Positions 1-64,000 of a DNA stretch of 64,000 nucleotides are shown piece after piece. The position numbers and the translations under genes are program-made. The stretch spans positions 1 through 64,000 of the forward strand of contig DATAJS010000004.1 of NCBI GenBank assembly GCA_036262035.1. Reading direction: 5' to 3'. Every line of letters begins with the position of its first letter. Position 1 is the first letter of the stretch. The notes under the pieces are model-generated. The model was not told the origin of the DNA. It did no database searches and saw only the letters and a program-made list of their open reading frames with translations. The DNA is from Burkholderiales bacterium. GTDB taxonomy: Bacteria; Pseudomonadota; Gammaproteobacteria; Burkholderiales; SG8-41.

Positions 1-80
1 ATCGAGCGCGACCGCGACAACGATTCCAGTTGTTCACGTTCGTCGGCACTCAACATGACCGGGGGCATGCGTTGGGGCAT
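1..80 (-). CDS. IS630-like transposase, N-terminal fragment (cut by window edge)
   Basis: An open frame runs leftwards from an ATG at 80 and leaves the window. The 26 visible residues start MPQRMPPVMLSADEREQLES, which resembles the start of IS630-family transposases, where a short leader precedes LSxxER-x-LE and a helix-turn-helix. A GGAGAG ribosome-binding site lies just upstream, which supports this start. The rest of the gene, including the DDE catalytic residues, is outside the window, so the family call rests on a short motif. It points away from hisF and stands where hisA would often be found in a betaproteobacterial his operon. Confidence 0.5.
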   Translation of the reverse strand, partial: MPQRMPPVMLSADEREQLESLSRSRS

Positions 81-144
81 TGCGATCTCTCCAAGATGAG
101 ATACCGCAAAGTACCAAAAATTAACGGGGCAGTACACTAGCAGC

Positions 145-909
145 ATGCTTGCCAAGAGAATCATCCCCTGCCTCGACGTCAACGCGGGGCGCGTCGTCAA
201 AGGCGTGAACTTCGTCGGCCTGCGTGACGCGGGCGATCCGGTCGAGGTCGCGAAGCGCTACGACGACCAGGGCGCGGACGAACTCACCTTTCTCGACATC
301 ACCGCCAGCAGCGACGAGCGCGGGCTCATCCTCGACATCATCGAACGCGTCGCGGCGCAGGTCTTCATACCGCTCACCGTCGGCGGCGGCGTGCGCAGCG
401 TCGAGGACGTGAGGCGGCTCCTCAACGCCGGCGCGGACAAGGTCAGCATCAACACCGCGGCGGTGCAGAACCCTCGGCTCGTCGCCGATGCGGCGGACCG
501 CTACGGCTCGCAGTGCATCGTGGTGGCGGTCGACGCGAAGCGCGTCCCCGACGCATCGCGGAAGTGGGAAGTGTTCACCCACGGCGGCCGACGCGCGACC
601 GGGCTCGACGCGGTGGAGTGGGGCGTGAAGATGCAGAAGCTCGGCGCCGGCGAGATCCTGCTGACCAGCATGGACCGCGACGGCACGCGCTCGGGCTTCG
701 ACCTCGAGCTCACGCGCGCGTTCTCGGATGCGCTCGACGTGCCGGTCATCGCGAGCGGCGGCGTCGGCGGTCTCGAAGACCTCTCCGACGGCGTGATCGA
801 GGGCCACGCCGACGCGGTGCTCGCCGCGAGCATCTTCCATTACGGCGAGTTCACGGTGCGCCAGGCGAAGGAGCACATGCGCGGCCGCGGCATCGAGGTG
901 AGGCTCTAG
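145..909 (+). CDS. hisF: Imidazole glycerol phosphate synthase, cyclase subunit
   Basis: HisF takes ammonia from the HisH glutaminase and closes the imidazole ring of histidine, releasing AICAR to purine synthesis. It acts in the cytoplasm as a HisHF heterodimer. The 254-residue (beta/alpha)8 barrel is full length. It shows the family start [10 protein letters not shown] with catalytic Asp11, the phosphate-binding VGGGVRS loop, VVAVDAK with the second catalytic Asp near 130, and ASGGVGG. No strong Shine-Dalgarno sequence is seen before the ATG. hisI follows 17 bases downstream. The identification is secure. Confidence 0.97.
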
Positions 910-926
910 TCCTGTATCCTGCCGCC

Positions 927-1310
927 ATGAACTGGCTCGACGAAGTCAAATGGACCAGCGACGGCCTGGTGCCGGCGGTCACCCAGGAATTCGCCACCGG
1001 CCGCGTGCTCACGCTCGCATGGATGAATCGCGAGGCGCTGGCGAAGACGGTCGAGACCGGCGAGGCGCACTACTGGTCGCGCTCGCGCAACAAGCTCTGG
1101 CACAAGGGCGAGGAATCCGGCCACGTGCAGAAGATCAAGTCGGTCCGGCTGGACTGCGACGCGGACGTGGTGCTGCTCGTCGTCGAGCAGCACGGCGGCA
1201 TCGCCTGCCACACCGGACGCGAGAGCTGCTTCTATCGCAGGCTGGAAGACGGCGTGTGGGTCGAGACCGATCCGGTGCTCAAGGACCCGCGCGAGATCTA
1301 CGGGAAATGA
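927..1310 (+). CDS. hisI: Phosphoribosyl-AMP cyclohydrolase
   Basis: This is the cytoplasmic enzyme that opens the adenine ring of phosphoribosyl-AMP, the third step of histidine synthesis. The 127-residue protein has the typical short stand-alone form. It carries the conserved WMNREAL and [18 protein letters not shown] segments, and the metal- and substrate-binding cysteines and histidine in LDCDAD and [10 protein letters not shown]. The ATG at 927 gives the usual family start (MNWLDEVKW). hisE begins one base after the stop codon, so the two are probably co-translated. Confidence 0.96.
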
Positions 1311-1311
1311 C

Positions 1312-1632
1312 ATGAGCGACATCCTCGACCGTCTGTCACAAACCATACAGTCGCGGCTCACCGCCGATACCGGCACGTCGTACGTGGCGAGCCTCGCGGC
1401 CAAAGGGCACGATGCGATCCTGAAGAAGGTCGCGGAGGAGGCCGCCGAGACGCTACTCGCCTCCAAGGACGGTGATAAACTGCATCTCATACGCGAGGTC
1501 GCGGACCTCTGGTTCCACTGCATGGTGCTGCTCGCGTGGCACGGCGCCGGCCCTGCAGACGTTCTCGGCGAGCTCGAGCGACGCGAAGGCACTTCGGGCA
1601 TCGCGGAGAAGAACGCACGCCGCCCGGGTTAG
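1312..1632 (+). CDS. hisE: Phosphoribosyl-ATP pyrophosphatase
   Basis: HisE hydrolyses phosphoribosyl-ATP to phosphoribosyl-AMP, the second histidine step. The 106-residue all-helical protein is of MazG-like fold. It contains the [24 protein letters not shown] core, with the acidic metal-binding EExxE residues, and a second acidic helix at [11 protein letters not shown]. It is encoded separately from hisI, unlike the enterobacterial hisIE fusion. The start overlaps the end of hisI by spacing of a single base. In many relatives a HIT-family gene stands between hisE and tatA; here there is none. Confidence 0.95.
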
Positions 1633-1700
1633 CCGCACGTCTCGCGCGCGGCCGCAAGCTCTCTCTTCCCCGCGGCTTCAGACAATACAGGAGTAGCGAT

Positions 1701-1928
1701 ATGGGTTCGTTCAGCATCTGGCACTGGCTGATCGTCTTGCTCGTCGTGGTCCTCATCTTCGGCACCAAGAAGCTGCGCAACATCGGCGCCGACCTCGGCG
1801 GCGCGGTGAAAGGCTTCAAGGAAGGCATGAAGAGCGGCGAGGACGACAAGACGCCGAAGACCGAAATCCCGCCGACCGCCGGTCAGACGATCGAGGGCGA
1901 GGCGAGGAAAGAGACCACCAAAACGTGA
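1701..1928 (+). CDS. tatA: Twin-arginine translocase subunit TatA
   Basis: TatA oligomerises to form the passage for folded proteins in the Tat export system. The 75-residue protein has one membrane helix at about residues 5-22 ([17 protein letters not shown]), the FG hinge, an amphipathic helix ([20 protein letters not shown]) and a charged soluble tail. An ATACAGGAGT ribosome-binding site precedes the ATG at 1701. The TGA stop lies in the left arm of a GTGAAAC inverted repeat that separates tatA from tatB. Likely Tat clients in this window include the Rieske protein and the amidohydrolase at 9.4 kb. Confidence 0.94.
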
Positions 1929-2012
1929 AAAGTGAAATGTGAAACGTGAAACGCCGAGCTCCGATCATGTGCGGCTTACACGTTTCACCCTTCACGTTTC
2001 ACGTTTCACCGC
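1925..2012. repeat. GTGAAAC-word inverted repeat between tatA and tatB
   Basis: The left arm (1925-1953) repeats GTGAAA/GTGAAAC words. The right arm (1979-2012) answers with CGTTTCAC words, leaving a loop of about 25 bases. The tatA stop codon is part of the left arm. The same family recurs at 53184-53251. The hairpin could end or attenuate transcription, or stabilise the tatA message end, so that TatA and TatB are made at different levels. That role is inferred. Confidence 0.85.
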
Positions 2013-2015
2013 AAA

Positions 2016-2462
2016 ATGTTTGACATCGGCTTCTCCGAGCTCATGGTGATCGGCGTGGTGGCGCTGATCGTCATCGGCCCGGAACGCCTGCCGAAGGTGG
2101 CGCGCACGGTGGGGCATCTGTTCGGCCGCATGCAGCGCTACGTCAACGACGTGAAGGCCGATATCAACCGCGAGATGCAGCTCGAGGAGCTGCGCAAGCT
2201 CCAGGCGGACATGCAGGAAGCGGCGCGCAGCTTCGAGACCAGCGTCAACAAGGAGATCGGCGCGGCCGAATCGGAGATCCAGAAGATCGCTCAGGAGGCG
2301 AATCCCACCCCGCTGCCCGCGCCGGCCGAAGCCGCGACGATCGAGCAGGCGCCTGCCAGACCCGAGCCTGCCGTAGTTTCCGACCCTCTCACCCCCGCCG
2401 AGCGAAGCGCGCAGCTCGAGCTGGACATCGCGTCACCTGCGGACGCCGCCAGACGTGCGTGA
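2016..2462 (+). CDS. tatB: Twin-arginine translocase subunit TatB
   Basis: TatB joins TatC in the receptor complex that binds twin-arginine signal peptides. The 148-residue protein begins MFDIGFSELMVIGVVALIVIGPERLPKVAR, the classical TatB start, with one membrane helix and the GPERLPK hinge. A long amphipathic, partly coiled helix follows to about residue 100 (AQEANP), then a Pro/Ala-rich tail. It lies between tatA and tatC in the usual order. No clear Shine-Dalgarno sequence is visible, because the region just upstream is the right arm of the inverted repeat. Confidence 0.94.
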   Translation: MFDIGFSELMVIGVVALIVIGPERLPKVARTVGHLFGRMQRYVNDVKADINREMQLEELRKLQADMQEAARSFETSVNKEIGAAESEIQKIAQEANPTPLPAPAEAATIEQAPARPEPAVVSDPLTPAERSAQLELDIASPADAARRA

Positions 2463-2489
2463 CGCCGCGAACCGCGGCGGCAGAAAGCG

Positions 2490-3281
2490 ATGAGCGAAGA
2501 CACTTTCATCTCGCACCTGATGGAGCTGCGCGACCGGCTCCTGCGCTCGCTCATCGCGATCGGCGTGGTCTTCCTGTGCCTCTTCCCGTTCGCGTCGGAT
2601 CTCTACGACGTGCTCGCCTATCCGATGATGCACACGCTGCCGGAAGGCTCGAAGATGATCGCCACCGGCGTCATCACGCCGTTCCTCATTCCGGTGAAGA
2701 TCGCGATGATGGTCGCATTCCTCATCGTGCTGCCGTACGTGCTGTACCAGGCGTGGGCGTTCGTCGCACCGGGGCTGTATTCGCACGAGAAGAAGCTCGT
2801 GCTGCCGCTGGTGATCGCGAGCACCGTGCTCTTCGTGATGGGCATCGCGTTCTGCTATTTCTTCGTCTTCGGCGTGGTGTTCAACTTCGTCAACAAGATC
2901 GCGCCCAAGAGCATCTCGGTCGCTCCGGACATCGAGCAGTACCTGAACTTCGTGCTGACGATGTTCCTCGCGTTCGGCGTGACGTTCGAGGTGCCGATCG
3001 TCGTGGTCATCCTCGCGCGCATGGGGATCGTCACCCTCGACCAGCTCAAGGGCGCGCGGCCGTACTTCATCGTCGGCGCGTTCGTCATCGCCGCGGTGGT
3101 GACGCCGCCGGACGTCGTCTCGCAGCTCCTCCTCGCAGTCCCGATGTGCGTCCTCTACGAGCTCGGGCTCTTCTTCGCGAAGTTCGTGATCAGGAAGAAA
3201 GAGGAAGCGGACACCGACTACCTGCCGCCGAGCGACGCGCAGATGGATGCGGAATTGGACCGCATCGAAGGCAAGAAGTAG
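2490..3281 (+). CDS. tatC: Twin-arginine translocase subunit TatC
   Basis: TatC is the six-helix membrane core of the Tat translocon and binds the twin-arginine motif. The 263-residue protein starts with the family's N-terminal signature (EDTFISHLMELRDRLLRS), including the conserved acidic and ELR residues. It continues with FPFASDLYDVLAYP and the YQAWAFVAPGLYSHEKK segment that carries the substrate-binding region. The C-terminal tail is charged. It closes the tatABC operon 27 bases after tatB. Confidence 0.96.
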   Translation: MSEDTFISHLMELRDRLLRSLIAIGVVFLCLFPFASDLYDVLAYPMMHTLPEGSKMIATGVITPFLIPVKIAMMVAFLIVLPYVLYQAWAFVAPGLYSHEKKLVLPLVIASTVLFVMGIAFCYFFVFGVVFNFVNKIAPKSISVAPDIEQYLNFVLTMFLAFGVTFEVPIVVVILARMGIVTLDQLKGARPYFIVGAFVIAAVVTPPDVVSQLLLAVPMCVLYELGLFFAKFVIRKKEEADTDYLPPSDAQMDAELDRIEGKK

Positions 3282-3285
3282 AGCT

Positions 3286-3382
3286 CGTCATTCCCGAACC
3301 GCGATAGCGGGAGCTATCGGGAATCCATTTTCAACACCGATTCAAAATGAAAATGGATTCCCGCCTTCGCGGGAATGACGAC
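3286..3382. repeat. GTCATTCCCG-family inverted repeat between convergent tatC and protease genes
   Basis: A long palindrome opens with CGTCATTCCCG and closes with CGGGAATGACG. Each arm also holds its own small hairpin (ATTCCCG...CGGGAATCC), so the transcript could fold as a stem with two side hairpins. It sits between convergent stops, where a bidirectional terminator would be expected. Other copies or half copies lie at 18962, 24805, 52384 and 63868. Confidence 0.88.
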
Positions 3383-4551
3383 TAGCGCTGTGCTTCGCGC
3401 GTCGGCTGGGGCGGCCGCCGCCCGACGGTGACCTTGATCTCGGTCTCCTGCTGCGCGCGCACCAGCCTGAACGTCGCCTGCTTGCCCGGATTCAACGCGG
3501 CGACGAGGTTGAGCATCGTCGACGAATCGGTGACGGGCTTGCCTTCGACGGCGACGAGGATGTCCCCGAGCCTGATACCCGCCTTGTCGGCCGGCGTTCC
3601 GCGGAAGACCTCGGTGATCAGCGCGCCGCGGATCTCCGGCAGCTTGAACGATTCCGACAGCTCCTTGGTCATGTCCTGCACGCCGACGCCGATCCAGCCG
3701 CGCGTCACGTGGCCGCTCTCCATGATCTGCTCGAGCACCTGTTTCGCGGTGCTCGCCGGGATCGCGAAGCCGATGCCGAGCGAAGCGCCGCCGGGCGCGC
3801 GCGAGTAGATCGCGGTGTTGATGCCGATGAGCTGGCCGCCGGTGTCGACCAGCGCGCCGCCCGAGTTGCCGGGATTGATCGCAGCGTCGGTCTGGATGAA
3901 GTTCTCGAAGGTGTTGATGCCGAGATGGCTGCGGCCGGTCGCGCTGATGATGCCGAGCGTCACCGTCTGCCCGACGCCGAACGGGTTGCCGATCGCGAGC
4001 ACGACGTCGCCGACCCGCGCCTGGTCCGACTGGCCGAAGGCGATCGACGGCAGCGTCGGCAGGTCGATCTTGATCACCGCGAGGTCGGTCTCGGGATCGG
4101 TGCCGACCACCTTGGCCTTGGCGCGGCGCGTGTCGGCGAGCGCGACTTCGATCTCGTCGGCCGCTTCGACGACGTGGCTGTTGGTGAGGATGTAGCCCTG
4201 GTCGCTCACGATGACGCCGGAGCCCAGGTTGGTGCTCTTGCGGGTCTGCGCGTCGAAGCCTTCGCCGAAGAAGTGCCTGAAGACCGGGTCGTCCATGAAC
4301 GGCTGGCGCTGGATCTTCGTTTCCTTCGCGGTGTAGATGTTCACCACCGCCGGCATCGCGCGCTTGGCGGCGTCGCTGAAGGAAGAGATCTTGCGCGCCT
4401 CGGCGTCGGGCGGCGCCTCGCGGATCGTCACCACGCTGCCCCCGCGCGAGCTCAGGGAGAGCAGGTCGGGCCGCAGGCTCGTCACGACGAACAGCGCCGC
4501 CACGCACACGGTCGCGGTCTGGCAGAAGACGAGCCAAAGCTTGCGGATCAT
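3382..4551 (-). CDS. DegS/DegQ-like trypsin-type serine protease with one PDZ domain
   Basis: A periplasmic S1C (HtrA-family) protease. An N-terminal membrane anchor or uncleaved signal spans about residues 6-25. The catalytic triad is visible as His126 (TNSHVVEA), Asp156 (TDLAVIKID) and Ser230 (PGNSGGALV). A single PDZ domain covers about residues 285-380 ([10 protein letters not shown]...[12 protein letters not shown]). One PDZ and an N-terminal anchor fit the DegS/AlgW type, which cut anti-sigma factors in envelope stress, better than two-PDZ DegP. Betaproteobacteria commonly carry this gene next to tatC. Its substrate cannot be told from sequence. Confidence 0.9.
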
Positions 4552-4619
4552 GGGGAAGGAGGGCCTTCGGCGGACCTTGGTCGGCTAGAATGGATTATTT
4601 TGGCAGCATCGCTCTTGTC

Positions 4620-5366
4620 ATGCAGCGCGCAGAGCTGAACGCCTACCTCGACCAGTACCTGGACGTCGCCAGGTTCCGCGATTATTGCCCAAACGGGCTG
4701 CAGGTGGAAGGGAAGGCGGACGTCGCACGCATCGTCACCGGCGTGACGGCGTCATTGGAATTGATCGAGCGCGCGATCGAAGCGCGCGCCGACGCCATCC
4801 TCGTGCACCATGGCTACTTCTGGCGCAACGAAGACCCTCGCGTCGTCGGGATCAAGCGGCGCCGCCTGGCCACGCTCCTCGAGCACGATCTCAACCTGTA
4901 CGCGTTTCACCTGCCGCTGGACGCGCATCGGGAAGTCGGCAACAACGTGACGCTCGGCGTCAGGCTCGGCCTGACGGTCGAAGGCCGCACCGGCGAGCAG
5001 GACCTCGTGTTCTTCGGGCGGGCGGACGGCGATCTCACGCTGTCCGCGCTGGCTCGGCGTGTCGAAGCGAGCCTCGCCCGCCCGCCGCTGGTGGTGGGTG
5101 ATCCCGATCGACGCGTGCGGCGCATCGCATGGTGCACCGGCGCGGCGCAGGGCTATCTCGAGGATGCGGTGCGCATCGGCGCCGACGCCTACATCACCGG
5201 CGAAGCGTCGGAGCAGACCGTCCACCTCGCGCGCGAGAGCGGCGTGGGGTTCATCGGCGCCGGTCATCACGCGACCGAGCGCTACGGCATCGAGGCGCTG
5301 GGAAGGCACCTTGCGCACCATTTTGGGCTGGCACATGTCCACGTCGACGTGCCGAACCCGGTGTAA
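4620..5366 (+). CDS. Nif3-like dinuclear metal centre protein (DUF34 family)
   Basis: A 248-residue cytoplasmic protein of the Nif3/YbgI family. Metal-binding residues are seen in ILVHHGYFW (His63, His64), HLPLDAH (about 97-103) and the C-terminal [11 protein letters not shown]. The family forms a toroidal hexamer with a two-metal site. A role as GTP cyclohydrolase-type enzyme has been suggested, but the function is not settled. The ATG at 4620 gives the family start ([14 protein letters not shown]). An upstream in-frame ATG at 4590 overlaps a TAGAAT sequence that looks like a -10 box. The gene is divergent from the protease gene and stands before petABC, a usual betaproteobacterial neighbour. 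Confidence 0.9.
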
Positions 5367-5400
5367 GTAGCTGACGCAGCGCGGAAAAAGCCCGAATGGC

Positions 5401-5429
5401 TTAACTTTCCCCCGTCCGATTGATAGAAT
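5401..5429 (+). promoter_or_regulatory. Candidate sigma-70 promoter for petABC
   Basis: TTAACT at 5401-5406, a 17-base spacer and TAGAAT at 5424-5429 stand 34 bases before the petA start. The -10 box is close to consensus, and TAGAAT recurs before several genes here (4586, 35412, 44337). Sequence match only. Confidence 0.5.
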
Positions 5430-5462
5430 CGTCGTTTTTTTCTCGCTTCACAGGAAAAAACG

Positions 5463-6059
5463 ATGGCCGATAACGAGTTGGACGACGGGAAACGGCGCTT
5501 TCTGATCACGGCGGGAACGGTCGCCGCGACCGGTGCCGGAGCGGTGGCGGCAGCGGTGCCGTTCGTCGCGAGCATGATGCCTTCCGAGCGCGCCAAGGCC
5601 GCCGGGGCGCCCGTCGAAGTCGACGTGAGCAATCTCGAGCCCGGCCAGCGCATGATCGTCGAGTGGCGCGGCAAGCCGGTGTGGATCGTCCGGCGCACCG
5701 AGGAGATGCTGAAGATGGTCAAGTCGGACGACGACCGCGTCGCCGACCCCGCAAGCACGCGCAGCACGCAGCCCTCGTACGCCAAGAACGAGTTCCGCTC
5801 GCTCAAGCCCGAATACCTCGTCCTCGTCGGCATCTGCACCCATCTGGGCTGCTCGCCGGTCGATCGCCTGCACGCCCAGCCCGAGCCTTTCGCGGCCGAC
5901 TGGCACGGCGGCTTCTACTGCCCGTGCCACGGCTCGCTGTTCGACCTCGCCGGCCGTGTCTACAAGAACAAGCCCGCGCCCGACAACCTCACCGTGCCGC
6001 CCTACAAGTTCGTCAGCGACACGACGCTGTTGATCGGCGAAGACACGAAGGGAGCGTAA
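5463..6059 (+). CDS. petA: Ubiquinol-cytochrome c reductase, Rieske iron-sulfur subunit
   Basis: The Rieske protein takes one electron from ubiquinol in the bc1 complex and passes it to cytochrome c1. The 198-residue protein has an N-terminal KRRFLI twin-arginine-like stretch and a hydrophobic anchor at about residues 13-38. The two cluster-binding boxes follow: CTHLGC (Cys125, His127 as ligands, Cys130 in the disulfide) and CPCHGS (Cys153, His156 as ligands, Cys155 in the disulfide). It is the first gene of petABC, with six bases to petB. Export by Tat is expected and tatABC lies 2-3 kb upstream. Confidence 0.97.
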   Translation: MADNELDDGKRRFLITAGTVAATGAGAVAAAVPFVASMMPSERAKAAGAPVEVDVSNLEPGQRMIVEWRGKPVWIVRRTEEMLKMVKSDDDRVADPASTRSTQPSYAKNEFRSLKPEYLVLVGICTHLGCSPVDRLHAQPEPFAADWHGGFYCPCHGSLFDLAGRVYKNKPAPDNLTVPPYKFVSDTTLLIGEDTKGA

Positions 6060-6065
6060 GAGGAA

Positions 6066-7463
6066 ATGGCTGCAACACACAACAAACAGCCGGTGACAGG
6101 GGCAGGACCGTTCAATGGCGTCCTCACGTGGGTCGATCAGCGCTTTCCGCTGATCTCGCTGTGGAAAGAGCACGCGGCGGAGTACTACGCGCCGAAGAAC
6201 TTCAACTTCTGGTACTACTTCGGCTCGCTCGCCATGCTGGTGCTGGTGATCCAGATCGTCACCGGCATCTTCCTCGTGATGCACTACAAGCCCGACGCGG
6301 CGCAGGCCTTCGCGTCGGTCGAGTACATCATGCGCGACGTGCCGTTCGGCTGGCTCATCCGTTACATGCACTCGACGGGGGCGTCGGCATTCTTCATCGT
6401 CATCTACCTGCACATGTTCCGCGGGCTGATGTACGGGTCGTATCGCGGACCGCGCGAGCTCATCTGGATCTTCGGCATGATCATCTACCTCATGCTGATG
6501 GCCGAGGCGTTCTTCGGCTACCTCCTCCCGTGGGGCCAGATGTCGTACTGGGGCGCGCAGGTAATCGTGAACCTGTTCGACGCGCTGCCGCTCATCGGGC
6601 CCGATCTCGCGCTGTGGATCCGCGGCGACTTCGTGGTGTCCGACGCGACGCTCAACCGCTTCTTCGCCTTCCACGTGATCGCGATCCCGCTGGTGCTCGT
6701 CGGTCTCGTCGCGGCGCACCTCATGGCGCTGCACGAAGTCGGCTCGAACAACCCCGACGGCGTGGAGATCAAGAAGACGCTCGGTCCCGACGGCCACCCG
6801 GTCGACGGCATCCCCTTCCACCCGTACTACACGGTGAAGGACACGCTGGGCGTGATGGTCTTCCTCGCGCTCTTCGCGATCGTGCTGTTCTTCATGCCGG
6901 AGATGGGCGGGTACTTCCTCGAGTACAACAACTTCATTCCGGCGGACCCGCTGAAGACGCCGTCGCACATCGCGCCGGTGTGGTACTTCACGCCGTATTA
7001 CTCGATCCTGCGCGCCACCACCGCGGACTTCATGCTGGTGCTCGCCGCCGGCGTGCTGGCGATGCTGTTCCTCATCATGCGGACCGACTGGATCCGCGCA
7101 GGCGCCAAGTCGATCGCGCTGCTCGTCAGCGCGATCCTGCTCGTGGGCTTCTATTTCATCGACGCGAAGGTGTGGGGCGTCGTGCTGATGGGCCTGGCGG
7201 TGATGATCTTCTTCCTGCTGCCGTGGCTCGACGCGAGCCCGGTGAAGTCGGTGCGCTACAAAGGCGGTCTCTACAAGACCACGCTCACGATCTTCGTCAT
7301 CACCTTCCTCGTGCTCGGCTTCTTCGGCACGCAGCCGGTGACGAAGGGCGGCACCTACGCGGCGCAGCTCGGCACGGTGTTGTATTTCGCATTCTTCCTG
7401 CTGATGCCGTGGTATTCGCGGATGGACAAGACCAAGCCGGTTCCCGAGCGGGTGACGGCGTGA
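6066..7463 (+). CDS. petB: Ubiquinol-cytochrome c reductase, cytochrome b
   Basis: The membrane core of the bc1 complex, with two b haems and both quinone sites. At 465 residues it is a full-length, unsplit cytochrome b with eight expected helices. Haem-ligand histidines lie in RYMHSTGASAFF/YLHMFRG and in FAFHVIAIP/AAHLMALH. The Qo-site motif reads PVWY (IAPVWYFTPYYSILRA) instead of PEWY, a variant known from gamma- and betaproteobacteria. There is an extra C-terminal hydrophobic segment. petC starts eight bases after the stop. Confidence 0.97.
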   Translation: MAATHNKQPVTGAGPFNGVLTWVDQRFPLISLWKEHAAEYYAPKNFNFWYYFGSLAMLVLVIQIVTGIFLVMHYKPDAAQAFASVEYIMRDVPFGWLIRYMHSTGASAFFIVIYLHMFRGLMYGSYRGPRELIWIFGMIIYLMLMAEAFFGYLLPWGQMSYWGAQVIVNLFDALPLIGPDLALWIRGDFVVSDATLNRFFAFHVIAIPLVLVGLVAAHLMALHEVGSNNPDGVEIKKTLGPDGHPVDGIPFHPYYTVKDTLGVMVFLALFAIVLFFMPEMGGYFLEYNNFIPADPLKTPSHIAPVWYFTPYYSILRATTADFMLVLAAGVLAMLFLIMRTDWIRAGAKSIALLVSAILLVGFYFIDAKVWGVVLMGLAVMIFFLLPWLDASPVKSVRYKGGLYKTTLTIFVITFLVLGFFGTQPVTKGGTYAAQLGTVLYFAFFLLMPWYSRMDKTKPVPERVTA

Positions 7464-7471
7464 GAACGACG

Positions 7472-8224
7472 ATGATGAAAACGATAAGAATCCTCGCGGC
7501 TTTCCTGCTCGTGCCCGTGCTCGGCTTCGCCAGCGAAGGCGAGATCCATCTCGACAAGGCGCCGATCAACCTGCATGACAGGGAATCGCTGCAGCGCGGC
7601 GCCCGCACCTTCGTCAACTACTGCCTGAACTGCCACAGCGCGAACTACATGCGCTACAACCGGCTGCGGGACATCGGTCTCACCGAGCAGCAGATCCGCG
7701 ACAACCTGGTGTTCCCGGAGGTCAAGGTCGGCGAGCTGATGAAGATCGCCATGGACCCGAAGGAGTCGAAGGAGTGGTTCGGCGCCACGCCGCCGGATCT
7801 CACGGTGATCGCACGCTCGCGCGCGTCGCACGCGGGCACCGGCAGCGACTGGCTCTACACCTACCTGCGCAGCTTCTACAAGGACCCGTCGCGGCCGACC
7901 GGCTGGAACAACGTGGTCTATCCGAACGTCGGCATGCCGCACGTGCTGTGGCAGCTCCAGGGCGAGCAGGTGCTCAAGGAAGCGAAGGTCCCGGCCGAAG
8001 GCTACATGCGCACGGTCCACAAGCTCGAGCTCGAGCGCAAAGGCGCGCTCGATCCGCTCGCCTACGACGAGGTGGTCGCCGACCTCGTGAACTACATGAC
8101 GTACATGAGCGAGCCCGCCCAGAACGATCGGGTCACGATCGGGCTTTACGCGATCATCGTGCTGTCGGTGCTGATCGGGCTCGCGTACGCGATGAAGAAG
8201 TCGTATTGGAAAGACGTACATTGA
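7472..8224 (+). CDS. petC: Ubiquinol-cytochrome c reductase, cytochrome c1
   Basis: Cytochrome c1 accepts electrons from the Rieske centre and reduces soluble cytochrome c. The 250-residue protein has a signal peptide (about residues 1-20), one c-type haem site CLNCH (Cys51-His55), a probable axial methionine in NVGMPHVLW, and a C-terminal membrane anchor (IGLYAIIVLSVLIGLAYAM) followed by KKSYWKDVH. A second ATG immediately follows the first, so the start could be 7475. It completes the petABC operon. Confidence 0.96.
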   Translation: MMKTIRILAAFLLVPVLGFASEGEIHLDKAPINLHDRESLQRGARTFVNYCLNCHSANYMRYNRLRDIGLTEQQIRDNLVFPEVKVGELMKIAMDPKESKEWFGATPPDLTVIARSRASHAGTGSDWLYTYLRSFYKDPSRPTGWNNVVYPNVGMPHVLWQLQGEQVLKEAKVPAEGYMRTVHKLELERKGALDPLAYDEVVADLVNYMTYMSEPAQNDRVTIGLYAIIVLSVLIGLAYAMKKSYWKDVH

Positions 8225-8237
8225 GGTTGATCCCATC

Positions 8238-8837
8238 ATGATGACGCTTTACTCCGGCACCACCTGTCCGTTCAGCCAGCGCTGCCGGATCGTGCTGTAC
8301 GAAAAAGGCATGGACTTCCAGATCGTCGACGTCGATCTGTTCAACAAGCCCGAGGACCTGGCGGTGATGAACCCGTACAACCAGGTGCCGGTGCTGGTCG
8401 AGCGCGATCTCATCCTGTACGAGTCGAACATCATCAACGAGTACATCGACGACCGCTTCCCGCACCCGCAGCTCATGCCGGCGGACCCGGTGATGCGCGC
8501 GCGGGCGCGGCTGTTCCTATTCCGCTTCGAGCAGGAGATGTTCAGCCACATCGACGCGATCGAGAAAGGCACGCAGAAGCAGGCGGACAAGGGGCGCACG
8601 ATCATCCGCGACAACCTCACGCAGATCGCGCCGGTGTTCACCAAACAGAAGCACATGCTCGGCGACGAGTTCTCGATGCTCGACGTCGCGATCGCGCCGC
8701 TGCTGTGGCGCCTCGACTACTACGGAATCCAGTTGCCCAAGCAGGCGGCGCCGCTCGCGAAATACGCCGAGCGCCTGTTCAGCCGGCCCGCTTTCATAGA
8801 CGCGCTCACCGCGTCGGAAAAAGTGATGCGCAAATAG
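8238..8837 (+). CDS. sspA: Stringent starvation protein A
   Basis: A 199-residue glutathione-S-transferase-fold protein. It binds RNA polymerase and alters transcription under starvation and acid stress in the well-studied homologues. The thioredoxin-like N-terminal part (SGTTCPFSQRCRIVLYEKG, then NPYNQVPVLVERD and YESNIINEYIDDRFP) and the helical C-terminal part match SspA. The start can be 8238 or the adjacent ATG at 8241. It follows petC by 13 bases and precedes sspB by 8, the conserved betaproteobacterial order petABC-sspAB. Confidence 0.95.
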   Translation: MMTLYSGTTCPFSQRCRIVLYEKGMDFQIVDVDLFNKPEDLAVMNPYNQVPVLVERDLILYESNIINEYIDDRFPHPQLMPADPVMRARARLFLFRFEQEMFSHIDAIEKGTQKQADKGRTIIRDNLTQIAPVFTKQKHMLGDEFSMLDVAIAPLLWRLDYYGIQLPKQAAPLAKYAERLFSRPAFIDALTASEKVMRK

Positions 8838-8845
8838 GTCCCGCC

Positions 8846-9259
8846 ATGGCCGAAAAATCGAGCAAGCCGTACCTGATCCGCGCGATCCACGAGTGGTGCT
8901 CGGACAGCAACTACACGCCTTACCTGTCGGTGCGCGTCGACGCGAACACGCGCGTGCCGATGGAGTACGTGAAGAACGGCGAGATCGTGCTCAACGTGAG
9001 CTACGACGCGACGCACCGGCTGACGATCGGCAACGACCTCATCCAGTTCACCGCGCGCTTCAACGGCGTATCGCGCGAGTGCTCGATTCCCGTCGACGCG
9101 GTGCTCGGCATCTTCGCTCGCGAGAACGGCCAGGGCATGTTCTTCCAGCCGGACGAGACGCCCGCCGCGGCGCCGGCCGAGCAGCCCGCGGAAAGCCCCA
9201 CCGATACGCCCAACGGGCCGCCGTCAGGCGGCCGTCCCCGCCTCCAAGTCGTCAAGTAG
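8846..9259 (+). CDS. sspB: ClpXP specificity-enhancing factor SspB
   Basis: SspB is the adaptor that brings ssrA-tagged and other substrates to ClpXP. The 137-residue protein has the folded peptide-binding domain (KPYLIRAIHEWCSDSNYTPY ... MFFQPDE, about residues 7-110), a flexible Pro/Ala-rich linker and the short C-terminal tail GGRPRLQVVK. That tail corresponds to the ClpX-docking motif of characterised SspB proteins. The ATG at 8846 gives the canonical family start. Probably co-transcribed with sspA. Confidence 0.95.
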   Translation: MAEKSSKPYLIRAIHEWCSDSNYTPYLSVRVDANTRVPMEYVKNGEIVLNVSYDATHRLTIGNDLIQFTARFNGVSRECSIPVDAVLGIFARENGQGMFFQPDETPAAAPAEQPAESPTDTPNGPPSGGRPRLQVVK

Positions 9260-9263
9260 CGCC

Positions 9264-9326
9264 GTAGCGCAGGCGCCCCGCCTGCAGCAGGGCCTCCATA
9301 TCGGCAGGCGAGGGCGCCTGCGCTAC
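9264..9326. repeat. GTAGCGCAGGCGCC-type inverted repeat after sspB
   Basis: GTAGCGCAGGCG on the left is answered by CGCCTGCGCTAC on the right. Inner words CCGCCTGC and GGCAGGCG also pair. The element follows the sspB stop closely and may act as the operon terminator. A second copy lies at 20042-20106. Confidence 0.85.
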
Positions 9327-9431
9327 ATCCTCCAAATTGACACTCTCCGCGACGCGAGCGGAGAATCGTTCGACCGCCATCAGAACGAACCAAGGAGCGG
9401 CATCGAAGCGACCTGTCCACCGGAGGAGTCC

Positions 9432-10946
9432 ATGCTTACGCCCGAAGAGCTGAAGGAAGTCCTGCCCGCCGAAACGTCCGCTTTCCCGTCCCCCATCCCC
9501 GCGCAGTGCGTATCGAGCGACGAGTACATGCCCTCGCCGCAGACCGAGAAGCAGCGCGAGTTCGAGTCCCGCATCAAGCGATACGGCACCGAGCTCGCGG
9601 CCAAGCACAACATGACCCGCCGCGCGTTCTTCAAGACCGCATCGGGCATGGCCGCGGCGTTCCTCGCGATGAACGACACCTACGGTCCGCTGTTCGCGGT
9701 CTCGCGCGCCGAAGCCGCGACGCCCGAGATGGCGGACGAGCGCGCCAAAGCGCTCAAGAACCAGTTCATCATGGACATGCACACGCACTTCCTGCGCGAC
9801 GACACGCGCATCAAGACGTTCGTGGCGCAGCGCCAGACCGTCGGCCAGCTCGGCTGGAACCCGACGATGAAAGGCAAGGAACAGACGATCGACGACCTGA
9901 AGTTCGCGAACTACTTCAAGGAGATCTATCTCGACAGCGACACCAAGGTCGCGATGATCAGCGGCTCGCCGTCGCACGAGCCGCAGGACTGGTTCCTCAC
10001 CAACGAGATGAAGTTCGACGCGCGCGCCAAGGTGAACAAGGAAGCCGGCACCAAGCGCATGTTCTCCCACGCCATCATGACGCCGGGCTGGCCCGGCTGG
10101 ATGGACAAGGTGCGCTCGGATTACGAGAAGCTCCGTCCCGATGCCTTCAAGGGCTACACGATCGGCGACAACACCAACAAGCACCTCTCGAAGTACCCGT
10201 ACCGGCTCGACGACGAGAAGCTCATGTATCCGTTTTACGAGCAGCTCGTGAAGTGGAGCAAGGAGACGCCGAGCATCGTCAACGTCTGCATCCACAAGGG
10301 TCTCTTCCCGCCGTCGGTCGAGAAGCAGTTCCCGCATCTGCTCGCGTACTCCGACGTGCGCGACGTCGGGCAGGCCGCCAAGGACTGGCCGCAGCTCAAC
10401 TTCGTCATCTACCACTCCGGCTGGCGCTGGACCGGTCCCGACGCGCCCAAGCTCGCGTGGGAGCACTTCGAGAAGACCGGCCGCGTCGAATGGGTCACCG
10501 ACCTCTCGGATATCCCGGCGAAATACGGGGTGAAGAACGTCTACGGCGATCTCGGCCAGCTCTTCGCGTGGTCGACGACCGCCAACCCGCGCCTGGGCGC
10601 GGCGATCATGGGCCAGCTCGTGAAAGGGCTGGGCTCGGACCACGTGGTGTGGGGGACCGACGCGGTGTGGACCGGCGCGCCGCAGTGGCAGATCGAGGCG
10701 CTGCGCCGTCTCGAGATCCCGGACGACATGCAGAAGAAATACGGGTACGCGGCGCTGGGGCCGGCCGACGGTCCGGTCAAGACCGCCATCTTCGGCGGTA
10801 ACAACGCGCGCATCTACCGCGTGTCGCCGAAACAGCAGGCCGAGGTCATCGTCGATCGCGTGGCGCAGATCAAGGAGACGTACGAGAAATACGGCGAGGG
10901 CCGGTCGAACGTAGCCTACGGCTACGTCGCCCGGCCTCGCGCCTGA
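9432..10946 (+). CDS. Amidohydrolase-2 family protein with Tat-type signal
   Basis: A 504-residue metal-dependent hydrolase of the amidohydrolase_2 (TIM-barrel) group. It has HTH metal ligands in MDMHTHFLRD (His117, His119), HxG/W in IYHSGWRW, and the late acidic residue in VWGTDAVW. A twin-arginine motif (TRRAFFKTASGMAAAFLA, from residue 62) indicates export of the folded enzyme. It is preceded by an unusually long N-terminal region of about 60 residues. An ATG at 9612 would place the Tat signal at the very N-terminus, so the start is uncertain. The substrate is not predictable; members include decarboxylases and hydrolases. Confidence 0.85.
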   Translation: MLTPEELKEVLPAETSAFPSPIPAQCVSSDEYMPSPQTEKQREFESRIKRYGTELAAKHNMTRRAFFKTASGMAAAFLAMNDTYGPLFAVSRAEAATPEMADERAKALKNQFIMDMHTHFLRDDTRIKTFVAQRQTVGQLGWNPTMKGKEQTIDDLKFANYFKEIYLDSDTKVAMISGSPSHEPQDWFLTNEMKFDARAKVNKEAGTKRMFSHAIMTPGWPGWMDKVRSDYEKLRPDAFKGYTIGDNTNKHLSKYPYRLDDEKLMYPFYEQLVKWSKETPSIVNVCIHKGLFPPSVEKQFPHLLAYSDVRDVGQAAKDWPQLNFVIYHSGWRWTGPDAPKLAWEHFEKTGRVEWVTDLSDIPAKYGVKNVYGDLGQLFAWSTTANPRLGAAIMGQLVKGLGSDHVVWGTDAVWTGAPQWQIEALRRLEIPDDMQKKYGYAALGPADGPVKTAIFGGNNARIYRVSPKQQAEVIVDRVAQIKETYEKYGEGRSNVAYGYVARPRA

Positions 10947-10961
10947 CGGCGCGCGGGCCCG

Positions 10962-11014
10962 GTGAACGCCAAGGAAGGAAACCAAGGTTTCCCTCCTTGA
11001 ACCTCCTTTCCTTT
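10962..11014. repeat. 53-base repeat, copy 1 (CGCCAAGGA...TCCTTT)
   Basis: This 53-base segment reappears almost unchanged at 17662-17714, differing at only two or so positions. Internally it is an inverted repeat (AAGGA-GG-AAACC against GGTTTCCCTCCTT). Both copies directly follow the end of a plus-strand gene. Confidence 0.85.
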
Positions 11015-11056
11015 AGCCCGTAGGGGACGCGCAAGCGTACCGAGCCGTACAAACGA

Positions 11057-11085
11057 ACGGGGAGAGCATCGCTCTCCCCGTTTTT
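11057..11085. terminator. Rho-independent terminator
   Basis: An 11-base perfect stem (ACGGGGAGAGC / GCTCTCCCCGT) with a 3-base loop is followed by a T run on the plus strand. It ends the amidohydrolase transcript. The convergent entericidin-like gene ends 17 bases downstream. Confidence 0.85.
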
Positions 11086-11101
11086 CTTGCCAATTTGCAG
11101 C

Positions 11102-11242
11102 TTACATTTTCCGCTGGGTGTCCTTCGCGGTGTCCTGGAGCTTCTCGCCGCCGCGCTCGATGTCCTTGCCGGCGCCGGCCATGGTGTTGCAGCCGCCCAG
11201 GAAAGCGGCAAGACAGAGCAGACCAACGATACGCTTCAGCAT
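11102..11242 (-). CDS. Entericidin A/B-family small lipoprotein
   Basis: A 46-residue protein. It has a lipoprotein signal (MLKRIVGLLCLAAFLGGCNT) with the lipobox cysteine at about residue 18, followed by MAGAGKDIERGGEKLQDTAKD, the typical entericidin sequence. AAAGGAG precedes the ATG. Entericidins are tiny membrane lipoproteins induced in stationary phase or envelope stress; in enterobacteria EcnA/EcnB form an antidote/toxin pair. Here there is one, placed next to two DUF1328 membrane proteins on the same strand. Confidence 0.85.
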   Translation of the reverse strand: MLKRIVGLLCLAAFLGGCNTMAGAGKDIERGGEKLQDTAKDTQRKM

Positions 11243-11265
11243 TTCGATACTCCTTTCGTTTCGAC

Positions 11266-11439
11266 TCAGAATAGTTTCTTCCCGATGACCACGGCGACCG
11301 CGACGATGGCCAGCGCGAGCACGAGGAAGGTGAAGAACAGGAACTTCGCGATCCCGGCGGCGCCCGCGGCGACTCCGGTGAAACCGAAGAAGCCTGCGGC
11401 GATCGAGATCAGGAAGAAGATGAGCGCCCACTTGAGCAT
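11266..11439 (-). CDS. DUF1328-family small membrane protein (copy 1)
   Basis: A 57-residue very hydrophobic protein, beginning [20 protein letters not shown] and ending VVIGKKLF. Two membrane helices flank the glycine-rich [19 protein letters not shown] segment that marks DUF1328 (YtjA type). Function is unknown; the family is often found with stress genes. It is too short to appear in a search with a 60-residue cut-off. The ATG at 11439 is preceded by GGGAGGCCCTGAA. It lies between the entericidin gene and a second DUF1328 gene in the same direction. Confidence 0.85.
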
Positions 11440-11456
11440 TTCAGGGCCTCCCTATG

Positions 11457-11633
11457 TCATACCCTGGGTCCGCCCCGGCGCATCAGTCCCGCGATGAGCG
11501 AAACGACGAACAGCACGAGGAAGACGAAGAACAGGATTTTCGCGATCTCTACGGCACCGGCTGCGATACCACCAAAGCCGAACAGCGCCGCGACCAGAGC
11601 GATCACAAAGAACAGCGCAGCGTAGTACAACAT
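11457..11633 (-). CDS. DUF1328-family small membrane protein (copy 2)
   Basis: A 58-residue protein starting [20 protein letters not shown] and ending LMRRGGPRV. It has the same two-helix architecture and central [19 protein letters not shown] as its neighbour, so the two are tandem paralogues. An AAAGGAG ribosome-binding site before the ATG at 11633 fixes the start; an upstream in-frame ATG has no such site. This is probably the first gene of the three-gene small-protein run that ends with the entericidin-like lipoprotein. Confidence 0.85.
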
Positions 11634-12537
11634 GATGATCTCCTTTACCTTTTGGCCCTGACGCGCCGGCTGGCGGCCATTGCGGGCTACGGTAAGCACC
11701 TCACTGCAACGGGTATGCCCGGCTATGCCGGGGGCATGGCGACGGACGAGCGCGGGCGGCGCGCGGCGAACGCACGCGCGAACGGGGGAGCGGGGAAAGA
11801 CGGAAGCGAAACGCGGGAAAACCGGCGCGGCGCCGGCCTCCCCGGAATTGATCAGGCGCCGGCGAGGACGACTCTATGCCGGGCTTTGCGGCGGATCTCG
11901 GTATGGCACGAAACCGAGGGCGCGTCGCCGTAGACGTAGCGGCCCCCGGCAAAGGCTACGGGCTGGCTCGGTTCCTCGTCGCGGTACGACCGGCGCTCGG
12001 GCTCCACGCGGGCGCACTGCTCGGCGCCGGTGTAGGCGGAGGCCGAGCTCGCCGGCTGTTTGTCGTGGGATTTCGGGATGCGCCAGGGGAGGCGGCGAAG
12101 TTTACGCATGGGGTGCTTTCTTGAGGTGAGTAGCGGATACCTTCCCGTAGTCCGCCGGTGTTCACGGACTGCCGGATTACGATGCAACGGCCATTCCCGG
12201 CCGGCGACTTTTTCGCGTCTGCACCGCTCCAAAAAAAAGAGCCCGAAACCGAGCTCAAAAGGGGGATCGGGTGCCGGACGCGGGGGCAAATCAGGGCCGC
12301 ACACACGCGTTCCGCACGTATTCGGCGCCGTTCGGCGGGAGTTGACCGGGGTGCTTCGCTAATCAGGGTCCATGATCTCGAGCTGACGGCTTCAATAAGC
12401 AGCTTTGATGCCAACGTTGCGGTGCAATGAAATCAATGGCTTGCAATTTCACGCCGTGAACAATTCGCCGCGGCGATGACTTCGCGCTGTAAGAGTTACC
12501 CCACAGGGCCGGTCTCACAGGCAGCGGGGAGGTCGCG
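11634..12537. other. Long spacer without a convincing gene
   Basis: Between the second DUF1328 gene and the tRNA promoter there is about 900 bases with no ORF that shows a recognisable family or good ribosome-binding site. One weak candidate is listed separately. No CRISPR, riboswitch or strong palindrome is apparent. The promoter of the small-protein run should lie at its left end, and base composition becomes less GC-rich around 12380-12500. Confidence 0.5.
11852..12109 (-). CDS. Possible small hypothetical protein
   Basis: An open frame of 85 residues starting [20 protein letters not shown]. It has no signal peptide, membrane helix or recognised motif. The sequence is rich in Arg, Ser and Ala. 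The ATG is preceded by only a weak AAGAAAG. Overlapping frames of similar length exist on both strands in this stretch, so this may be chance. Listed because nothing else accounts for the region. Confidence 0.25.
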
Positions 12538-12567
12538 TTTACGGCGCCTCTAGGGGCGCTCTATAAT
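12538..12567 (+). promoter_or_regulatory. Candidate promoter of tRNA-Thr
   Basis: TTTACG at 12538-12543, an 18-base spacer and a consensus TATAAT at 12562-12567, ending 10 bases before the tRNA 5' end. Confidence 0.6.
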
Positions 12568-12577
12568 TCACCGCCTC

Positions 12578-12653
12578 GCCGGCATAGCTCAGTTGGTAGA
12601 GCAACCGCCTTGTAAGCGGTAGGTCGTCTGTTCGAGTCAGACTGTCGGCACCA
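12578..12653 (+). tRNA. tRNA-Thr (anticodon TGT)
   Basis: A full cloverleaf. The acceptor stem GCCGGCA pairs with TGTCGGC (one G-T). The D arm is GCTC/GAGC. The anticodon stem ACCGC/GCGGT has loop CTTGTAA, giving anticodon TGT for Thr ACA codons. The T arm is GTCTG-TTCGAGT-CAGAC. The CCA end is encoded. 76 bases including CCA. It stands alone, not in a tRNA cluster. Confidence 0.96.
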
Positions 12654-12829
12654 GCTTCGCTGGCCTCGCGCTTTACCGTTCGAGAGCCGCGCTTGGTGCC
12701 GTCCCCGCCGCCCTATCCCTATCGATGCGTCGCGAGCGCCGCCGGGCGCGAGGCCGCCTGTTGAAATTTCCGGCGTGACACCAATTTTTGGGCGCAAAGA
12801 AGCGGGATAGAACCGCAGGAGGACATGCA

Positions 12830-13795
12830 GTGATCAAGGTAGAAAACCTGACGAAGGCGTTCGGGGCGAAAATCGCCGTGAACGATCTTTCCTTCGCGGT
12901 CGAGCGCGGCGAGGTGCTCGGCTTCCTCGGACCCAACGGTGCCGGCAAGTCGACGACGATGCGCATGGTGACGGGGTTCATCCCGCCGACGTCCGGCAAC
13001 GTCTACGTCGGCGGCCACGACGTGCTCCAGGATCCCATCCGCGCCAAGCGCCTCATCGGCTACCTGCCGGAGAACGCGCCGGGCTACGCCGACATGACGG
13101 TCGAAGGCTTTCTCAAGTTCGCTGCCGAGCTGCGCGGGCTCAAGGGCGAGGAGAAGAAGCGCGCGGTGAACCGCGCGGTCGACCTGTGCTTTCTCGAGAA
13201 CGTGTTGTACCAGACCATCGACACGCTCTCCAAGGGCTACAAGCACCGCACCTGCCTCGCCCAGTCGCTCATCCACGACCCTGACGTGCTCATCCTCGAC
13301 GAGCCGACCGACGGCCTCGATCCGAACCAGAAGCACGAGGTGCGCAACCTCATCAAGAAGATGGGCGAGAACAAGGCGATCGTGTTCTCCACCCACATCC
13401 TGGAAGAGGTCGAGGCGGTGTGCTCGCGCGTGATCATCATCGACCGCGGGGTGATCGTCGCCAACGGCACGCCGGCCGAGCTCAAGGCGCGCTCGGCGAC
13501 CGCCGGCGCGGTGCTCGTGCGCGCGACCGGCATCACCGCGGCGACGCTGACCGAGCGCCTCTCGATCGTCCCGGGCGCCGCTCGCGTGGAAATCCTCAAC
13601 GACCGCGCCGGCGTCCTCGAAGCGCGCGTCTATCCCGACAAGGCCGCGGGCCCTGCGGCGACGCTCACCAAGAACGTCGCCGAGGCTGCCGCTCGCGAAG
13701 GCTGGCACATCGACGAGATCCACACCGAGGAAGGCCGCCTGGACGAAGTCTTCCGCACGATCACCCTTCCGGACACCGTCAAGGCGGCGGCGTAA
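12830..13795 (+). CDS. ABC transporter ATP-binding protein (GldA/NatA-like)
   Basis: A 321-residue ABC ATPase with Walker A GPNGAGKST (about residues 34-42), Q-loop region, a signature written LSKGY (133-137), Walker B LILDEPTDGLDP (154-165) and H-loop FSTHILEE (His189). A roughly 100-residue C-terminal extension, as in drug/Na-exporter-type ATPases, follows. The start is taken as GTG 12830 because AGGAGG lies eight bases upstream. It heads a four-gene operon with an ABC-2 permease, a GldG-like protein and a DUF4340 protein. In Bacteroidetes GldA-GldF-GldG serves gliding; in proteobacteria the role of this cassette is unknown. Confidence 0.92.
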   Translation: MIKVENLTKAFGAKIAVNDLSFAVERGEVLGFLGPNGAGKSTTMRMVTGFIPPTSGNVYVGGHDVLQDPIRAKRLIGYLPENAPGYADMTVEGFLKFAAELRGLKGEEKKRAVNRAVDLCFLENVLYQTIDTLSKGYKHRTCLAQSLIHDPDVLILDEPTDGLDPNQKHEVRNLIKKMGENKAIVFSTHILEEVEAVCSRVIIIDRGVIVANGTPAELKARSATAGAVLVRATGITAATLTERLSIVPGAARVEILNDRAGVLEARVYPDKAAGPAATLTKNVAEAAAREGWHIDEIHTEEGRLDEVFRTITLPDTVKAAA

Positions 13796-13799
13796 CACG

Positions 13800-14543
13800 A
13801 TGAACTCCTGGGCCAACATCAAAGCGATCATGAAGCGCGAGCTCGGCGGCTATTTCACCTCGCCGATCGCGTACGTCTTCCTCGTCATCTTCCTGCTGCT
13901 CACCGGGTTCTTCACCTTCACGGTCGGCAACTTCTTCGAGCGCGGCGAAGCTTCGCTCGTGTCGTTCTTCACCTGGCACCCGTGGCTGTATCTCTTCCTG
14001 GTGCCGGCGGTCGGCATGCGGCTGTGGTCGGAAGAGCGGCGCCTCGGCACGCTGGAGCTCCTGCTCACGCTGCCGATCACCGCTTGGCAGGCGATCATCG
14101 GCAAGTTCCTCGCGTCGTGGGTGTTCCTCGCCCTGGCGCTGGCGCTCACTTTCCCCGTGATCATCACGGTGAACTGGCTCGGCAGTCCGGACAACGGCGT
14201 GATCGTCGCAGGCTACGTCGGCAGCCTCATGCTCGCAGGCTCTTATCTCGCGATCAGCTGCATGACGTCCGCGATGACGCGCAACCAGGTGATCAGCTTC
14301 ATCCTCTCGGTGATGATCTGTCTCTTCCTGATCCTCGCGGGCTACACGCCCGTCACCGATCTCCTGACGCGCTGGGCGAACCCGGTCGTCGTGCAGGGAA
14401 TCGCGGCGTTCTCGGTGATGACGCACTTCGAAGGCTTCCAGCGCGGCGTGCTCGACGTGCGCGACGTCCTCTTCTTCGCTTCGGTGATCGGCTTCGCGCT
14501 CTTCGCGACCGGAGTGATCATCCGCAACCAGCGCGCGGGTTAA
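13800..14543 (+). CDS. ABC-2 type permease (GldF-like)
   Basis: A 247-residue membrane protein with about six helices. It starts with the cytoplasmic NIKAIMKRELGGYFTSPIAYVF, typical of ABC-2 permeases that pair with GldA-type ATPases. The loop SEERRLGTLELLLTLPITAWQ is the family's conserved coupling element. Only four bases separate it from the ATPase gene and four from the GldG-like gene, which indicates one translationally linked transcript. The transported substrate is unknown. Confidence 0.9.
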   Translation: MNSWANIKAIMKRELGGYFTSPIAYVFLVIFLLLTGFFTFTVGNFFERGEASLVSFFTWHPWLYLFLVPAVGMRLWSEERRLGTLELLLTLPITAWQAIIGKFLASWVFLALALALTFPVIITVNWLGSPDNGVIVAGYVGSLMLAGSYLAISCMTSAMTRNQVISFILSVMICLFLILAGYTPVTDLLTRWANPVVVQGIAAFSVMTHFEGFQRGVLDVRDVLFFASVIGFALFATGVIIRNQRAG

Positions 14544-14547
14544 CACC

Positions 14548-16458
14548 ATGGCCATGAAACAACGCACCCGGGAAACTCTGCTCTACTCGGCCGGCGGGCT
14601 CGTCGCACTGTTCGCGGTGCTCGTCGCATTCAACTTCATCGTGAGCGCATTCAACGCGCGCGTCGACCTCACGCAGGGCAACGTCTACACGCTCTCGCCC
14701 GGCACCAAGGCGATCCTGTCCAAGCTCGAAGCGCCGGTGCGCGTGCGCTTCTATTACACGCAGGGATCGAACGCCGTCCCGGTCGGCCTCAAGACCTTCG
14801 CGCAGCGGGTCGAAGACCTGCTCGCCGAGTTCAAGGCCGCATCGAACGGCAAGGTCGTCATCGAGCGCTTCAATCCCGAGCCCGATTCGGACGCGGAGGA
14901 ATCGGCGCAGCTCGACAACGTCGAAGGCCAGCAGACCAACACCGGGGAGAAGTTCTACCTCGGCCTGTCGATCTCCCAGCTCGACCAGAAAGCCGCGATC
15001 CCGGTGCTCTCGCCCGACCGCGAGCGCCTGCTCGAGTACGACATCACGCGCGCCATCGCGCAGGTCACCGCGACCAAGAAACCCGTCGTGGGCCTGATGG
15101 CGGGGCTGCCGGTGCTCGGCCAGCCGCTCAACCCGATGCTCAAGAAGCAACCGACCGAGCCGTGGGTGCTGGGCTCGGAGCTCAAGCGCAACTTCGACGT
15201 GCGCAAGATCGAGCTCGACGTGAAGAAGATCCCCGACGAGATCAACGTGCTGCTCGTCATCCATCCGCGCAACATCACGGAGGAGGCCGAATACGCGATC
15301 GACCAGTTCGTGCTGCGCGGCGGGAAGCTCATCGCGTTCGTCGACCCGTACGCGTACTTCGACCAGCAGCCCGACCTCCAGAACCCGTTCGGCGGATCGA
15401 ATGCGGGCCAGTCGAGCTTCTACACGCTGTTCAAGGCGTGGGGCGTGGAGCCGACGATGAACCAGGTCGTCGCCGATCTCACCTATGGCAGCGGCGCCGG
15501 TCCGCGCCTCCTGCCGACGCTGCTCCAGTTGCCGCCGGAAGCGCTCAATCAGGACGACGTCGTGATGAGCCAGGTGAACACGATGCTGGTTCCTTTCAGC
15601 GGCGTGTTCAAGGGCAAGCCCGCCGAGGGGCTCAAGGAGACGGTGCTCGCGCACACCTCGAAGAACTCGATGGGCGTGGATCTCATCATCGCGACGCTCT
15701 CGGGCGAGCCCGCGACGCGCGGCTTCCAGCCTTCGGGCCAGGAGCAGCCGCTTGCGATCCGCCTGTCGGGCAAGTTCAAGACCGCATTCCCGAACGGACC
15801 GCCGGCGCCGATGGTGCGTCCGGGCGAGAAAGCGCCCGAGCCGCCCGCGCCGAACAAGCACCTGCGTGAAGGCGCCGCCGAGAACCAGATCGTGCTCGTC
15901 GCCGACGTCGATCTGCTGACCGACGGCGCCGCGGTCGAAGTGCAGGACATCTTCGGCCAGAAGGTGGTCGTGCCGCGCAATGGCAACCTCGCGTTCGCGC
16001 AGGGCCTCGTCGAGCAGTTCTCGGGCGACCAGAACCTGATGAGCCTGCGCAGCCGCGCCTCGTTCACGCGGCCCCTCACGGTCATCGCGCGCATGGAAGC
16101 CGAAGCGCAGCAGCAGTACCTCGGCAAGATCAAGGCGCTCGAGGACAGCCTGCAGCAGGCGCAGGAGAAGATGCAGGAGCTGCAGAAAGGCAAGCCGGGG
16201 GCGCCGAGCGCCGGAGCGCCGACGATCCTCACGCCCGAGCAGCAGGCCGAGATCGACAACTTCCGCAAGAAATCGGCGGAAACCCGCATCGAGCTCAAGG
16301 AAGTGCGCAAGAACCTGCGCGTCGAGAGCGAGAAGCTGATGTTCTGGACCAAGGTCGTGAACATCGCGCTCGTGCCGCTGCTCGTCGCGCTGCTCGGCCT
16401 CACGCTGGCGGTGGCACGCCGTCGCCGGACCGCGGCGAACGCACGGCGCACGGCGTGA
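14548..16458 (+). CDS. GldG-family ABC transporter auxiliary protein
   Basis: A 636-residue protein. It has an N-terminal membrane helix (about 12-32), a large periplasmic GldG domain (VDLTQGNVYTLSPGTKAILSKL; then DPDSDAEESAQ, SPDRERLLEYDITRAIAQV and VLLVIHPRNITEEAEYAIDQFVLRGGKLI), a coiled coil at about 525-550 (EDSLQQAQEKMQELQK), and a second membrane helix near the C-terminus (IALVPLLVALLGLTLAV) before a basic tail. Such proteins accompany GldA/GldF ATPase-permease pairs. The role may be to bind envelope material outside the inner membrane, but this is not shown. Confidence 0.88.
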   Translation: MAMKQRTRETLLYSAGGLVALFAVLVAFNFIVSAFNARVDLTQGNVYTLSPGTKAILSKLEAPVRVRFYYTQGSNAVPVGLKTFAQRVEDLLAEFKAASNGKVVIERFNPEPDSDAEESAQLDNVEGQQTNTGEKFYLGLSISQLDQKAAIPVLSPDRERLLEYDITRAIAQVTATKKPVVGLMAGLPVLGQPLNPMLKKQPTEPWVLGSELKRNFDVRKIELDVKKIPDEINVLLVIHPRNITEEAEYAIDQFVLRGGKLIAFVDPYAYFDQQPDLQNPFGGSNAGQSSFYTLFKAWGVEPTMNQVVADLTYGSGAGPRLLPTLLQLPPEALNQDDVVMSQVNTMLVPFSGVFKGKPAEGLKETVLAHTSKNSMGVDLIIATLSGEPATRGFQPSGQEQPLAIRLSGKFKTAFPNGPPAPMVRPGEKAPEPPAPNKHLREGAAENQIVLVADVDLLTDGAAVEVQDIFGQKVVVPRNGNLAFAQGLVEQFSGDQNLMSLRSRASFTRPLTVIARMEAEAQQQYLGKIKALEDSLQQAQEKMQELQKGKPGAPSAGAPTILTPEQQAEIDNFRKKSAETRIELKEVRKNLRVESEKLMFWTKVVNIALVPLLVALLGLTLAVARRRRTAANARRTA

Positions 16459-16480
16459 CGCGAAACAAGGAGCCGGTGGT

Positions 16481-17665
16481 ATGAACCGCAAGCAGTTCCT
16501 CATCCTCGTCGTCGTCTTGCTGGTGCTGGGCGGCGTGGGGCTCGCGATGTTCTGGGAGAACATCTCCGAATATCGCGCCAGCCAGCAAAGGATCGGCGCC
16601 AAGCTCCTGTCGGAGCTCAAGGTGGCCGATGTGGCGCAGCTCGAGCTGCAGGATGCCAAGGACAAGGTCACGCTCAAGCGCCAGGACAACGGCTGGATCG
16701 TGGTCGAGCGCGGCAACTATCCCGCGGACTTCAAGGCGATCAGCGACCTCATCATCAAGCTGATCGATCTGAAGGTCGTGCAGGCCGATCAGGTCGGAGA
16801 ATCGCTGCTGCCGCGCGTCGAGCTCGTGGAGCCCGGCAAAGGCGAAGGCGCGGGCACGCTGGTCGAGCTCAAGGACGCCGCGGGCAAGACGCTCTCGAGC
16901 GTGATCCTCGGCAAGGTCGTGCTCAAGAAAGATCCCGGCAATCCGCTGCCGAACGCGGTGAACGGCGTGCCGGCGGGACGCTACGTGCGCATCACCGCCA
17001 ACAACAACGTGGTCGTCGTCGCCGACCCTCTCGATAAGGCGAAGGCTCAGCCGGGCGTCTGGATCGACAAGACCTTCCCGAAAGTCGACCGCATCAAGAC
17101 CCTCGCCGCATCCGGTCCGAACGCGCAGTGGAAAGTCTCGCGCGAGCAGGAATGGAGCCCGTGGAAGTTCGCCGCGGGCGGAGGCGACCTCGACGCGAGC
17201 GCGGCGGTGTCGGCGAGCAATGCCCTCGGCAACCTCACGTTCAGCGACGTGTCGGTGAACGGCAAGCCCGAGGACGAAGGCACGCCGACGGTCTTCACCG
17301 CCGAGACCTTCGACAATCTCACGTATACGATCAAGGTCGCGAAGCGCAAGAGCGGCGACGAGTACCTGGTCAACATCGCGGTTGCGGGCGAGCCGCCCGC
17401 CGCGAGGACGCCGGAGAAGGACGAGAAGCCCGCGGACAAGGAAAAGCGCGACAAGGACTTCGCCGAGCAGCGGAAGCGCCTCGAGTTCAAGATCGCGCGC
17501 GAGAAAGTGCAGTCGCAGTGGAGCTATGTCGCGGACGCGAAGCAGGTCGAGCCGTTGATGAAGTCGCGCGAGGATCTGATCGCGAAGAAGCGCGCGCCGG
17601 GCGAAGGTCCTGCCGGACCGCCGGGCGGCATGCCATTCGGCATGCCACCCGGCATGGCGCGGTGA
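16481..17665 (+). CDS. DUF4340 domain protein
   Basis: A 394-residue protein with an N-terminal membrane helix (LILVVVLLVLGGVGLAMFW) and an otherwise soluble, probably periplasmic body containing beta-rich DUF4340 repeats (for example DVAQLELQDAKDKVTLKRQDNGWIV). The C-terminus is low-complexity, Pro/Gly/Met-rich (GPPGGMPFGMPPGMAR). It is the last gene of the ABC/GldG operon, 22 bases after gldG. The 53-base repeat starts within its stop-codon context. Confidence 0.88.
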   Translation: MNRKQFLILVVVLLVLGGVGLAMFWENISEYRASQQRIGAKLLSELKVADVAQLELQDAKDKVTLKRQDNGWIVVERGNYPADFKAISDLIIKLIDLKVVQADQVGESLLPRVELVEPGKGEGAGTLVELKDAAGKTLSSVILGKVVLKKDPGNPLPNAVNGVPAGRYVRITANNNVVVVADPLDKAKAQPGVWIDKTFPKVDRIKTLAASGPNAQWKVSREQEWSPWKFAAGGGDLDASAAVSASNALGNLTFSDVSVNGKPEDEGTPTVFTAETFDNLTYTIKVAKRKSGDEYLVNIAVAGEPPAARTPEKDEKPADKEKRDKDFAEQRKRLEFKIAREKVQSQWSYVADAKQVEPLMKSREDLIAKKRAPGEGPAGPPGGMPFGMPPGMAR

Positions 17666-17714
17666 ACGCCAAGGAGGGGAACCAAGGTTTCCCTCCTTGA
17701 ACCTCCTTTCCTTT
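17662..17714. repeat. 53-base repeat, copy 2
   Basis: Near-identical to 10962-11014 and in the same orientation. It begins GTGAACGCC, so the TGA stop of the DUF4340 gene is its second to fourth base. It contains an internal inverted repeat (AAGGAGGGGAACC / GGTTTCCCTCCTT). Confidence 0.88.
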
Positions 17715-17748
17715 GACACCATGGCACGTCCATGCACGAGGCAAGATC

Positions 17749-17946
17749 ATGAAATGGAGTCATTTCCCCAAATCGCCGGTGTTCCCCGCCGGCTTCAGGT
17801 GGCCTTTCCAGAAGCGCCGGGAAGGCTACGAATCCGACGTGACCGCGATGGTCCGCGCGATGCTCGAGGACGAGAAGATCCGCGAGGACCAGCGCCTGGC
17901 GTGGGAGCGCTGGCGCAACGACCCCGTCACCAAGAGCACGTCATGA
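17749..17946 (+). CDS. Small conserved-looking protein (possibly DUF3460-related)
   Basis: A 65-residue cytoplasmic protein: MKWSHFPKSPVFPAGFRWPF, then YESDVTAMVRAMLEDEKIREDQRLAWERWRND. The second part recalls the YxSDxTxFxxxL...Q...R..W pattern of the betaproteobacterial DUF3460 family, but this is a visual resemblance. Its TGA stop overlaps the ATG of the following Bug gene (ATGA at 17943-17946), so the two are likely translationally coupled. The start at 17749 is preferred over an in-frame ATG at 17713, which lies at the end of the repeat. Confidence 0.6.
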   Translation: MKWSHFPKSPVFPAGFRWPFQKRREGYESDVTAMVRAMLEDEKIREDQRLAWERWRNDPVTKSTS

Positions 17947-18902
17947 GAATCCTGGCCGCAGCGTTCGCCGCGATGTGGGTCGCGGGCGGCGCGAGCGCCG
18001 CAGAATATCCCACCAAGCCCGTTCGTTTCGTCGTTCCGTTCGCGCCCGGCGGCAGCACCGACACGCTTGCGCGCACGCTCGGCACCAAGCTGTCCGACGG
18101 CCTCGGCCACCAGGTCGTCATCGACAATCGCGCCGGCGGCAACGGCAACATCGGCATGGAGATCGTCGCGAACGCGCCGCCCGATGGCCACACCATCGTG
18201 CTCGGCTACATCGCTAACGTGGCGATCGGTCCGAGCCTGTATTCCAAGCTGCCTTTCGATCCGGTGAAGGATTACGAAGCGGTCACGCTGCTCGCGACGT
18301 CGCCCAACGTGCTCGTCGCGCATCCGTCGGTGCAGGCGAATACGCTGAAGGAGCTGATCGCGCTCGCTAAGCGCGCACCGGGCTCGCTCAACTTCGCATC
18401 GGCCAGCGTCGGCAGCGTCGGCCATCTCACGGGCGAGATGATCAACCAGCTCGCGGGCATCAAGATGGTCCACATCGCCTACAAGGGCAGCGGCCAGGCG
18501 GTGACCGACCTCGTCGGCGGCCACATCCAGCTCATGTTCAGCGGCTTCTCCTCGGTGATGCCGCACATCAAGTCGGGCAAGCTCAAGACCATCGCGCAGA
18601 CCGGCGAGAAGCGCTCGCCCGCGCTGCCCGAGGTGCCGACGATCGCCGAATCGGGCTTCCCGAAGTTCGAAGCGACCGCGTGGTACGGCGTGCACGCGCC
18701 CGCGAAGACGCCCAGGCCCATCGTGAACCGGCTGAACAGCGAGTTCGTGAAAGCGCTCAAGGCCCAGGATGTGCGCGACCGCCTCGGCGGCCTGGGTTTC
18801 GAGATCGTCGGCTCGACGCCCGAGTACTACGCGAGCTACATCAAGTCCGAGATCAAGAAGTGGGCGAAGGTGGTCAAGGCGTCGGGCGCGAAGCCTGACT
18901 AG
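17943..18902 (+). CDS. Bug/TctC-family periplasmic solute receptor
   Basis: A 319-residue tripartite tricarboxylate-type binding protein with signal peptide MRILAAAFAAMWVAGGASA. The family signature YPTKPVRFVVPFAPGGSTD follows, then VVIDNRAGGNGNIG, the PDGHTI loop and HIAYKGSGQAVTDLVGGHIQL. These proteins bind small carboxylates or related polar compounds. Most in this group are orphan receptors without a TctAB partner, as here. It overlaps the preceding small gene by four bases, an unusual pairing for this family. Confidence 0.93.
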   Translation: MRILAAAFAAMWVAGGASAAEYPTKPVRFVVPFAPGGSTDTLARTLGTKLSDGLGHQVVIDNRAGGNGNIGMEIVANAPPDGHTIVLGYIANVAIGPSLYSKLPFDPVKDYEAVTLLATSPNVLVAHPSVQANTLKELIALAKRAPGSLNFASASVGSVGHLTGEMINQLAGIKMVHIAYKGSGQAVTDLVGGHIQLMFSGFSSVMPHIKSGKLKTIAQTGEKRSPALPEVPTIAESGFPKFEATAWYGVHAPAKTPRPIVNRLNSEFVKALKAQDVRDRLGGLGFEIVGSTPEYYASYIKSEIKKWAKVVKASGAKPD

Positions 18903-18921
18903 TCTTAAGGGCGATTTTTAA

Positions 18922-19095
18922 CGCAGAGGCGCACAGAGGCGCGCAGAGGACGAACAAACGACGTCATTCCCGCGCAGGCGGGAATCCATTTTCAACCCGT
19001 CAAAGTCAAAATGGATTCCCGATCACTTCCGCTACCGCGGGTCGGGAATGACGATTTTTACGCCGTTCCTCTGCGCGCCTCCGTGCGCCTCTGCG
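18922..19095. repeat. Nested inverted repeats between convergent genes
   Basis: The outer arms (18922-18950 and 19067-19095) iterate CGCAGAGG/CGCACAGAGG words and match at 28 of 29 positions. Inside lies a complete GTCATTCCCG-family palindrome (18962-19053), which itself has a hairpin in each arm. So one palindrome sits in the loop of another. Confidence 0.9.
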
Positions 19096-19100
19096 CCTAA

Positions 19101-20033
19101 CTACGCCTTTTTAGACGCGTGATTGCTCACCGCCTCGAGCACGAGCGACCCGTCGGCGTTCCGGATCTCGGTCCTCACCACCGCCAGGCTGCGGCCGGCG
19201 TGGATCACTTTCGAAGTCGCGGTCAGTGATTCGCCCCGGCCGGGGCTGATGTACCACGCCGAGATGTTCGATATCGCCGGATGGCGCGGCACCGCCGCCG
19301 CGGCGGTCGCCTGCGCGAGGCCCAGCAGTATCCCGCCCTGCACGTGTCCCACGCGGTTGCCGATCTGGTAGCCGATCGCGACCCGGCACGTCGCGCCCGT
19401 CGCGGTGTGCCTGGGCTCGATGCCCACGAAGCGCTCGAAGAAGGTGTGCACGCCGTCGTGCGACGACAGCGCCGCCTGCGCCGCGCGCACCACCGCGCGC
19501 TCCTTCTCTTCGAGCTCGGACATCTCCAGCGGCTGCGGGCGCACGTCACCCTGCTGCCACGGCAACGGCGCGAGCTTCACCCCTTCGGGCGGCGGCAGCA
19601 CCATGAAAGTCCCCGTCGCGTGCGCGATCGTCTCGCCACCGCTTTTCAATGCGCCACGCGTGATCGCCTGCCGCGCGCTGTCGGCGGCGAAGAAGCCTTC
19701 GAGCGTGGCTTCCATGTACAGGTCTTTTCGCGGTTCGAGCCCGGTGTACTGGATGTCGAGGTGCACCGTCGCCTGCCGCCCGCCGGGCTCGATGACGAGA
19801 CGAGGCGCGGTGGCGAGCGCGCCGTCGATCACCACACCCAGCGCAGGGGGCGCGATGACGCCTTTCGCGTCGAGGCAATGCGGTCCGACCGTCATCGCGT
19901 GCGAGATCGAGTCGGGGCCGACGTGAGGCCACGTCAGCTCGAGGAAATAGCCGGGAAAGTGGAATCCCGGCGCGCGGTTGGCGGCCAGCGCGCGCAGCAC
20001 GCGGTCCTGGATAATTCGTGGGTTCAGAGTCAT
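19101..20033 (-). CDS. Double hot-dog thioesterase-like protein
   Basis: A 310-residue cytoplasmic protein with two hot-dog-like halves. The second is clearer and has a PaaI-type core, RVGHVQGGILLGLAQATAAAA followed by SAWYISPGRGESLTATSKVIHAGRSLAVVRTEI. The first half (about 60-165) is more divergent. PaaI-type domains hydrolyse acyl-CoA thioesters. Neighbours give no specific substrate. It is convergent with the Bug gene at 17.9 kb across a nested palindrome. Catalysis is plausible but unproven; the usual acidic residue after HxxGG is not obvious. Confidence 0.75.
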   Translation of the reverse strand: MTLNPRIIQDRVLRALAANRAPGFHFPGYFLELTWPHVGPDSISHAMTVGPHCLDAKGVIAPPALGVVIDGALATAPRLVIEPGGRQATVHLDIQYTGLEPRKDLYMEATLEGFFAADSARQAITRGALKSGGETIAHATGTFMVLPPPEGVKLAPLPWQQGDVRPQPLEMSELEEKERAVVRAAQAALSSHDGVHTFFERFVGIEPRHTATGATCRVAIGYQIGNRVGHVQGGILLGLAQATAAAAVPRHPAISNISAWYISPGRGESLTATSKVIHAGRSLAVVRTEIRNADGSLVLEAVSNHASKKA

Positions 20034-20041
20034 GTGGTCCT

Positions 20042-20106
20042 GTAGCGCAGGCGCCTCGCCTGCCTTTGTGCGGCCTTGTTTCTGCTGGCGCGGGCGCCTG
20101 CGCTAC
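20042..20106. repeat. GTAGCGCAGGCGCC-type inverted repeat, second copy
   Basis: GTAGCGCAGGCGCC on the left and GGCGCCTGCGCTAC on the right form a 14-base perfect outer stem with a secondary pairing inside. It lies between the thioesterase-like gene and the MFS gene on the minus strand, at the 3' end of the MFS gene. Related to 9264-9326. Confidence 0.88.
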
Positions 20107-20107
20107 T

Positions 20108-21358
20108 TTAACGGGCGCTCAGGCCCAGTCGATCGTAAATCGGTCTCACGTGCGTCGCGATGTGGGCGCGCCGGGACGCGAGATAGACGCCGGCGAGGGC
20201 GCAGCAGACGCCCTCGATCGTCAGCGTCGCCGCGACGCCGATGCGGTCGGCGAGCGCGCCCGCCGCGATCGCCCCGAAAGGCGACATGCCGAGAAACGCC
20301 GCGGTGTAGAGGCTCATCACGCGCCCGCGCTTGTCGTCGTCGACGATGGTCTGCAGGATCATGTTGGTCGATACCGACGTGACGAGGATGCCGAAGCCGA
20401 CGACGGCGAGCAGCGGCACCGCGATCGCCATGCCGCCCGACCACGAAACCAGCGCGATCGCGGTCCCGGCCGCGCAGCTCGCCACCGCGATCACGCGCAC
20501 CAGCCCGCGCACGTTCGGCCGTGAAGCGAGATACAGCGTGCCGCTCACCGCGCCGAAACCCGCTGCGCCGACCAGAAAGCCCATCACGTTCGCGCCGCCG
20601 GCGTAGACCTCCCTCACCAGCACCGGCATCAGCGTCATGTACGGCGTCGCGAGCAGGCTCACCACCGCGAGCACGCAGAGCAGGGTGCGGATCGGCAGCG
20701 ACCTCCAGGCATAACCGAAGCCTTCCGACAGACCCTGCAGCACCGGCGCATGCGCAGCTACTCTCGGGCTCGGTGTCACGCGGATCATCATGAAGCTCAC
20801 CAGCACCGCGACGTAGGTCAGCGCGTTGATGGCGAAGCACGCCGATTCGCCGTAGGCCGCGATGACGATGCCTGCGACCGCCGGACCGATGAGCCGTCCC
20901 GCGTTCCCGATGAGCGAGGTCACCGCGACCGCGTTGGGCAGGTCCTCCTTGCCGTCGACGAGCTCCAGCAGGTAAGCGTGGCGCATCGGCAGCTCGATCG
21001 CGACCATCACGCCCATGAACATCGCGAGCGCCACGATGTGCCACGGCTGGATCACGCCGGTGATCGCCAGCGCCGCGAGCGTGATCGCCTGCACCATCTC
21101 GAGCACCTGGGTCGCGAACATCGCGCGATGCAGGTTGACGCGGTCCGACCACAGCCCCGCGAGCGGCGCGAGCAACAGGATCGGCAGGCTGCTCGCGAAC
21201 CCGAGCACGCCGAGCAGCGTCGCCGAGCCGGTCAGGCGGTAGAGGAGCCAGCTCTGCGCGATCGACTGCATCCAGTAGCCGACCAGTGCGACCGACTGCC
21301 CCGCGGCGAACAGCGCGAAGTTGCGGTGCGCGAGCGCGCGCAACAGGGTGAGACGCAT
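20108..21358 (-). CDS. MFS transporter, enterobactin-exporter-like
   Basis: A 416-residue inner-membrane transporter with twelve expected helices. It starts MRLTLLRALAHRNFALFAAG and continues GYWMQSIAQSWLLYRLTGSA, as in EntS/DHA3-type efflux proteins. The loop after helix 2 reads LAGLWSDRVNLHRAMF in place of the classical MFS GRxxDRxGRR. The start at 21358 is preferred over 21394 because it gives the family's usual N-terminus. The exported compound cannot be inferred. The gene is divergent from the MFS pair at 21.5 kb. Confidence 0.85.
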   Translation of the reverse strand: MRLTLLRALAHRNFALFAAGQSVALVGYWMQSIAQSWLLYRLTGSATLLGVLGFASSLPILLLAPLAGLWSDRVNLHRAMFATQVLEMVQAITLAALAITGVIQPWHIVALAMFMGVMVAIELPMRHAYLLELVDGKEDLPNAVAVTSLIGNAGRLIGPAVAGIVIAAYGESACFAINALTYVAVLVSFMMIRVTPSPRVAAHAPVLQGLSEGFGYAWRSLPIRTLLCVLAVVSLLATPYMTLMPVLVREVYAGGANVMGFLVGAAGFGAVSGTLYLASRPNVRGLVRVIAVASCAAGTAIALVSWSGGMAIAVPLLAVVGFGILVTSVSTNMILQTIVDDDKRGRVMSLYTAAFLGMSPFGAIAAGALADRIGVAATLTIEGVCCALAGVYLASRRAHIATHVRPIYDRLGLSAR

Positions 21359-21412
21359 CGGGAAGCCGAGTCCGGATTGCGAGAAAAGGGGCAATTCTAA
21401 TGCCGCGGTAGA

Positions 21413-21463
21413 ATTGGGGTCAGGTCCGAATTAACGACCCGTTAATTCGGACCTGACCCCAAT
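21413..21463. repeat. Perfect GGGGTCAGGTCC-family inverted repeat
   Basis: Arms of 24 bases, ATTGGGGTCAGGTCCGAATT plus AACG on the left, pair perfectly across a 3-base loop. It lies between divergent MFS genes, directly before the ATG at 21465, so it should be in the leader of that gene. Relatives at 55627 and 62339. This type is reminiscent of REP elements moved by Y1 (RAYT) transposases; none is present here. Confidence 0.92.
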
Positions 21464-21464
21464 A

Positions 21465-22631
21465 ATGAATAACGAATCCCCGCCGTTCACCGCTCGCGTC
21501 AGCCTGCCGCAGCTCTTCTCTCTCGTCCTGCTCTGGAATGCGGGCTACAAGGGCACTCGCGTCCTCAACACGCTCTATGCGCTCGAGCTGGGCGCGAAGC
21601 CGTTCGAGATCGGGCTGCTGCTTGCAACATATGGACTTTTCGCGCTGATCCTCGCGGTGTACGCGGGCCGCTTCACCGATCGTTACGGCCTGCGCATCCC
21701 GGTGATCGGCGGCGTCGTCGCCTGCTCCGCGGGCATCGTGCTACCGTGGCTCGTGCCGACGCTGCCCGCGATCTTCGCGTCGGCCGCGATCACGGGCACC
21801 GGCTTCATCTTCGTGCAGGTGGGGCTGCAGACCCTCACCGGCTCGCTCGCCGAAGGCGCGGCGCGCACGCGCAACATCAACACTTACGCGCTGGTCGTGT
21901 CGGTCGCCGATTTCATCGGCCCGGTGGTCGCGGGCTTCGCGATCGATCACGTAGGGCACGTCGCTTCGTACCTGTATCTCGCGCTGCTTTCCGCGAGCTC
22001 GCTCATCGGGCTCGTGCTGATCGCGAAGCATTTCCCGCGCAGCTTCTCGCACGGCTCGTCCCATTCCGACCGGCGCATGATCGACCTGGTGCGCGTGCCC
22101 GATCTCAAGCGCGTGCTCATCGCGAGCGCGGTCGTGATGACCGGTCTGGACCTGTTCCAGCTCTACATGCCGCTCTACGGCCACAACATCGGGCTCTCGG
22201 CCTCGGCGATCGGGCTGGTGCTCGGCGCCTTCGCGGTGGCGGGCTTCGTCACGCGCGCCGTACTGCCGCTCATCGTCGCGCGACTGGGCGAGGAGAAGAC
22301 GCTGACGTGGTCGATCGCGTGCTCGGCCGCGACGTTCATGCTGATCCCTCTCGTGCAGAACGGTTACGGGCTGGGCGCGATCAGCTTCGCGCTGGGCCTC
22401 GGCATGGCGCTGGGACAGCCGCTTTCGGTGATACTGGCGTACAACTACTCGCCGCAGGGCCGCGCGGGGGAGACCATCGGCTTGAGGATCGCGATCAACA
22501 ACTCGATGCACGTCGTGGTGCCGACCGCTTTCGGCGGCCTCGGCTCGCTGGTCGGTGTCGCGCCGATCTTCGTGCTCTCGTCGGCGCTGCTCGGCGTCGG
22601 CGCTTACGTCGCGCGCAGGCGCAAGGACTGA
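21465..22631 (+). CDS. MFS transporter (tandem paralogue 1)
   Basis: A 388-residue twelve-helix permease. The helix 2-3 loop is YAGRFTDRYGLRIPVIGG, a good MFS signature. The second half includes GLDLFQLYMPLYGHNIGLSA and SPQGRAGETIGLR. The next gene encodes a clear paralogue with the same blocks. The start codon abuts a perfect 51-base palindrome, so its ribosome-binding site falls within the hairpin, which could limit translation. Substrate unknown. Confidence 0.85.
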   Translation: MNNESPPFTARVSLPQLFSLVLLWNAGYKGTRVLNTLYALELGAKPFEIGLLLATYGLFALILAVYAGRFTDRYGLRIPVIGGVVACSAGIVLPWLVPTLPAIFASAAITGTGFIFVQVGLQTLTGSLAEGAARTRNINTYALVVSVADFIGPVVAGFAIDHVGHVASYLYLALLSASSLIGLVLIAKHFPRSFSHGSSHSDRRMIDLVRVPDLKRVLIASAVVMTGLDLFQLYMPLYGHNIGLSASAIGLVLGAFAVAGFVTRAVLPLIVARLGEEKTLTWSIACSAATFMLIPLVQNGYGLGAISFALGLGMALGQPLSVILAYNYSPQGRAGETIGLRIAINNSMHVVVPTAFGGLGSLVGVAPIFVLSSALLGVGAYVARRRKD

Positions 22632-22633
22632 CC

Positions 22634-23791
22634 GTGCCCGCGATCTGGGTCATGCTCGGCATCATATTGCTCAACATGACCGCATTTCGCGGCAGCAAGG
22701 TGGTGGTGACGCTGTTCGCGATCGAGCTCGGCGCGCCGCAGTTCTCGATCGGAGCGATCATCGCGATGTACTCGGTGTTCCCGATGATCCTCGGCGTGTT
22801 CGCGGGCAAGCTCACCGACCGGCTCGGCGTGCGCCGGCCGCTGATCGGCGGCACGCTCGGCGTGGCGCTCGCGCTGCTCGTGCCATTCGCGTTTCCGCGC
22901 ATGCCGTCGCTGTATCTCTCCGCGATACTCATCGGCGCGTCGTGGGTGTTCTACAACGTCTGCGCGCAGAACCTGATGGGGCTGCTCTCGACGCCGGAGA
23001 CCCGCGCGAAGAACTTCAGCAACTTCGGCCTCGTCATGGCGGGCGGCAGCTTCTTCGGGCCGACGCTCTCGGGCATCGCGATCGACCACATCGGCTACGC
23101 GAAAACCTATCTCGTGCTCGCCGCGATCCCGCTGGCCTCGATCGTCGTCATCGCCACCTCGCGCGCGCTGCGCAACGCCAAGGGCAAGGGCGGCGTGAAG
23201 GAGGAAGAGGCGACGTATTCCGCCAACCTCCTGCAGAACGTGCCGTTGCGCCGCACGCTCATCACCAGCGCGACGATCCTGACCGGCACCGATCTCTTCC
23301 AGTTCTACATGCCCATTTACGGTCACTCGGTGGGACTGTCGGCCTCGGCGATCGGGACCATCCTCGGGATGTTCGCCGTCGCCGCATTCGTGGTGCGTCT
23401 GGTCATGCCGGCGCTGGTGAAGCGCTACACGCCGGACACGGTGCTGCTGTGGGCGCTCTACATCGGCGCGGTGGCGTACGTGCTGTTCCCGATGTTCGAG
23501 ACCGCGCTGCTGCTGGCCGCGGTGGCGTTTCTCCTCGGTCTGGGCATGGGCTGCAGCCAGCCGGTGAGCCTGATGCTCATCTACGACCGCGCGCCGCCGG
23601 GCCGCTCGGGCGAGGCGCTGGGGATGCGCGTCACGATCAACAACTTCATGCACATCGCGGTGCCGATGATCTTCGGCACGCTAGGTACCGCGCTCGGCGT
23701 GGCGCCGGTGTTCTACGCCAATGCCGCGATCCTCGCCGCCGGCGGCGCCATCGCGACCCGCGCCCGTAATGCGCTCGCGACCGGTTCATAA
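22634..23791 (+). CDS. MFS transporter (tandem paralogue 2)
   Basis: A 385-residue permease starting from GTG at 22634, two bases after the stop of the upstream paralogue. Shared landmarks are FAGKLTDRLGVRRPLIGGTLG, GTDLFQFYMPIYGHSVGLSA and PPGRSGEALGMR. The close match in sequence and the tight spacing indicate a tandem duplication. The two could act as separate transporters or as a pair. Its TAA overlaps an ATG at 23791 (TAATG), but the dehydrogenase start at 23821 is preferred. Confidence 0.85.
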   Translation: MPAIWVMLGIILLNMTAFRGSKVVVTLFAIELGAPQFSIGAIIAMYSVFPMILGVFAGKLTDRLGVRRPLIGGTLGVALALLVPFAFPRMPSLYLSAILIGASWVFYNVCAQNLMGLLSTPETRAKNFSNFGLVMAGGSFFGPTLSGIAIDHIGYAKTYLVLAAIPLASIVVIATSRALRNAKGKGGVKEEEATYSANLLQNVPLRRTLITSATILTGTDLFQFYMPIYGHSVGLSASAIGTILGMFAVAAFVVRLVMPALVKRYTPDTVLLWALYIGAVAYVLFPMFETALLLAAVAFLLGLGMGCSQPVSLMLIYDRAPPGRSGEALGMRVTINNFMHIAVPMIFGTLGTALGVAPVFYANAAILAAGGAIATRARNALATGS

Positions 23792-23820
23792 TGCGCAACT
23801 CACGAATCGAGGGTGTCACC

Positions 23821-24777
23821 ATGAAAATCGCAGTCATCGACGACTACCAGGGCGCGTTCAGGAAGACCAAGGCGTTTCCCAAGCTGCAGGGCCACGACGT
23901 GGTCGTGTACACCGACACCGAGAAGGATCCCGCCAGGCTCGCCGAGCGGCTGAAGGATGCCGAGGCGGTCGTGCTCACGCAGCAGCGCTCGCCCTTCCCG
24001 CGCGCGGTCATCGAGAAGCTGCCGAAGCTCAGGATGATCAGCCAGACGGGGAAGAACGCCTATCACATCGATCTCGAAGCGGCGAAAGAGAAAGGCATCG
24101 TCGTGTCGGCCGGCGGCGGCAGCAGCCCCAATCCGACCGCGGAGCTGACGTGGGCGATCATCCTCGCAAGCTTGCGCAACATTCCCCAGGAAGCGCAGAA
24201 CATGAAAGAGGGGAAGTGGCAGAGCACCGTCGGCATCGGCCTCAAGGACAAGGTGCTCGGTGTCTACGCCTTCGGCCGCATCGGCAGCATCGTCGCCGGC
24301 GTCGGCCGCGCGTTCGGCATGAAAGTGATCGTCCTCGGCCGCGAGGCGTCGACCGCCAAGGCGCGCGAAGCCGGTTACGAAGTGGCCGCGAGCCGCGAAG
24401 CGTTCTTCGAGCAGGCGGACATCGTCACGCTGCACCTGCCGCTCAACAAGGAGACGCGGGGCATCGTCACGGCGCAGGACCTCGCGCGCATGAAGCCCGC
24501 CGCGATGATCGTCAACACCAGCCGCGCGCCGATCATCGCCGAAGGCGCGCTGGTGGAAGCGCTGAACAAAGGCCGCCCCGGCTACGCCGCGATCGACGTC
24601 TACGAGAGCGAGCCGATGATGGACGCGAACAACCCGCTGCTCAAGATGAAGAACGTGCTCTGCACGCCGCACCTGGGCTACGTCGAGCAGCGCGTGTACG
24701 AAGGGATCTACGGCGTGGCGGTCGATCAGATCCTGGCGTTCGCGCAGGGGAAGCCGATCAACGTCGTGAATGCGTAA
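23821..24777 (+). CDS. D-2-hydroxyacid dehydrogenase (NAD-dependent)
   Basis: A 318-residue enzyme of the D-isomer-specific 2-hydroxyacid dehydrogenase family. The NAD-binding turn reads VYAFGRIGSIVAGVGRAFG, with Ala-Phe in place of the usual first glycine. The catalytic set is visible as Arg in NTSRAPII, Glu in VYESEPM and His in CTPHLGYVE. The N-terminal half (KIAVIDDYQGAFR) matches plant-type and phosphoglycerate-dehydrogenase-like members often found in Burkholderiales. The start at 23821 has GAGGGTG upstream. It follows the MFS pair and may reduce or oxidise a transported hydroxy acid. Confidence 0.88.
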   Translation: MKIAVIDDYQGAFRKTKAFPKLQGHDVVVYTDTEKDPARLAERLKDAEAVVLTQQRSPFPRAVIEKLPKLRMISQTGKNAYHIDLEAAKEKGIVVSAGGGSSPNPTAELTWAIILASLRNIPQEAQNMKEGKWQSTVGIGLKDKVLGVYAFGRIGSIVAGVGRAFGMKVIVLGREASTAKAREAGYEVAASREAFFEQADIVTLHLPLNKETRGIVTAQDLARMKPAAMIVNTSRAPIIAEGALVEALNKGRPGYAAIDVYESEPMMDANNPLLKMKNVLCTPHLGYVEQRVYEGIYGVAVDQILAFAQGKPINVVNA

Positions 24778-24804
24778 TTGCGTGCACGGGTGAACGGAAA
24801 AACC

Positions 24805-24836
24805 CGTCATTCCCGCGAAGGCGGGAATCCATTTTG
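24805..24836. repeat. Single-hairpin half element of the GTCATTCCCG family
   Basis: GTCATTCCCGCGAAGGCGGGAATCCATTTT forms one hairpin. It corresponds to the left half of the full element at 3286-3382; the mirror half is absent. A classical terminator follows directly. Confidence 0.8.
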
Positions 24837-24847
24837 ACGTTCAAAAG

Positions 24848-24876
24848 AAAAAGGCCGCTTACGCGGCCTTTTTTTA
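24848..24876. terminator. Bidirectional rho-independent terminator
   Basis: AAAAAGGCCGC-TTAC-GCGGCCTTTTTTT, a GC-rich stem with A and T tracts on both sides. It serves the dehydrogenase gene from the left and the convergent hypothetical gene from the right. Confidence 0.88.
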
Positions 24877-25434
24877 TCAATGCAGGTGCTTGTTCCGCGG
24901 ATGCAGCGGAATCACCGTCGACTGCGTCTCGCTCTCCTCGCCTTCGGCCGGCATCGTGGCGCCGGCCGCATCGAAGAGCTGGTTGATCAGCGCGGCGACC
25001 TGCTCGGTCTCGCCTTTGCCGATGTGACGCGAGAGCAGGTTCGAGACGTCTTCCACCACGCACTGGCGGCGGAACTCGTGGATCGCCTGCGCGCTCGGCC
25101 CGACGAACATCTGATAGAACTCGTCGTCGGCGCCTTCCGGGTAGTACGTGACCTCGATCTCCGAGGCGTACTCGGTGAGCGTACCTAAGTTGTGGAACGT
25201 CTCGGTGAGACGGCTCTGGAAGCTGCGCCCGACCTCACCCGTCCAGCAGATGTTGATCACGCGCTCCTTGAGATCGAAGCTGATCCCCGGCTCCTCGCGC
25301 TCGAGGCTGTGGGCGTCCGCGATCGTGTCGACGTCGAGATAGTCGAGCCAGGGGCGCATCGCCTGGTCGATCTGCGAGACCCTCACGCCTTTGCACAGGA
25401 ATACGCTGCCATGCACGTGCACTTCGGTTCGCAT
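24877..25434 (-). CDS. Conserved-looking hypothetical protein
   Basis: A 185-residue soluble protein with no signal peptide. It starts MRTEVHVHGSVFLCKGVRVS and has an acidic middle (ISFDLKERVINICWTGEVGRSFQSR; EIEVTYYPEGADDEFYQMFVGP) and a C-terminal helical part. I do not recognise a function. The even composition and hydrophobic pattern look like a real globular protein. The ATG at 25434 follows AAGGGGGAC poorly spaced; a longer start at 25503 is possible but adds a low-complexity leader. It ends at the bidirectional terminator. Confidence 0.65.
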   Translation of the reverse strand: MRTEVHVHGSVFLCKGVRVSQIDQAMRPWLDYLDVDTIADAHSLEREEPGISFDLKERVINICWTGEVGRSFQSRLTETFHNLGTLTEYASEIEVTYYPEGADDEFYQMFVGPSAQAIHEFRRQCVVEDVSNLLSRHIGKGETEQVAALINQLFDAAGATMPAEGEESETQSTVIPLHPRNKHLH

Positions 25435-25515
25435 AAGGGGGACTCCGGTGATGGGGGGTGCCGGGGCTGGGAAAGATCCGGCGGAAGTCGTCAAGGATAG
25501 CACAGCGGGGCCATC

Positions 25516-26439
25516 TCAGCCCGCCGGCTCCTTCAGGAGACCCAGTTCCCGCAGCGCAGCAGCCATCTCGGTACGCTCGCTGTCGAGAAAGCGCCGGAGC
25601 GCCGCAGCATCGGTATAGGTCGCGCTCAATCCGTCTCGTTCGAGCTCGTCCTGCCACGTGCGCGTGGCGACCACCGCGCGCAGCGTCTTTTCCCAGAAAC
25701 GCACGTGCGAGGCGCCGATGCCTTGCGCGCCGGTCACGCCGCGCCACGCGCCGACGACGCAGTCGACGCCCTGTTCGCGCCAGGTCGGTACGTGGGCGAG
25801 TGTGCCCGCCAGCCGCTGGGGAGCCGAGACGCCGATCACCCGGACCTTCCCCGACGAAAGCGCGCTCTGGGTGCTGGCCGCGGTGACGGCGGCGACGTCC
25901 GCGTTGCGTTCGACGACGTCGGCGACCGCCAGCAGCGCCGAGTCGAAGACTCGTACGATCGGCGCCTTCGGCTCCGCGCCCGCGTGCGTGACCAGGCGGG
26001 CGAGCGCGATGTGATTCGGGTTGCCGAGCGCGGTGGACAGCGCGATCCTCGTCCGGGGAGCGAACCTGGCGAGCTGGTCGATCAGCGCGGCGCCGTCGCG
26101 CAGGGGCGCATCGTCGTGTATCGCGAACGCGATGTACTCGGTGTAGAGCATCGCGATCGGCGTGTAGTCGCGATGATCGAAGGTTGCGAGGCCGACGAGC
26201 CGATCGGTGGTGAGGTTGGGATGGCTGATCGACACCACGTGCGGATCGCCGCGATGCTCGTCCATGTAGCGCCACGCGTTGCGCGCGCCGTCACCGGGGA
26301 CGTTCTTCACGTGCACCGGCACTTCGAGCAGATCGTGCGTTTCGATGGCTTTCAGCAGCGCACGCGCGGTGCGGTCCAGCCCCCCGCCGGGCGGCGTGCC
26401 GGCGACGATCTCGATCTCGTGGTCCGGTTTCCAGTCCAT
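25516..26439 (-). CDS. Bug/TctC-like receptor lacking a signal peptide
   Basis: A 307-residue protein with the Bug fold pattern (EIEIVAGTPPGGGLDRTARALLKAIE; VHVKNVPGDGARNAWRYM; RVIGVSAPQRLAG; WRGVTGAQGIGASHV). It begins directly at MDWKPDHEIE with no signal sequence, and the upstream frame is closed by a stop within 12 bases. It matches the distinctive subgroup represented by the gene at 47.95 kb, which does have a signal. Either it works in the cytoplasm or it has lost its 5' end. A palindrome of the GCAAAGGAC family begins 33 bases upstream of the start, which fits a truncation. Confidence 0.8.
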   Translation of the reverse strand: MDWKPDHEIEIVAGTPPGGGLDRTARALLKAIETHDLLEVPVHVKNVPGDGARNAWRYMDEHRGDPHVVSISHPNLTTDRLVGLATFDHRDYTPIAMLYTEYIAFAIHDDAPLRDGAALIDQLARFAPRTRIALSTALGNPNHIALARLVTHAGAEPKAPIVRVFDSALLAVADVVERNADVAAVTAASTQSALSSGKVRVIGVSAPQRLAGTLAHVPTWREQGVDCVVGAWRGVTGAQGIGASHVRFWEKTLRAVVATRTWQDELERDGLSATYTDAAALRRFLDSERTEMAAALRELGLLKEPAG

Positions 26440-26471
26440 CGGGTCAGCTTAGCACGCGTCGAAAGGCATGA

Positions 26472-26568
26472 TTGACCGCCAAGGACGCAAAGGACGCCAA
26501 GGAAAAGCAAAACGATTCGAATACGTTCTTGGGTTCCTTTGCGTCCTTTGCGTCCTTTGCGGTTAAAT
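26472..26568. repeat. GCAAAGGAC-word inverted repeat
   Basis: The left arm iterates CCAAGGACGCAAAGGACGCC and the right arm answers with TCCTTTGCGTCCTTTGCGTC words. It lies between divergent Bug-type genes, so any promoter for either gene must lie within or against it. Relatives at 32213 and 37351. Confidence 0.9.
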
Positions 26569-26597
26569 GCTCTTAAAAGAACTGCGAGGAGGATGGA

Positions 26598-27557
26598 ATG
26601 CGCGGAGCCAAGCTGCTGCTGTTCGCGTCGACGTTCGCGTGTGGTGTCGCGAGCGCGCAGACGTATCCGACCAAGCCGGTCCGCATCGTCGTGCCGTTTC
26701 CGGCGGGCGGGACGTCGGACATCCTGGCGCGCGCCTTGGGGCACAAGCTCGCGGAGGAGATGAAGCAGCAGTTCGTGGTCGACAACCGTCCGGGCGCGGG
26801 CGCGAACATCGGGGCCGAGATCGTCGCGAAGGCGCCGCCCGACGGTTACACGCTGCTGCTCGCGTCCACCATCCACACGATCAACCCGAGCCTGTATCCG
26901 AAGCTCGGCTACGATCCGGTGAAAGACTTCGCGCCGGTCGCGCTGATCGCCGCGACTTCGCAGGTGCTCGCCGTGCACAACTCGGTGCCGGTGAAGACGG
27001 TGAAGGAGTTCATCGCGTACGCGAAGAAGCGCCCCGGCGAGCTCAATTACAGCTCCGCCGGCAGCGGCAGCCAGCCGCACCTCACCGCCGAGCTCTTCAA
27101 GTCGATGACGGGAATAAACATCGTGCACGTGCCTTACAAGGGCGCCCCGCCGGCGATGATCGATCTGCTCGCGGGACAAGTCGCGCTCACCTTCGCGACG
27201 GCCCCGTCGGCGGTCCCTCACGTAAAGGCCGGCAGGCTGCGCGCGCTCGGCGTCAGCACCGCGCAGCGCATCCACGCGCTGCCGGACGTGCCGACGATCG
27301 CCGAGGCCGGCGTGCCGGGTTTCGAATCGAGCGGGGCGAACGGCCTCGTCGCTCCGGCCGGGACGCCGCAGGCGATCGTCGATCGCCTGAGCGCCTCGGT
27401 GATACGCATCGTGAAAGAGCCTGCGACGGCGAAGTATCTGAGCGACCAGGGCGCCGATCCGCTGCCGATGCCGCCGGCCGAGTACGGCGCTTACATCAAG
27501 GCCGAGGTGGTTAAATGGGCGAAGGTCGTCAAGCTCGCGGGCGCAAAGGTCGACTGA
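26598..27557 (+). CDS. Bug/TctC-family periplasmic solute receptor
   Basis: A 319-residue receptor with signal peptide (MRGAKLLLFASTFACGVASA), the YPTKPVRIVVPFPAGGTSDI signature, the FVVDNRPGAGANIGAE and PPDGYTLLL loops and HVPYKGAPPAMIDLLAG. A GAGGAGG ribosome-binding site lies before the ATG. Neighbouring genes do not indicate the ligand. It is divergent from the signal-less Bug gene across a palindrome. Confidence 0.94.
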   Translation: MRGAKLLLFASTFACGVASAQTYPTKPVRIVVPFPAGGTSDILARALGHKLAEEMKQQFVVDNRPGAGANIGAEIVAKAPPDGYTLLLASTIHTINPSLYPKLGYDPVKDFAPVALIAATSQVLAVHNSVPVKTVKEFIAYAKKRPGELNYSSAGSGSQPHLTAELFKSMTGINIVHVPYKGAPPAMIDLLAGQVALTFATAPSAVPHVKAGRLRALGVSTAQRIHALPDVPTIAEAGVPGFESSGANGLVAPAGTPQAIVDRLSASVIRIVKEPATAKYLSDQGADPLPMPPAEYGAYIKAEVVKWAKVVKLAGAKVD

Positions 27558-27561
27558 ACCC

Positions 27562-27607
27562 AGTGTTTAGTGTTAAGTGAGTGCTCCGTAACTTAACACT
27601 CAACACT
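27562..27607. repeat. AGTGTTAAGT inverted repeat
   Basis: AGTGTTTAGTGTTAAGT on the left and ACTTAACACTCAACACT on the right, with a 12-base loop. AT-rich compared with other elements here. It lies between convergent stops of a Bug gene and an MFS gene. Confidence 0.85.
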
Positions 27608-27611
27608 CTTA

Positions 27612-28856
27612 TTACGCGCTCGCCACCGCCGGTTTCACGCTCGTGTCGGGCATGAAGACCACGAGCAGGTTGGCGAGAATGATCGTGCCGGCGAGAAAGT
27701 AGAAGCCGACGTAGACGTCGGTCGCGTCGGCGATCATCCCGAAGAGGAACGGCGAGACGCTCCCGCCGAACGACGTCACCGCGAACTGGATGCCGACACC
27801 CGCGCCGGCGAGCTTCTTCGGCGTGCACTCCACTGCCCACGCCTGCAGCACCGCGCGCATCGCGTAGAGGAAGAAGCCGACGAGCGCGACGAACAGCACG
27901 AACGCCACGCTCTTGCCCGCGAGCACCATGCCGATCAGCATGACGCCCGTCAGCAGCATGCTCGACATCACCACCCGCTTGCGGCCCATCTTGTCCGACA
28001 GGTGTCCGCCGATCGGGCCGGCGATGAAGCCGCCGACCTGGAGCAGCGTCATGCACACGCCGACATAGAGCGGCGAGTAGTGCAGCTGGTACGCGAGATA
28101 GACCGGCAGGAAGGTGAGCAGGCCGGTCTGAGTCATCGTGCGGAACGACGAGCTGATCGATACCAGCATCAGCGAGCGGTTGCGTAGGAGCATGCCGTAG
28201 TCGCGCAGGTATTCGCGGAAGCTGTGCTTCTCGACCCTGGCGTTGATCGCGTCGGCGTCTTCGCCGCGGGCGGTCATGAACGCGCCGAGCATGATGAGGA
28301 TCAGCATCGCCATGGTGATGCCCGGCACGACGTTGATCACCACGACGGTGCGCCACGTGAACCAGCCGAGCAGGGCGCCGACCACGATCGGCGCGAGCGC
28401 CTCGCCCATGTTGCCGCCCATGCCGTGGAACGAGAGCACCAGGCCTTTGCGCTGCGGATAGCGGTACGCGAGCGTGGGGATCGCCGCCGGGTGCCAGATG
28501 TTGTTGCCGATGCCGACCAGCGTGACGCACACCAGCAACATCCAGAAGTTGTGCGTGACGCTCATGAGCGCGTACGGCACGCCGACCCAGAAGAGCGACG
28601 CGGCCAGCAGGTAGCCCTTCTGCCCGACCGTGTCGACGATCATGCCGCCGGGCAGATTCGAGATCGCGCCGGCGAGATGCTGGATCGTCATGATGACGCC
28701 GATCTCGGTATAGGTCAGGCCGAGCTCCTTGCCGATCAGCGGCAGCAGCAGATAGAACGTCGCCGTATACCAGTGCGTGAGCCCGTGCCCGGCCGCGATG
28801 AGCCAGACTTCCTTGAAGCTGCGAGGCGAAGACGCTGTTGCGGCGGCGGTGCTCAT
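27612..28856 (-). CDS. MFS transporter
   Basis: A 414-residue twelve-helix permease. After a short hydrophilic N-terminus it runs WLIAAGHGLTHWYTATFYLL. The helix 2-3 loop is AISNLPGGMIVDTVGQKG, and a second conserved loop GPIGGHLSDKMGRKRVVM sits between helices 8 and 9. The HGLTHWY and GNNIWHPAAIPTLAYRYPQRKG blocks recall fosmidomycin-resistance (Fsr)-type MFS proteins. The start at 28856 is chosen because it gives a compact N-terminus; 28922 is open too. Substrate not predictable. Confidence 0.85.
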   Translation of the reverse strand: MSTAAATASSPRSFKEVWLIAAGHGLTHWYTATFYLLLPLIGKELGLTYTEIGVIMTIQHLAGAISNLPGGMIVDTVGQKGYLLAASLFWVGVPYALMSVTHNFWMLLVCVTLVGIGNNIWHPAAIPTLAYRYPQRKGLVLSFHGMGGNMGEALAPIVVGALLGWFTWRTVVVINVVPGITMAMLILIMLGAFMTARGEDADAINARVEKHSFREYLRDYGMLLRNRSLMLVSISSSFRTMTQTGLLTFLPVYLAYQLHYSPLYVGVCMTLLQVGGFIAGPIGGHLSDKMGRKRVVMSSMLLTGVMLIGMVLAGKSVAFVLFVALVGFFLYAMRAVLQAWAVECTPKKLAGAGVGIQFAVTSFGGSVSPFLFGMIADATDVYVGFYFLAGTIILANLLVVFMPDTSVKPAVASA

Positions 28857-28915
28857 GGCGGGCTCGGGCGCGTCGTTGTCGGAATGCGCCGGATGATAGC
28901 ATTCAAGGCTTTCGC

Positions 28916-28938
28916 CGTTCACGGCTCACGGTTCACGG
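28916..28938. repeat. Unpaired iterated word, CGTTCACGGCTCACGGTTCACGG
   Basis: Three successive TTCACGG-like words stand just upstream of the acyl-CoA synthetase start. No complementary arm is found nearby. It looks like a single arm of the GTTCACC family at 50175. Confidence 0.6.
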
Positions 28939-28948
28939 TTTTCCACCC

Positions 28949-31072
28949 ATGCGCACCGATCTCGAACGCTTCTTCAACCCCCGCTCGATCGCCGTCATCG
29001 GCGCTTCGCCGAACTTCGTCACGATACAGGGCCAGCCGCTCAAGCACCTGCAGTCGCACGGCTACGCCGGCACGCTGTATCCGGTCAATCCGCGCTACCC
29101 GGAAGTCGCGGGGCTGAAGTGCTACCCCTCCATAGAAGAGGTTCCCGAGACGCCCGAGCTCGTGCTGATCCTCGTCAACGCGTCGATGGTCGTCGACATG
29201 CTGCGCCGCTGCGGGAAGAAAGGCGTGCCCTACGTGATCATCTTCAGCTCGGGCTTCTCCGAGGTCGGCGGCGGCGGCGTGCAGCTCCAGGAAGAGCTCC
29301 GGGCAATCGCGCGCGAATACGACATCGGCGTCATCGGCCCGAACTGCCAGGGCATGATCAACGTCGCCGACCGCGTGTACGGCGGCTTCGGCTCGGTGTT
29401 CAACTCCGATTACGATCCCGGCCCCGTGAGCATGGTGTCGCAGTCGGGCGGCTTCGGTTTCTCGGTGATGAACCTCTCGTCCAAGGACGGCGGCCTCGCG
29501 TTCCGGCAGATGGTGACGACCGGCAACGAGATCGGCGTCTCGACGCTCGACTTCATCGAGTATTTCATCCGCGATCCGCAGACCGAGATCATCGCGGGGT
29601 ACGTCGAAGGCCTGAAGGACGCCGACCGGCTGCTCGACGTGGGCGAGAAAGCGATGCAGGCCGGCAAGCCCATCCTCATGTGGAAGGTCGGCAACACCGA
29701 GCAGGGCCAGCGCGCTGCGGCGTCGCACACGGCCAACCTCGGCGGGGCGATGGCGCTCTATCGCGCGGCGTTCAGGCAGAAAGGCATCATCCAGGTCGAC
29801 GACATCCAGGACGTGGTCGACTACGGTCGCGCGTTCCGCTCGGGACGGCTGCCGAAAGGCAACCGGCTGGCGATCATCACGATCTCGGGCGGCGCGGGCA
29901 TCCTGATGACCGACGAGATCGTCGCGCGCGGCATGCAGCTCGCGCAGCTTGCGCCCGAGACGCTGGCGAAGCTCAAAGCGTTCATCCCGTCGTTCGGATC
30001 GCTGCTGAACCCGGTCGACGTCACCGCGGCGATCTTCAACGACCTCACGCTGATCGACCGCACGCTGCAGACGATCATCGACGATCCGGGCGTGGACTGC
30101 GTCGCGATGATCAACGCCTCGCTGCAGGGCGAGCTCGCGCACGCCATCGCGGCCGAGATCGTCGCGGGGGCGAAGAAGACCGACAAGCCGGTATTCCTCT
30201 GCTGGAGCGCGCGCGACGTGTCCGCGGTCGATGCCTACGGCCTGCTCGACGCCGCGCGCATCCCGCACTACAAGTCGCCGGTGCGCTGCGGCCGGGCGCT
30301 GGCGGCGGTGTCGTGGTACGCGGAAGCGAAGCGCCGCGTTGAGGCGCAGCGCAACGAAAGACCGCTGGTCCTCCAGGGCCCTGGGGCGAAGAAGCTCCTC
30401 GCGGGGCGCACCGCCGACGTCGCGGAGCACGAAGCGAAGCGCATCCTCGCCGAATACGGCATCCCGGCGACGCAGGAGGCGCTCGCCGCGACCGCGGACG
30501 AAGCAGTCGCGGCGGCGAAGCGCATCGGCTACCCGGTCGCGATCAAGATCCAGTCGCCCGACATCTCGCACAAGACCGAAGCCAAAGCGGTAAAGCTCGG
30601 GCTGGCGGACGATGCCGAGCTGCGCAAGGCGTTCGACGAGGTCGTCGCCAACTCGCGCGCCTATAAGGCCGACGCCAAGATCGAAGGCGTGCTGGTGCAG
30701 GAGATGGTCAAAGGCGGCACCGAGGCGATACTCGGCGTCACCAACGATCCGCTGTTCGGCCCGGCGGTGATGTTCGGCCTCGGCGGCATCTTCGCGGAGG
30801 TGCTGAAGGACGTCGCGTTCAGGCTGGCGCCCGTCACGCCTTCGGTCGCGCGTGAGATGATCGAGGAGATCAAGGGCTACCCGGTGCTCGCGGGCGCGCG
30901 CGGCAAAGCGCCCGCGGACGTCGATGCGCTGGCGGATGCGATCGTCAGGCTGTCCGCCCTCGCGGTCGATCTGAAAGACTCGCTCGCCGAGCTCGACATC
31001 AATCCGCTGTTCGTCATGGAGAAGGGCAAGGGCGTGAAGGCCGCCGACGCGCTGATCAAGCCGAAGGGATAA
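28949..31072 (+). CDS. NDP-forming acyl-CoA synthetase (acetate-CoA ligase family)
   Basis: A 707-residue fused enzyme. It has an N-terminal CoA-binding Rossmann domain (RSIAVIGASPNFVTIQGQPL; about residues 8-130), a succinyl-CoA-ligase-like middle (AASHTANLGGAMALYRAAFRQKG), and a C-terminal ATP-grasp domain (HEAKRILAEYGIPATQEALA; VLVQEMVKGGTEAILGV; about 490-700). The family makes or breaks acyl-CoA with ADP or AMP formation. The next gene, an acyl-CoA dehydrogenase, starts four bases on, so the pair probably activates and then oxidises a carboxylic acid. No good ribosome-binding site is visible; an iterated repeat arm occupies its place. Confidence 0.9.
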   Translation: MRTDLERFFNPRSIAVIGASPNFVTIQGQPLKHLQSHGYAGTLYPVNPRYPEVAGLKCYPSIEEVPETPELVLILVNASMVVDMLRRCGKKGVPYVIIFSSGFSEVGGGGVQLQEELRAIAREYDIGVIGPNCQGMINVADRVYGGFGSVFNSDYDPGPVSMVSQSGGFGFSVMNLSSKDGGLAFRQMVTTGNEIGVSTLDFIEYFIRDPQTEIIAGYVEGLKDADRLLDVGEKAMQAGKPILMWKVGNTEQGQRAAASHTANLGGAMALYRAAFRQKGIIQVDDIQDVVDYGRAFRSGRLPKGNRLAIITISGGAGILMTDEIVARGMQLAQLAPETLAKLKAFIPSFGSLLNPVDVTAAIFNDLTLIDRTLQTIIDDPGVDCVAMINASLQGELAHAIAAEIVAGAKKTDKPVFLCWSARDVSAVDAYGLLDAARIPHYKSPVRCGRALAAVSWYAEAKRRVEAQRNERPLVLQGPGAKKLLAGRTADVAEHEAKRILAEYGIPATQEALAATADEAVAAAKRIGYPVAIKIQSPDISHKTEAKAVKLGLADDAELRKAFDEVVANSRAYKADAKIEGVLVQEMVKGGTEAILGVTNDPLFGPAVMFGLGGIFAEVLKDVAFRLAPVTPSVAREMIEEIKGYPVLAGARGKAPADVDALADAIVRLSALAVDLKDSLAELDINPLFVMEKGKGVKAADALIKPKG

Positions 31073-31076
31073 CGAC

Positions 31077-32216
31077 ATGGAAGTCTCAAGCGAAGTCCGC
31101 CAGCTCTGCGACGAGATCCGCCGCTTCATCCGCAGCGAAGTCGATCCGCGCTCGCGCGAGATCGAGGAGAACGACGCGGTTCCCGACGACCTGATCCGCA
31201 AGGCGCGCGAGATCGGGCTTTTCGGCCTCACGATCCCCGAGGAGTACGGCGGCATCGGCCTCAACCTCGCGGGGAAGTGCGCGGTCGAGGAAGAGATGGG
31301 CAAGACCAACTACGGTTTCGCCACGCTCATCGGCAACCACACCGGCATCAGCACGGCCGGCATCGTCGCGCTCGGCAACGAGGCGCAGAAGCGCAAATAT
31401 CTGCCGAAGATGGCGAGCGGCGAATGGATAGGCGCCTTCGCGCTGACCGAGCCGCAGGCGGGCTCGGACCCCGCGTCGATGCGCACGCGCGCCGAGAGGA
31501 AGGGCGACAAGTACATCCTCAACGGCGAGAAGATCTTCATCACCAACGCGATCCTGGCGAACGTGTTCACGGTGATGGCGATCACCGATCCGTCGAAAGG
31601 CATCAAGGGCATCTCGGCGTTCATCCTCGAGCGCGGCTTCAAGGGTTTCGCCATCGGCAGGAACGAGCTCAAGATGGGCATGCACGGCTGCACGACCGCG
31701 CCGCTCGCGTTCACCGACTGCGAAGTGCCGGCGGAGAACCTCCTCGGCGGCGAAGGCCTGGGTTACATCCAGGCGATGAAGACCTTGACCGCGGGGCGCG
31801 TCACCGTCTCCGCGCGCTGCTGCGGCATGATGGACAAGCTCATCCAGCAATGCGTGGACTACATGAAAGTGCGCACCCAGGGCGGCAAGAAGCTCGCCGA
31901 CCACCAGGGCCTGCAATGGATGCTCGCCGACATGTCGGTCGCGCGCGACGCCGCGCGCGGGCTCACCTACCGCGCGATCGACAAGCTGGTGAGCGGCGAG
32001 CGCGGCACGATGGAAGCCTCGGCCGCCAAGCTCTTCTCGACCGAAGCGCTGGGCCGCGTCGTCGACGCCGCGGTGCAGATCCACGGCGGCATGGGTTACA
32101 TGCGCGAGATGGGCATAGAGACCACGTTCCGCGACGCGCGGATCGTGCGGATCTACGAAGGCACGTCCGAGATCCAGCGCAACATCATTGCGGGGCAGCT
32201 GTTAAAGGACAATTAA
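31077..32216 (+). CDS. Acyl-CoA dehydrogenase
   Basis: A 379-residue FAD enzyme. The three-domain family layout is evident: an N-terminal helical domain, the FAD/substrate motif FALTEPQAGSDPASMRTRA, the ITNA segment and the C-terminal QIHGGMGYMREMGIETTFRDARI. The catalytic glutamate is in IYEGTSEIQRN, the position used by short- and medium-chain enzymes. It oxidises acyl-CoA to 2-enoyl-CoA and passes electrons to ETF. Its TAA stop lies at the left end of a GCAAAGGAC palindrome. Probably co-transcribed with the upstream acyl-CoA synthetase. Confidence 0.93.
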   Translation: MEVSSEVRQLCDEIRRFIRSEVDPRSREIEENDAVPDDLIRKAREIGLFGLTIPEEYGGIGLNLAGKCAVEEEMGKTNYGFATLIGNHTGISTAGIVALGNEAQKRKYLPKMASGEWIGAFALTEPQAGSDPASMRTRAERKGDKYILNGEKIFITNAILANVFTVMAITDPSKGIKGISAFILERGFKGFAIGRNELKMGMHGCTTAPLAFTDCEVPAENLLGGEGLGYIQAMKTLTAGRVTVSARCCGMMDKLIQQCVDYMKVRTQGGKKLADHQGLQWMLADMSVARDAARGLTYRAIDKLVSGERGTMEASAAKLFSTEALGRVVDAAVQIHGGMGYMREMGIETTFRDARIVRIYEGTSEIQRNIIAGQLLKDN

Positions 32217-32300
32217 CCGCAAAGGACGCAAAGGACGCAAAGGAAACCAAGAACACTATTCGAATTGCTTTTCCTTGGCGTCCTTTGCGTCCTTGGCGGT
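32213..32300. repeat. GCAAAGGAC-word inverted repeat after acyl-CoA dehydrogenase
   Basis: The left arm begins TTAACCGCAAAGGACGC, so it contains the stop codon of the dehydrogenase gene. Three word repeats are answered by CCTTGGCGTCCTTTGCGTCC on the right. It separates the gene from the SDR gene on the same strand. Confidence 0.9.
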
Positions 32301-32327
32301 GAATGCTTTTGAAGAATAAGGACTGGC

Positions 32328-33104
32328 ATGGCCAACGTTAAAGAACTGCTGAACCTGGAAGGAAGGGTGAGCGTCGTCACCGGCGGCGCCACCGGCATCG
32401 GTCTGCGCATGGCGCTGGGGCTCGCCGAGGCGGGATCGAACCTCGTGATCGCGTCGCGCAAGCTCGACGCCTGCGAGCAGGCCGCGCACGAGATCGAGAA
32501 AACGGGCGTGAAAGCGCTCGCGGTCGCCTGCGACGTGACCAAGCAGGACCAGGTCGAAGCGATGAAGGACGCGGTGATGAAGCGCTTCGGGCACATCGAC
32601 ACGCTGGTCAACAACGCCGGCCGCGCATGGGTCGCGCCGCCCGAGGACTTGCCGGTCGAGCGCTGGCAGCAGGTCTTTGATCTCAACATCACCGGGCCTT
32701 TCCTGTGCGCGCAGGCGCTGGGGCGCGAGATGATCAAGGTCAGGAGCGGCAAGATCATCAACATCGCTTCGATCGCCGGCCTCGTCGGCCGCAACCCGCG
32801 CGCCTACAACTCGATCGCCTACGGCGCGAGCAAAGGCGCGCTGGTGAACTTCACGCGCGATCTCGCGGTGAAGTGGGCGCAGCACAACATCCAGGTGAAC
32901 TGCATCTGCCCCGGCTTCTTCGTGACCCCTCTCAACCAGAAGCTCTACGAGAAGAACAAGGAGAATATCGACCGCGAGATCCCGCTCGGCGCACCCGGCG
33001 GCCCGGACGATCTCAAGGGCATCGCGGTGCTGCTCGCCTCCAGCGCGTCGAACTTCATGACCGGTGCGATCATCCCGGTCGACGGAGGCTCCGTCGCCTG
33101 GTAA
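32328..33104 (+). CDS. Short-chain dehydrogenase/reductase
   Basis: A 258-residue classical SDR. The cofactor motif is TGGATGIG, followed by CDVTKQDQ, NNAG, the catalytic serine strand (IINIASIAGLVG) and YGASK with catalytic Tyr and Lys. The C-terminal VDGGSVAW ending is typical. An Arg/Lys pair after the second strand (ASRKLDACE) suggests NADP preference. It may carry out 3-hydroxyacyl or sugar-acid oxidation with the neighbouring CoA genes; the sequence alone does not say. Confidence 0.9.
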   Translation: MANVKELLNLEGRVSVVTGGATGIGLRMALGLAEAGSNLVIASRKLDACEQAAHEIEKTGVKALAVACDVTKQDQVEAMKDAVMKRFGHIDTLVNNAGRAWVAPPEDLPVERWQQVFDLNITGPFLCAQALGREMIKVRSGKIINIASIAGLVGRNPRAYNSIAYGASKGALVNFTRDLAVKWAQHNIQVNCICPGFFVTPLNQKLYEKNKENIDREIPLGAPGGPDDLKGIAVLLASSASNFMTGAIIPVDGGSVAW

Positions 33105-33123
33105 CCCGCCCGCGGCGCGCGCC

Positions 33124-34413
33124 GTGACGCTCGCGCCGGGCGTTCGCAAGCGCGAAGTCTGGGCGTGGGCGATGTACGACTTCGCCAACTCGGGCTATAC
33201 GACGGTCGTCATCACCGCGGTGTTCAGCGCGTACTTCGTCGCCGAAGTCGCGGGCAAGGCGCCGTGGGCGACGTTCGCATGGACCGCGGCGCTGTCGTTG
33301 TCGTACGTCCTCATCATGTTGACCGGGCCCCTGATCGGCGCCTACGCCGACGCCCACGCCGCCAAGAAAAAGCTCCTGCTGCTGACCACGGTCGGCTGCG
33401 TGCTGTGCACCGCCGCGCTCGCGGCGGTCGGCCGCGGCGACGTCGCGCTGGCGGTCGCCTTGATCGTGCTGTCCAACTTCTTCTTCGGCAGCGGCGAGAA
33501 CCTGATCGCCGCGTTCCTGCCGGAGCTTGCGGACGAGCGTGCGATCGGCAAGGTGTCGGGATGGGGCTGGTCGCTGGGCTACGTCGGCGGCCTGGTGAGC
33601 TTAGGCGCGTGCCTGGCCTACGTCACGCACGCGCAAGCGCAGGGCGCGGCCGCGGCGCAGTTCGTGCCGGTCGCGATGCTGATCACCGCGGCGATCTTCG
33701 CGGCTGCGAGCCTCCCCACTTTTCTCTGGCTGCGCGAGCGCGCGCGGCCGACGGGGCAGCAGCACGCGGCGCAGCGCGCTTTCGCGCGCATCCGGCAGAC
33801 GCTGGCGCACGCACGCCGCTACAGCGACCTGCAGCGCTTCCTGCTGTGCGTCGTGTTCTACCAGGCGGGCATACAGACCGTGGTTGCGCTCGCGGCGATC
33901 TACGCGCAGGAAGCGATGCACTTCACCACGCAGGAGACGATCTCGCTCATCCTGGTCGTCAACGTCACCGCGGCGGTCGGCGCCTATCTCTTCGGCCAGT
34001 TCCAGGACCGGCTCGGCCACGTGCGCACCATCGTCTTCACGCTGCTCGGCTGGATCGCCGTCGTCCTGCTCGCGTACGAAAGCGAGAGCAGGGCGCTCTT
34101 CTGGATCACCGCGAATCTGGTCGGCGTCTGCCTCGGCTCCAGCCAGTCGGCGGGCCGCGCGATGGTCGGCTATCTCGCCCCGCCGGAGCGCAGCGGGGAG
34201 TTCTTCGGGCTGTGGGGGCTCGCGGTGAAGCTCTCGTCCATCCTCGGCCCGATCACCTACGGCCTGGTGAGCTGGATCTCGGGCGGCGATCACCGCCTCG
34301 CGATCCTCATCACCGGCTTCTACTTCGTCGCGGGCCTCGCGCTCGTGGCGAGCGTGGATGTCGCGCGCGGGCGCGAGGCCGCGCTCAGTTCGCCTGGATC
34401 CCCGCGGACTTGA
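33124..34413 (+). CDS. UMF1-family MFS transporter (Atg22-like)
   Basis: A 429-residue membrane protein from the GTG at 33124. The block VWAWAMYDFANSGYTTVVIT is the signature of the UMF1/Atg22 (vacuole-effluxer) branch of MFS proteins. FFGSGENLIAAFLPELADERAIGKVSGWGWSLGY is equally typical. Twelve helices are expected. An alternative GTG at 33064 overlaps the SDR gene by 41 bases. The 3' end overlaps the convergent Bug gene by 29 bases. Substrate unknown; amino acids are exported by the fungal relative. Confidence 0.85.
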   Translation: MTLAPGVRKREVWAWAMYDFANSGYTTVVITAVFSAYFVAEVAGKAPWATFAWTAALSLSYVLIMLTGPLIGAYADAHAAKKKLLLLTTVGCVLCTAALAAVGRGDVALAVALIVLSNFFFGSGENLIAAFLPELADERAIGKVSGWGWSLGYVGGLVSLGACLAYVTHAQAQGAAAAQFVPVAMLITAAIFAAASLPTFLWLRERARPTGQQHAAQRAFARIRQTLAHARRYSDLQRFLLCVVFYQAGIQTVVALAAIYAQEAMHFTTQETISLILVVNVTAAVGAYLFGQFQDRLGHVRTIVFTLLGWIAVVLLAYESESRALFWITANLVGVCLGSSQSAGRAMVGYLAPPERSGEFFGLWGLAVKLSSILGPITYGLVSWISGGDHRLAILITGFYFVAGLALVASVDVARGREAALSSPGSPRT

Positions 34414-35359
34414 TGACCTTCGCCCACTTCGCGATCTCGGCCTTCATGTAGGCGCTGAACGCGTGCGGCGTGCTGCCTACGGGCTCGGCGCCTTCCTTGG
34501 TCAGGCGGTCGTGCAGCTCCGGCTGGTTGAGGATCGCCACGACCTCGCGGTTCACCTTGTCGACGATGTCTTTCGGCGTCTTCGCGGGCGCGAGGATCCC
34601 GTACCACGTCGCCGACTCGTAGCCTTTGATGCCCGCCTCGATCATCGTCGGCAGCTCGGGAACGGTCGCCGAGCGCTTGGGCCCGGTGGTCGCGAGCGCG
34701 CGCAGCTTGCCCGCTTTGACCTGCGGCACGCCCGAAATGATGCTCGGGAAATTCATCGAGATCTGCCCGGTGACGGTGTCGAGCAGCCCCGGCGCCACGC
34801 CTTTGTACGGCACGTGGAAGATGTTGATGCCCGCGAGCAGCTTGAAAAGCTCGCCCGAAAGATGGCTGCCGGTGCCGTTGCCCGCCGAAGCGAACGAATA
34901 CTTGCCCGGATTGGCCTTGGCCAGCGCGACGAGCTCCTTCACCGAATTGGCGGGGATCGACGGGTTCACCACGAGCATCAGGTTCTGCGTGGCGACGAGC
35001 GTCACCGGCGCGAAATCGCGGATCGGATCGTAGGGCAGGTTCTTGTGCAGGCTGACGTTGGTCGCGCACGAGGACACCGTGCACATGAGGAACGTGTAGC
35101 CGTCGGGAACCGCTTTCGCCGTCGTTTCCGCGGCGATCACGCCGCCTGCGCCGGGGCGATTGTCGACCACGACCTGCTGGCCCCATTTCTCGCTGAGGCG
35201 GGAGCCGATCGTGCGCGACAGCGTGTCGACGCTGCCGCCGGGCGTGCTGGGAACGAGCAGGCGCACGGGGCGCGTGGGGTAGTTGGTTTGCGCAGCGATC
35301 GCGGGGAGCGCTGCGGCGAGCGCGAGCGCGACCGCGCCGCGCGTCAGAGTGCTTTTCAT
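34385..35359 (-). CDS. Bug/TctC-family periplasmic solute receptor
   Basis: A 324-residue receptor with signal peptide (MKSTLTRGAVALALAAALPA...) and YPTRPVRLLVPSTPGGSVDTL, where the usual FAPGG is STPGG. Other family segments are VVVDNRPGAGGVIAAE, PDGYTFLM and HVPYKGVAPGLLDTVTGQI. It is divergent from a second Bug gene at 35439, so the two share a 79-base promoter region. Its 3' end overlaps the UMF1 gene. Confidence 0.93.
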   Translation of the reverse strand: MKSTLTRGAVALALAAALPAIAAQTNYPTRPVRLLVPSTPGGSVDTLSRTIGSRLSEKWGQQVVVDNRPGAGGVIAAETTAKAVPDGYTFLMCTVSSCATNVSLHKNLPYDPIRDFAPVTLVATQNLMLVVNPSIPANSVKELVALAKANPGKYSFASAGNGTGSHLSGELFKLLAGINIFHVPYKGVAPGLLDTVTGQISMNFPSIISGVPQVKAGKLRALATTGPKRSATVPELPTMIEAGIKGYESATWYGILAPAKTPKDIVDKVNREVVAILNQPELHDRLTKEGAEPVGSTPHAFSAYMKAEIAKWAKVIKSAGIQAN

Positions 35360-35438
35360 TGGGGTGTCTTTCGATGTGCTTCCGGAGGCCGGAATTTTAG
35401 CCCGACCCCGGTAGAATCGAAGAATCCCCGGAGGAACA

Positions 35439-36401
35439 ATGAAGCTCTCAATCGCCGCGGCCGCGATGCTCGCCGCGTGCGCCGCTCACGCGCAAAACTA
35501 TCCGACCAAGCCCATTCGTTTCGTCGTGCCGTTCGCGCCCGGCGGCGGCGCCGACCTCGTCGCGCGCACCGTCGGACACAAGCTCACCGAAGCGCTCGGC
35601 CAGCCCGTCATCGTCGACAATCGCACCGGTGCGGCGGGCAGCATCGGCGCCGAAGTCGTCGCGAAATCGCCGCCCGACGGTTACACCCTGCTGCTCGGCA
35701 GCAGCGGGCCGCTCGCGATCAACCCGAGCCTCTATCCCAGGCTTCCGTACGATGCCGCGCGCGATTTCGCGCCGATCTCGCTCGCCACGATCATGCCGTT
35801 CCTGCTGGTCGTGCATCCGACGCTGCCGGTGCACAATGTGAAGGAGCTGGTGGCGCTCGCGAAGTCGCGGCCGAATCAGCTCAACTACGCGTCGCCCGGC
35901 GCGGGCTCGACGACGCACCTCGCGAACGAGCTCCTGAAATCGATGACGGGCATGAAGATCGTGCACATCCCGTACAAAGGCGTCGCCCCCGCCGCCGTCG
36001 ATCTCATCAGCGGACAGGTGCAGATGATGGCCGGCGACCTGTCGAGCCTCATCCCTCATATGAAGTCCAACCGCATGCGCGCGCTCGCGGTGACGGGCGC
36101 CAAGCGCTCGCACCTCCTGCCCGCGGTGCCGACGGTCGCCGAGTCGGGCGTGCCCGGTTACGAGGCGAGCGGCTGGTTCGGCGTGCTGGTGCCCGCGGCG
36201 ACGCCGGCGGCGGTGCAGGAGCGCCTCAACGGCGCCATCGTCAAAGGGCTTGCAGCGAACGATGCGCGCGAGCGCCTCGGCGCTTTCGGCGGCGAAGCCG
36301 GCGGCAGCACGCCCGAGCAGTTCGCCGCACATATCCGGGGCGAAGCCGCCAAATGGGGCAAGCTCATCAAAAGTCTCGGCCTCAAAGCCGACCAGGGTTG
36401 A
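35439..36401 (+). CDS. Bug/TctC-family periplasmic solute receptor
   Basis: A 320-residue receptor with signal peptide (MKLSIAAAAMLAACAAHA), YPTKPIRFVVPFAPGGGADL, VIVDNRTGAAGSIGAE, PPDGYTLLL and HIPYKGVAPAAVDLISGQV. TAGAAT at 35412 and GGAGG before the ATG give a plausible promoter and ribosome-binding site. It is followed after 44 bases by a lyase gene and then LeuC/LeuD-type genes, so a branched or tricarboxylic acid ligand is a fair guess. Confidence 0.93.
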   Translation: MKLSIAAAAMLAACAAHAQNYPTKPIRFVVPFAPGGGADLVARTVGHKLTEALGQPVIVDNRTGAAGSIGAEVVAKSPPDGYTLLLGSSGPLAINPSLYPRLPYDAARDFAPISLATIMPFLLVVHPTLPVHNVKELVALAKSRPNQLNYASPGAGSTTHLANELLKSMTGMKIVHIPYKGVAPAAVDLISGQVQMMAGDLSSLIPHMKSNRMRALAVTGAKRSHLLPAVPTVAESGVPGYEASGWFGVLVPAATPAAVQERLNGAIVKGLAANDARERLGAFGGEAGGSTPEQFAAHIRGEAAKWGKLIKSLGLKADQG

Positions 36402-36445
36402 AGTGGGTGTCTCGCAGCGGGACACCAACGGTTAAGGAGTCAGCG

Positions 36446-37336
36446 ATGTCCAAAGGCAAGGAACTGAAGGCGCTCATCAACGCGCCCGAAATCGTCATCA
36501 CCCCCGGCGTCTACGACGGATTTTCGGCGAGGCTCATCGCGAGCGCGGGTTTCAGGACCGCGACCATCTCGGGCGCGGGCACGTCGGAGAGCCGCCTCGG
36601 CTGGGCCGACCGCGGCATCATGGGCCTCTCGGAGAACCTCGAGAACGCGCGGCGCATCGCCGACTGCACCGATCTGCTGCTGCAGGCCGACGCCGACACC
36701 GGCTACGGCAACGCCCTCAACGTGTACTTCGTCGTGCAGGCGTTCGAGAAGGCGGGCATGGCCGCGATCATGATCGAGGACCAGGTATGGCCCAAGCGCT
36801 GCGGCCACATGGCGGGCAAGCAGGTCATCCCCGCGGAGGAGATGGTGCAGAAGATCAAGGCCGCGGTCGACGCGCGCCGCGACTCGGGGTTCGTCATCAA
36901 GGCGCGCACCGATGCGGCGACTCCGCTCGGTCTCGATGAAGCGATCCGCCGCTTGAACCTGTACGCGGAGGCCGGCGCCGATTGCGTGTTCGCCGATGCG
37001 CTCTCGTCGCGCGAGGACATCGCGAAAGTCGCGAAGAGCGTCTCCAAGCCGCTCTCGGTCAACATGGGCCTCGGCATCCGCGCGCGAAAGACCACGCCGC
37101 TCATCCCACCGAAGTACTTGCAGGAGCTCGGCGTGGCGCAGATCAGCTATCCGCGCCTGCTGTCCGCCGCGGCGCTGCGCGGCATGATGAACGCGCTCGA
37201 CGTGTTCAAGACCGACGTGCTCGGGGCGAACAAGTCGGTCGATCGGCCGGATCTGTCGGTCAATTTCGAAGAGCTCAACGATCTCATGGGCATGAAGGCG
37301 CTCGATGAGCTCGAGAAGAAATACACGGGCGGTTGA
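36446..37336 (+). CDS. Isocitrate lyase/PEP mutase-family lyase
   Basis: A 296-residue TIM-barrel enzyme. The substrate-binding start TPGVYDGFSARLIASAGF, the metal-binding DADTGYGN, the acidic IEDQVWP and the flexible-loop motif PKRCGHMAGKQV (the KxCGH loop with catalytic Cys) identify the family. Members split 2-methylisocitrate, 2,3-dimethylmalate, oxaloacetate and similar acids. With the LeuC/LeuD-type hydratase genes that follow, a hydration-then-cleavage route such as dimethylmaleate to dimethylmalate to propionate and pyruvate is a reasonable idea, but methylisocitrate lyase or other activities are equally open. Start ATG 36446 has AAGGAG. Confidence 0.88.
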   Translation: MSKGKELKALINAPEIVITPGVYDGFSARLIASAGFRTATISGAGTSESRLGWADRGIMGLSENLENARRIADCTDLLLQADADTGYGNALNVYFVVQAFEKAGMAAIMIEDQVWPKRCGHMAGKQVIPAEEMVQKIKAAVDARRDSGFVIKARTDAATPLGLDEAIRRLNLYAEAGADCVFADALSSREDIAKVAKSVSKPLSVNMGLGIRARKTTPLIPPKYLQELGVAQISYPRLLSAAALRGMMNALDVFKTDVLGANKSVDRPDLSVNFEELNDLMGMKALDELEKKYTGG

Positions 37337-37350
37337 AGTTCAAAAGCAAT

Positions 37351-37530
37351 TAACCGCCAAGGACGCAAAGGACGCAAAGGAAAAACGAATTTGTCATTGC
37401 GAGGAGCGCGAGCGACGAAGCAATCCCGGAACGTCCGGATCGTGCGCCACGAGATCGCCGCGGCGCCCTTCGGCGCCTCGCGATGACATTTTTGCTTTCC
37501 TTTGCGTCCTTGGCGTCCTTTGCGGTTAAA
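37351..37530. repeat. Nested inverted repeats (GCAAAGGAC outer, GTCATTGCGAGG inner)
   Basis: Outer arms at 37351-37385 and 37497-37530 iterate CGCAAAGGA words. The loop holds a separate palindrome (37392-37490) that starts GTCATTGCGAGGAGCGCGAG and ends CTCGCGATGAC, with the GCGAAGCAATCC word inside. The two palindromes are of different families. The element lies between the lyase and the LeuC-type gene on one strand. Confidence 0.92.
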
Positions 37531-37551
37531 AAGGTTTTTAGGAGTTAAGCC

Positions 37552-38805
37552 ATGGGCATGACCATCGCGGAAAAGATCCTCGCGAACAAAGGCGGCCGCG
37601 ACGTCGTGGGGCCGGGGGACATCGTCACGGTCGAAGTCGACACAGTCATACTTTTCGACAACAACTTCATGCCGGCGAACTGGCGCGACATCCTCAAGGT
37701 GCGCGACCCCGAGCGCATCGTCGTGGTGCTCGACCATCGCGTGCCGGCGCCGAACGCGATGGCGGCGGGCGCGCACATCACGGGGCGCAAGTTCGCCGAG
37801 AAGTTCGGCATCAAGCGCGTGCACGACGTCGGCTACGACCAGGGCATCAGCCATCAGCTCGTCGCCGACCTCGGTTACGGCATTCCCGGCACGGTGCTCG
37901 TGTGCAGCGACTCCCACACCTGCAGCGCCGGCGTCTTCAACTGCCTGGCGCGCGGCGTCGGCGGCCCCGACGTCTTCTACTCCGCGATCAAGGGCGAGAC
38001 GTGGTTCCGTTGCGGTGAGACCGTGCGCTACCAGCTCACCGGCACCCTGCCGAAAGCGGTCACGACCAAGGACGCGTTCCTGCAGATCGCGGGCAAGCAC
38101 GGCGCGCACGCGACGATGAACGTCGAGTACGGCGGTCCCGGCATGGCGAGCCTGTCCGTCAACGCGCGCAAGACACTGACGACGATGTCGGCCGAGCTCT
38201 CGGCCGAGTTCGCGACCTTCGAGCCCGACGACGTGCTGATCGACTGGGTGCGCTCGCGCAGCACCCGCGAGTTCGAGGCGGTGTATCCGGACGCCGACGC
38301 GAAGTATCTCGACGTCCGCGAGGTCGATCTCTCGACGCTCGAGCCGCTGGTCGCGTTCCCGGACACGGTCGTGCAGAACTCACGCCCGGTGAAGGACGCC
38401 GCCGGCACCAGGATCGACCAGGCGTATCTCGGGAGCTGCGCCAACGGCACGCTCGACGACCTCGAGCTCGCGGCCTCGGTCGTCGCGGGCAAGCGCGTCA
38501 GTGCAGGCGTGCGCTTCATCGTGACGCCCGCGTCGCAGCTCGTCTATCGGCAGGCGCTGAAGAGCGGCGCGCTGGAGAAGCTTGCCGACGCCGGCGCGAT
38601 CGTGGCGCCCCCGACCTGCGGCGCGTGCGGCGGCGGCCACATGGGCGTCATCGGTCCCGACGAAGTCTGTATCACCGCCAGCACGCGCAACTTCAAGGGC
38701 CGCATGGGCGACCCGAGCTCCAAGGTGTACATGGGCTCGCCGGCGACCGTCGCGGCTTCGGCGCTGGCGGGTTACATCACCGATCCCCGCGAATTCCTGA
38801 ACTGA
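37552..38805 (+). CDS. LeuC-type aconitase-family dehydratase, large subunit
   Basis: A 417-residue [4Fe-4S] hydro-lyase. Substrate and cluster motifs are CSDSHTCSAG, GSCANGTLDDLELAA (first cluster Cys near residue 295) and CGACGGGHMGV (cluster Cys near 355 and 358). At 417 residues it is of the shorter isopropylmalate/homoaconitate/dimethylmaleate type. The small subunit is encoded at 39013. No other leucine gene (leuA, leuB) is nearby, and the lyase gene lies upstream. So a catabolic substrate is more likely than isopropylmalate. Function within this group is inferred only. Confidence 0.9.
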   Translation: MGMTIAEKILANKGGRDVVGPGDIVTVEVDTVILFDNNFMPANWRDILKVRDPERIVVVLDHRVPAPNAMAAGAHITGRKFAEKFGIKRVHDVGYDQGISHQLVADLGYGIPGTVLVCSDSHTCSAGVFNCLARGVGGPDVFYSAIKGETWFRCGETVRYQLTGTLPKAVTTKDAFLQIAGKHGAHATMNVEYGGPGMASLSVNARKTLTTMSAELSAEFATFEPDDVLIDWVRSRSTREFEAVYPDADAKYLDVREVDLSTLEPLVAFPDTVVQNSRPVKDAAGTRIDQAYLGSCANGTLDDLELAASVVAGKRVSAGVRFIVTPASQLVYRQALKSGALEKLADAGAIVAPPTCGACGGGHMGVIGPDEVCITASTRNFKGRMGDPSSKVYMGSPATVAASALAGYITDPREFLN

Positions 38806-38818
38806 AAAGCAAAGCGTC

Positions 38819-38985
38819 AACACGGAGGACACGGAGGAACACGGAGGACACGGAGAGAAACGTCATTGCGAGGAGCGCGAGCGACGAAGCAATCCCGGAG
38901 CGCCCGTTATCGTGCGTCACGCGATCGCCACGTCGCTTCGCTCCTCGCGATGACCCATTTGCTTCTCCTCCGTGTCCTCCGTGTT
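38819..38985. repeat. Nested inverted repeats (CACGGAGGA outer, GTCATTGCGAGG inner)
   Basis: Outer arms iterate CACGGAGGA (38819-38856) and TCCTCCGTG (38964-38985), matching over 21 bases. Inside is a palindrome of the GTCATTGCGAGGAGCGCGAG family (38861-38954), the same inner family as at 37392. It lies between the large- and small-subunit genes, which is unusual because such subunits are normally adjacent. Confidence 0.92.
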
Positions 38986-39012
38986 AATGCTTTTGATCCT
39001 AAGGTTACGACC

Positions 39013-39519
39013 ATGAAATTCACCGCCCGAGTCTGGAAGTTCGGCGACAACATCAACACCGACCTCATCCTGCCGAACGTCGCGTTCTATCTGACGCCCG
39101 ACGAGCAGCTTCGCTACGTCTTCCGCGCCAATCGTCCGGGCTGGGTCGACGAGATGCGGGCGGGGGATATCCTGATCGGGGGACGTAACTTCGGCATGGG
39201 CTCGAGCCGTCCGGCGGCGCGCAACCTGAAGAACCTCGGGCTGTCGTGCCTGGTCGCGGACTCGATCAACGGGCTCTTCTACCGCAACGCGGTCAATTTC
39301 GCGTTTCCCGCGATGGAGTGCCCGGGCGTGCCCGACCTCTTCGAAGAAGGCGACGAAGCGCTCGTCGACTTCGACGCGGGCACGGTGACCAACGTGACGC
39401 GGGGCAAGTCGCTCCCGGGCCGCACGATACCGCCGCAGCTCCTGCGCATCGTCGACGCCGGCGGGATCTTCCCGCTGCTCGAGCGCGACGGGTGCATCGC
39501 GCCCAAGGCCGCTACGTAG
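39013..39519 (+). CDS. LeuD-type aconitase-family dehydratase, small subunit
   Basis: A 168-residue swivel-domain protein. It has the family motifs KFGDNINTDLILPN and GGRNFGMGSSRPAARNLKNLGLS (GSSR substrate-binding loop), then SINGLFYRNAVNF. The ATG at 39013 matches the family start (MKFTARVWKFGD); the upstream open frame is the repeat read through. It should assemble with the large subunit at 37552, although a 207-base palindromic spacer separates the genes. Confidence 0.92.
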   Translation: MKFTARVWKFGDNINTDLILPNVAFYLTPDEQLRYVFRANRPGWVDEMRAGDILIGGRNFGMGSSRPAARNLKNLGLSCLVADSINGLFYRNAVNFAFPAMECPGVPDLFEEGDEALVDFDAGTVTNVTRGKSLPGRTIPPQLLRIVDAGGIFPLLERDGCIAPKAAT

Positions 39520-39591
39520 GATTTCGCGACAGTAAGCCCACACTTCCGATAATCCCCTACGCTATACTCGCGCGCAACGCTATGGAGGCGC

Positions 39592-42495
39592 ATGGGGCAT
39601 CCCGAACTCGACGCATTCGGCCAACCACAGCCCGCCGACGGCGGGGAGGCGGCTGACGCGTCCGCGCTTCCCATCGATACGCCCGGTCCCAGCGCCCGTC
39701 TGCTCCTCGAGTGCGCCCGCGCATGCATGCGCGCACGCGAGGAGGCCGAGCTCGCGCGCACGATCGAGACCCTGCTCGTCCAGTCCGGCGAATACGCCGC
39801 CGCGAGGATCGCGTCCGACGCGGACGGACAGGATGCGGCTTCGAGCGCGCCTGACGCGGTCTCGATCCCGCTGGTCATGGCCGGCCGCGCGTTCGGCCAG
39901 CTCGTGGCGCAGCCGGTACGGCCCGCAGGTCCGCTCGAGCTGCGGCGGCTGCAAGACCTCGCGCAGGACGTCGCTTACGCGCTGGGGCGCCTGAAGCGGG
40001 CAGCGGCACGGCGCGCGGTCGCGGTGAGCGCGCGCCGGCTGCGCGAGACGTTCGAGCACGCGGCGGTCGGCATCACGCGCATCGACCTCTCCGGGCGCTT
40101 CATCGACGTCAATCAGAAGTTCTGCGACATGCTCGGCTACACGCGCGACGAGCTGATCGGGCGCCAGACGATCGACGTGACGGCGCCGGGCGACTACGGC
40201 ACCGGGGCGGCGTTCCGCGAGCTGGCGAAAGCCGGGCGCGCCACGAGCTCGGTCGTCGAGAAGCGCTACGTGCGCAAGGACGGGACGTACGTGTGGGCCA
40301 AACGCACGATGTCCCCCGCCTACGACGAGATCGGCACCGTCGTCGACGTCATCAGCATCGTCGAGGACATCACCGCGCGCAAGACGGCCGAGGAGGCGCT
40401 CGCACGCGAGCACATGCTGCTGCGCACGATCATCGACGCGCTGCCGCACTACATCTACGTCAAGGGCGCCGACGGCAGGCTCACGATGGCGAACCGGTCG
40501 TGGCTGGCCGCGCGGGGGCTGACGATCGACGAGGCGCGCGGCAAGACGATTTACGATGTCTTTCCGCCGGACCTCGCGGCGAGCCTGGAAGCGCAGGACC
40601 GTCCCATACTCGCGCTCGGCCAGTCGATCATCGACCACGAGCAGCACGTGGTCTACACCAAGCCCGACGGCAGCCTGCACGACCGCTGGTCGCTGACGAC
40701 CAAGGTCCCGCTGCGCGATTCGGCCGGGGCCATCATCGGCGTCGTCGGCATCAGCCGCGACATGACCGAGCGCAAGCTGATCGAGGCGTCGCTCCTGGAA
40801 AGCGAGCAGCAACTGCGCGCGATGTTCGAGAACGCCGACGTGGGCATCTCGGTGAGCGGACTCGATCTCAACTACCTGCGCGTGAACGACAAGTACTGCC
40901 GCATCGTCGGCTACACGCGCGAAGAGATGCTCGGGATGAGCATCGCCGACGTGAACACGCCGGAGAACCTCGAGGCGCTGAAGGCCTACAGGGACCGCGT
41001 GCTGCGCGGCGAGGCGCCCGAGCAGGTGCGCGAGAAACAGCTCGTGCGCAAGGACGGCACGCCGGTCTGGGTCTCGATGGCGACTTCGCTGGTGCGCGCC
41101 GCGGACGGCGCGCCGCGCTATTTCATCGCGGTGATCCAGGACATCTCCGAGGCGAAGCGCGCGGCCGAGCTCCTGAAGCGCAGCGAGGAGCAGTTCCGCC
41201 GCCTCGCCCATTACGACAGCCTGACGCGGCTGCCGAACCGCGCGCTGTTCTACGACCGCCTGGCGCACGCGCTGGCGCAGGCGCGGCGCAACAAGTGGAC
41301 GCTCGCGGTGCTCTTCATCGACGTCGACCGCTTCAAGCACGTCAACGACACCTTCGGCCACACCGTGGGCGACCAGTTGCTCAAGATGGTGTCCGAGCGC
41401 CTGGCGGCGTGCGTGCGCAGCGACGACACCGTCGGCCGGCTCTCGGGCGACGAGTTCGCGATCGTGCTCTCGCGCGTCGCCGAGGCCGAGGACGCGGCGA
41501 TCATCGCGCAGAAAGCGGTCGATTCGTTCAACCAGCCTTTCCTGCTCGAAGGCGCCGAGGTCTTCGTCACCGCGAGCATCGGCATCACCGTCTATCCCAA
41601 CGACGGGGAGGACCAGGACATCCTGATCCGCAACGCGGACGTGGCGATGTACCGCGCCAAGGAGCTCGGCCGCAACAACTTCCAGTTCTATACGAGCGAG
41701 CTCAATCGCCGCACGCGGGAGATGATGAGCCTCGAAGCCGAGCTGCGCCGCGCCATCGAGCGCGACGAGTTCGTCCTGCACTACCAGCCCAAGGTGAGCG
41801 TGGCGACCGGCCGCATCACCGGCGTCGAAGCGCTGCTGCGCTGGATGCACCCCGAGCGCGGGCTCGTGCCGCCGGGCGATTTCATCCCGCTGCTCGAGGA
41901 GACCGGCCTCGTGGTGCAGGCGGGCTCGTGGGTGCTCGACGCGGTATGCCGGCAGATCAAGGCGTGGCAGGCGGCCGGCATAGACCCCGTGCCGGTGGCG
42001 ATCAACCTCTCGGCACGGCAGTTCGTCGCGCCCGACCTCGCCGGCAGCATCCGGCGCGCGCTGGAGAAGCACGGCGCGGACGCCGCGCTGCTCGAAGTGG
42101 AGATCACCGAGAGCGCGATCATGCACAACACCGACGAGGCGATACGCACCCTCGAGTACCTGCAATCGCTCGGCGTGCAGACCGCGGTCGACGATTTCGG
42201 CACCGGCTATTCGAGCCTGGGCTATCTCAAGCGTTTCCCGCTGCGCGCGCTGAAGATCGACCGCTCGTTCGTGCGCGACATCACCACCGATCCCGACGAC
42301 GCGACGATCACCCAGGCGGTGATCTCGATGGCGCACAGCCTCGAGCTCAAGGTCATCGCCGAAGGCGTCGAGACCGAGGCGCAGCTCGAGTTCCTCGAGC
42401 GCTACGGCTGCGACGAGGTGCAGGGGTTCATCTACTCCAGGCCGCTGCCGGCGGACGAGTGCGGCGCGCTCATCGCCGACGACCGATCGGCGTAG
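39592..42495 (+). CDS. PAS-PAS-PAS-GGDEF-EAL cyclic-di-GMP protein
   Basis: A 967-residue soluble signalling protein. The N-terminal region (about 30-135) may be a divergent GAF-like domain. Three PAS domains follow, each opening with a FENA/DALP-type helix (about 145-265, 275-390 and 400-530), then GGDEF (about 540-700) and EAL (about 715-960). The diguanylate cyclase active site reads RLSGDEF in place of GGDEF. The EAL domain has EALLRW, the DDFGTGYSSL loop and AEGVETEAQL, so phosphodiesterase activity is expected. The ATG at 39592 is preceded by GGAGG. No membrane segment is seen. It is the only clear regulator in the window. Confidence 0.92.
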   Translation: MGHPELDAFGQPQPADGGEAADASALPIDTPGPSARLLLECARACMRAREEAELARTIETLLVQSGEYAAARIASDADGQDAASSAPDAVSIPLVMAGRAFGQLVAQPVRPAGPLELRRLQDLAQDVAYALGRLKRAAARRAVAVSARRLRETFEHAAVGITRIDLSGRFIDVNQKFCDMLGYTRDELIGRQTIDVTAPGDYGTGAAFRELAKAGRATSSVVEKRYVRKDGTYVWAKRTMSPAYDEIGTVVDVISIVEDITARKTAEEALAREHMLLRTIIDALPHYIYVKGADGRLTMANRSWLAARGLTIDEARGKTIYDVFPPDLAASLEAQDRPILALGQSIIDHEQHVVYTKPDGSLHDRWSLTTKVPLRDSAGAIIGVVGISRDMTERKLIEASLLESEQQLRAMFENADVGISVSGLDLNYLRVNDKYCRIVGYTREEMLGMSIADVNTPENLEALKAYRDRVLRGEAPEQVREKQLVRKDGTPVWVSMATSLVRAADGAPRYFIAVIQDISEAKRAAELLKRSEEQFRRLAHYDSLTRLPNRALFYDRLAHALAQARRNKWTLAVLFIDVDRFKHVNDTFGHTVGDQLLKMVSERLAACVRSDDTVGRLSGDEFAIVLSRVAEAEDAAIIAQKAVDSFNQPFLLEGAEVFVTASIGITVYPNDGEDQDILIRNADVAMYRAKELGRNNFQFYTSELNRRTREMMSLEAELRRAIERDEFVLHYQPKVSVATGRITGVEALLRWMHPERGLVPPGDFIPLLEETGLVVQAGSWVLDAVCRQIKAWQAAGIDPVPVAINLSARQFVAPDLAGSIRRALEKHGADAALLEVEITESAIMHNTDEAIRTLEYLQSLGVQTAVDDFGTGYSSLGYLKRFPLRALKIDRSFVRDITTDPDDATITQAVISMAHSLELKVIAEGVETEAQLEFLERYGCDEVQGFIYSRPLPADECGALIADDRSA

Positions 42496-42496
42496 G

Positions 42497-42671
42497 CGGT
42501 GCCTTACGGCTGCTGCCTAATCGTACTGTGTCATCGCGAGGCTCGCGCAGCGAGCCGTGGCGATCTCGTGGCGCACGAGCCGTCCCGAGCGTCTCGGGAT
42601 TGCTTCGTCGCCGCGCGCGCGGCTCCTCGCAATGACACAGTAGGACTAGCGGCGAAGCCGCGTAACGCACC
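42497..42671. repeat. Nested inverted repeats after the GGDEF/EAL gene
   Basis: The inner palindrome (42526-42640) starts CTGTGTCATCGCGAGG and ends CTCGCAATGACACAG, of the GTCATTGCGAGG family. Around it imperfect outer arms pair GGTGCCTTACGGCTGC with GCGAAGCCGCGTAACGCACC. It lies between convergent gene ends. Confidence 0.85.
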
Positions 42672-42679
42672 ACTGAGGC

Positions 42680-44305
42680 TCAGGTAAACCGAAACACCAA
42701 AGACAGCGGCTCCATCCGATCGCGCGGCTTGCGGATGCGCTCCGCCATGGCGAGCGCATACGGCGCGGTTTCTAGCAGTATCGTCATCTCGCGCTCGTTC
42801 AGGTTCAGTCCCGCGCGCTTCGCCATCCGCTCGACCAGCGACACGGTCTTCGCGTCGAGGTCGGGCCGCACCGGCTCGTTGCCCGGCGTGACTTTCGGCT
42901 GGGGCGTTCCGGGCTCGAGCTTGGGATGGCGCGTGTGCCAGTCGGTCGCCTGCTGGAAGGCGTGACCGGTCTTCAGCACGCGCGCATCGTCGCCCGGACG
43001 GCCGATGATCTGCAGCCCGAGCGGCAGCCCGTTCTTCGAGAACCCGCCGCACAGCACGAGCGCGGGATTGCGCGCGACGTTCGACGGCGTGAAGACGTTC
43101 GAGCGCTTGTAGAAGTTGACCGTGCGGTGCTCGTCGAGCCGCGGCGCGGGGCCGAAGCCGCACGTGAGGAGCACGTCGTAGCGGTCGTAGAGCGGCTGCA
43201 TCTCGGCGAGATAGCGCCGGTGCTCGCGCGACGCCTGCACGTAGTCGCTCGCCGTGAAGAGGCACGCCGGCAGCGCGCGGCCGAGGAAGTCGCGGCCGAA
43301 ATCGCCCGGGCGCGTAACGAGGTTGTCGTAGTGGACGGAGAAGAGCTCGCTCTCGCCGATGATCACCTTGATGTCGAGCCCTTCCATCATCGGCCTCGCG
43401 CGCGCGGTCTCCACTTTCGCGCCGAGGTCCGCGAACACGCGGATCGCTTCCTCCATCATCGCGCGCTGGTCGTCGGGGCCGGGGAGGTCCTCCTCCCAGT
43501 AATGCCGCAGCACCCCGATGCGCAAGCCCCTGATGTCGCCGCGCAAAGACGCGCGGTAATCGGGGATGGGCTGCTCGATGCTGCCGGGATCGCGGGGGTC
43601 GTGCCCGGCGATCGCCTGGAGCAGGATCGCGCAGTCCTCGACGGTGCGCGCCATCGGCCCGCAGTGATCGAAAGTGAACGAGTTGGGAATGACCCCGTAA
43701 CGGCTGACGAGCCCGTAGGTCGGCATGAAGCCGGTGATGCCGCAGAACGACGCGGGGCCCCGGATGGAGCCTCCGGTGTCCGAGCCCAGCGCCGCGGGAA
43801 CGAGGCCCGCGGCGAGCGCCGCGCCCGAACCGCTCGACGAGCCGCCGGTGAAGTGCTCGAGGTTCCACGGGTTGCGCGAAGGCGGCCACGGCAGATCGAA
43901 CGAAGGGCCGCCGTGCGCGAACTCGTGCGTCTGGAGCTTGCCGCACAGCACCGCACCTGCTTCGACGAGCTTCGCCGTCGTCGCGGCATCCTCTTCGGGA
44001 ACGTTGTCGATCGCGACTTTGGAGCCGCCCGTCGTCGCCGTGCCCTTGGTGTTGTAGATGTCTTTGAGCGCGAACGGCACGCCGTGCAGCGGACCGCGAT
44101 AGTCGCCTTTCGAGATGTCCTGCTCCGCGCGCCGCGCGGCCCATAGCGCGATGTCGGACGTGCGCGCGATGTAGGCGTCGAGCTGATCGTCGAGCGCGTC
44201 GGTGCGGGCGATCAGCCCCTGCGTGAGCTCGACCGGCGAGAGCTTGCGCGCTTTGATGAGGTCGGCCGCCTGTGCGACGGTGAGATAGTGGAGGTCGGCT
44301 GTCAT
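42680..44305 (-). CDS. Amidase-signature family amidase
   Basis: A 541-residue amidase. The Ser-cisSer-Lys triad is seen as Lys81 (FALKDIYNTKG), the cis-Ser in GGSSSGSGAALAAG (about 155-160) and the nucleophile Ser180 in GSDTGGSIRGP. The family includes GatA-like amidases, aryl-acylamidases and 6-aminohexanoate-type hydrolases; the substrate is not evident. No signal peptide. The gene is divergent from an alpha/beta hydrolase at 44362, so the two may act on linked substrates. Confidence 0.9.
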   Translation of the reverse strand: MTADLHYLTVAQAADLIKARKLSPVELTQGLIARTDALDDQLDAYIARTSDIALWAARRAEQDISKGDYRGPLHGVPFALKDIYNTKGTATTGGSKVAIDNVPEEDAATTAKLVEAGAVLCGKLQTHEFAHGGPSFDLPWPPSRNPWNLEHFTGGSSSGSGAALAAGLVPAALGSDTGGSIRGPASFCGITGFMPTYGLVSRYGVIPNSFTFDHCGPMARTVEDCAILLQAIAGHDPRDPGSIEQPIPDYRASLRGDIRGLRIGVLRHYWEEDLPGPDDQRAMMEEAIRVFADLGAKVETARARPMMEGLDIKVIIGESELFSVHYDNLVTRPGDFGRDFLGRALPACLFTASDYVQASREHRRYLAEMQPLYDRYDVLLTCGFGPAPRLDEHRTVNFYKRSNVFTPSNVARNPALVLCGGFSKNGLPLGLQIIGRPGDDARVLKTGHAFQQATDWHTRHPKLEPGTPQPKVTPGNEPVRPDLDAKTVSLVERMAKRAGLNLNEREMTILLETAPYALAMAERIRKPRDRMEPLSLVFRFT

Positions 44306-44361
44306 GGGAGCGGTCCTGCGGTTGGATGAGCGACGGATAGAATAACCGCAGGAGGACGGCC

Positions 44362-45600
44362 ATGGACAATCCGAAGAGCGCGCAGGCGCCTCACACCCGG
44401 CGCTGGACCGAGCAGCGCTGGCTGATCGACAACGTGATCCGCTCGGTCGGCATCGACTGGGACCAGCCGCGCAGCGTCAATTACAACGCGCCCTGCGGTC
44501 CCGAGGCCAACGCCGACTTCGCCGGCATCCGCGAGCGCGTGAAGAAGTACGCGGACATCTCGCCGGCGTTCGAAACCGCCGCGCGGCGCCGCGAGGCGAA
44601 GGCGCGCGAAGCCGAGCGCGCGGGCGAGCACGTCACCGCGCGCCAAAATTTCTTCATCGCCGCAGTGCAGTACGCCGCGTCGCAGTGGCCGTACGACGAG
44701 AACAACGACCGCAACCTGTATCTGAACCAGAAGAAGCGCGAGTGTTACACCTGCTACGCGCACTACGCCGACCGCAAGGTCGAGCAGGCGTGGATCCCGT
44801 TCCGCGGCAGCGCGCTGCCGGGCTGGTTCCACCTGCCGCCGGGCTACAGCGGAGGGCGCATCCCGGCCGTCGTCTCGATTCCCGGCATGGACGGCTTCAA
44901 GGAAGCGAGCGTGGCGATGTACGGCGACCGCTGGCTGTCGCGCGGCATCGCGGTGCTCTCGGTCGAAGGCCCGGGCCAGTACGAGAGCGCGGTGCTCGGC
45001 ATCCACGTCTCGATGGAGAGCTGGATCGAGGCGGGGCGCGCGATCATGGAATGGATGCGCGACCGGCCCGAGATCGACCCCGAGCGCATCGGCGTCGTCG
45101 GGCAGAGCTTCGGCAGCTTCTTCGCGACGATCTCGTGCGCGTCGGAGCCGCGCTATAGAGCTTGTGCTGTCGCCGCGACGTGCCTGGAGCCGGGTTTCCA
45201 CACGATCTTCGAGGAAGCGTCGCCGACGTTCAAGCAGCGCTTCATGTACATGTCCGGCTACGGCGACGAAGCGGCGTTCGACGCGTTCGTGAAGACCCTG
45301 ACGTGGGAAGGCTACGCCGACAGGATCCGCGCGCCCTACCTTTGCATCGCGGGCGAGATGGACGAGCTCTCGCCTTTGGAGCACACCGAGCGCTTCATGC
45401 GCACGCTGCAATGTCCGAAGCGCCTCGTCGTGTACCAGGACTGCCGCCATTCGGTCGGCAACGTGCCTTCGACCCATCTCGGACCCACCCCGCCGGTGCT
45501 CGCCGCCGACTGCATGGCGGCGCGGCTCGCGGGCAAGCCGTTCGAGAGCGAGCGCTGGTTCGTGCAGTCCAACGGGCAGCTGGCGAAGAGCGCGTTCTAA
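44362..45600 (+). CDS. Alpha/beta hydrolase (dienelactone-hydrolase/FrsA-like)
   Basis: A 412-residue hydrolase with a helical N-terminal region of about 150 residues, then a core with AWIPFRGSALPGWFHLPPGY, IPGMDGFKEA, the nucleophile elbow GVVGQSFGSFFA (Ser near 248), the acid in AGEMDELSP and the His in DCRHSVGN. The cap-like N-terminus recalls FrsA/2,6-dihydropseudooxynicotine hydrolase proteins that cut C-C or ester bonds of degraded aromatic or heterocyclic compounds. AGGAGG precedes the ATG. It faces away from the amidase gene with a TAGAAT -10-like box between them. Confidence 0.85.
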   Translation: MDNPKSAQAPHTRRWTEQRWLIDNVIRSVGIDWDQPRSVNYNAPCGPEANADFAGIRERVKKYADISPAFETAARRREAKAREAERAGEHVTARQNFFIAAVQYAASQWPYDENNDRNLYLNQKKRECYTCYAHYADRKVEQAWIPFRGSALPGWFHLPPGYSGGRIPAVVSIPGMDGFKEASVAMYGDRWLSRGIAVLSVEGPGQYESAVLGIHVSMESWIEAGRAIMEWMRDRPEIDPERIGVVGQSFGSFFATISCASEPRYRACAVAATCLEPGFHTIFEEASPTFKQRFMYMSGYGDEAAFDAFVKTLTWEGYADRIRAPYLCIAGEMDELSPLEHTERFMRTLQCPKRLVVYQDCRHSVGNVPSTHLGPTPPVLAADCMAARLAGKPFESERWFVQSNGQLAKSAF

Positions 45601-45647
45601 TCTCCATGTCGCCGTCATGGCGATGCGAGCCTAGAGCGAAAGTGCGT

Positions 45648-45676
45648 TTGACCCCCCTGACCGCGAGGTCTAAAAG
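45648..45676 (+). promoter_or_regulatory. Candidate sigma-70 promoter for the monohaem protein
   Basis: TTGACC at 45648-45653, a 17-base spacer and TAAAAG at 45671-45676, 51 bases before the ATG at 45727. The -35 box is near consensus and the spacing is ideal. Confidence 0.5.
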
Positions 45677-45726
45677 CGGTAGTGCAGTTGCGTCATTCCG
45701 ATCAACTTGCACAGGGGGAAGTCGCG

Positions 45727-46266
45727 ATGAATCCGAAACGCTTCAGATTCGCAAGCATCCTCGCAACCGCATCGCTCGGCCTCGCCGTAACCGCAGGCGT
45801 GTCCGCCGACAGCCCGCCCACCGCTGCACAGGTCGCATTCGCCGAGGAGGTGTCCGGTCTGCTGATCAACGAGCTCGTCGCCGCGCTGTTCCAGGAGTTC
45901 AACGAGACGACCGCCGCGAACGTCGAGCACGGCAAGCAGGCGATCTCGATCATCTTCGACGACGACAACCGCAACATCCGCCTGATCGGCACGTTCGAGC
46001 CGCAGGGCGGCAAGAACAACCTGCCGAGCGACAGCTTCGAGAAAGCGGCGCTGGCCGCGGCGCTCACCGGCGTCGCGCAGACCACGGTGGAGAAGGTGCA
46101 GGGGAAGTACGTGTTCCGACAGACCGTTCCGCTCAGCAACACGTTCCATACCGCCTGCGTGCTGTGCCACGCCAACTTCACGCCGGCGTTCTTCGCCGCC
46201 AACAGCAACCCGGGGCAGTGGGTGGGAGCGCTGATGGTGAGGGTGCCGATACCGAACAAACCGTGA
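45727..46266 (+). CDS. Periplasmic monohaem c-type protein (DUF3365/Tll0287-like)
   Basis: A 179-residue secreted protein with signal peptide (about 1-27, ending VTAGVSA). A sensor-like alpha/beta domain contains GTFEPQGGKNNLPSDSFEKAAL, then a single c-haem site, CVLCH, in FHTACVLCHANF. This placement fits DUF3365-type haem proteins found alone or as sensor domains. A GGGGGAAG ribosome-binding site is present. The role could be redox or gas sensing or electron transfer; no partner lies nearby. Confidence 0.82.
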   Translation: MNPKRFRFASILATASLGLAVTAGVSADSPPTAAQVAFAEEVSGLLINELVAALFQEFNETTAANVEHGKQAISIIFDDDNRNIRLIGTFEPQGGKNNLPSDSFEKAALAAALTGVAQTTVEKVQGKYVFRQTVPLSNTFHTACVLCHANFTPAFFAANSNPGQWVGALMVRVPIPNKP

Positions 46267-46417
46267 CGGATGAAGCGGTGACGTACGAACGAAACGCCGC
46301 GTATGCGGCGTTTTGTTCGTGGTGGCGGGTGAAGCGGTGACGGATTACGGCGTCGCGACCGCTTTTCGTCACCGATTTATCCGTCACCGTTCTATCCGTC
46401 ACCGCTTCATCCGTCAC
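46263..46417. repeat. GTGACGGATGAAGCG inverted repeat enclosing a terminator
   Basis: A 21-base left arm (46263-46283) and right arm (46397-46417) are perfect complements. Extra words of the form ACCGATTTATCCGTC and ACCGTTCTATCCGTC extend the right side. The left arm contains the stop codon of the haem-protein gene; the right arm ends directly against the stop codon of the convergent Bug gene. A short GC stem (AAACGCCGC/GCGGCGTTT) lies inside. Confidence 0.92.
46292..46314. terminator. Stem-loop with T run inside the palindrome
   Basis: AAACGCCGC-GTAT-GCGGCGTTTT forms a 9-base GC-rich stem with four T residues after it. A plausible terminator for the haem-protein gene. Confidence 0.75.
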
Positions 46418-47377
46418 TTATTCCGGCTTTAGGCCGGCGGCCTTCACCACCTTCCCCCACTTCATCACTTCGCTCTTCACCAGCGCGCTGAATTCCTCCG
46501 GCGTGTTGCCGACCGGCTCGGCGCCGCTCGCGTGGAAGAGGTCCCTGACGCCTTTGTCCTGGAGCGCGAAGACGACGCCCTTGTGCAGCTTCGCGACGAT
46601 CTCGCGCGGCGTGCCGGCGGGCGCCATCAGGCCGTACCACTGCACCGCCTCGTAGCCGGTCACGCCCTGCTCCGCGATCGTCGGCACGTCGGGCGCGGCG
46701 TCGGACCGCTTCGCGCTCGTGACGCCGTAGGCGCGCAGCCTGCCCGCTTTGGTCTGCGCCGTGCCGGTGATCATGTTGGTGACCATGAACGGAACGTAAC
46801 CCGCGGCGACGTCGGCGACGGCCTGCGACGCGCCCTTGTAAGGCACGTGGACCATCTTGAGGCCCGTCATGCTGAGAAACATCTCCATGCACAGGTGCAG
46901 GTTGGAGCCCGTTCCCGCCGACGCGAACGAGAGCTGCCCGGGCCGCGCCTTCGCGAACGCGATCAGCTCCTTCACGTTCTTGGGCTGGAGCGACGGATGG
47001 CCCACGAGCATGTTCGGCAGGCGCACGAACAGCGAGACCGGCGAGAAGTCCTTCACCGGGTCGAAGGAGAGGTTGCGCGTCATCGACGGCTGTATCGTCA
47101 TCGAGCTGATCGCGGCCAGCAGCGTGTAGCCGTCCGGAGGCGACTTCGCCACCATCTCGGTGCCGATGATCGAGCCTGCGCCGGCCCGGTTGTCGACCAC
47201 GATGCGCTGCCCGAGCGATTCGCCGAGCTTTCCCACGACGATGCGCGTGCTCGAGTCGGTGCCGCCGCCCGCGACGGACGGCACGATCACACGTATCGGC
47301 TTGTTCGGATAATCCTGCTGCGCGTGCGCGACGCTCGCGCATGCGAGCGCGAGCGCGGCGGCGATGCATCGGCCCAT
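46418..47377 (-). CDS. Bug/TctC-family periplasmic solute receptor
   Basis: A 319-residue receptor with signal peptide MGRCIAAALALACASVAHA, then YPNKPIRVIVPSVAGGGTDS (SVAGGG in place of FAPGG), IVVDNRAGAGSIIGTE, PPDGYTLLA and HVPYKGASQAVADVAAGYV. The ATG at 47377 is preceded by GGGGAGGAACG, so the upstream in-frame starts are rejected. It is divergent from a HbpS/GlcG-like gene. Confidence 0.93.
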   Translation of the reverse strand: MGRCIAAALALACASVAHAQQDYPNKPIRVIVPSVAGGGTDSSTRIVVGKLGESLGQRIVVDNRAGAGSIIGTEMVAKSPPDGYTLLAAISSMTIQPSMTRNLSFDPVKDFSPVSLFVRLPNMLVGHPSLQPKNVKELIAFAKARPGQLSFASAGTGSNLHLCMEMFLSMTGLKMVHVPYKGASQAVADVAAGYVPFMVTNMITGTAQTKAGRLRAYGVTSAKRSDAAPDVPTIAEQGVTGYEAVQWYGLMAPAGTPREIVAKLHKGVVFALQDKGVRDLFHASGAEPVGNTPEEFSALVKSEVMKWGKVVKAAGLKPE

Positions 47378-47443
47378 CGTCGTTCCTCCCCGATTGTTTC
47401 GTCGTAACATACACCTAAACAATCGATCGACCACGGAGTCCGC

Positions 47444-47878
47444 ATGCCCAAGCTCACCCTGGCCCAGGCCAACAGGATCATCGAAGGCGCTTTCGCCAAA
47501 GGCCGCGAGATGAAGATCAAGCCGCTCGGCATCGTCGTGCTCGACGATGCGGGCCACGTCGTGTCCGCGCAGCGCGAGGACGGCGCGAGCATGTTCCGGC
47601 TCGACGTCGCCAAGGGCAAAGCGTGGGCGGCGGTCGCGATGGGTGCTTCAAGCCGCGCGCTATGGAAGCGCTCGAAGGACAACCCCAGCTTCTTCGTGAC
47701 CCTCGCGGCGACCGCCGAAGGCAAGTTCCTGCCGCAGACCGGCGCCGCGCTCATCCGCGACAAGGACGGCGCCATCCTCGGCGCCGCCGGCGGCAGCGGC
47801 GGCACGGGGGACGAGGACGAGGCGTGCTGTGTTTACGGCATCGAGCAGGCGGGGCTGGTGGCTGACGCGAAGGAGTGA
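47444..47878 (+). CDS. HbpS/GlcG-family protein (DUF336)
   Basis: A 144-residue small protein: LTLAQANRIIEGAFAKGREM, PLGIVVLDDAGHVVSAQRED, DVAKGKAWAAVAMG and GAAGGSGGTGDEDEACC. This is the whole GlcG/HbpS fold, built as an octamer in known members. HbpS binds haem in streptomycetes. The Burkholderiales homologues mostly have no proven role but accompany catabolic and Bug genes. No signal peptide. The stop codon lies in the left arm of a palindrome. Confidence 0.88.
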   Translation: MPKLTLAQANRIIEGAFAKGREMKIKPLGIVVLDDAGHVVSAQREDGASMFRLDVAKGKAWAAVAMGASSRALWKRSKDNPSFFVTLAATAEGKFLPQTGAALIRDKDGAILGAAGGSGGTGDEDEACCVYGIEQAGLVADAKE

Positions 47879-47957
47879 TGAGGTAGACGTGAGGAGGTAG
47901 AGGTGAGTTCTCACCTTCATCTCATCACCTTCATCTCATCACCTTCACCTCATCACT
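47876..47957. repeat. GATGAGGTGAA-word inverted repeat between convergent genes
   Basis: The left arm GTGATGAGGTAGACGTGAGG is answered on the right by iterated TCACCTTCATCTCA words. The left arm contains the stop codon of the HbpS-like gene. The right arm contains that of the convergent Bug gene (TCA at 47953-47955 read on the minus strand). Confidence 0.9.
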
Positions 47958-48927
47958 CCTTCTTCGCCAACCCCAGCTCATTGAGTATCCCGCCGAGCAG
48001 CGCAAACTCGCGATCGAGATGCTTGCGAGTCTCGGCTGACAGCAGGTAATCCGCGTTCCAGAAATTCTGCTCGGTGTCCTTGCGCCATTCCTCGCTCTGC
48101 GCGAGCTTGGCGAACACCGAGTCCCAGTAAGCGACTTCGGGCGCTTTCATGCCGCGCGGGCCCATGAAGCCGCGCCACGTGAAGAACACCGCGTCGTAGC
48201 CCTGTTCCTTCATCGTCACGAGCTCGGCGAGGGCGCCCGGCTGGCGCTGCGGCGCCGAGACGCCGAGGATCTTCACCCGGCCGTCCTTCTGCATGGGCAG
48301 CATGCTGCGCGGCGCGGCGACGTACACGTCGACGTGGCCGCCGAGCATCGCGGTCATGGCCGGGCCGCCGCCGGGATACACCACCGCTTTCGCGACCTTG
48401 GGATCGACGCCGATCGACTTGAGGTACATCGAGAGCACGATGTGATTGTGGTTGCCGCGCGCGGTCGCGAAGGCGAAGCTCACCGACTGCGAGTCCTTTT
48501 TCAGCCTCGCGGTCAGCTCCTTCATCGACGCGATCGGCGAGTCCGCCTTGACGGCGAACACCACGTACTCGCGCGCGAGGATGTTGAGCGGCGTGAAGTC
48601 GGTGTAGGTGAGCGGGCTCGTGCCCATGATCCTGTTGCCGATCACGGTCGGCGAATAGGTCGCGATGTAGTGGCCGTCGCCGGCGTGCTGGTTGAGGTAC
48701 GCCCAGCCCACCGTGTTGCCGCCCCCCGGCTTGTTGACGACCGTGCTCGACGGTACCAGCCCTTTGCCCTGGAAGATGTTCTGCACCAGGCGCGCCATCA
48801 CGTCGGGGGCGCCGCCCGGCGCGGAGCCGACGACGATCTCGACCGGCTTGGTGGGTTTCCACGTCTGCGCCAGCGCGGCGGGCGCGCAGGCGAGCGCGGC
48901 CAGCGCCGCGAAGGTCCATGCTCTCAT
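47953..48927 (-). CDS. Bug/TctC-family receptor, distinct subgroup
   Basis: A 324-residue secreted receptor with signal peptide (MRAWTFAALAALACAPAALA). Its motifs differ from most of the others: VEIVVGSAPGGAPDVMARL, VVNKPGGGNTVGWAYLN, FATARGNHNHIVLSMYL and FFTWRGFMGPRGMKAPEVAYWD. It shares these with the signal-less protein at 25516. Ligand unknown. GGAGG lies upstream of the ATG. Confidence 0.9.
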   Translation of the reverse strand: MRAWTFAALAALACAPAALAQTWKPTKPVEIVVGSAPGGAPDVMARLVQNIFQGKGLVPSSTVVNKPGGGNTVGWAYLNQHAGDGHYIATYSPTVIGNRIMGTSPLTYTDFTPLNILAREYVVFAVKADSPIASMKELTARLKKDSQSVSFAFATARGNHNHIVLSMYLKSIGVDPKVAKAVVYPGGGPAMTAMLGGHVDVYVAAPRSMLPMQKDGRVKILGVSAPQRQPGALAELVTMKEQGYDAVFFTWRGFMGPRGMKAPEVAYWDSVFAKLAQSEEWRKDTEQNFWNADYLLSAETRKHLDREFALLGGILNELGLAKKE

Positions 48928-49050
48928 CGTTTCCTCCTTTGTCGACTGCGTTGTCTGCGTCTTCCTGCGCTTTACGGAAATGCTACTACACGGGCCGCAG
49001 CGAACGCATAATCTCGCTTTCGTCCGTCACTCGCACAGCACTCAACCATC

Positions 49051-50166
49051 ATGCCTCTCTATCCTCCCGCCACCGTCGGCATGGCTCTCGCCGACGTCGA
49101 TACGCCCGCGCTCGTGCTCGATCTCGACGCTTTCGAGCGCAACCTCAAACGCCTGCACGATTCGCTCGGCAACCGCGCGATCTCGGTCCGGCCGCACGCC
49201 AAGAGCCACAAGTGCCCGCAGATCGCGCTGCGCCAGATGGCGCTCGGCGCGGTCGGGGTGTGCTGCCAGAAAGTGAGCGAGGCCGAGGCGATGGTCGAAG
49301 GCGGCGTTCCCGACGTGCTCGTCGCGAACGAAGTGGTCGGCGCCGCCAAGGTCAGGCGTCTCGCGGCCCTCGCGAAGCAGGCGCGCGTCGCGGTGTGCGT
49401 CGACGATTCGGGCAACGTGAAGTCGCTCGCGGCGGCTGCGAGCGAAGCCGGCGTCAGGCTCGACGTGCTGGTGGAGATCAACGTCGGCGCCAACCGCTGC
49501 GGCGTCGAGCCCGGCGAGCCTGCCGTCGCCCTCGCGCGCGAGATCGTGTCGCACCCGAGCCTGCGCTTCGCGGGGCTGCAGGCGTACCAGGGCTCGGCGC
49601 AGCACCTGCGCAAGGTCGAAGAGCGCCGTGCCGCGATCGAAGCCGCGGCGGGTCACGTCAAGCGCACGCGCGCGATGCTCGCCGCGGCGGGGATCGAATG
49701 CCCGAAAGCGACCGGCGCCGGCACCGGCACTTATCTCTTCGAAGCCACGAGCGGGGTGTACGACGAGCTCCAGGCGGGCTCGTACATCTTCATGGACGCC
49801 GACTACGCGCGCAACGACTGGACCGAGAGCGGCATCCCGCGCTTCGAGCACAGCCTCTTCGTGTGGGCGACGGTCATGAGCCGCAACGCCGAGCGCGCGA
49901 TCGTCGATGCGGGGCTGAAGGCGTCGAGCGTCGACTCCGGCATGCCGCGCCTTGCCGACGGCGGGCCGGCGGAATACATCAAGGCCTCCGACGAGCACGG
50001 CGTCATCCAGTTGAACGGCGCGAGCGGTTACGCGATCGGCGACAAGCTCAAGCTCATCCCCGGCCACTGCGATCCGACGGTCAACCTCTACGATCACTAC
50101 ATCTGCGTGCGCAACGGCCGCGTCGAGGCCCTCTGGCCGATCACCGCGAGAGGGGCGGTGTGGTGA
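49051..50166 (+). CDS. DSD1-type PLP enzyme (D-threonine/3-hydroxyaspartate aldolase-like)
   Basis: A 371-residue alanine-racemase-fold enzyme. VDTPALVLDLDAFERN opens the barrel, the PLP lysine is Lys51 in RPHAKSHKCP, and the C-terminal beta domain carries a metal-binding PGHCDPTVNLYD. This combination marks the D-threonine aldolase/D-serine dehydratase family, whose members split D-3-hydroxy amino acids to glycine and an aldehyde or glyoxylate. Which of these it does is not clear. The neighbours are a Bug gene and a 3-hydroxyisobutyrate-dehydrogenase-like gene. Confidence 0.88.
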   Translation: MPLYPPATVGMALADVDTPALVLDLDAFERNLKRLHDSLGNRAISVRPHAKSHKCPQIALRQMALGAVGVCCQKVSEAEAMVEGGVPDVLVANEVVGAAKVRRLAALAKQARVAVCVDDSGNVKSLAAAASEAGVRLDVLVEINVGANRCGVEPGEPAVALAREIVSHPSLRFAGLQAYQGSAQHLRKVEERRAAIEAAAGHVKRTRAMLAAAGIECPKATGAGTGTYLFEATSGVYDELQAGSYIFMDADYARNDWTESGIPRFEHSLFVWATVMSRNAERAIVDAGLKASSVDSGMPRLADGGPAEYIKASDEHGVIQLNGASGYAIGDKLKLIPGHCDPTVNLYDHYICVRNGRVEALWPITARGAVW

Positions 50167-50174
50167 TGCGAAAG

Positions 50175-50299
50175 GCGTGAACGGGTGAACGAGTGGAGGT
50201 CGGCGGACATTCCCCGGACCATCCCCTCCCCCTCAGGGGGAGGGTTAGGTTGGGGGTGGGTTTACCCGTTCACCTATTCACCGGTTCACCTGTTCACGC
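50175..50299. repeat. Nested inverted repeats (GTTCACC outer, CCCTCCCCCTCAGGG inner)
   Basis: Outer arms iterate GTGAACGGGTGAAC (50175-50195) and TTCACCGGTTCACCTGTTCA (to 50299). The loop holds another palindrome, CCTCCCCCTCAGGGGGAGG, within 50220-50260. The latter family recurs in tandem at 58.8 kb. Confidence 0.9.
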
Positions 50300-50331
50300 A
50301 GTAGTTCCGCAACAGGCATAGACGACGCGCA

Positions 50332-51234
50332 ATGGCGAACGTCATCGAACGGGTTGGTTTCATCGGCCTCGGCAACATGGGCTCGCCCATGGCGGGTCAT
50401 CTCGTGAAAGCCGGTTTCGACGTCGCCGTCTACGACATCAAGGCCGAGAGCGTCGAGGTCTTCGTCGGCCGCAACGGCGGCCGCGGCGCCGCGTCGATCG
50501 CCGAAGCAGCGCGCGGCGCGCAGGCGGTGATCACGATGCTCCCGAACGATGCCGTCGTGCGCGAGGTCATCCTCGGCGAAGGCGGCGCGGCCGAAGTGCT
50601 CGCGCGCGGCGCGGTCGTCGTCGACATGAGCACCAGCGACCCGACGGCGACACGCTCGCTGGCGGAAGCGCTGGCGTTGCACGGCCTGCACGTCGTCGAC
50701 GCGCCGGTCATGGGCGGCGTGGTGTTCGCCAAGGACGCGACGCTCGACATCATGGCCGGCGGCGACGCGGCGGTCATCGAGCGCTGCCGCCCCCTCTTCG
50801 ACACGATGGGCCGCAGCGTCAGGGTGTGCGGCCCCGTCGGCAGCGGGCACGCGCTCAAGGCGCTGGCGAACTACATCAACGCGTGCGCGCTCGCGAACTG
50901 CCTCGAGGCGATGACGATCGGGAAAAAGCTCGGTCTCGACGCGAAGCTCATGGCCGAAGCGCTGGTCGCGCTGTGCGCGGGCCGCAACCACGCAATCGAG
51001 AAGAAGATCGTGCCGCACGTGCTGACGCGCGAGCACGGCACCGGCATGGCGCTCGGCTTCATCGCCAAGGACGTCAGGATCGCGCGCGACATGGCGCACG
51101 CGGCCGATGCGTACGCGCCGCTGGCGGACAAGGTAGCGGAGCTGTGGACGACCGCCGCCGAAAAGCTCGGCGGCGGTGCGGATCAGACGGAGATCGTGCG
51201 CCTGTGGGAAGAGGCTACCGGAGTGAAGCTCTGA
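50332..51234 (+). CDS. NAD(P)-dependent beta-hydroxyacid dehydrogenase (3-hydroxyisobutyrate dehydrogenase family)
   Basis: A 300-residue enzyme with Rossmann start VGFIGLGNMGSPMAGHLVKAGFDVAVYD, the substrate-binding DAPVMGG and catalytic lysine segment GSGHALKALANYINA, and an all-helical C-terminal half. Members oxidise 3-hydroxyisobutyrate or reduce tartronate semialdehyde (GarR). The DapA-family gene that converges on it and the PLP aldolase upstream would fit hydroxyacid or sugar-acid breakdown, though the link is only positional. Confidence 0.9.
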   Translation: MANVIERVGFIGLGNMGSPMAGHLVKAGFDVAVYDIKAESVEVFVGRNGGRGAASIAEAARGAQAVITMLPNDAVVREVILGEGGAAEVLARGAVVVDMSTSDPTATRSLAEALALHGLHVVDAPVMGGVVFAKDATLDIMAGGDAAVIERCRPLFDTMGRSVRVCGPVGSGHALKALANYINACALANCLEAMTIGKKLGLDAKLMAEALVALCAGRNHAIEKKIVPHVLTREHGTGMALGFIAKDVRIARDMAHAADAYAPLADKVAELWTTAAEKLGGGADQTEIVRLWEEATGVKL

Positions 51235-51293
51235 CGTAGGGTGCGCGCGAGCGCACCGCGCCTTTGTCGGTGCGTTACCACGCACCCTACGCA
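51235..51293. repeat. CGTAGGGTGCG inverted repeat between convergent genes
   Basis: CGTAGGGTGCG is answered by CGCACCCTACG, with inner complementary words GCGCACCGCGC and GGTGCG. It directly follows the TGA stop of the dehydrogenase gene and precedes the DapA-family stop. Repeats of this type are common in proteobacterial spacers. Confidence 0.88.
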
Positions 51294-51298
51294 GTGTT

Positions 51299-52237
51299 TT
51301 AAGCCGCGGCCGTTTCTTTCCGCAGTCCCGGCATCTCGAATCCCAGCCCTTCGAGATCGTTGATCACCTTCTGCGCCTGCTCCTGCGTGAGCTCGGTGAG
51401 CGGCGGACGCACCTGCGCCCACTGCGCATCGCCCGAGTAATGCGCGACGACCGCCTTGAGCGCCGGGATCATGATGTACTGACCGGTCGCCTTGCGGATC
51501 GCGTTGAGCTGCTCCTGCTGCTTGTCCGCGTCCGCGTTCTTCCACTCGCGGTAGAGCTTGGCGATCATCGCGGGGTTCACGTTCGCGGTCGCCGAGATGC
51601 AGCCCGCGCCCCCTTCGCGCATGTTCGCGAGCAGGAACGATTCGCTGCCGACGAAGACGTCGAAGCCCTGCCTGGCGAACGCATCGAGGAATTTCTTGGT
51701 GTTGTTCCAGTCGCCCGAGCTGTCCTTCATGCCGGCGACGGCCGTCGGATAGGCCTTGAGCAGACGCTCGACGAGCTTGGGCGTGATGCCGACCACCGCG
51801 ACCGGCGGGATGTGATAGAGGTAGATGCGCAGGCGCGAGTCGCCGACGCGCTCGATCACTTCGGCGAAGCTCCTGAACAGACCGTCCTCGCTCACGTCCT
51901 TGTAGTAGAACGGCGGCAGCATCAGCACGCCGGCGCAGCCCGCTTTCACCGCGTGCTCGGTGAGACGCACCGTGTCGGTCAGCGCGCAGCAGCCGGTGCC
52001 CGGCATCATGCGCGACGGGTCCACGTCCGCCGCGAGCAGCGAATCGAGCAGCGCGATGCGCTCGTTCACCGACAGCGAGTTCGCTTCGCTGTTGGTGCCG
52101 AAGACCGCGAGACCGCAGTCCTGCGTCAGCAGCCATTGGCACTGCGCGACGAAGCGATCGGCGTCCGGCGAAAGATCTTCGTTGAACGGAGTGATGACGG
52201 GCGAGAGCAAGCCTTTGATGCGTTCTGTCTGGCTCAT
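51299..52237 (-). CDS. DapA-family Schiff-base aldolase/dehydratase
   Basis: A 312-residue (beta/alpha)8 protein of the dihydrodipicolinate synthase superfamily. The Schiff-base lysine is Lys171 (VAGMKDSSGDW) and the paired tyrosine Tyr141 (YLYHIPP). The carboxylate-binding motif reads GTNSEANSLS, unlike GTTGE of true DapA. So lysine synthesis is unlikely, and a 2-keto acid aldolase or dehydratase is more probable. The ATG at 52237 gives the proper start; the long upstream reading frame is repeat sequence. Confidence 0.88.
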   Translation of the reverse strand: MSQTERIKGLLSPVITPFNEDLSPDADRFVAQCQWLLTQDCGLAVFGTNSEANSLSVNERIALLDSLLAADVDPSRMMPGTGCCALTDTVRLTEHAVKAGCAGVLMLPPFYYKDVSEDGLFRSFAEVIERVGDSRLRIYLYHIPPVAVVGITPKLVERLLKAYPTAVAGMKDSSGDWNNTKKFLDAFARQGFDVFVGSESFLLANMREGGAGCISATANVNPAMIAKLYREWKNADADKQQEQLNAIRKATGQYIMIPALKAVVAHYSGDAQWAQVRPPLTELTQEQAQKVINDLEGLGFEMPGLRKETAAA

Positions 52238-52383
52238 GAAATAGTCCTCGAAGTGCCGGGAAGGATTGCGCGAATCGAGTGCGCGCGGACAGGGCGCCGT
52301 CCGCGGGACGGCGAACGGTTGCGAGGATAGCACAGGGGAAATGGCCCCCCAACCAGCCCCTATAATCCCGCGGCCGGTTGAAC

Positions 52384-52415
52384 CGTCATTCCCGCGTAGG
52401 CGGGAATCCATTTTT
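52384..52415. repeat. Half element of the GTCATTCCCG family
   Basis: CGTCATTCCCGCGTAGGCGGGAATCC forms a single hairpin in the leader of the ModA-like gene, 17 bases before its ATG. No matching second half nearby. It may hinder ribosome access. Confidence 0.8.
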
Positions 52416-52431
52416 TGGTTCGGAGTGCACG

Positions 52432-53175
52432 ATGAAATTTGCATTGGCGTTGATCGCGGGTTTGTCGGCGGCAGGCGCAGCGACCGCGGCCGAGATCACC
52501 GTATTGAGCGGCGGCGCGATCGAGCCGGGCCTGCATGCGGCCTCGCACGCGTTCGAGAAGGAGACGGGGCATCACGTGAAGATCACGTTCAACACCGCCC
52601 CCCAGATCGCCAAGCGCGTCGCGGCGGGCGACGTGTTCGACGTGATCATCTCGCCGCCGGCGGGTATCGAGCGCTTCGCGAAGGAAGGCAAGGTCGGCGA
52701 GGGCGACCGCGTCAACGTCGGCAAGGTCGGCCTCGGCGTCGTCGTGCGGCCCGGCGCCCCGGCGCCGGACATCGCGTCGGTGGACGGCCTGAAGAAGTCG
52801 ATCCTCGAAGCGGATTCGCTGACCTTCAACCGCGCGTCGACCGGCCTCTACTTCGAGAACCTGCTCAGGAAGTGGGGCATCTACGAGGAAGTGGAGAAGA
52901 AGACCAAGCGCTACCCCGACGGCGCGTCGGTGATGGAGCACACGCTCAAGGGCAAGGGCACGGAGATCGGCTTCGGCGCGATCACCGAGATCCTGCTCTA
53001 CAAGGAGAAAGGGCTGCGTTACGTCGGGCCGATCCCGGCGGAGGTGCAGAACTATACGAGCTATGTCGCCACGCCGATGACCGGCGGCAAACAGCACGAC
53101 GTCGCGAAGCAATACGTGCAGTTTCTCGGCAGTCCGGCCGGGAAGAAGCTCTTCGTGGCGGCGGGGATCGAGTAA
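52432..53175 (+). CDS. Periplasmic substrate-binding protein (ModA-like)
   Basis: A 247-residue secreted protein with signal peptide (MKFALALIAGLSAAGAATA). It continues EITVLSGGAIEPGLHAASHAF, DVIISPPAGIERFAKEGKV, GLGVVVRPGAPAPDIASV and ASTGLYFENLLRKWGI, the layout of molybdate-binding-like type II receptors. No ModB/ModC transporter genes lie close by. Homologues in this group are often orphans and may bind organic anions instead. The start at 52432 is preferred because the frame before it is repeat DNA. Confidence 0.82.
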   Translation: MKFALALIAGLSAAGAATAAEITVLSGGAIEPGLHAASHAFEKETGHHVKITFNTAPQIAKRVAAGDVFDVIISPPAGIERFAKEGKVGEGDRVNVGKVGLGVVVRPGAPAPDIASVDGLKKSILEADSLTFNRASTGLYFENLLRKWGIYEEVEKKTKRYPDGASVMEHTLKGKGTEIGFGAITEILLYKEKGLRYVGPIPAEVQNYTSYVATPMTGGKQHDVAKQYVQFLGSPAGKKLFVAAGIE

Positions 53176-53183
53176 CCGCTGTC

Positions 53184-53251
53184 AAACGTGAAACGTGAAA
53201 CGTGAAACGCGGGCGCACCGCTTATCTACGTTTCCCGTTTCACATTTCACC
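53184..53251. repeat. GTGAAAC-word inverted repeat
   Basis: Left arm CAAACGTGAAACGTGAAACG, right arm CGTTTCCCGTTTCACATTTCAC. Same family as 1925-2012 in the tat operon. It lies between convergent ends, and its right side reaches the stop codon of the LVIVD gene at 53247. Confidence 0.9.
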
Positions 53252-54572
53252 GTCCCTCAAACTCGAGCACGTCGAAGCCGGTATACCGGTCGACGATATA
53301 GACCAGGCCGCGGTCGTCCACATCGACGTCGTTCGTCTGCGGCGCGACGCGGCCGGCGGCGGGCTCGGGGATGAACCAGCCCACTTCCTGCGGCGCGCTC
53401 GGGTCGGCGACGTCGACGATGCGCAGGCCGCCGGCGAACCACGCGCAGTACACGAGCGTGTCGCCGCCTTTCATGTGCTCCTGGAACTGGTGCGCGCCGA
53501 AGCGCCCCGGCGCCGCCCGGCTCCACGGTGAATCGAGCTCGCTCACTTCGAAAGTCGCGAGCGGCTTGATGTCCGAAGGATCGGTGATATCGAAGGTGTG
53601 CAGCGGCGCGTGCGACCGGCCTCGCCTGCGCGCCATCTCCTCCGCGCTGTGGGCGTGGTCCTCTTCGTCGATCGCGATCGCGATCGTCCGCCCGTCGATC
53701 TTTTTCGGCAGCTCCATGAAGGTGTGCGAAGGCTCGGGGAAAGGCGGGTGGTAGTTGTAGGCGCCGATCGTCTTCGGCTTGCGGATGTCGGAGACGTCGA
53801 CGATGCGCACGCCGCCGTGCCAGCAGCCCGCATACAGCCGGTCGCCCACACGTAACGTGTGGTGCAGCCGATGCTGGCGGCCGGGCCAGGTCTTCTTCTC
53901 ACCGCCGGCGACGTGTTGTCCGGGGATCCACCACTTCGAGACTTCCTCGGGCTTTGCGGGATTCCTGAGGTCGTAGATGCGTAGGATGTTGCCGACGTAG
54001 CCTTCGGCCTCGGTCGAGATGTACGCGTAGTTCGCGTCCATGTCGAAGCGATGCACGCCGATGCCCCACGTCTTCTCGAAGTGGATGAGCTTCGGGTTGG
54101 CGCGGTCCTTCACGTCGTAGATCTTGAAGCCGCCGTTGCGGTACGGGTTCTTCTCCTGCGCCTCGACCGCCGGAATGTCGGATTCCTGCACGCCGAGCTT
54201 CTGCGCGAGCTCCGCATGCGTCGGCGGCCGGCCGAGCGAGGCCGTCAGCTCGGTGCGCAGCTTCGGCAGCTCGTCCGCCTTGCGGCCGATGCCCGTCATG
54301 TTGCGCTCGCTGTTGACGATCATGATGTCGCCGACACAGCGCGCCTTGTGGCTGTGCGAGTCGGGATCGTCGAGCGTGATCTGGGAGACGATCTTCGGGT
54401 TCTTGGGATCGGACACGTCGAGGATGCTCGTGCCGAGCTGCTGCTTGTTCGGGATGTGGCCGATGTACGCGTACTTGCCCTCGACCAACACCTGGCCGGC
54501 GCCGGGAAGCTCGAGGCGCGAGAGTCTCGTCACGTTGTGCGAGAGCCTGGGATTCTTTTGGGGCTGGTCCAT
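53247..54572 (-). CDS. LVIVD-repeat (beta-propeller-like) protein
   Basis: A 441-residue protein built of about six or seven repeats of the form (GxxLxIVDVSDPxxPxxxG): TSILDVSDPKNPKIVS, GFKIYDVKDRANPKLIH, ILRIYDLRNPAKPEEVS, GVRIVDVSDIRKPKTIG and GLRIVDVADPSAPQEVG. No signal peptide is visible at the chosen start (MDQPQKNPRLSHNV), although many LVIVD proteins are exported. Function unknown; such propellers often bind ligands or proteins. An insertion of about 60 residues with QKLGVQESDIPAVEAQ lies between the first two repeats. Confidence 0.8.
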   Translation of the reverse strand: MDQPQKNPRLSHNVTRLSRLELPGAGQVLVEGKYAYIGHIPNKQQLGTSILDVSDPKNPKIVSQITLDDPDSHSHKARCVGDIMIVNSERNMTGIGRKADELPKLRTELTASLGRPPTHAELAQKLGVQESDIPAVEAQEKNPYRNGGFKIYDVKDRANPKLIHFEKTWGIGVHRFDMDANYAYISTEAEGYVGNILRIYDLRNPAKPEEVSKWWIPGQHVAGGEKKTWPGRQHRLHHTLRVGDRLYAGCWHGGVRIVDVSDIRKPKTIGAYNYHPPFPEPSHTFMELPKKIDGRTIAIAIDEEDHAHSAEEMARRRGRSHAPLHTFDITDPSDIKPLATFEVSELDSPWSRAAPGRFGAHQFQEHMKGGDTLVYCAWFAGGLRIVDVADPSAPQEVGWFIPEPAAGRVAPQTNDVDVDDRGLVYIVDRYTGFDVLEFEGR

Positions 54573-54658
54573 GCGTTGTTCCTCCTTGGGCGTGGAATAG
54601 TGACATGCGCGCGCTTTGCGGCACAATAAGTCCAGAACCATAACGTCGAGGAGATCCC

Positions 54659-55624
54659 GTGATAGCCGTCGCACGTGCAGGTTGTTGTCTCGCGCTGGCC
54701 GCGCTCGCGGCCGCTGCGCAGGCCCAGGAATACCCGGCCAAACCCATCCGCATGGTGGCGCCGTTCGCGCCGGGCGGAGCGACCGATCTCCTGGCGCGGG
54801 TGATCGGCCACAAGATGACCGAGCGCTTTGGCCAGTCGGTCGTCATCGACAACCGCACCGGCGCCGGCGGCAACATCGGTGCGGAGCTCGTCGCGAAAGC
54901 GCCGCCCGACGGGTACACGCTGCTCCTCGGCGGCGTGCCGCACGCGATCGGCATGAGCCTTTACAAAAAGCTCGGCTACGACCTCGTCCGGGATCTCGCG
55001 CCGGTGGCGATGATCGCCACGTTTCCGAGCGCGATCGTGCTGCATCCCTCGCTTCCCGTGAAATCGGTGAAGGATCTCATCGCGCTCGCGCGCACGCAGC
55101 CTGGGCAGCTCAACTTCGGCTCGGCGGGCAACGGCTCGCCCAACCATCTCGCGCTCGAGCTTTTCAAGACGATGGCGCACGTGAAGATGACGCACGTCCC
55201 GTATAAGGGCACGGGGCAGATGGTGATCGACCTCGTCGCGGGGCAGGTCCAGCTCGCGTCGATGGGTTTCCCGGCCGCGCTGTCGAACGTGAAGGCGGGG
55301 AAGCTTCGCGTCATCGCGGTGACCAGCGCCGCGCGCTCGCCGCTCCTGCCCGACGTGCCGACCGTTGCCGAGACCGGCCTGCCCGGATTCGACGTGACCT
55401 CGTGGTACGGCGTCTTCGCGCCCGCGGCGCTGTCCGCGGACATCACGGGCAAGCTCAACGCCGAGATCGCGACGATGGTCGTCGCACCCGACGTGAAAGA
55501 GCGCCTCGCGCAGCTCGGCGCTGAGCCGGCGAAGATGTCGCCCGATGAATTCGGCCGCTACGTCAAAGCCGAAGTCGCGCGCTGGGCCAGGGTGGTGAAA
55601 GACTCCGGCGCGCGCCTCGATTAA
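54659..55624 (+). CDS. Bug/TctC-family periplasmic solute receptor
   Basis: A 321-residue receptor starting at GTG 54659, with signal peptide (ending AAAAQAQ), YPAKPIRMVAPFAPGGATDL, VVIDNRTGAGGNIGAE, PPDGYTLLLGG and HVPYKGTGQMVIDLVAGQV. It is divergent from the LVIVD gene. AGGAG precedes the GTG. The 3' end is followed by a perfect GGGGTCAGGTCC palindrome. Confidence 0.93.
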   Translation: MIAVARAGCCLALAALAAAAQAQEYPAKPIRMVAPFAPGGATDLLARVIGHKMTERFGQSVVIDNRTGAGGNIGAELVAKAPPDGYTLLLGGVPHAIGMSLYKKLGYDLVRDLAPVAMIATFPSAIVLHPSLPVKSVKDLIALARTQPGQLNFGSAGNGSPNHLALELFKTMAHVKMTHVPYKGTGQMVIDLVAGQVQLASMGFPAALSNVKAGKLRVIAVTSAARSPLLPDVPTVAETGLPGFDVTSWYGVFAPAALSADITGKLNAEIATMVVAPDVKERLAQLGAEPAKMSPDEFGRYVKAEVARWARVVKDSGARLD

Positions 55625-55626
55625 AT

Positions 55627-55667
55627 GGGGTCAGGTCCACATTTCGCGGAAATGTGGACCTGACCCC
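55627..55667. repeat. Perfect GGGGTCAGGTCC-family inverted repeat
   Basis: Arms of 19 bases (GGGGTCAGGTCCACATTTC and its complement) around a 3-base loop. It sits between convergent stops of a Bug gene and a DUF3592 gene. Compare 21413 and 62339. Confidence 0.94.
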
Positions 55668-55671
55668 GATT

Positions 55672-56079
55672 TCACGCTTTTCCGAGGAGATGCCGCAGCC
55701 CCATCACGCAGACGCCCAGCCCCACCGCCATCGTCAGCCCGCTGACGATCAGCCGCCGGCGCTGAGCGCGCTCCAGCGTGGTGATCTCGATCTGCTGCGG
55801 ATTGCGCGTGTCGTAGACCAGCCGCACGGTATCGGCGGGCTTGACGTTGTGGTGCTCGTCGGAGCGCACCACGACCTCCTTGCCGTCGACCGTGAAGCGC
55901 ACCACCGGGTGCGTGCGGCCTTTCGGTGTCGCGCTTTCCTGCAGCACTTCGATGACCACGGCCTCGGTCTCGCGCGCGTGATCGAGGAAGCGGCCCATGT
56001 GGAACCAGGTGTAGACGCCGATCGCGACGAAGAGCAGCCCCACCGCGACGGTCGCGAAGTTTCCGGGATGTCTCGCCAT
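55672..56079 (-). CDS. DUF3592-family membrane protein
   Basis: A 135-residue protein with a helix near each end (FATVAVGLLFVAIGVYTWF and LIVSGLTMAVGLGVCVMGL) and a beta-rich extracytoplasmic or cytoplasmic middle (RTHPVVRFTVDGKEVVVRSDEHH; DTVRLVYDTRNPQQIEI). That is the DUF3592 pattern. Function unknown. It starts three bases after the stop of the upstream gene in the same operon. Confidence 0.82.
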   Translation of the reverse strand: MARHPGNFATVAVGLLFVAIGVYTWFHMGRFLDHARETEAVVIEVLQESATPKGRTHPVVRFTVDGKEVVVRSDEHHNVKPADTVRLVYDTRNPQQIEITTLERAQRRRLIVSGLTMAVGLGVCVMGLRHLLGKA

Positions 56080-56082
56080 CGC

Positions 56083-56574
56083 CTAACGCTCGTGAAAGAG
56101 CGGCGCGCTGAAGCGCACGCGCACGATCCGCAACTGCGCCGCGACCGTGCCTTCGAGGTCGCCGAGGACGCGATTCTGCCCCAGCCTGAAATTCGTGAGC
56201 ACGTTCGCCGAGCGGCCGATCGAGTGCGGACCGAGCGTCTCGGGCGAGCCCGTGCGCGGATCGAGCACCCTGAGGACGATGTCGCCGCGGCCTTCGGGAT
56301 CGAAGCGCAGCAGCAGCCCCCGCACCTTGTTGTCCAGCGCGAGCGTTTCGATGGCGAGCGGCGACGTGCCCGCGATGCTTTCCTGCGGCACTTCGCGGTC
56401 GACGACGGCGATGCGGATCTCAGGGCCGCGCAGATGCGCGTAAGCGTGCGTGAGCGGCAGCCTCTCGGCGCCGACGACGATCGAGCCGCTCGCGACGCCG
56501 GGATCGATGGCCTGAGCCGGAAACGGGATGGCGAGAGCCGCGAGCGCGAGCAGCCCGGGCATGAAACGAAGCAT
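56083..56574 (-). CDS. Putative exported protein of unknown function
   Basis: A 163-residue protein with signal peptide (MLRFMPGLLALAALAIPFPAQA) and a mainly beta secreted domain (LTHAYAHLRGPEIRIAVVDREVP; RGLLLRFDPEGRGDIVLRVLD). I do not recognise the family. The start at 56574 gives a clean signal peptide. Only three bases separate it from the DUF3592 gene, so the two are likely made together and both belong to the cell envelope. Confidence 0.7.
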   Translation of the reverse strand: MLRFMPGLLALAALAIPFPAQAIDPGVASGSIVVGAERLPLTHAYAHLRGPEIRIAVVDREVPQESIAGTSPLAIETLALDNKVRGLLLRFDPEGRGDIVLRVLDPRTGSPETLGPHSIGRSANVLTNFRLGQNRVLGDLEGTVAAQLRIVRVRFSAPLFHER

Positions 56575-56638
56575 TGGCGCCCTCCGGGCGTGGCGAAAGA
56601 GCGCCAATTAGACAGCGGCTCGCCGCCGCTGTCATGCA

Positions 56639-57085
56639 TTACCGCTCGGCAACCCGGATGCGGTTCTCGACGTCCTCGACGCCGGGGCAACTCGCCGCGA
56701 TGTCTTCGATGTCGTGCTTCATGCGGCGCAGGCGCACCGTGCCTTCGAGATGCACCACCGCGTCGCGCACGTGGACTTCGACGTCGCCGACGTCGAGGCC
56801 GGGGTCGGCCCACAGCCGTTCGCAGATGTCCTCGCGGATGCGCTCGTCGGTGCGCCGATAGTTCTTCGGCCCTTTCCTGAAGCCGAGCCTGACCGCGAGA
56901 TCGTTGAAGAGGCCGCTGCGATGCGTGTCGTGCTGGCCTTCGGCGGCTTCGTCCATGTCGATCGGCGCACGCTCGCGCCACTGACTGCGTCCGCCGCCTT
57001 CCGGGTTGGTCCACGAAACGCCTGCACCGTCCTGCCAGCCGCGCTCGCCGCCGTACGTATCGCGGCGTGTCATGCGCAATGCCAT
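56639..57085 (-). CDS. BON-domain protein
   Basis: A 148-residue protein. The N-terminal 75 residues are low in hydrophobics (DTYGGERGWQDGAGVSW and NPEGGGRSQWRERAPID). The C-terminal BON domain (about 80-145) reads TDERIREDICERLWADPGLD, VHVRDAVVHLEGTV and CPGVEDVENRIRV. BON domains bind phospholipid surfaces. No signal peptide is seen, which is unlike OsmY-type members, so the location is unclear; such stand-alone forms are often stress-induced. Confidence 0.82.
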   Translation of the reverse strand: MALRMTRRDTYGGERGWQDGAGVSWTNPEGGGRSQWRERAPIDMDEAAEGQHDTHRSGLFNDLAVRLGFRKGPKNYRRTDERIREDICERLWADPGLDVGDVEVHVRDAVVHLEGTVRLRRMKHDIEDIAASCPGVEDVENRIRVAER

Positions 57086-57153
57086 GTCGTCGCTCCTTCG
57101 GATTCCTGAACGATGGAATCCGCTGCAACGCCCATGCCGTACGCGTTGCTGCA

Positions 57154-57702
57154 TCAAGGCGCCGTGTTCGAACTTTCCCCCAGCGCAAGCTGCATGTGGA
57201 TGACGTCGATCCAGCGGTCCTGCTTGTAGCCGATCGCGCGGTGAGTGCCGACCATCCTGAAACCGAGGCGCTCGTGGAGGGCGATCGACGCGATGTTGCC
57301 GCTGCCGCCGATGACCGCGAGCATCTGGCGGTAACCCGCACGGGTGCAGCGATCGATCACCTCGCGCATGATCGTGCTGCCGATACCCGAGCCTATCGTG
57401 CCGGGCGCCACGTAGACCGAGTTCTCGATCGTGTAGCGGTACGCCGAGCGCGTGCGGTACGGCGACGCGTACGCATAGCCGAGCAGCGCCCCGTGCGCAT
57501 CGGTCGCCACGATCCACGGCAGCCCGGCGTCCTGCACCGCCTTGATGCGCTTGGCGATCTCGGCGCGGCCGGGCGGGGTCTCCTCGAACGTCGCGCTCGA
57601 GGTCTCCACGTAATACGCGTAGAGCGCTGCGATCGCTTTCGCGTCGCGGCGCTCGGCGTCGCGACACGTTACTTCCGGTAATACTCGCGGGTTGTTTCCC
57701 AT
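57154..57702 (-). CDS. GNAT acetyltransferase, phosphinothricin N-acetyltransferase-like
   Basis: A 182-residue acetyltransferase. It matches the Pat/Bar subgroup: RRDAKAIAALYAYYVETSSATFEE, LGYAYASPYRTRSAYRYTIENSVYV, and IGGSGNIASIALHERLGFRMVGTHRAIGYKQDRW. The acetyl-CoA loop reads APGTIGSGIGSTI and lacks the usual first Gln/Arg. Such enzymes acetylate phosphinothricin, methionine sulfoximine and similar amino acids. It begins 28 bases after the end of the Bug gene on the same strand. Confidence 0.88.
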   Translation of the reverse strand: MGNNPRVLPEVTCRDAERRDAKAIAALYAYYVETSSATFEETPPGRAEIAKRIKAVQDAGLPWIVATDAHGALLGYAYASPYRTRSAYRYTIENSVYVAPGTIGSGIGSTIMREVIDRCTRAGYRQMLAVIGGSGNIASIALHERLGFRMVGTHRAIGYKQDRWIDVIHMQLALGESSNTAP

Positions 57703-57730
57703 GCGATTTCCTGCACCTTCCGCCCTTGCT

Positions 57731-58696
57731 TCACTCCGCCTTGATGCCGGCCATCTTCACCACGTCACCCCATTTTTTGAGCTCCGAGCGGATGTACGCG
57801 GTGAACTCCTCCGGCGTCGAAGACTGCGGGATCGTGCCCTCGGCGAGCATGCGGTCGGCGACCTCCCTCTGCTTCAGCACTTCGGCGATGTCGCGGTTCA
57901 GGCGCTGCACGATCGCCGCAGGCATGTGCGCCGGTCCGATCATGCCGCCCCACGAGTATGCCTCGAAGCCGGGCAGGCCCGCTTCGGCGACCGTCGGGAA
58001 CTCGGGCAGCGAGGGCACGCGCTTCGCGTTGCCGACGCCGAGCGCGCGCACGCGCCCGGCCTTCACGTGCGGCAGGATCGTCGGGATGCTGCTCCAGGTG
58101 AGCTGCGCTTCGCCCGACAGCACCGCGACCACCGCCGGCGCGGTGCCTTTGTAAGGCACGTGCAGGATCTTCACCTTGCCCATCGAGCTGAAGAGCTCCG
58201 CGGCGAGGTGCGCCGAGTTGCCCGCGCCCGGCGACGAATACGAGATCTGTCCGGGTTTCGAGCGCGCGAGCGCGAGCAGCTCCTTCACGTTCTTCACCGG
58301 CAACGAAGGATGCGAGACGAGCAGCAGCGGGAAGTTCACCATCATCGAGATGTGCGTGAAGTCGCGCAGCACGTCGTGAGGCAGCTTGGCGTAGATGAAG
58401 GGGTTCACCGCGAGCGGGCCGGCGGACGCCGCGCCGATCGTATAGCCGTCCGGCGGCGCGCTCTTCAGCGCTTCGAGGCCGACGATGCCGTTGGCGCCCG
58501 AGCGGTTGTCGATCGCGACCTGCTGGCCGAGCTTCTTCGACAGCTCCTGCCCGACGATGCGGCCCATGAAGTCGACGCCGCCGCCGGCCGGGAAAGGCAC
58601 GATGAGGCGGATCGGCTTGACGGGATAGTTCTGAGCGAGCGTTACAGAGGGTAACAGCGAGGCCGCGAGGGCCAGCAACAGCGATGTCTTGCGCAT
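57731..58696 (-). CDS. Bug/TctC-family periplasmic solute receptor
   Basis: A 321-residue receptor with signal peptide (MRKTSLLLALAASLLPSVTLA) and YPVKPIRLIVPFPAGGGVDFM, VAIDNRSGANGIVGLE, PPDGYTIG and HVPYKGTAPAVVAVLSGEA. It is followed by the GNAT gene on the same strand. GGAGGAGAAACC is present before the start. Ligand unknown. Confidence 0.93.
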   Translation of the reverse strand: MRKTSLLLALAASLLPSVTLAQNYPVKPIRLIVPFPAGGGVDFMGRIVGQELSKKLGQQVAIDNRSGANGIVGLEALKSAPPDGYTIGAASAGPLAVNPFIYAKLPHDVLRDFTHISMMVNFPLLLVSHPSLPVKNVKELLALARSKPGQISYSSPGAGNSAHLAAELFSSMGKVKILHVPYKGTAPAVVAVLSGEAQLTWSSIPTILPHVKAGRVRALGVGNAKRVPSLPEFPTVAEAGLPGFEAYSWGGMIGPAHMPAAIVQRLNRDIAEVLKQREVADRMLAEGTIPQSSTPEEFTAYIRSELKKWGDVVKMAGIKAE

Positions 58697-58751
58697 TTAT
58701 GGTTTCTCCTCCGGGGGAGAAAGTTCGCCGAAAAGACATCGCAGTGTCAAT

Positions 58752-58954
58752 AAACCCACCCCCACCCTAACCCTCCCCCTGAGGGGGAGGGAATGCGATG
58801 CTGGTCCCCCTGAGGGGGCAGGGAATGCGATGCTGGTCCCCCTGAGGGGAGGGAATGCGATGCTGGTCCCCCTGAGGGGGATGATCGCGCTGAGCGGTGA
58901 GGGAATGTTTTGCTCCTTCCCCCTCAGGGGGAAGGCCGGGATGGGGGTGGGTTT
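58752..58954. repeat. Palindrome containing a tandem repeat array (GGAATGCGATGCTGGTCCCC)
   Basis: Outer arms AAACCCACCCCCACCC and GGGATGGGGGTGGGTTT enclose CCTCCCCCTGAGGGGGAGG-type hairpins. Between them three tandem units of about 30-32 bases, each beginning GAATGCGATGCTGGTCCCCC, start at 58791, 58823 and 58853. The phosphoesterase gene ends inside the right arm and takes its TGA stop from it. Confidence 0.9.
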
Positions 58955-59757
58955 CTGCTCCATCCCTCCCCGCTGCGGCGGAAAGTCTCGCTCGTCGAGA
59001 GCTCGAACTCGCCGACGCCTTCCCGCCACGAGTAGCGGTCGACCGTCACCTCGTCCGGCGACACGCGCAGCGCGTTGAACGAGTTCGCCTCGCCGCGTCC
59101 GCGCGTCGAGGTCGCGGTGCCCGCCTGCACGACGAGCGCGGCGTAGCCGTCGATCTTGTAGCGCTCGGTGGTGTCGCCGGCGTGGCTCACGTGCACGTGG
59201 CCCGCCAGCAGCACGTCGGCGCCGCAGCGCGAGAACATGTGCATCGCCCTGTTCGCATGGCCGACGATGTCGTCGTCGTCCATGTGCTCGGGCAGATCGA
59301 ACGGGTGGTGCGACACCACGACCTTGGCGATGCTCTCCGGCAGCGCGCAGAGCTTGGCGCGGACGGCTTCGACCTGCTCCTCGTTGACGCGCCCGCCTTT
59401 GAACACCAGCGAGCGCGCGGTGTTGATGCCGACGACGACCATCTCTTCGTCGCGATAAGTCGGCTCGAGATCGTCCGAGATGAAGCGCTGATACTTCGAC
59501 AGCGGCGTGAAGAAGCGCTGGAACAGGTTGTAGAGCGGCACGTCGTGGTTGCCCGGCACGACGATCCTGGCGCCCGGCAGCGAATCGAGAAAGCGACGCG
59601 CCTCGCGGAACTGGTCGGGTTTCGCGCGCTGGGTGAGATCGCCGGAGACGACGGTCACGTGCGGCGCGAGCGCGTGCACGCGGCGGCGCAGCGGCTCGAT
59701 CAGCGCCCTGTCGACGCGGCCGAAATGCAGGTCGGACATGTGGACGATCGTGCGCAT
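58924..59757 (-). CDS. Calcineurin-like metallophosphoesterase
   Basis: A 277-residue phosphoesterase with the full metal-binding set: DLHFG (with preceding Asp), SGDLTQRA, PGNHD, SHHPF and GHVHVSH. It resembles class III cyclic-nucleotide-phosphodiesterase/YfcE-type proteins; the substrate is unknown. It is the last of three minus-strand genes with a lipid-kinase homologue and a PAP2 phosphatase, suggesting phospholipid or undecaprenyl-phosphate metabolism. The last few residues (NPPPSRPSP) and the stop codon are encoded by the repeat at 58752-58954. Confidence 0.9.
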   Translation of the reverse strand: MRTIVHMSDLHFGRVDRALIEPLRRRVHALAPHVTVVSGDLTQRAKPDQFREARRFLDSLPGARIVVPGNHDVPLYNLFQRFFTPLSKYQRFISDDLEPTYRDEEMVVVGINTARSLVFKGGRVNEEQVEAVRAKLCALPESIAKVVVSHHPFDLPEHMDDDDIVGHANRAMHMFSRCGADVLLAGHVHVSHAGDTTERYKIDGYAALVVQAGTATSTRGRGEANSFNALRVSPDEVTVDRYSWREGVGEFELSTSETFRRSGEGWSRNPPPSRPSP

Positions 59758-59763
59758 GCGTCG

Positions 59764-60672
59764 TCAGCTCGCCGGCGCCGGTTGCGGAACGAACACGCGC
59801 AGCGCGCCCGGCCGGATGCGGTATTCGAGCGGCGTCGGCATGGTCAGCACCTCGCCGTCGGTCGCGACGTGGAGGGCGCGCCGGCGCGTCTCGACCACGA
59901 TGCTCTGCGCGGTCAGCGCCTCGAAATCGCTCGCCTGCTTCAGCCGGTGGAAGAGGGCGCGCAGCGCGAGCACGATGAGCCCGAGCCGGCCGCGCCGATG
60001 GCTCACGTACAGGCTGAGCGTGCCGGTATCGAGGCGCTCGCGCTTGCCGATGCTGAAACCCTCCATCACGTACTCGTTGTTGCCGATGAAGACGAAGGTC
60101 GTGCGAACCGCCGATTCGGCGTCGTCGAGCTTGAGCCGCAGGGTCATGAAAGCGTTCCGGCGCAGCGACATCAGCGTCGCCCAGACGAGCGCGGGCCATT
60201 TGCCGCGCCCCAGCCGCCGTTGCTGGGTTTCGCGATGGCGCACGATCTGCGGATAGATCCCGAGGCTCGAATTATTGATGAAGACCTGGCCGTTGACGTC
60301 GCCGACGTCGACGTCGGCGGTGTGGCCCGCGGCGATCGTCGCGACTGCGCCGTCGACGTCGAGCGGGATGCCGAGGTCCTTGGCGAAATGGTTCAGGGTG
60401 CCCATCGGCAGCACGCCCATCGCGATGCCGGTGCCCGCGACCGCCGACGCGACCGCGTTGAGCGTACCGTCCCCGCCCGCGGCGACGATCGCGTGCGGCT
60501 TCGAAGCCGCGATGCGCTGTGCGAGGTCGCACAGCTCCGGTCCGGTCGCGGCGTGCACGCGCGCCTGCACGCCGTGCCTGGCGAACGCGGCTTCGAGCGC
60601 GCCGTCGGCATCGGCGCTCTGCGCCGTGCCCGCGCTGCCGTTCACGATGATCGGCAGCGCGGCGTCAGGCAT
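59764..60672 (-). CDS. Diacylglycerol/sphingosine-kinase-like lipid kinase (YegS family)
   Basis: A 302-residue protein with the DAGK catalytic domain: IIVNGSAG, AGGDGTLNAVASAVAGTGIAMGVLPMGTLNHFAKDLG (the GGDGT nucleotide loop) and a C-terminal beta domain with EYVMEGFSIGKRERLDTG and TDGEVLTMPTPL. It phosphorylates lipid alcohols in known members. Its ATG overlaps the TGA of the PAP2 gene by eight bases, and the next gene begins six bases after its stop, so the three are one operon. The kinase and phosphatase would act in opposite directions. Confidence 0.9.
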   Translation of the reverse strand: MPDAALPIIVNGSAGTAQSADADGALEAAFARHGVQARVHAATGPELCDLAQRIAASKPHAIVAAGGDGTLNAVASAVAGTGIAMGVLPMGTLNHFAKDLGIPLDVDGAVATIAAGHTADVDVGDVNGQVFINNSSLGIYPQIVRHRETQQRRLGRGKWPALVWATLMSLRRNAFMTLRLKLDDAESAVRTTFVFIGNNEYVMEGFSIGKRERLDTGTLSLYVSHRRGRLGLIVLALRALFHRLKQASDFEALTAQSIVVETRRRALHVATDGEVLTMPTPLEYRIRPGALRVFVPQPAPAS

Positions 60673-61324
60673 GGCCGTTCGAGGGACGCACGCGGGTCGC
60701 GACGAGCAGCGCCGCGGCGAGCCACGCGAGGCTCCACGCACACGCGGCCAGCACGTCGCTCACGTAGTGCACGCCGAGGTAGACGCGCGAGAACGCGACG
60801 AGCGCGACGAGCCCCAGCCACGCAGCCGTCACGGCGGCGCGCGCGCGATGGCTAGCCGTGCGCGTCATCGCGTAAGCCGCGAGCACGCCCCAGAAGAGCG
60901 TCGCGCCGGCGGCGTGGCCGCTGGGAAAACTGTAGCTTGCGAGCGTCATGGCCGCGTCGCCCGGAACCGGCCGCGCCCGCCGGAACACCAGCTTCAGCGC
61001 GAAGTTGAGCGCAAGGCCGACCGGCACCGCGAGCGCGAGCGCCGTCACCCACCGATAAAGGCGGCGCCGGTAGCAGTAGGAGCCCGCGATCGAAGCGTAG
61101 ACGCACAGCGCAAACGGTGCATGAGCGTGGGTGACGCCGAGCATGAGCAAGGTGAGTGCCGGGGTGCGGTGGGCCAGCACCCACCGGGCGGCCGCCGCGT
61201 CGAGCGCGACCAGCGGATCGCCCGCGGCGATGTTCGCCGCGATCAGCGCGAAGAGGCACAGAGCGCCGGCGATCGCACCGAGCGCGAGGCGTTTCCAGAC
61301 CGGCATAAGACGAGCGTAGCGCAT
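60665..61324 (-). CDS. PAP2-family phosphatase
   Basis: A 219-residue integral membrane phosphatase with about six helices. The three catalytic motifs are present: KLVFRRARPVP (KxxxxxxRP), SFPSGHAAGA (PSGH) and SRVYLGVHYVSD (SRxxxxxHxxxD). The family removes phosphate from phosphatidate, or from undecaprenyl pyrophosphate. The start could also be the ATG at 61306. It is the first gene of the minus-strand operon with the lipid kinase and phosphoesterase. Confidence 0.92.
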   Translation of the reverse strand: MRYARLMPVWKRLALGAIAGALCLFALIAANIAAGDPLVALDAAAARWVLAHRTPALTLLMLGVTHAHAPFALCVYASIAGSYCYRRRLYRWVTALALAVPVGLALNFALKLVFRRARPVPGDAAMTLASYSFPSGHAAGATLFWGVLAAYAMTRTASHRARAAVTAAWLGLVALVAFSRVYLGVHYVSDVLAACAWSLAWLAAALLVATRVRPSNGHA

Positions 61325-61375
61325 CGAACACCGGCATACTTCAGCGCAAAACGTGCCGCCGTGGAGGGATCGTCG

Positions 61376-62335
61376 ATGAAGGGCTGCTGGATTTACGGGA
61401 TTGCCGCGATGGCGGCCACAGCGTCGGCGCCGGCCGCGTATCCCGAGAGGCCGATCCGGCTGATCATCTCGTCCGCTCCGGGCGCGTCCTCCGACGTCGT
61501 TTCGCGCATCCTCGTGGCCGAGCTGACGAAACAGATGGGCCAGCAGATCATCGTCGACAACCGCCCCGGCGGCGCCCAGACCATCGGTACGCAGATGATC
61601 GTTCGCGCCAACCCCGACGGCTACACGATCGGCTACGCGAACGTCGTCACGCTTGCGATCAACAAGTCGCTCCTGGCCGCGCAGCCTTACGATCCCGACC
61701 GCGACCTCGCACTCGTCGTGCACTTCCTCTCGACGTACAACCTCCTCGCGGTGAGCCCGGCACTGCCGGTGAAGTCGGTGAAGGAGCTCGTCGCCTACGC
61801 TTTGCAGAACCCCGGCAAGCTTACCAACGCCTCCAGCGGCAACGGCACGACCGGCCACCTCGGCGGGGAGCTCTTCAAAATGATGACGGGAACACGGATC
61901 GTGCACGTGCCGTACAAGGGCAGCGTGCAGGCCATTCCCGATCTCATGACGGGGCAGGTGCAGGTGATATTCGACAACCTCACGTCGATTTCACCGCACG
62001 TGCGTGCAGGCAAGGTGCGCGGGCTGGGGGTTTCCAGCCTCAAGCGCTCGCCGATCTTCCCCGACATCCCGACGATCTCGGAAGCGGGCGTTCCCGGCTA
62101 CGAGACCAACTCGTGGGGCGGGCTCGTGGTGCCGGCGGCGACGCCGCGCGCCATCGTCACGAAGCTCAATGCCGAGGTGAATACCGCTTTGCGCGCGCCG
62201 GCGCTGCGCAGCCGCTTCGCGGAGATCGAAGCCGAAGCCGTCGGCGGCACCCCTGACCAGTTCGCGGCGTACGTGAAGAAAGAAGCCGTGAAATGGGCGC
62301 AGGTCGTGAAGAAGTCCGGCGCCAGGCTGGACTGA
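61376..62335 (+). CDS. Bug/TctC-family receptor (paralogue pair A)
   Basis: A 319-residue receptor with signal peptide (MKGCWIYGIAAMAATASAPA) and YPERPIRLIISSAPGASSDV, IIVDNRPGGAQTIGTQ, PDGYTIGYANVVTLAINKSL and HVPYKGSVQAIPDLMTGQV. The motif IISSAPGAS is unlike the usual VVPFAPGG. The gene at 62825 encodes a close paralogue with long identical stretches (FLSTYNLL, SSLKRSPIFPDIPTISEAGV). GGAGGG is present before the ATG at 61376. Confidence 0.93.
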   Translation: MKGCWIYGIAAMAATASAPAAYPERPIRLIISSAPGASSDVVSRILVAELTKQMGQQIIVDNRPGGAQTIGTQMIVRANPDGYTIGYANVVTLAINKSLLAAQPYDPDRDLALVVHFLSTYNLLAVSPALPVKSVKELVAYALQNPGKLTNASSGNGTTGHLGGELFKMMTGTRIVHVPYKGSVQAIPDLMTGQVQVIFDNLTSISPHVRAGKVRGLGVSSLKRSPIFPDIPTISEAGVPGYETNSWGGLVVPAATPRAIVTKLNAEVNTALRAPALRSRFAEIEAEAVGGTPDQFAAYVKKEAVKWAQVVKKSGARLD

Positions 62336-62338
62336 CTA

Positions 62339-62395
62339 AATCCGGGTCAGAGTCGATTTCGGCAAGGGTTGGAAATGTGACTCCGACCCGGATTT
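62339..62395. repeat. Imperfect GGGTCAGAGTC-family inverted repeat
   Basis: AATCCGGGTCAGAGTCGATTTC on the left pairs with GGAAATGTGACTCCGACCCGGATT on the right, with a few mismatches. A relative of the perfect elements at 21413 and 55627. It lies between convergent Bug and DUF805 genes, and a TTTTT tract follows. Confidence 0.85.
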
Positions 62396-62404
62396 TTAAT
62401 GCGG

Positions 62405-62740
62405 TCAGGCGCCTTTCGGATTGGGGCCGTATTCGTTGCTGCCGGGCTGGCTGTCCTGCACGAAGAAGTAGATCAGGACGACGATGCCGATGAGCGGGAC
62501 GAAGCTGATGAGCAGCCACCACCCCGAGCGTCCGATGTCGTGCAGGCGGCGGATACCGACGCCGATGCCGGGCAGGAGCACCGCAAGCGCGTAGATCATT
62601 CCGAGCAGCGGGAAGATGAAGTGCAGCACCAGGGATACGATGAAGTTGACCAGCGTGAATACCCAGAATTCTTCGCGAGCCGAACGCCCTTCGAATACGG
62701 CATACTTCTTCAGGACTTCGACGTACCAGTTCCAGTTCAT
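62405..62740 (-). CDS. DUF805-family membrane protein
   Basis: A 111-residue protein with about three or four helices. MNWNWYVEVLKKYAVFEGRSAREEFW is the DUF805 opening (helix, then the GRxxRxEFW motif), and GVGIRRLHDIGRSGWW is the central signature. Function unknown. It lies between two paralogous Bug genes on the opposite strand, as if inserted between duplicated copies. GGGGAG precedes the ATG. Confidence 0.9.
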   Translation of the reverse strand: MNWNWYVEVLKKYAVFEGRSAREEFWVFTLVNFIVSLVLHFIFPLLGMIYALAVLLPGIGVGIRRLHDIGRSGWWLLISFVPLIGIVVLIYFFVQDSQPGSNEYGPNPKGA

Positions 62741-62824
62741 GTTTTTCTCCCCTTTTGAGAATCGGACGGTGCGCCCGGAGTATACGCGGCTGCCGTCGCC
62801 GACGATGTTTCAGGGAGGTAACCG

Positions 62825-63802
62825 ATGGCGTCTATGTCTGCGTGGTTGCGCGGTGGGCTCGTCGTTCTGGCCTCGGCGCTTGCCGCACCCGCTTCGAGCG
62901 CGGCTTATCCCGAGCGTCCGATCCGCCTCATCATCTCGTCGGCCGCGGGCGGATCGCCCGACGTGGTCACGCGCATCCTCGCCGCCGAGCTGGTGAAGCA
63001 GATGGGCCAGCAGATCATCATCGACAACCGCCCCGGCGGCGCGCAGACGATCGGCACCGAGATGGTGGTGCGTGCGACGCCCGACGGCTACACCATCGGT
63101 TATGCGAACGTCGTCACGCTCGCGATCAACAAGTCGCTGTTGTCCAGACAGCCCTACGACCCCGACAAGGACCTCGCGCTCGTCGCGCACTTCCTGTCGA
63201 CCTACAACCTGCTCTGTGTGACCAACGCGCTGCCCGTCAAGACGGTGAAGGAGCTGATCGCTCATGCGAAGCAGAACCCCGACAAGCTGCTCAACGCCTC
63301 GGGCGGCAACGGCACGACGGGGCACCTCGGCGGCGAGCTCTTCAAGATCATGACGGGTACGCGGATCGTGCACGTGCCGTATAAAGGAAGCCCGCAGGGC
63401 ATCACCGACCTCATCGCGGGGCAGGTGCACCTGATGTTCGACAACCTGACCTCGATCTCGCCGCACGTGCGTGCCGGCAGGGTACGCGGCATCGGGGTGT
63501 CCAGCCTCAAGCGCTCGCCGATCTTCCCCGACATCCCGACGATCTCCGAGGCCGGCGTCGGCGGTTACGAAACCAACGCCTGGGGCGGCATCGTCGTGCC
63601 CGCCGCGACGCCGCGGGCCGTCGTCACCAGGCTGAACACCGAGATCAATACCGCGCTGCAGACGCCCACGTTGCGCGAGCGCTACGCCCAGATCGAAGCC
63701 GAGCCCGTCGGCGGCACGCCGGAGCAGTTCGCGGCGTACGTGAAAAGGGAGACCGTGAAGTGGGCCGAGGTGGTGAAGAAGTCGGGCGCGAAGGTGGATT
63801 AG
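62825..63802 (+). CDS. Bug/TctC-family receptor (paralogue pair B)
   Basis: A 325-residue receptor with signal peptide (MASMSAWLRGGLVVLASALAAPASSA). YPERPIRLIISSAAGGSPDV, IIIDNRPGGAQTIGTE, PDGYTIGYANVVTLAINKSL and HVPYKGSPQGITDLIAGQV run parallel to the gene at 61376. The two differ by scattered substitutions, so they are old rather than very recent duplicates. GGGAGG precedes the ATG. Confidence 0.93.
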   Translation: MASMSAWLRGGLVVLASALAAPASSAAYPERPIRLIISSAAGGSPDVVTRILAAELVKQMGQQIIIDNRPGGAQTIGTEMVVRATPDGYTIGYANVVTLAINKSLLSRQPYDPDKDLALVAHFLSTYNLLCVTNALPVKTVKELIAHAKQNPDKLLNASGGNGTTGHLGGELFKIMTGTRIVHVPYKGSPQGITDLIAGQVHLMFDNLTSISPHVRAGRVRGIGVSSLKRSPIFPDIPTISEAGVGGYETNAWGGIVVPAATPRAVVTRLNTEINTALQTPTLRERYAQIEAEPVGGTPEQFAAYVKRETVKWAEVVKKSGAKVD

Positions 63803-63820
63803 CTCGACAGCAAAGCTTTA

Positions 63821-64000
63821 CCACGGAGGACACGGAGGAAAAGCCACGGAGGACACGGAGGAAAAGCTCGTTATTCCCGACCCGCGGCAGCGGGAGCTGT
63901 CGGGAATCCATTTTGACTTTGACCCTTTGAAAAATGGATTCCCGCCTGCGCGGGAATGACGGTACACGTGGTTCCGAATCGTTTTCCTCCGTGCCCTCCG
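63821..64000. repeat. Nested inverted repeats at the window end (CACGGAGGA outer, GTCATTCCCG inner)
   Basis: The left outer arm iterates CCACGGAGGACACGGAGGAA (63821-63865). The right outer arm, TTTTCCTCCGTGCCCTCCG, starts at 63981 and is cut by the window edge. Between them lies a complete GTCATTCCCG-family element (63868-63961), with a small hairpin in each arm. Confidence 0.88.

Follow-up and report, generated by a model that had tools for sequence, protein, structure and literature searches.

CGTC-1 is a described superfamily of REPs, with which the dRS3 repeats of Neisseria have been equated, and no transposase accompanies the CGTC REPs (Di Nocera et al. 2013, PMC3733652). The loops of the CGTC-1 REPs of Bradyrhizobium vary in length (PMC3733652), and one paragraph of the same study reports REP dimers within longer palindromes, namely GTAG-15 in Anabaena variabilis, GTAG-23 in Thermomicrobium roseum and CGTC-1 in Halothiobacillus neapolitanus (Di Nocera et al. 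2013, PMC3733652). REPs are themselves inserted into, by IS1397, IS621 and ISPpu9/ISPpu10 (PMC1525189).

Here we describe, in a 64,000-nucleotide stretch of a Burkholderiales genome (the window), an intergenic palindrome that holds a second palindrome, of a separate family, at its apex. We know of no enzyme that mobilises CGTC REPs, the group to which we assign the inner element from its sequence, and of no rule by which they choose a target; a target palindrome that occurs both empty and filled, and that holds several REP families at a repeatable distance from its arms, makes REP site choice directly testable.

The nested locus

In the outer part, two arrays of 9-10-nt units face inward across an AT-rich apex, a design that we call a frame. 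The nested palindrome occupies the gap between two convergent genes, whose stop codons end at 18902 and 19101; its parts and neighbours are as follows, the gene names being readings of sequence and neighbourhood.

17943 to 18902, + strand: upstream convergent gene, predicted tripartite-tricarboxylate-receptor (Bug-like), from an open reading frame, a gene call and an ortholog search; its stop is about 20 nt upstream of the outer array
18907 to 18921, + strand: outermost tail of the left outer arm (AAGGGCGATTTTTAA), a weak complement of 19096-19110 (inverted repeat 82%), partly paired in the RNA fold
18922 to 18949, + strand: left outer arm, an array of 10-nt units (CGCAGAGG CGCACAGAGG CGCGCAGAGG) of the frame family, with a 28/29 match to the right arm
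18950 to 18961, + strand: left apex linker (ACGAACAAACGA), about 12 nt, from the sequence and from linker lengths across frames
18962 to 18988, + strand: inner CGTC-1 REP unit 1, with a CGTC tag, an 8-bp stem (ATTCCCGC/GCGGGAAT), a 4-nt loop (GCAG) and a CCA tail, read against the CGTC-1 definition (PMC3733652)
18989 to 19011, + strand: dimer spacer with complementary ends (TTTT...AAAA), from the inverted repeat
19012 to 19053, - strand: candidate inner CGTC-1 REP unit 2, inverted, with a CGTC tag, an 8-bp stem (ATTCCCGA/TCGGGAAT), a 19-nt loop with a small hairpin and a CCA tail, from the sequence and the folds
19054 to 19067, + strand: right apex linker (ATTTTTACGCCGTT), about 14 nt, from the sequence and linker statistics
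19068 to 19095, - strand: right outer arm, an inverted array (CCTCTGCGCG CCTCCGTGCG CCTCTGCG), from the sequence, inverted repeats and the frame set
19101 to 20033, - strand: downstream convergent gene, predicted thioesterase-like, from an open reading frame, a gene call and orthologs; its stop lies about 6 nt past the outer array

Inverted-repeat analysis bears out the 28 of 29 matching bases that the first-pass annotation gave for the outer arms (18922-18950 and 19067-19095), and the arms extend more weakly out to 18907 and 19110 (44 nt, 82%). Both folds agree with this, at z near -12: the nested palindrome reaches -69.2 kcal/mol as DNA (z = -11.8 against shuffles) and -119.3 kcal/mol as RNA (z = -12.3), where the inner stem is enclosed by the outer stem, and neither energy was equalled by any shuffle. 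Within the inner element the tips CGTCATTCCCG (18962-18972) and CGGGAATGACG (19043-19053) are complementary at 11 of 11 positions, and the internal arms (18979-18992 and 19008-19021) at 14 of 14. The inner element had been described as filling the entire loop, which is not the case, as the linkers of about 12 and 14 nt part it from the arrays. In the window, Rfam covariance models at gathering score matched tRNA alone and left the nested palindrome unmatched, and a scan of the locus found neither an intrinsic terminator nor a sigma-70 promoter.

From its sequence, the inner part is best read as an inverted dimer of CGTC-1 REPs. Of the terminal tags that the definition allows (CGTC, or TGTC/CCTC), CGTC is present at 18962-18965 and, inverted, at 19050-19053; the 8-bp stems of both units begin with AT; and the short unpaired tails, which in CGTC-1 are for the most part CCA, lie at 18986-18988 (CCA) and 19012-19014 (TGG). 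The loop of unit 1 has the 4 nt of the CGTC-1 definition, and that of unit 2, at 19 nt, is longer and structured. CGTC-1 inverted dimers are multi-copy here and lie in many intergenic regions. A GTCATTCCCG dimer at window positions 3282-3381 spans the entire gap between two convergent stop codons (3281, 3382), and in three further stretches (L048, L051, L059) single GTCATTCCCG half-units stand in tandem rows with a 24-26-nt period beside a full dimer.

The genome has three Y1_Tnp genes, none of which is flanked by CGTC-1 dimers (0/3), with one single CGTC-1 unit lying about 1.4 kb from one of them. Each of these Y1/RAYT-type transposase genes (L191, L192, L193) has a different flanking palindrome family, GGGTCTGACCC, GGGGTCAGGTCCAC or GTAGGGTGCG, which are neither CGTC-1 dimers nor frame arms, and mobilisation by the genome's own RAYTs was rejected on this ground; among the inner elements, only the GTAGGGTGCG family is adjoined by a RAYT.

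The outer palindrome family

The arrays are built from units such as GCAGAGGAC, GCAAAGGAC, GCCAAGGAC and similar types, the window copy being of the 10-nt subtype. With up to 1 mismatch, the array motif CGCMRAGGACGCMRAGG has 562 matches in the 7.14-Mb genome against 5 for a reversed-pattern control, and the whole nested query has more than 60 BLAST matches there; the outer and inner parts are therefore both dispersed families. A literature search for the arm motif or the outer family, covering part of the journals, found no description.

Frames were detected by our own scripts, with genes called by a scripted codon-based caller, in a sample of 2.04 Mb made up of the window, 1.2 Mb of contig C10 and 0.4 Mb of contig C13, both unselected, and 19 stretches of 20 kb picked for arrays. 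A broader unit definition gave 60 inward arm pairs (frames), 0 outward pairs and 53 unpaired arms; these counts rest on pairing and orientation, as reversed arrays in the reversed-intergenic control still fit the loose unit. Frames often start just past a stop codon, in gaps where the genes converge or run in the same direction; 37 of the 60 lie between co-directional genes and 1 between divergent genes, a class that makes up 279 of the 1260 intergenic regions (p = 1.3e-5). In a first, stricter set of 50 frames the arm subtypes agree within a frame (AA 34, GG 10, mixed 4; Fisher p = 4e-7), so that a frame forms a unit rather than a chance pairing of neighbouring arrays.

Other accounts of the outer part did not hold. 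The arms are 9-10-nt tandem units lacking a GTAG tag, where a GTAG REP mobilised by a RAYT should be a single stem-loop of 20-40 bp; frame arrays flank none of the three Y1_Tnp genes (0/3), as the repeats of TIRYT genes should; and perfect arm pairing does not appear as a selected trait, since the AAAG-type arms within a frame are less alike than arms across frames (0.717 vs 0.752).

Nesting across the genome

The window holds five frames, two REP-free and three filled, the remaining four being placed by frame detection:

26478 to 26560, unstranded: second window frame, with a REP-free loop of 33 nt
32219 to 32297, unstranded: third window frame, with a REP-free loop of 29 nt
37356 to 37523, unstranded: fourth window frame, with a different CGTC-like element inside (TGTCATTGCGAGG...)
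38822 to 38982, unstranded: fifth window frame, with ACGGAGG-flavoured arms and a GTCATTGCGAGG element inside

Across the sample, 25 of the 60 frames have no known REP (loops of 19-82 nt) and 35 hold REPs (loops of 67-153 nt), which belong to at least three families: CGTC-1, a second CGTC-like family (GTCATTGCGAGG) and a GTAG-type family (GTAGGGTGCG), plus mixtures. Under uniform placement over the residual intergenic length of the 2.04 Mb, 7.7 REPs would be expected in frame loops, against the 35 found; the unselected 1.6 Mb gave 17 against 4.1 expected (p = 1e-6, or 3e-5 with divergent regions left out). Of the REPs in frame-bearing regions of the full sample, 35 are in the loop and 3 are not (p = 1e-5), and in the unselected subset 17 are and 2 are not, a difference that is not significant (p = 0.17), significance there being over all intergenic DNA only.

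No arm in the sample is split by a REP. The distance from arm to inner element is 9-16 nt on at least one side in 25 of 28 complete cases, and on both sides in 12; elements of the GTCATTGCGAGG family lie 10-14 nt from both arms in 8 of 10 and are centred almost exactly. When the linkers of filled frames are joined, the median loop is 24 nt for the GTCATTGCGAGG family and 42 nt for CGTC-1, beside a range of 19-81 nt and a median of 44 for REP-free loops. A rule that REPs sit in any palindrome was rejected, because free REPs have no further palindromic flanks save in extra frames and a few isolated cases.

Two other arrangements were seen in frames. A 43-nt loop core (approximately GCGTCGTCATGAGTTCGCGATG), probably another core type, recurs in otherwise REP-free frames (C10:877302, C10:1106460, C10:1115307 and C13:186430), and at L126 7747-8244 three CGTC-1-like dimers stand in tandem, with a period of about 103 nt, within one frame.

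Independence of the two parts and other genomes

The view of the first-pass annotation that the outer and inner parts are separate families stands, as each is found alone and together with the other rather than always as one fixed unit. Framed and free copies are intermixed in trees, with 15 label changes against 14.9 in shuffles for 78 orientable CGTC-1 dimers and 7 against 7.6 for 46 GTCATTGCGAGG elements, the trees being built on about 90 bp, so that the scatter may partly be noise and events are not datable from them. Nesting arose more than once: the trees speak against one composite clade, and the same point is made independently of them by unrelated REP families that share one kind of frame. 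An exact empty outer palindrome with the arm subtype of the nested locus (CGCAGAGGN{20,50}CCTCTGCG) was absent from this genome, where the empty frames are mostly of other arm subtypes.

Among 300 genomes of the order, 20 contain the exact empty-frame pattern, and the control gave 0. The combination of arm, linker and GTCAT has 99 matches in this genome and at most 3 in any other, and arm-plus-CGTC nesting is all but confined to this genome. Frames from relatives are mostly REP-free, with one, in G006, holding a CGTC-1-like dimer. From these three results, the outer family is more widely distributed than the nesting. In f15, f36 and f50, distant families of the order (G058, G084, G311 and others), exact empty frames are abundant, with up to 19 per genome, with almost no arm-plus-CGTC nesting.

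The first-pass annotation had proposed looking for an empty loop at the same locus in related genomes and for target-site duplications at the edges of the inner element. No empty-loop ortholog was found: the best orthologous convergent junction (G002) has neither the outer nor the inner part, and at the junction in G005 there is a short plain hairpin. The G002 junction (L076/L083) carries another nested design, in which inverted GTGAATCGT/GTAAATCGT arrays enclose a hairpin that resembles a terminator (AAAAGGCTGCGACATCGCAGCCGTTTTT), and at L075 a different short tandem array, of GTGCTGAGT units, lies directly 3' of the stop codon of the orthologous Bug-like gene. Target-site duplications were not detectable at the edges of the inner element. 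Over all CGTC-1 (family-1) copies the duplication test showed no excess (1.74 vs 1.68 in shuffled flanks, sd 0.06), the framed family-1 copies gave 2.16 vs 1.70 (sd 0.24), and the flanks of the GTCATTGCGAGG family have a weak excess of 2-3-nt matches (2.00 vs 1.55, sd 0.13).

Origin of the nesting

We propose, with a probability of roughly 0.6, that two independent non-coding palindrome families have become nested, the frame coming first and a REP dimer entering its apex later, and that this happened repeatedly and with several REP families. The inner element had been taken for an insertion into a hairpin loop; the loop position, the absence of split arms in the sample and the existence of empty frames all speak for this, and frame first and REP later, the simplest account, is most likely the order of events. 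In the likeliest mechanism, a frame on single-stranded DNA, such as the lagging strand, would extrude as a hairpin, and a REP dimer would be joined at its unpaired apex by an HUH/Y1-type or similar activity; insertions at the apex alone would spare the outer stem and persist. As RNA, the nested palindrome would form a single long stem-loop in the gap between the two genes, and this would probably curb read-through or shield 3' ends; its position and its RNA fold make such a part in holding back read-through at the gene ends plausible.

Nesting is found at dozens of sites in this genome, with several unrelated hairpins inside, which suggests that the tips of hairpins are either favoured as landing sites or the only ones tolerated. 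A bolder form of this, which we hold only tentatively, is that several unrelated REP families, of CGTC and GTAG types, spread alike with a preference for the unpaired apex of a cruciform or hairpin, a second palindrome family thus serving as their genome-wide landing pad.

The best-surviving alternative, unlikely in our judgement, invokes selection and not targeting: REPs would insert anywhere between genes, insertions into the arms would wreck a useful outer hairpin (a terminator or mRNA-end structure) and be lost, and those at the apex would remain. The linkers are partly complementary, which would leave the exact centre as the sole harmless site, and the near absence of frames from divergent promoter regions is as expected if they are transcribed at gene ends. 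However, loss from arms alone does not predict the enrichment of loops over general intergenic space in the unselected DNA (17 vs 4.1), and the useful outer stem that it needs is not a canonical terminator by our scan; the enrichment weakly favours apex-directed insertion over selective loss.

Less probable again is that homologous recombination or gene conversion, acting through the arms as shared ends, swaps different cores (CGTC-1, GTCATTGCGAGG, GTAGGGTGCG and the 43-nt core) between frames. This would account for several core types in the same kind of frame at similar offsets, for the numerous arms and for the two arms of a frame being of the same type far above chance (AA 34, GG 10, mixed 4), but the arms are just about 40 nt and diverged, and the scatter of framed cores among free copies would demand many entries into frames anyway.

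We consider it very improbable that there is no true outer palindrome and that a frame is no more than a pair of unrelated gene-end arrays brought face to face by a convergent gap. Unpaired arms are nearly as frequent as pairs (53 vs 60) and arms often begin at a stop codon, yet co-directional genes flank 37 of the 60 frames, all 60 pairs face inward and none outward, and arm types are correlated (p = 4e-7); pairing of 3'-end arrays by convergent genes alone was rejected on the co-directional frames and the correlated arm types. That outer and inner parts were copied as one fixed composite, which would suit a locus that has both where the best ortholog lacks both, is hardly credible when each part is plentiful alone, framed inner copies do not cluster and frames of this one kind house at least three REP families.

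Comparison with known systems

A genome with target palindromes both empty and filled shows that nested palindromes in bacteria can come about again and again and not just as single oddities. The first-pass annotation had thought such nesting unknown, which is wrong in part: REP dimers within longer palindromes have been reported (PMC3733652), and what is new is a host palindrome that is also empty, in this and other genomes, and that accepts several REP families at its apex.

As in the CGTC-1 REPs and the dRS3 repeats of Neisseria, unit 1 here has a CGTC tag, an 8-bp stem, a 4-nt loop and a CCA tail, in an inverted dimer with no dedicated transposase; unlike them, unit 2 has a 19-nt structured loop and the dimer lies within another palindrome. 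The palindromes of PMC3733652 likewise hold a REP or dimer within a longer unrelated palindrome, that of H. neapolitanus also being occupied by a CGTC-1 heterodimer, but there each host palindrome is described with a single REP family, REP-free targets having been found in T. roseum only, whereas here the outer palindrome is empty in this and other genomes and has several REP families at its apex. In the intergenic mosaic regions of Neisseria (PMC3733652, citing earlier work) CGTC-1 (dRS3) units are also interleaved with other repeat families between genes; those are described as interleaved clusters, in contrast to the symmetric, apex-centred nesting found here. Finally, IS1397, IS621 and ISPpu9/ISPpu10 (PMC1525189) are similar in that a mobile element picks a palindromic repeat as its target, but they are coding insertion sequences for which the REP is the target, whereas at this locus the REP dimer is probably the insert.
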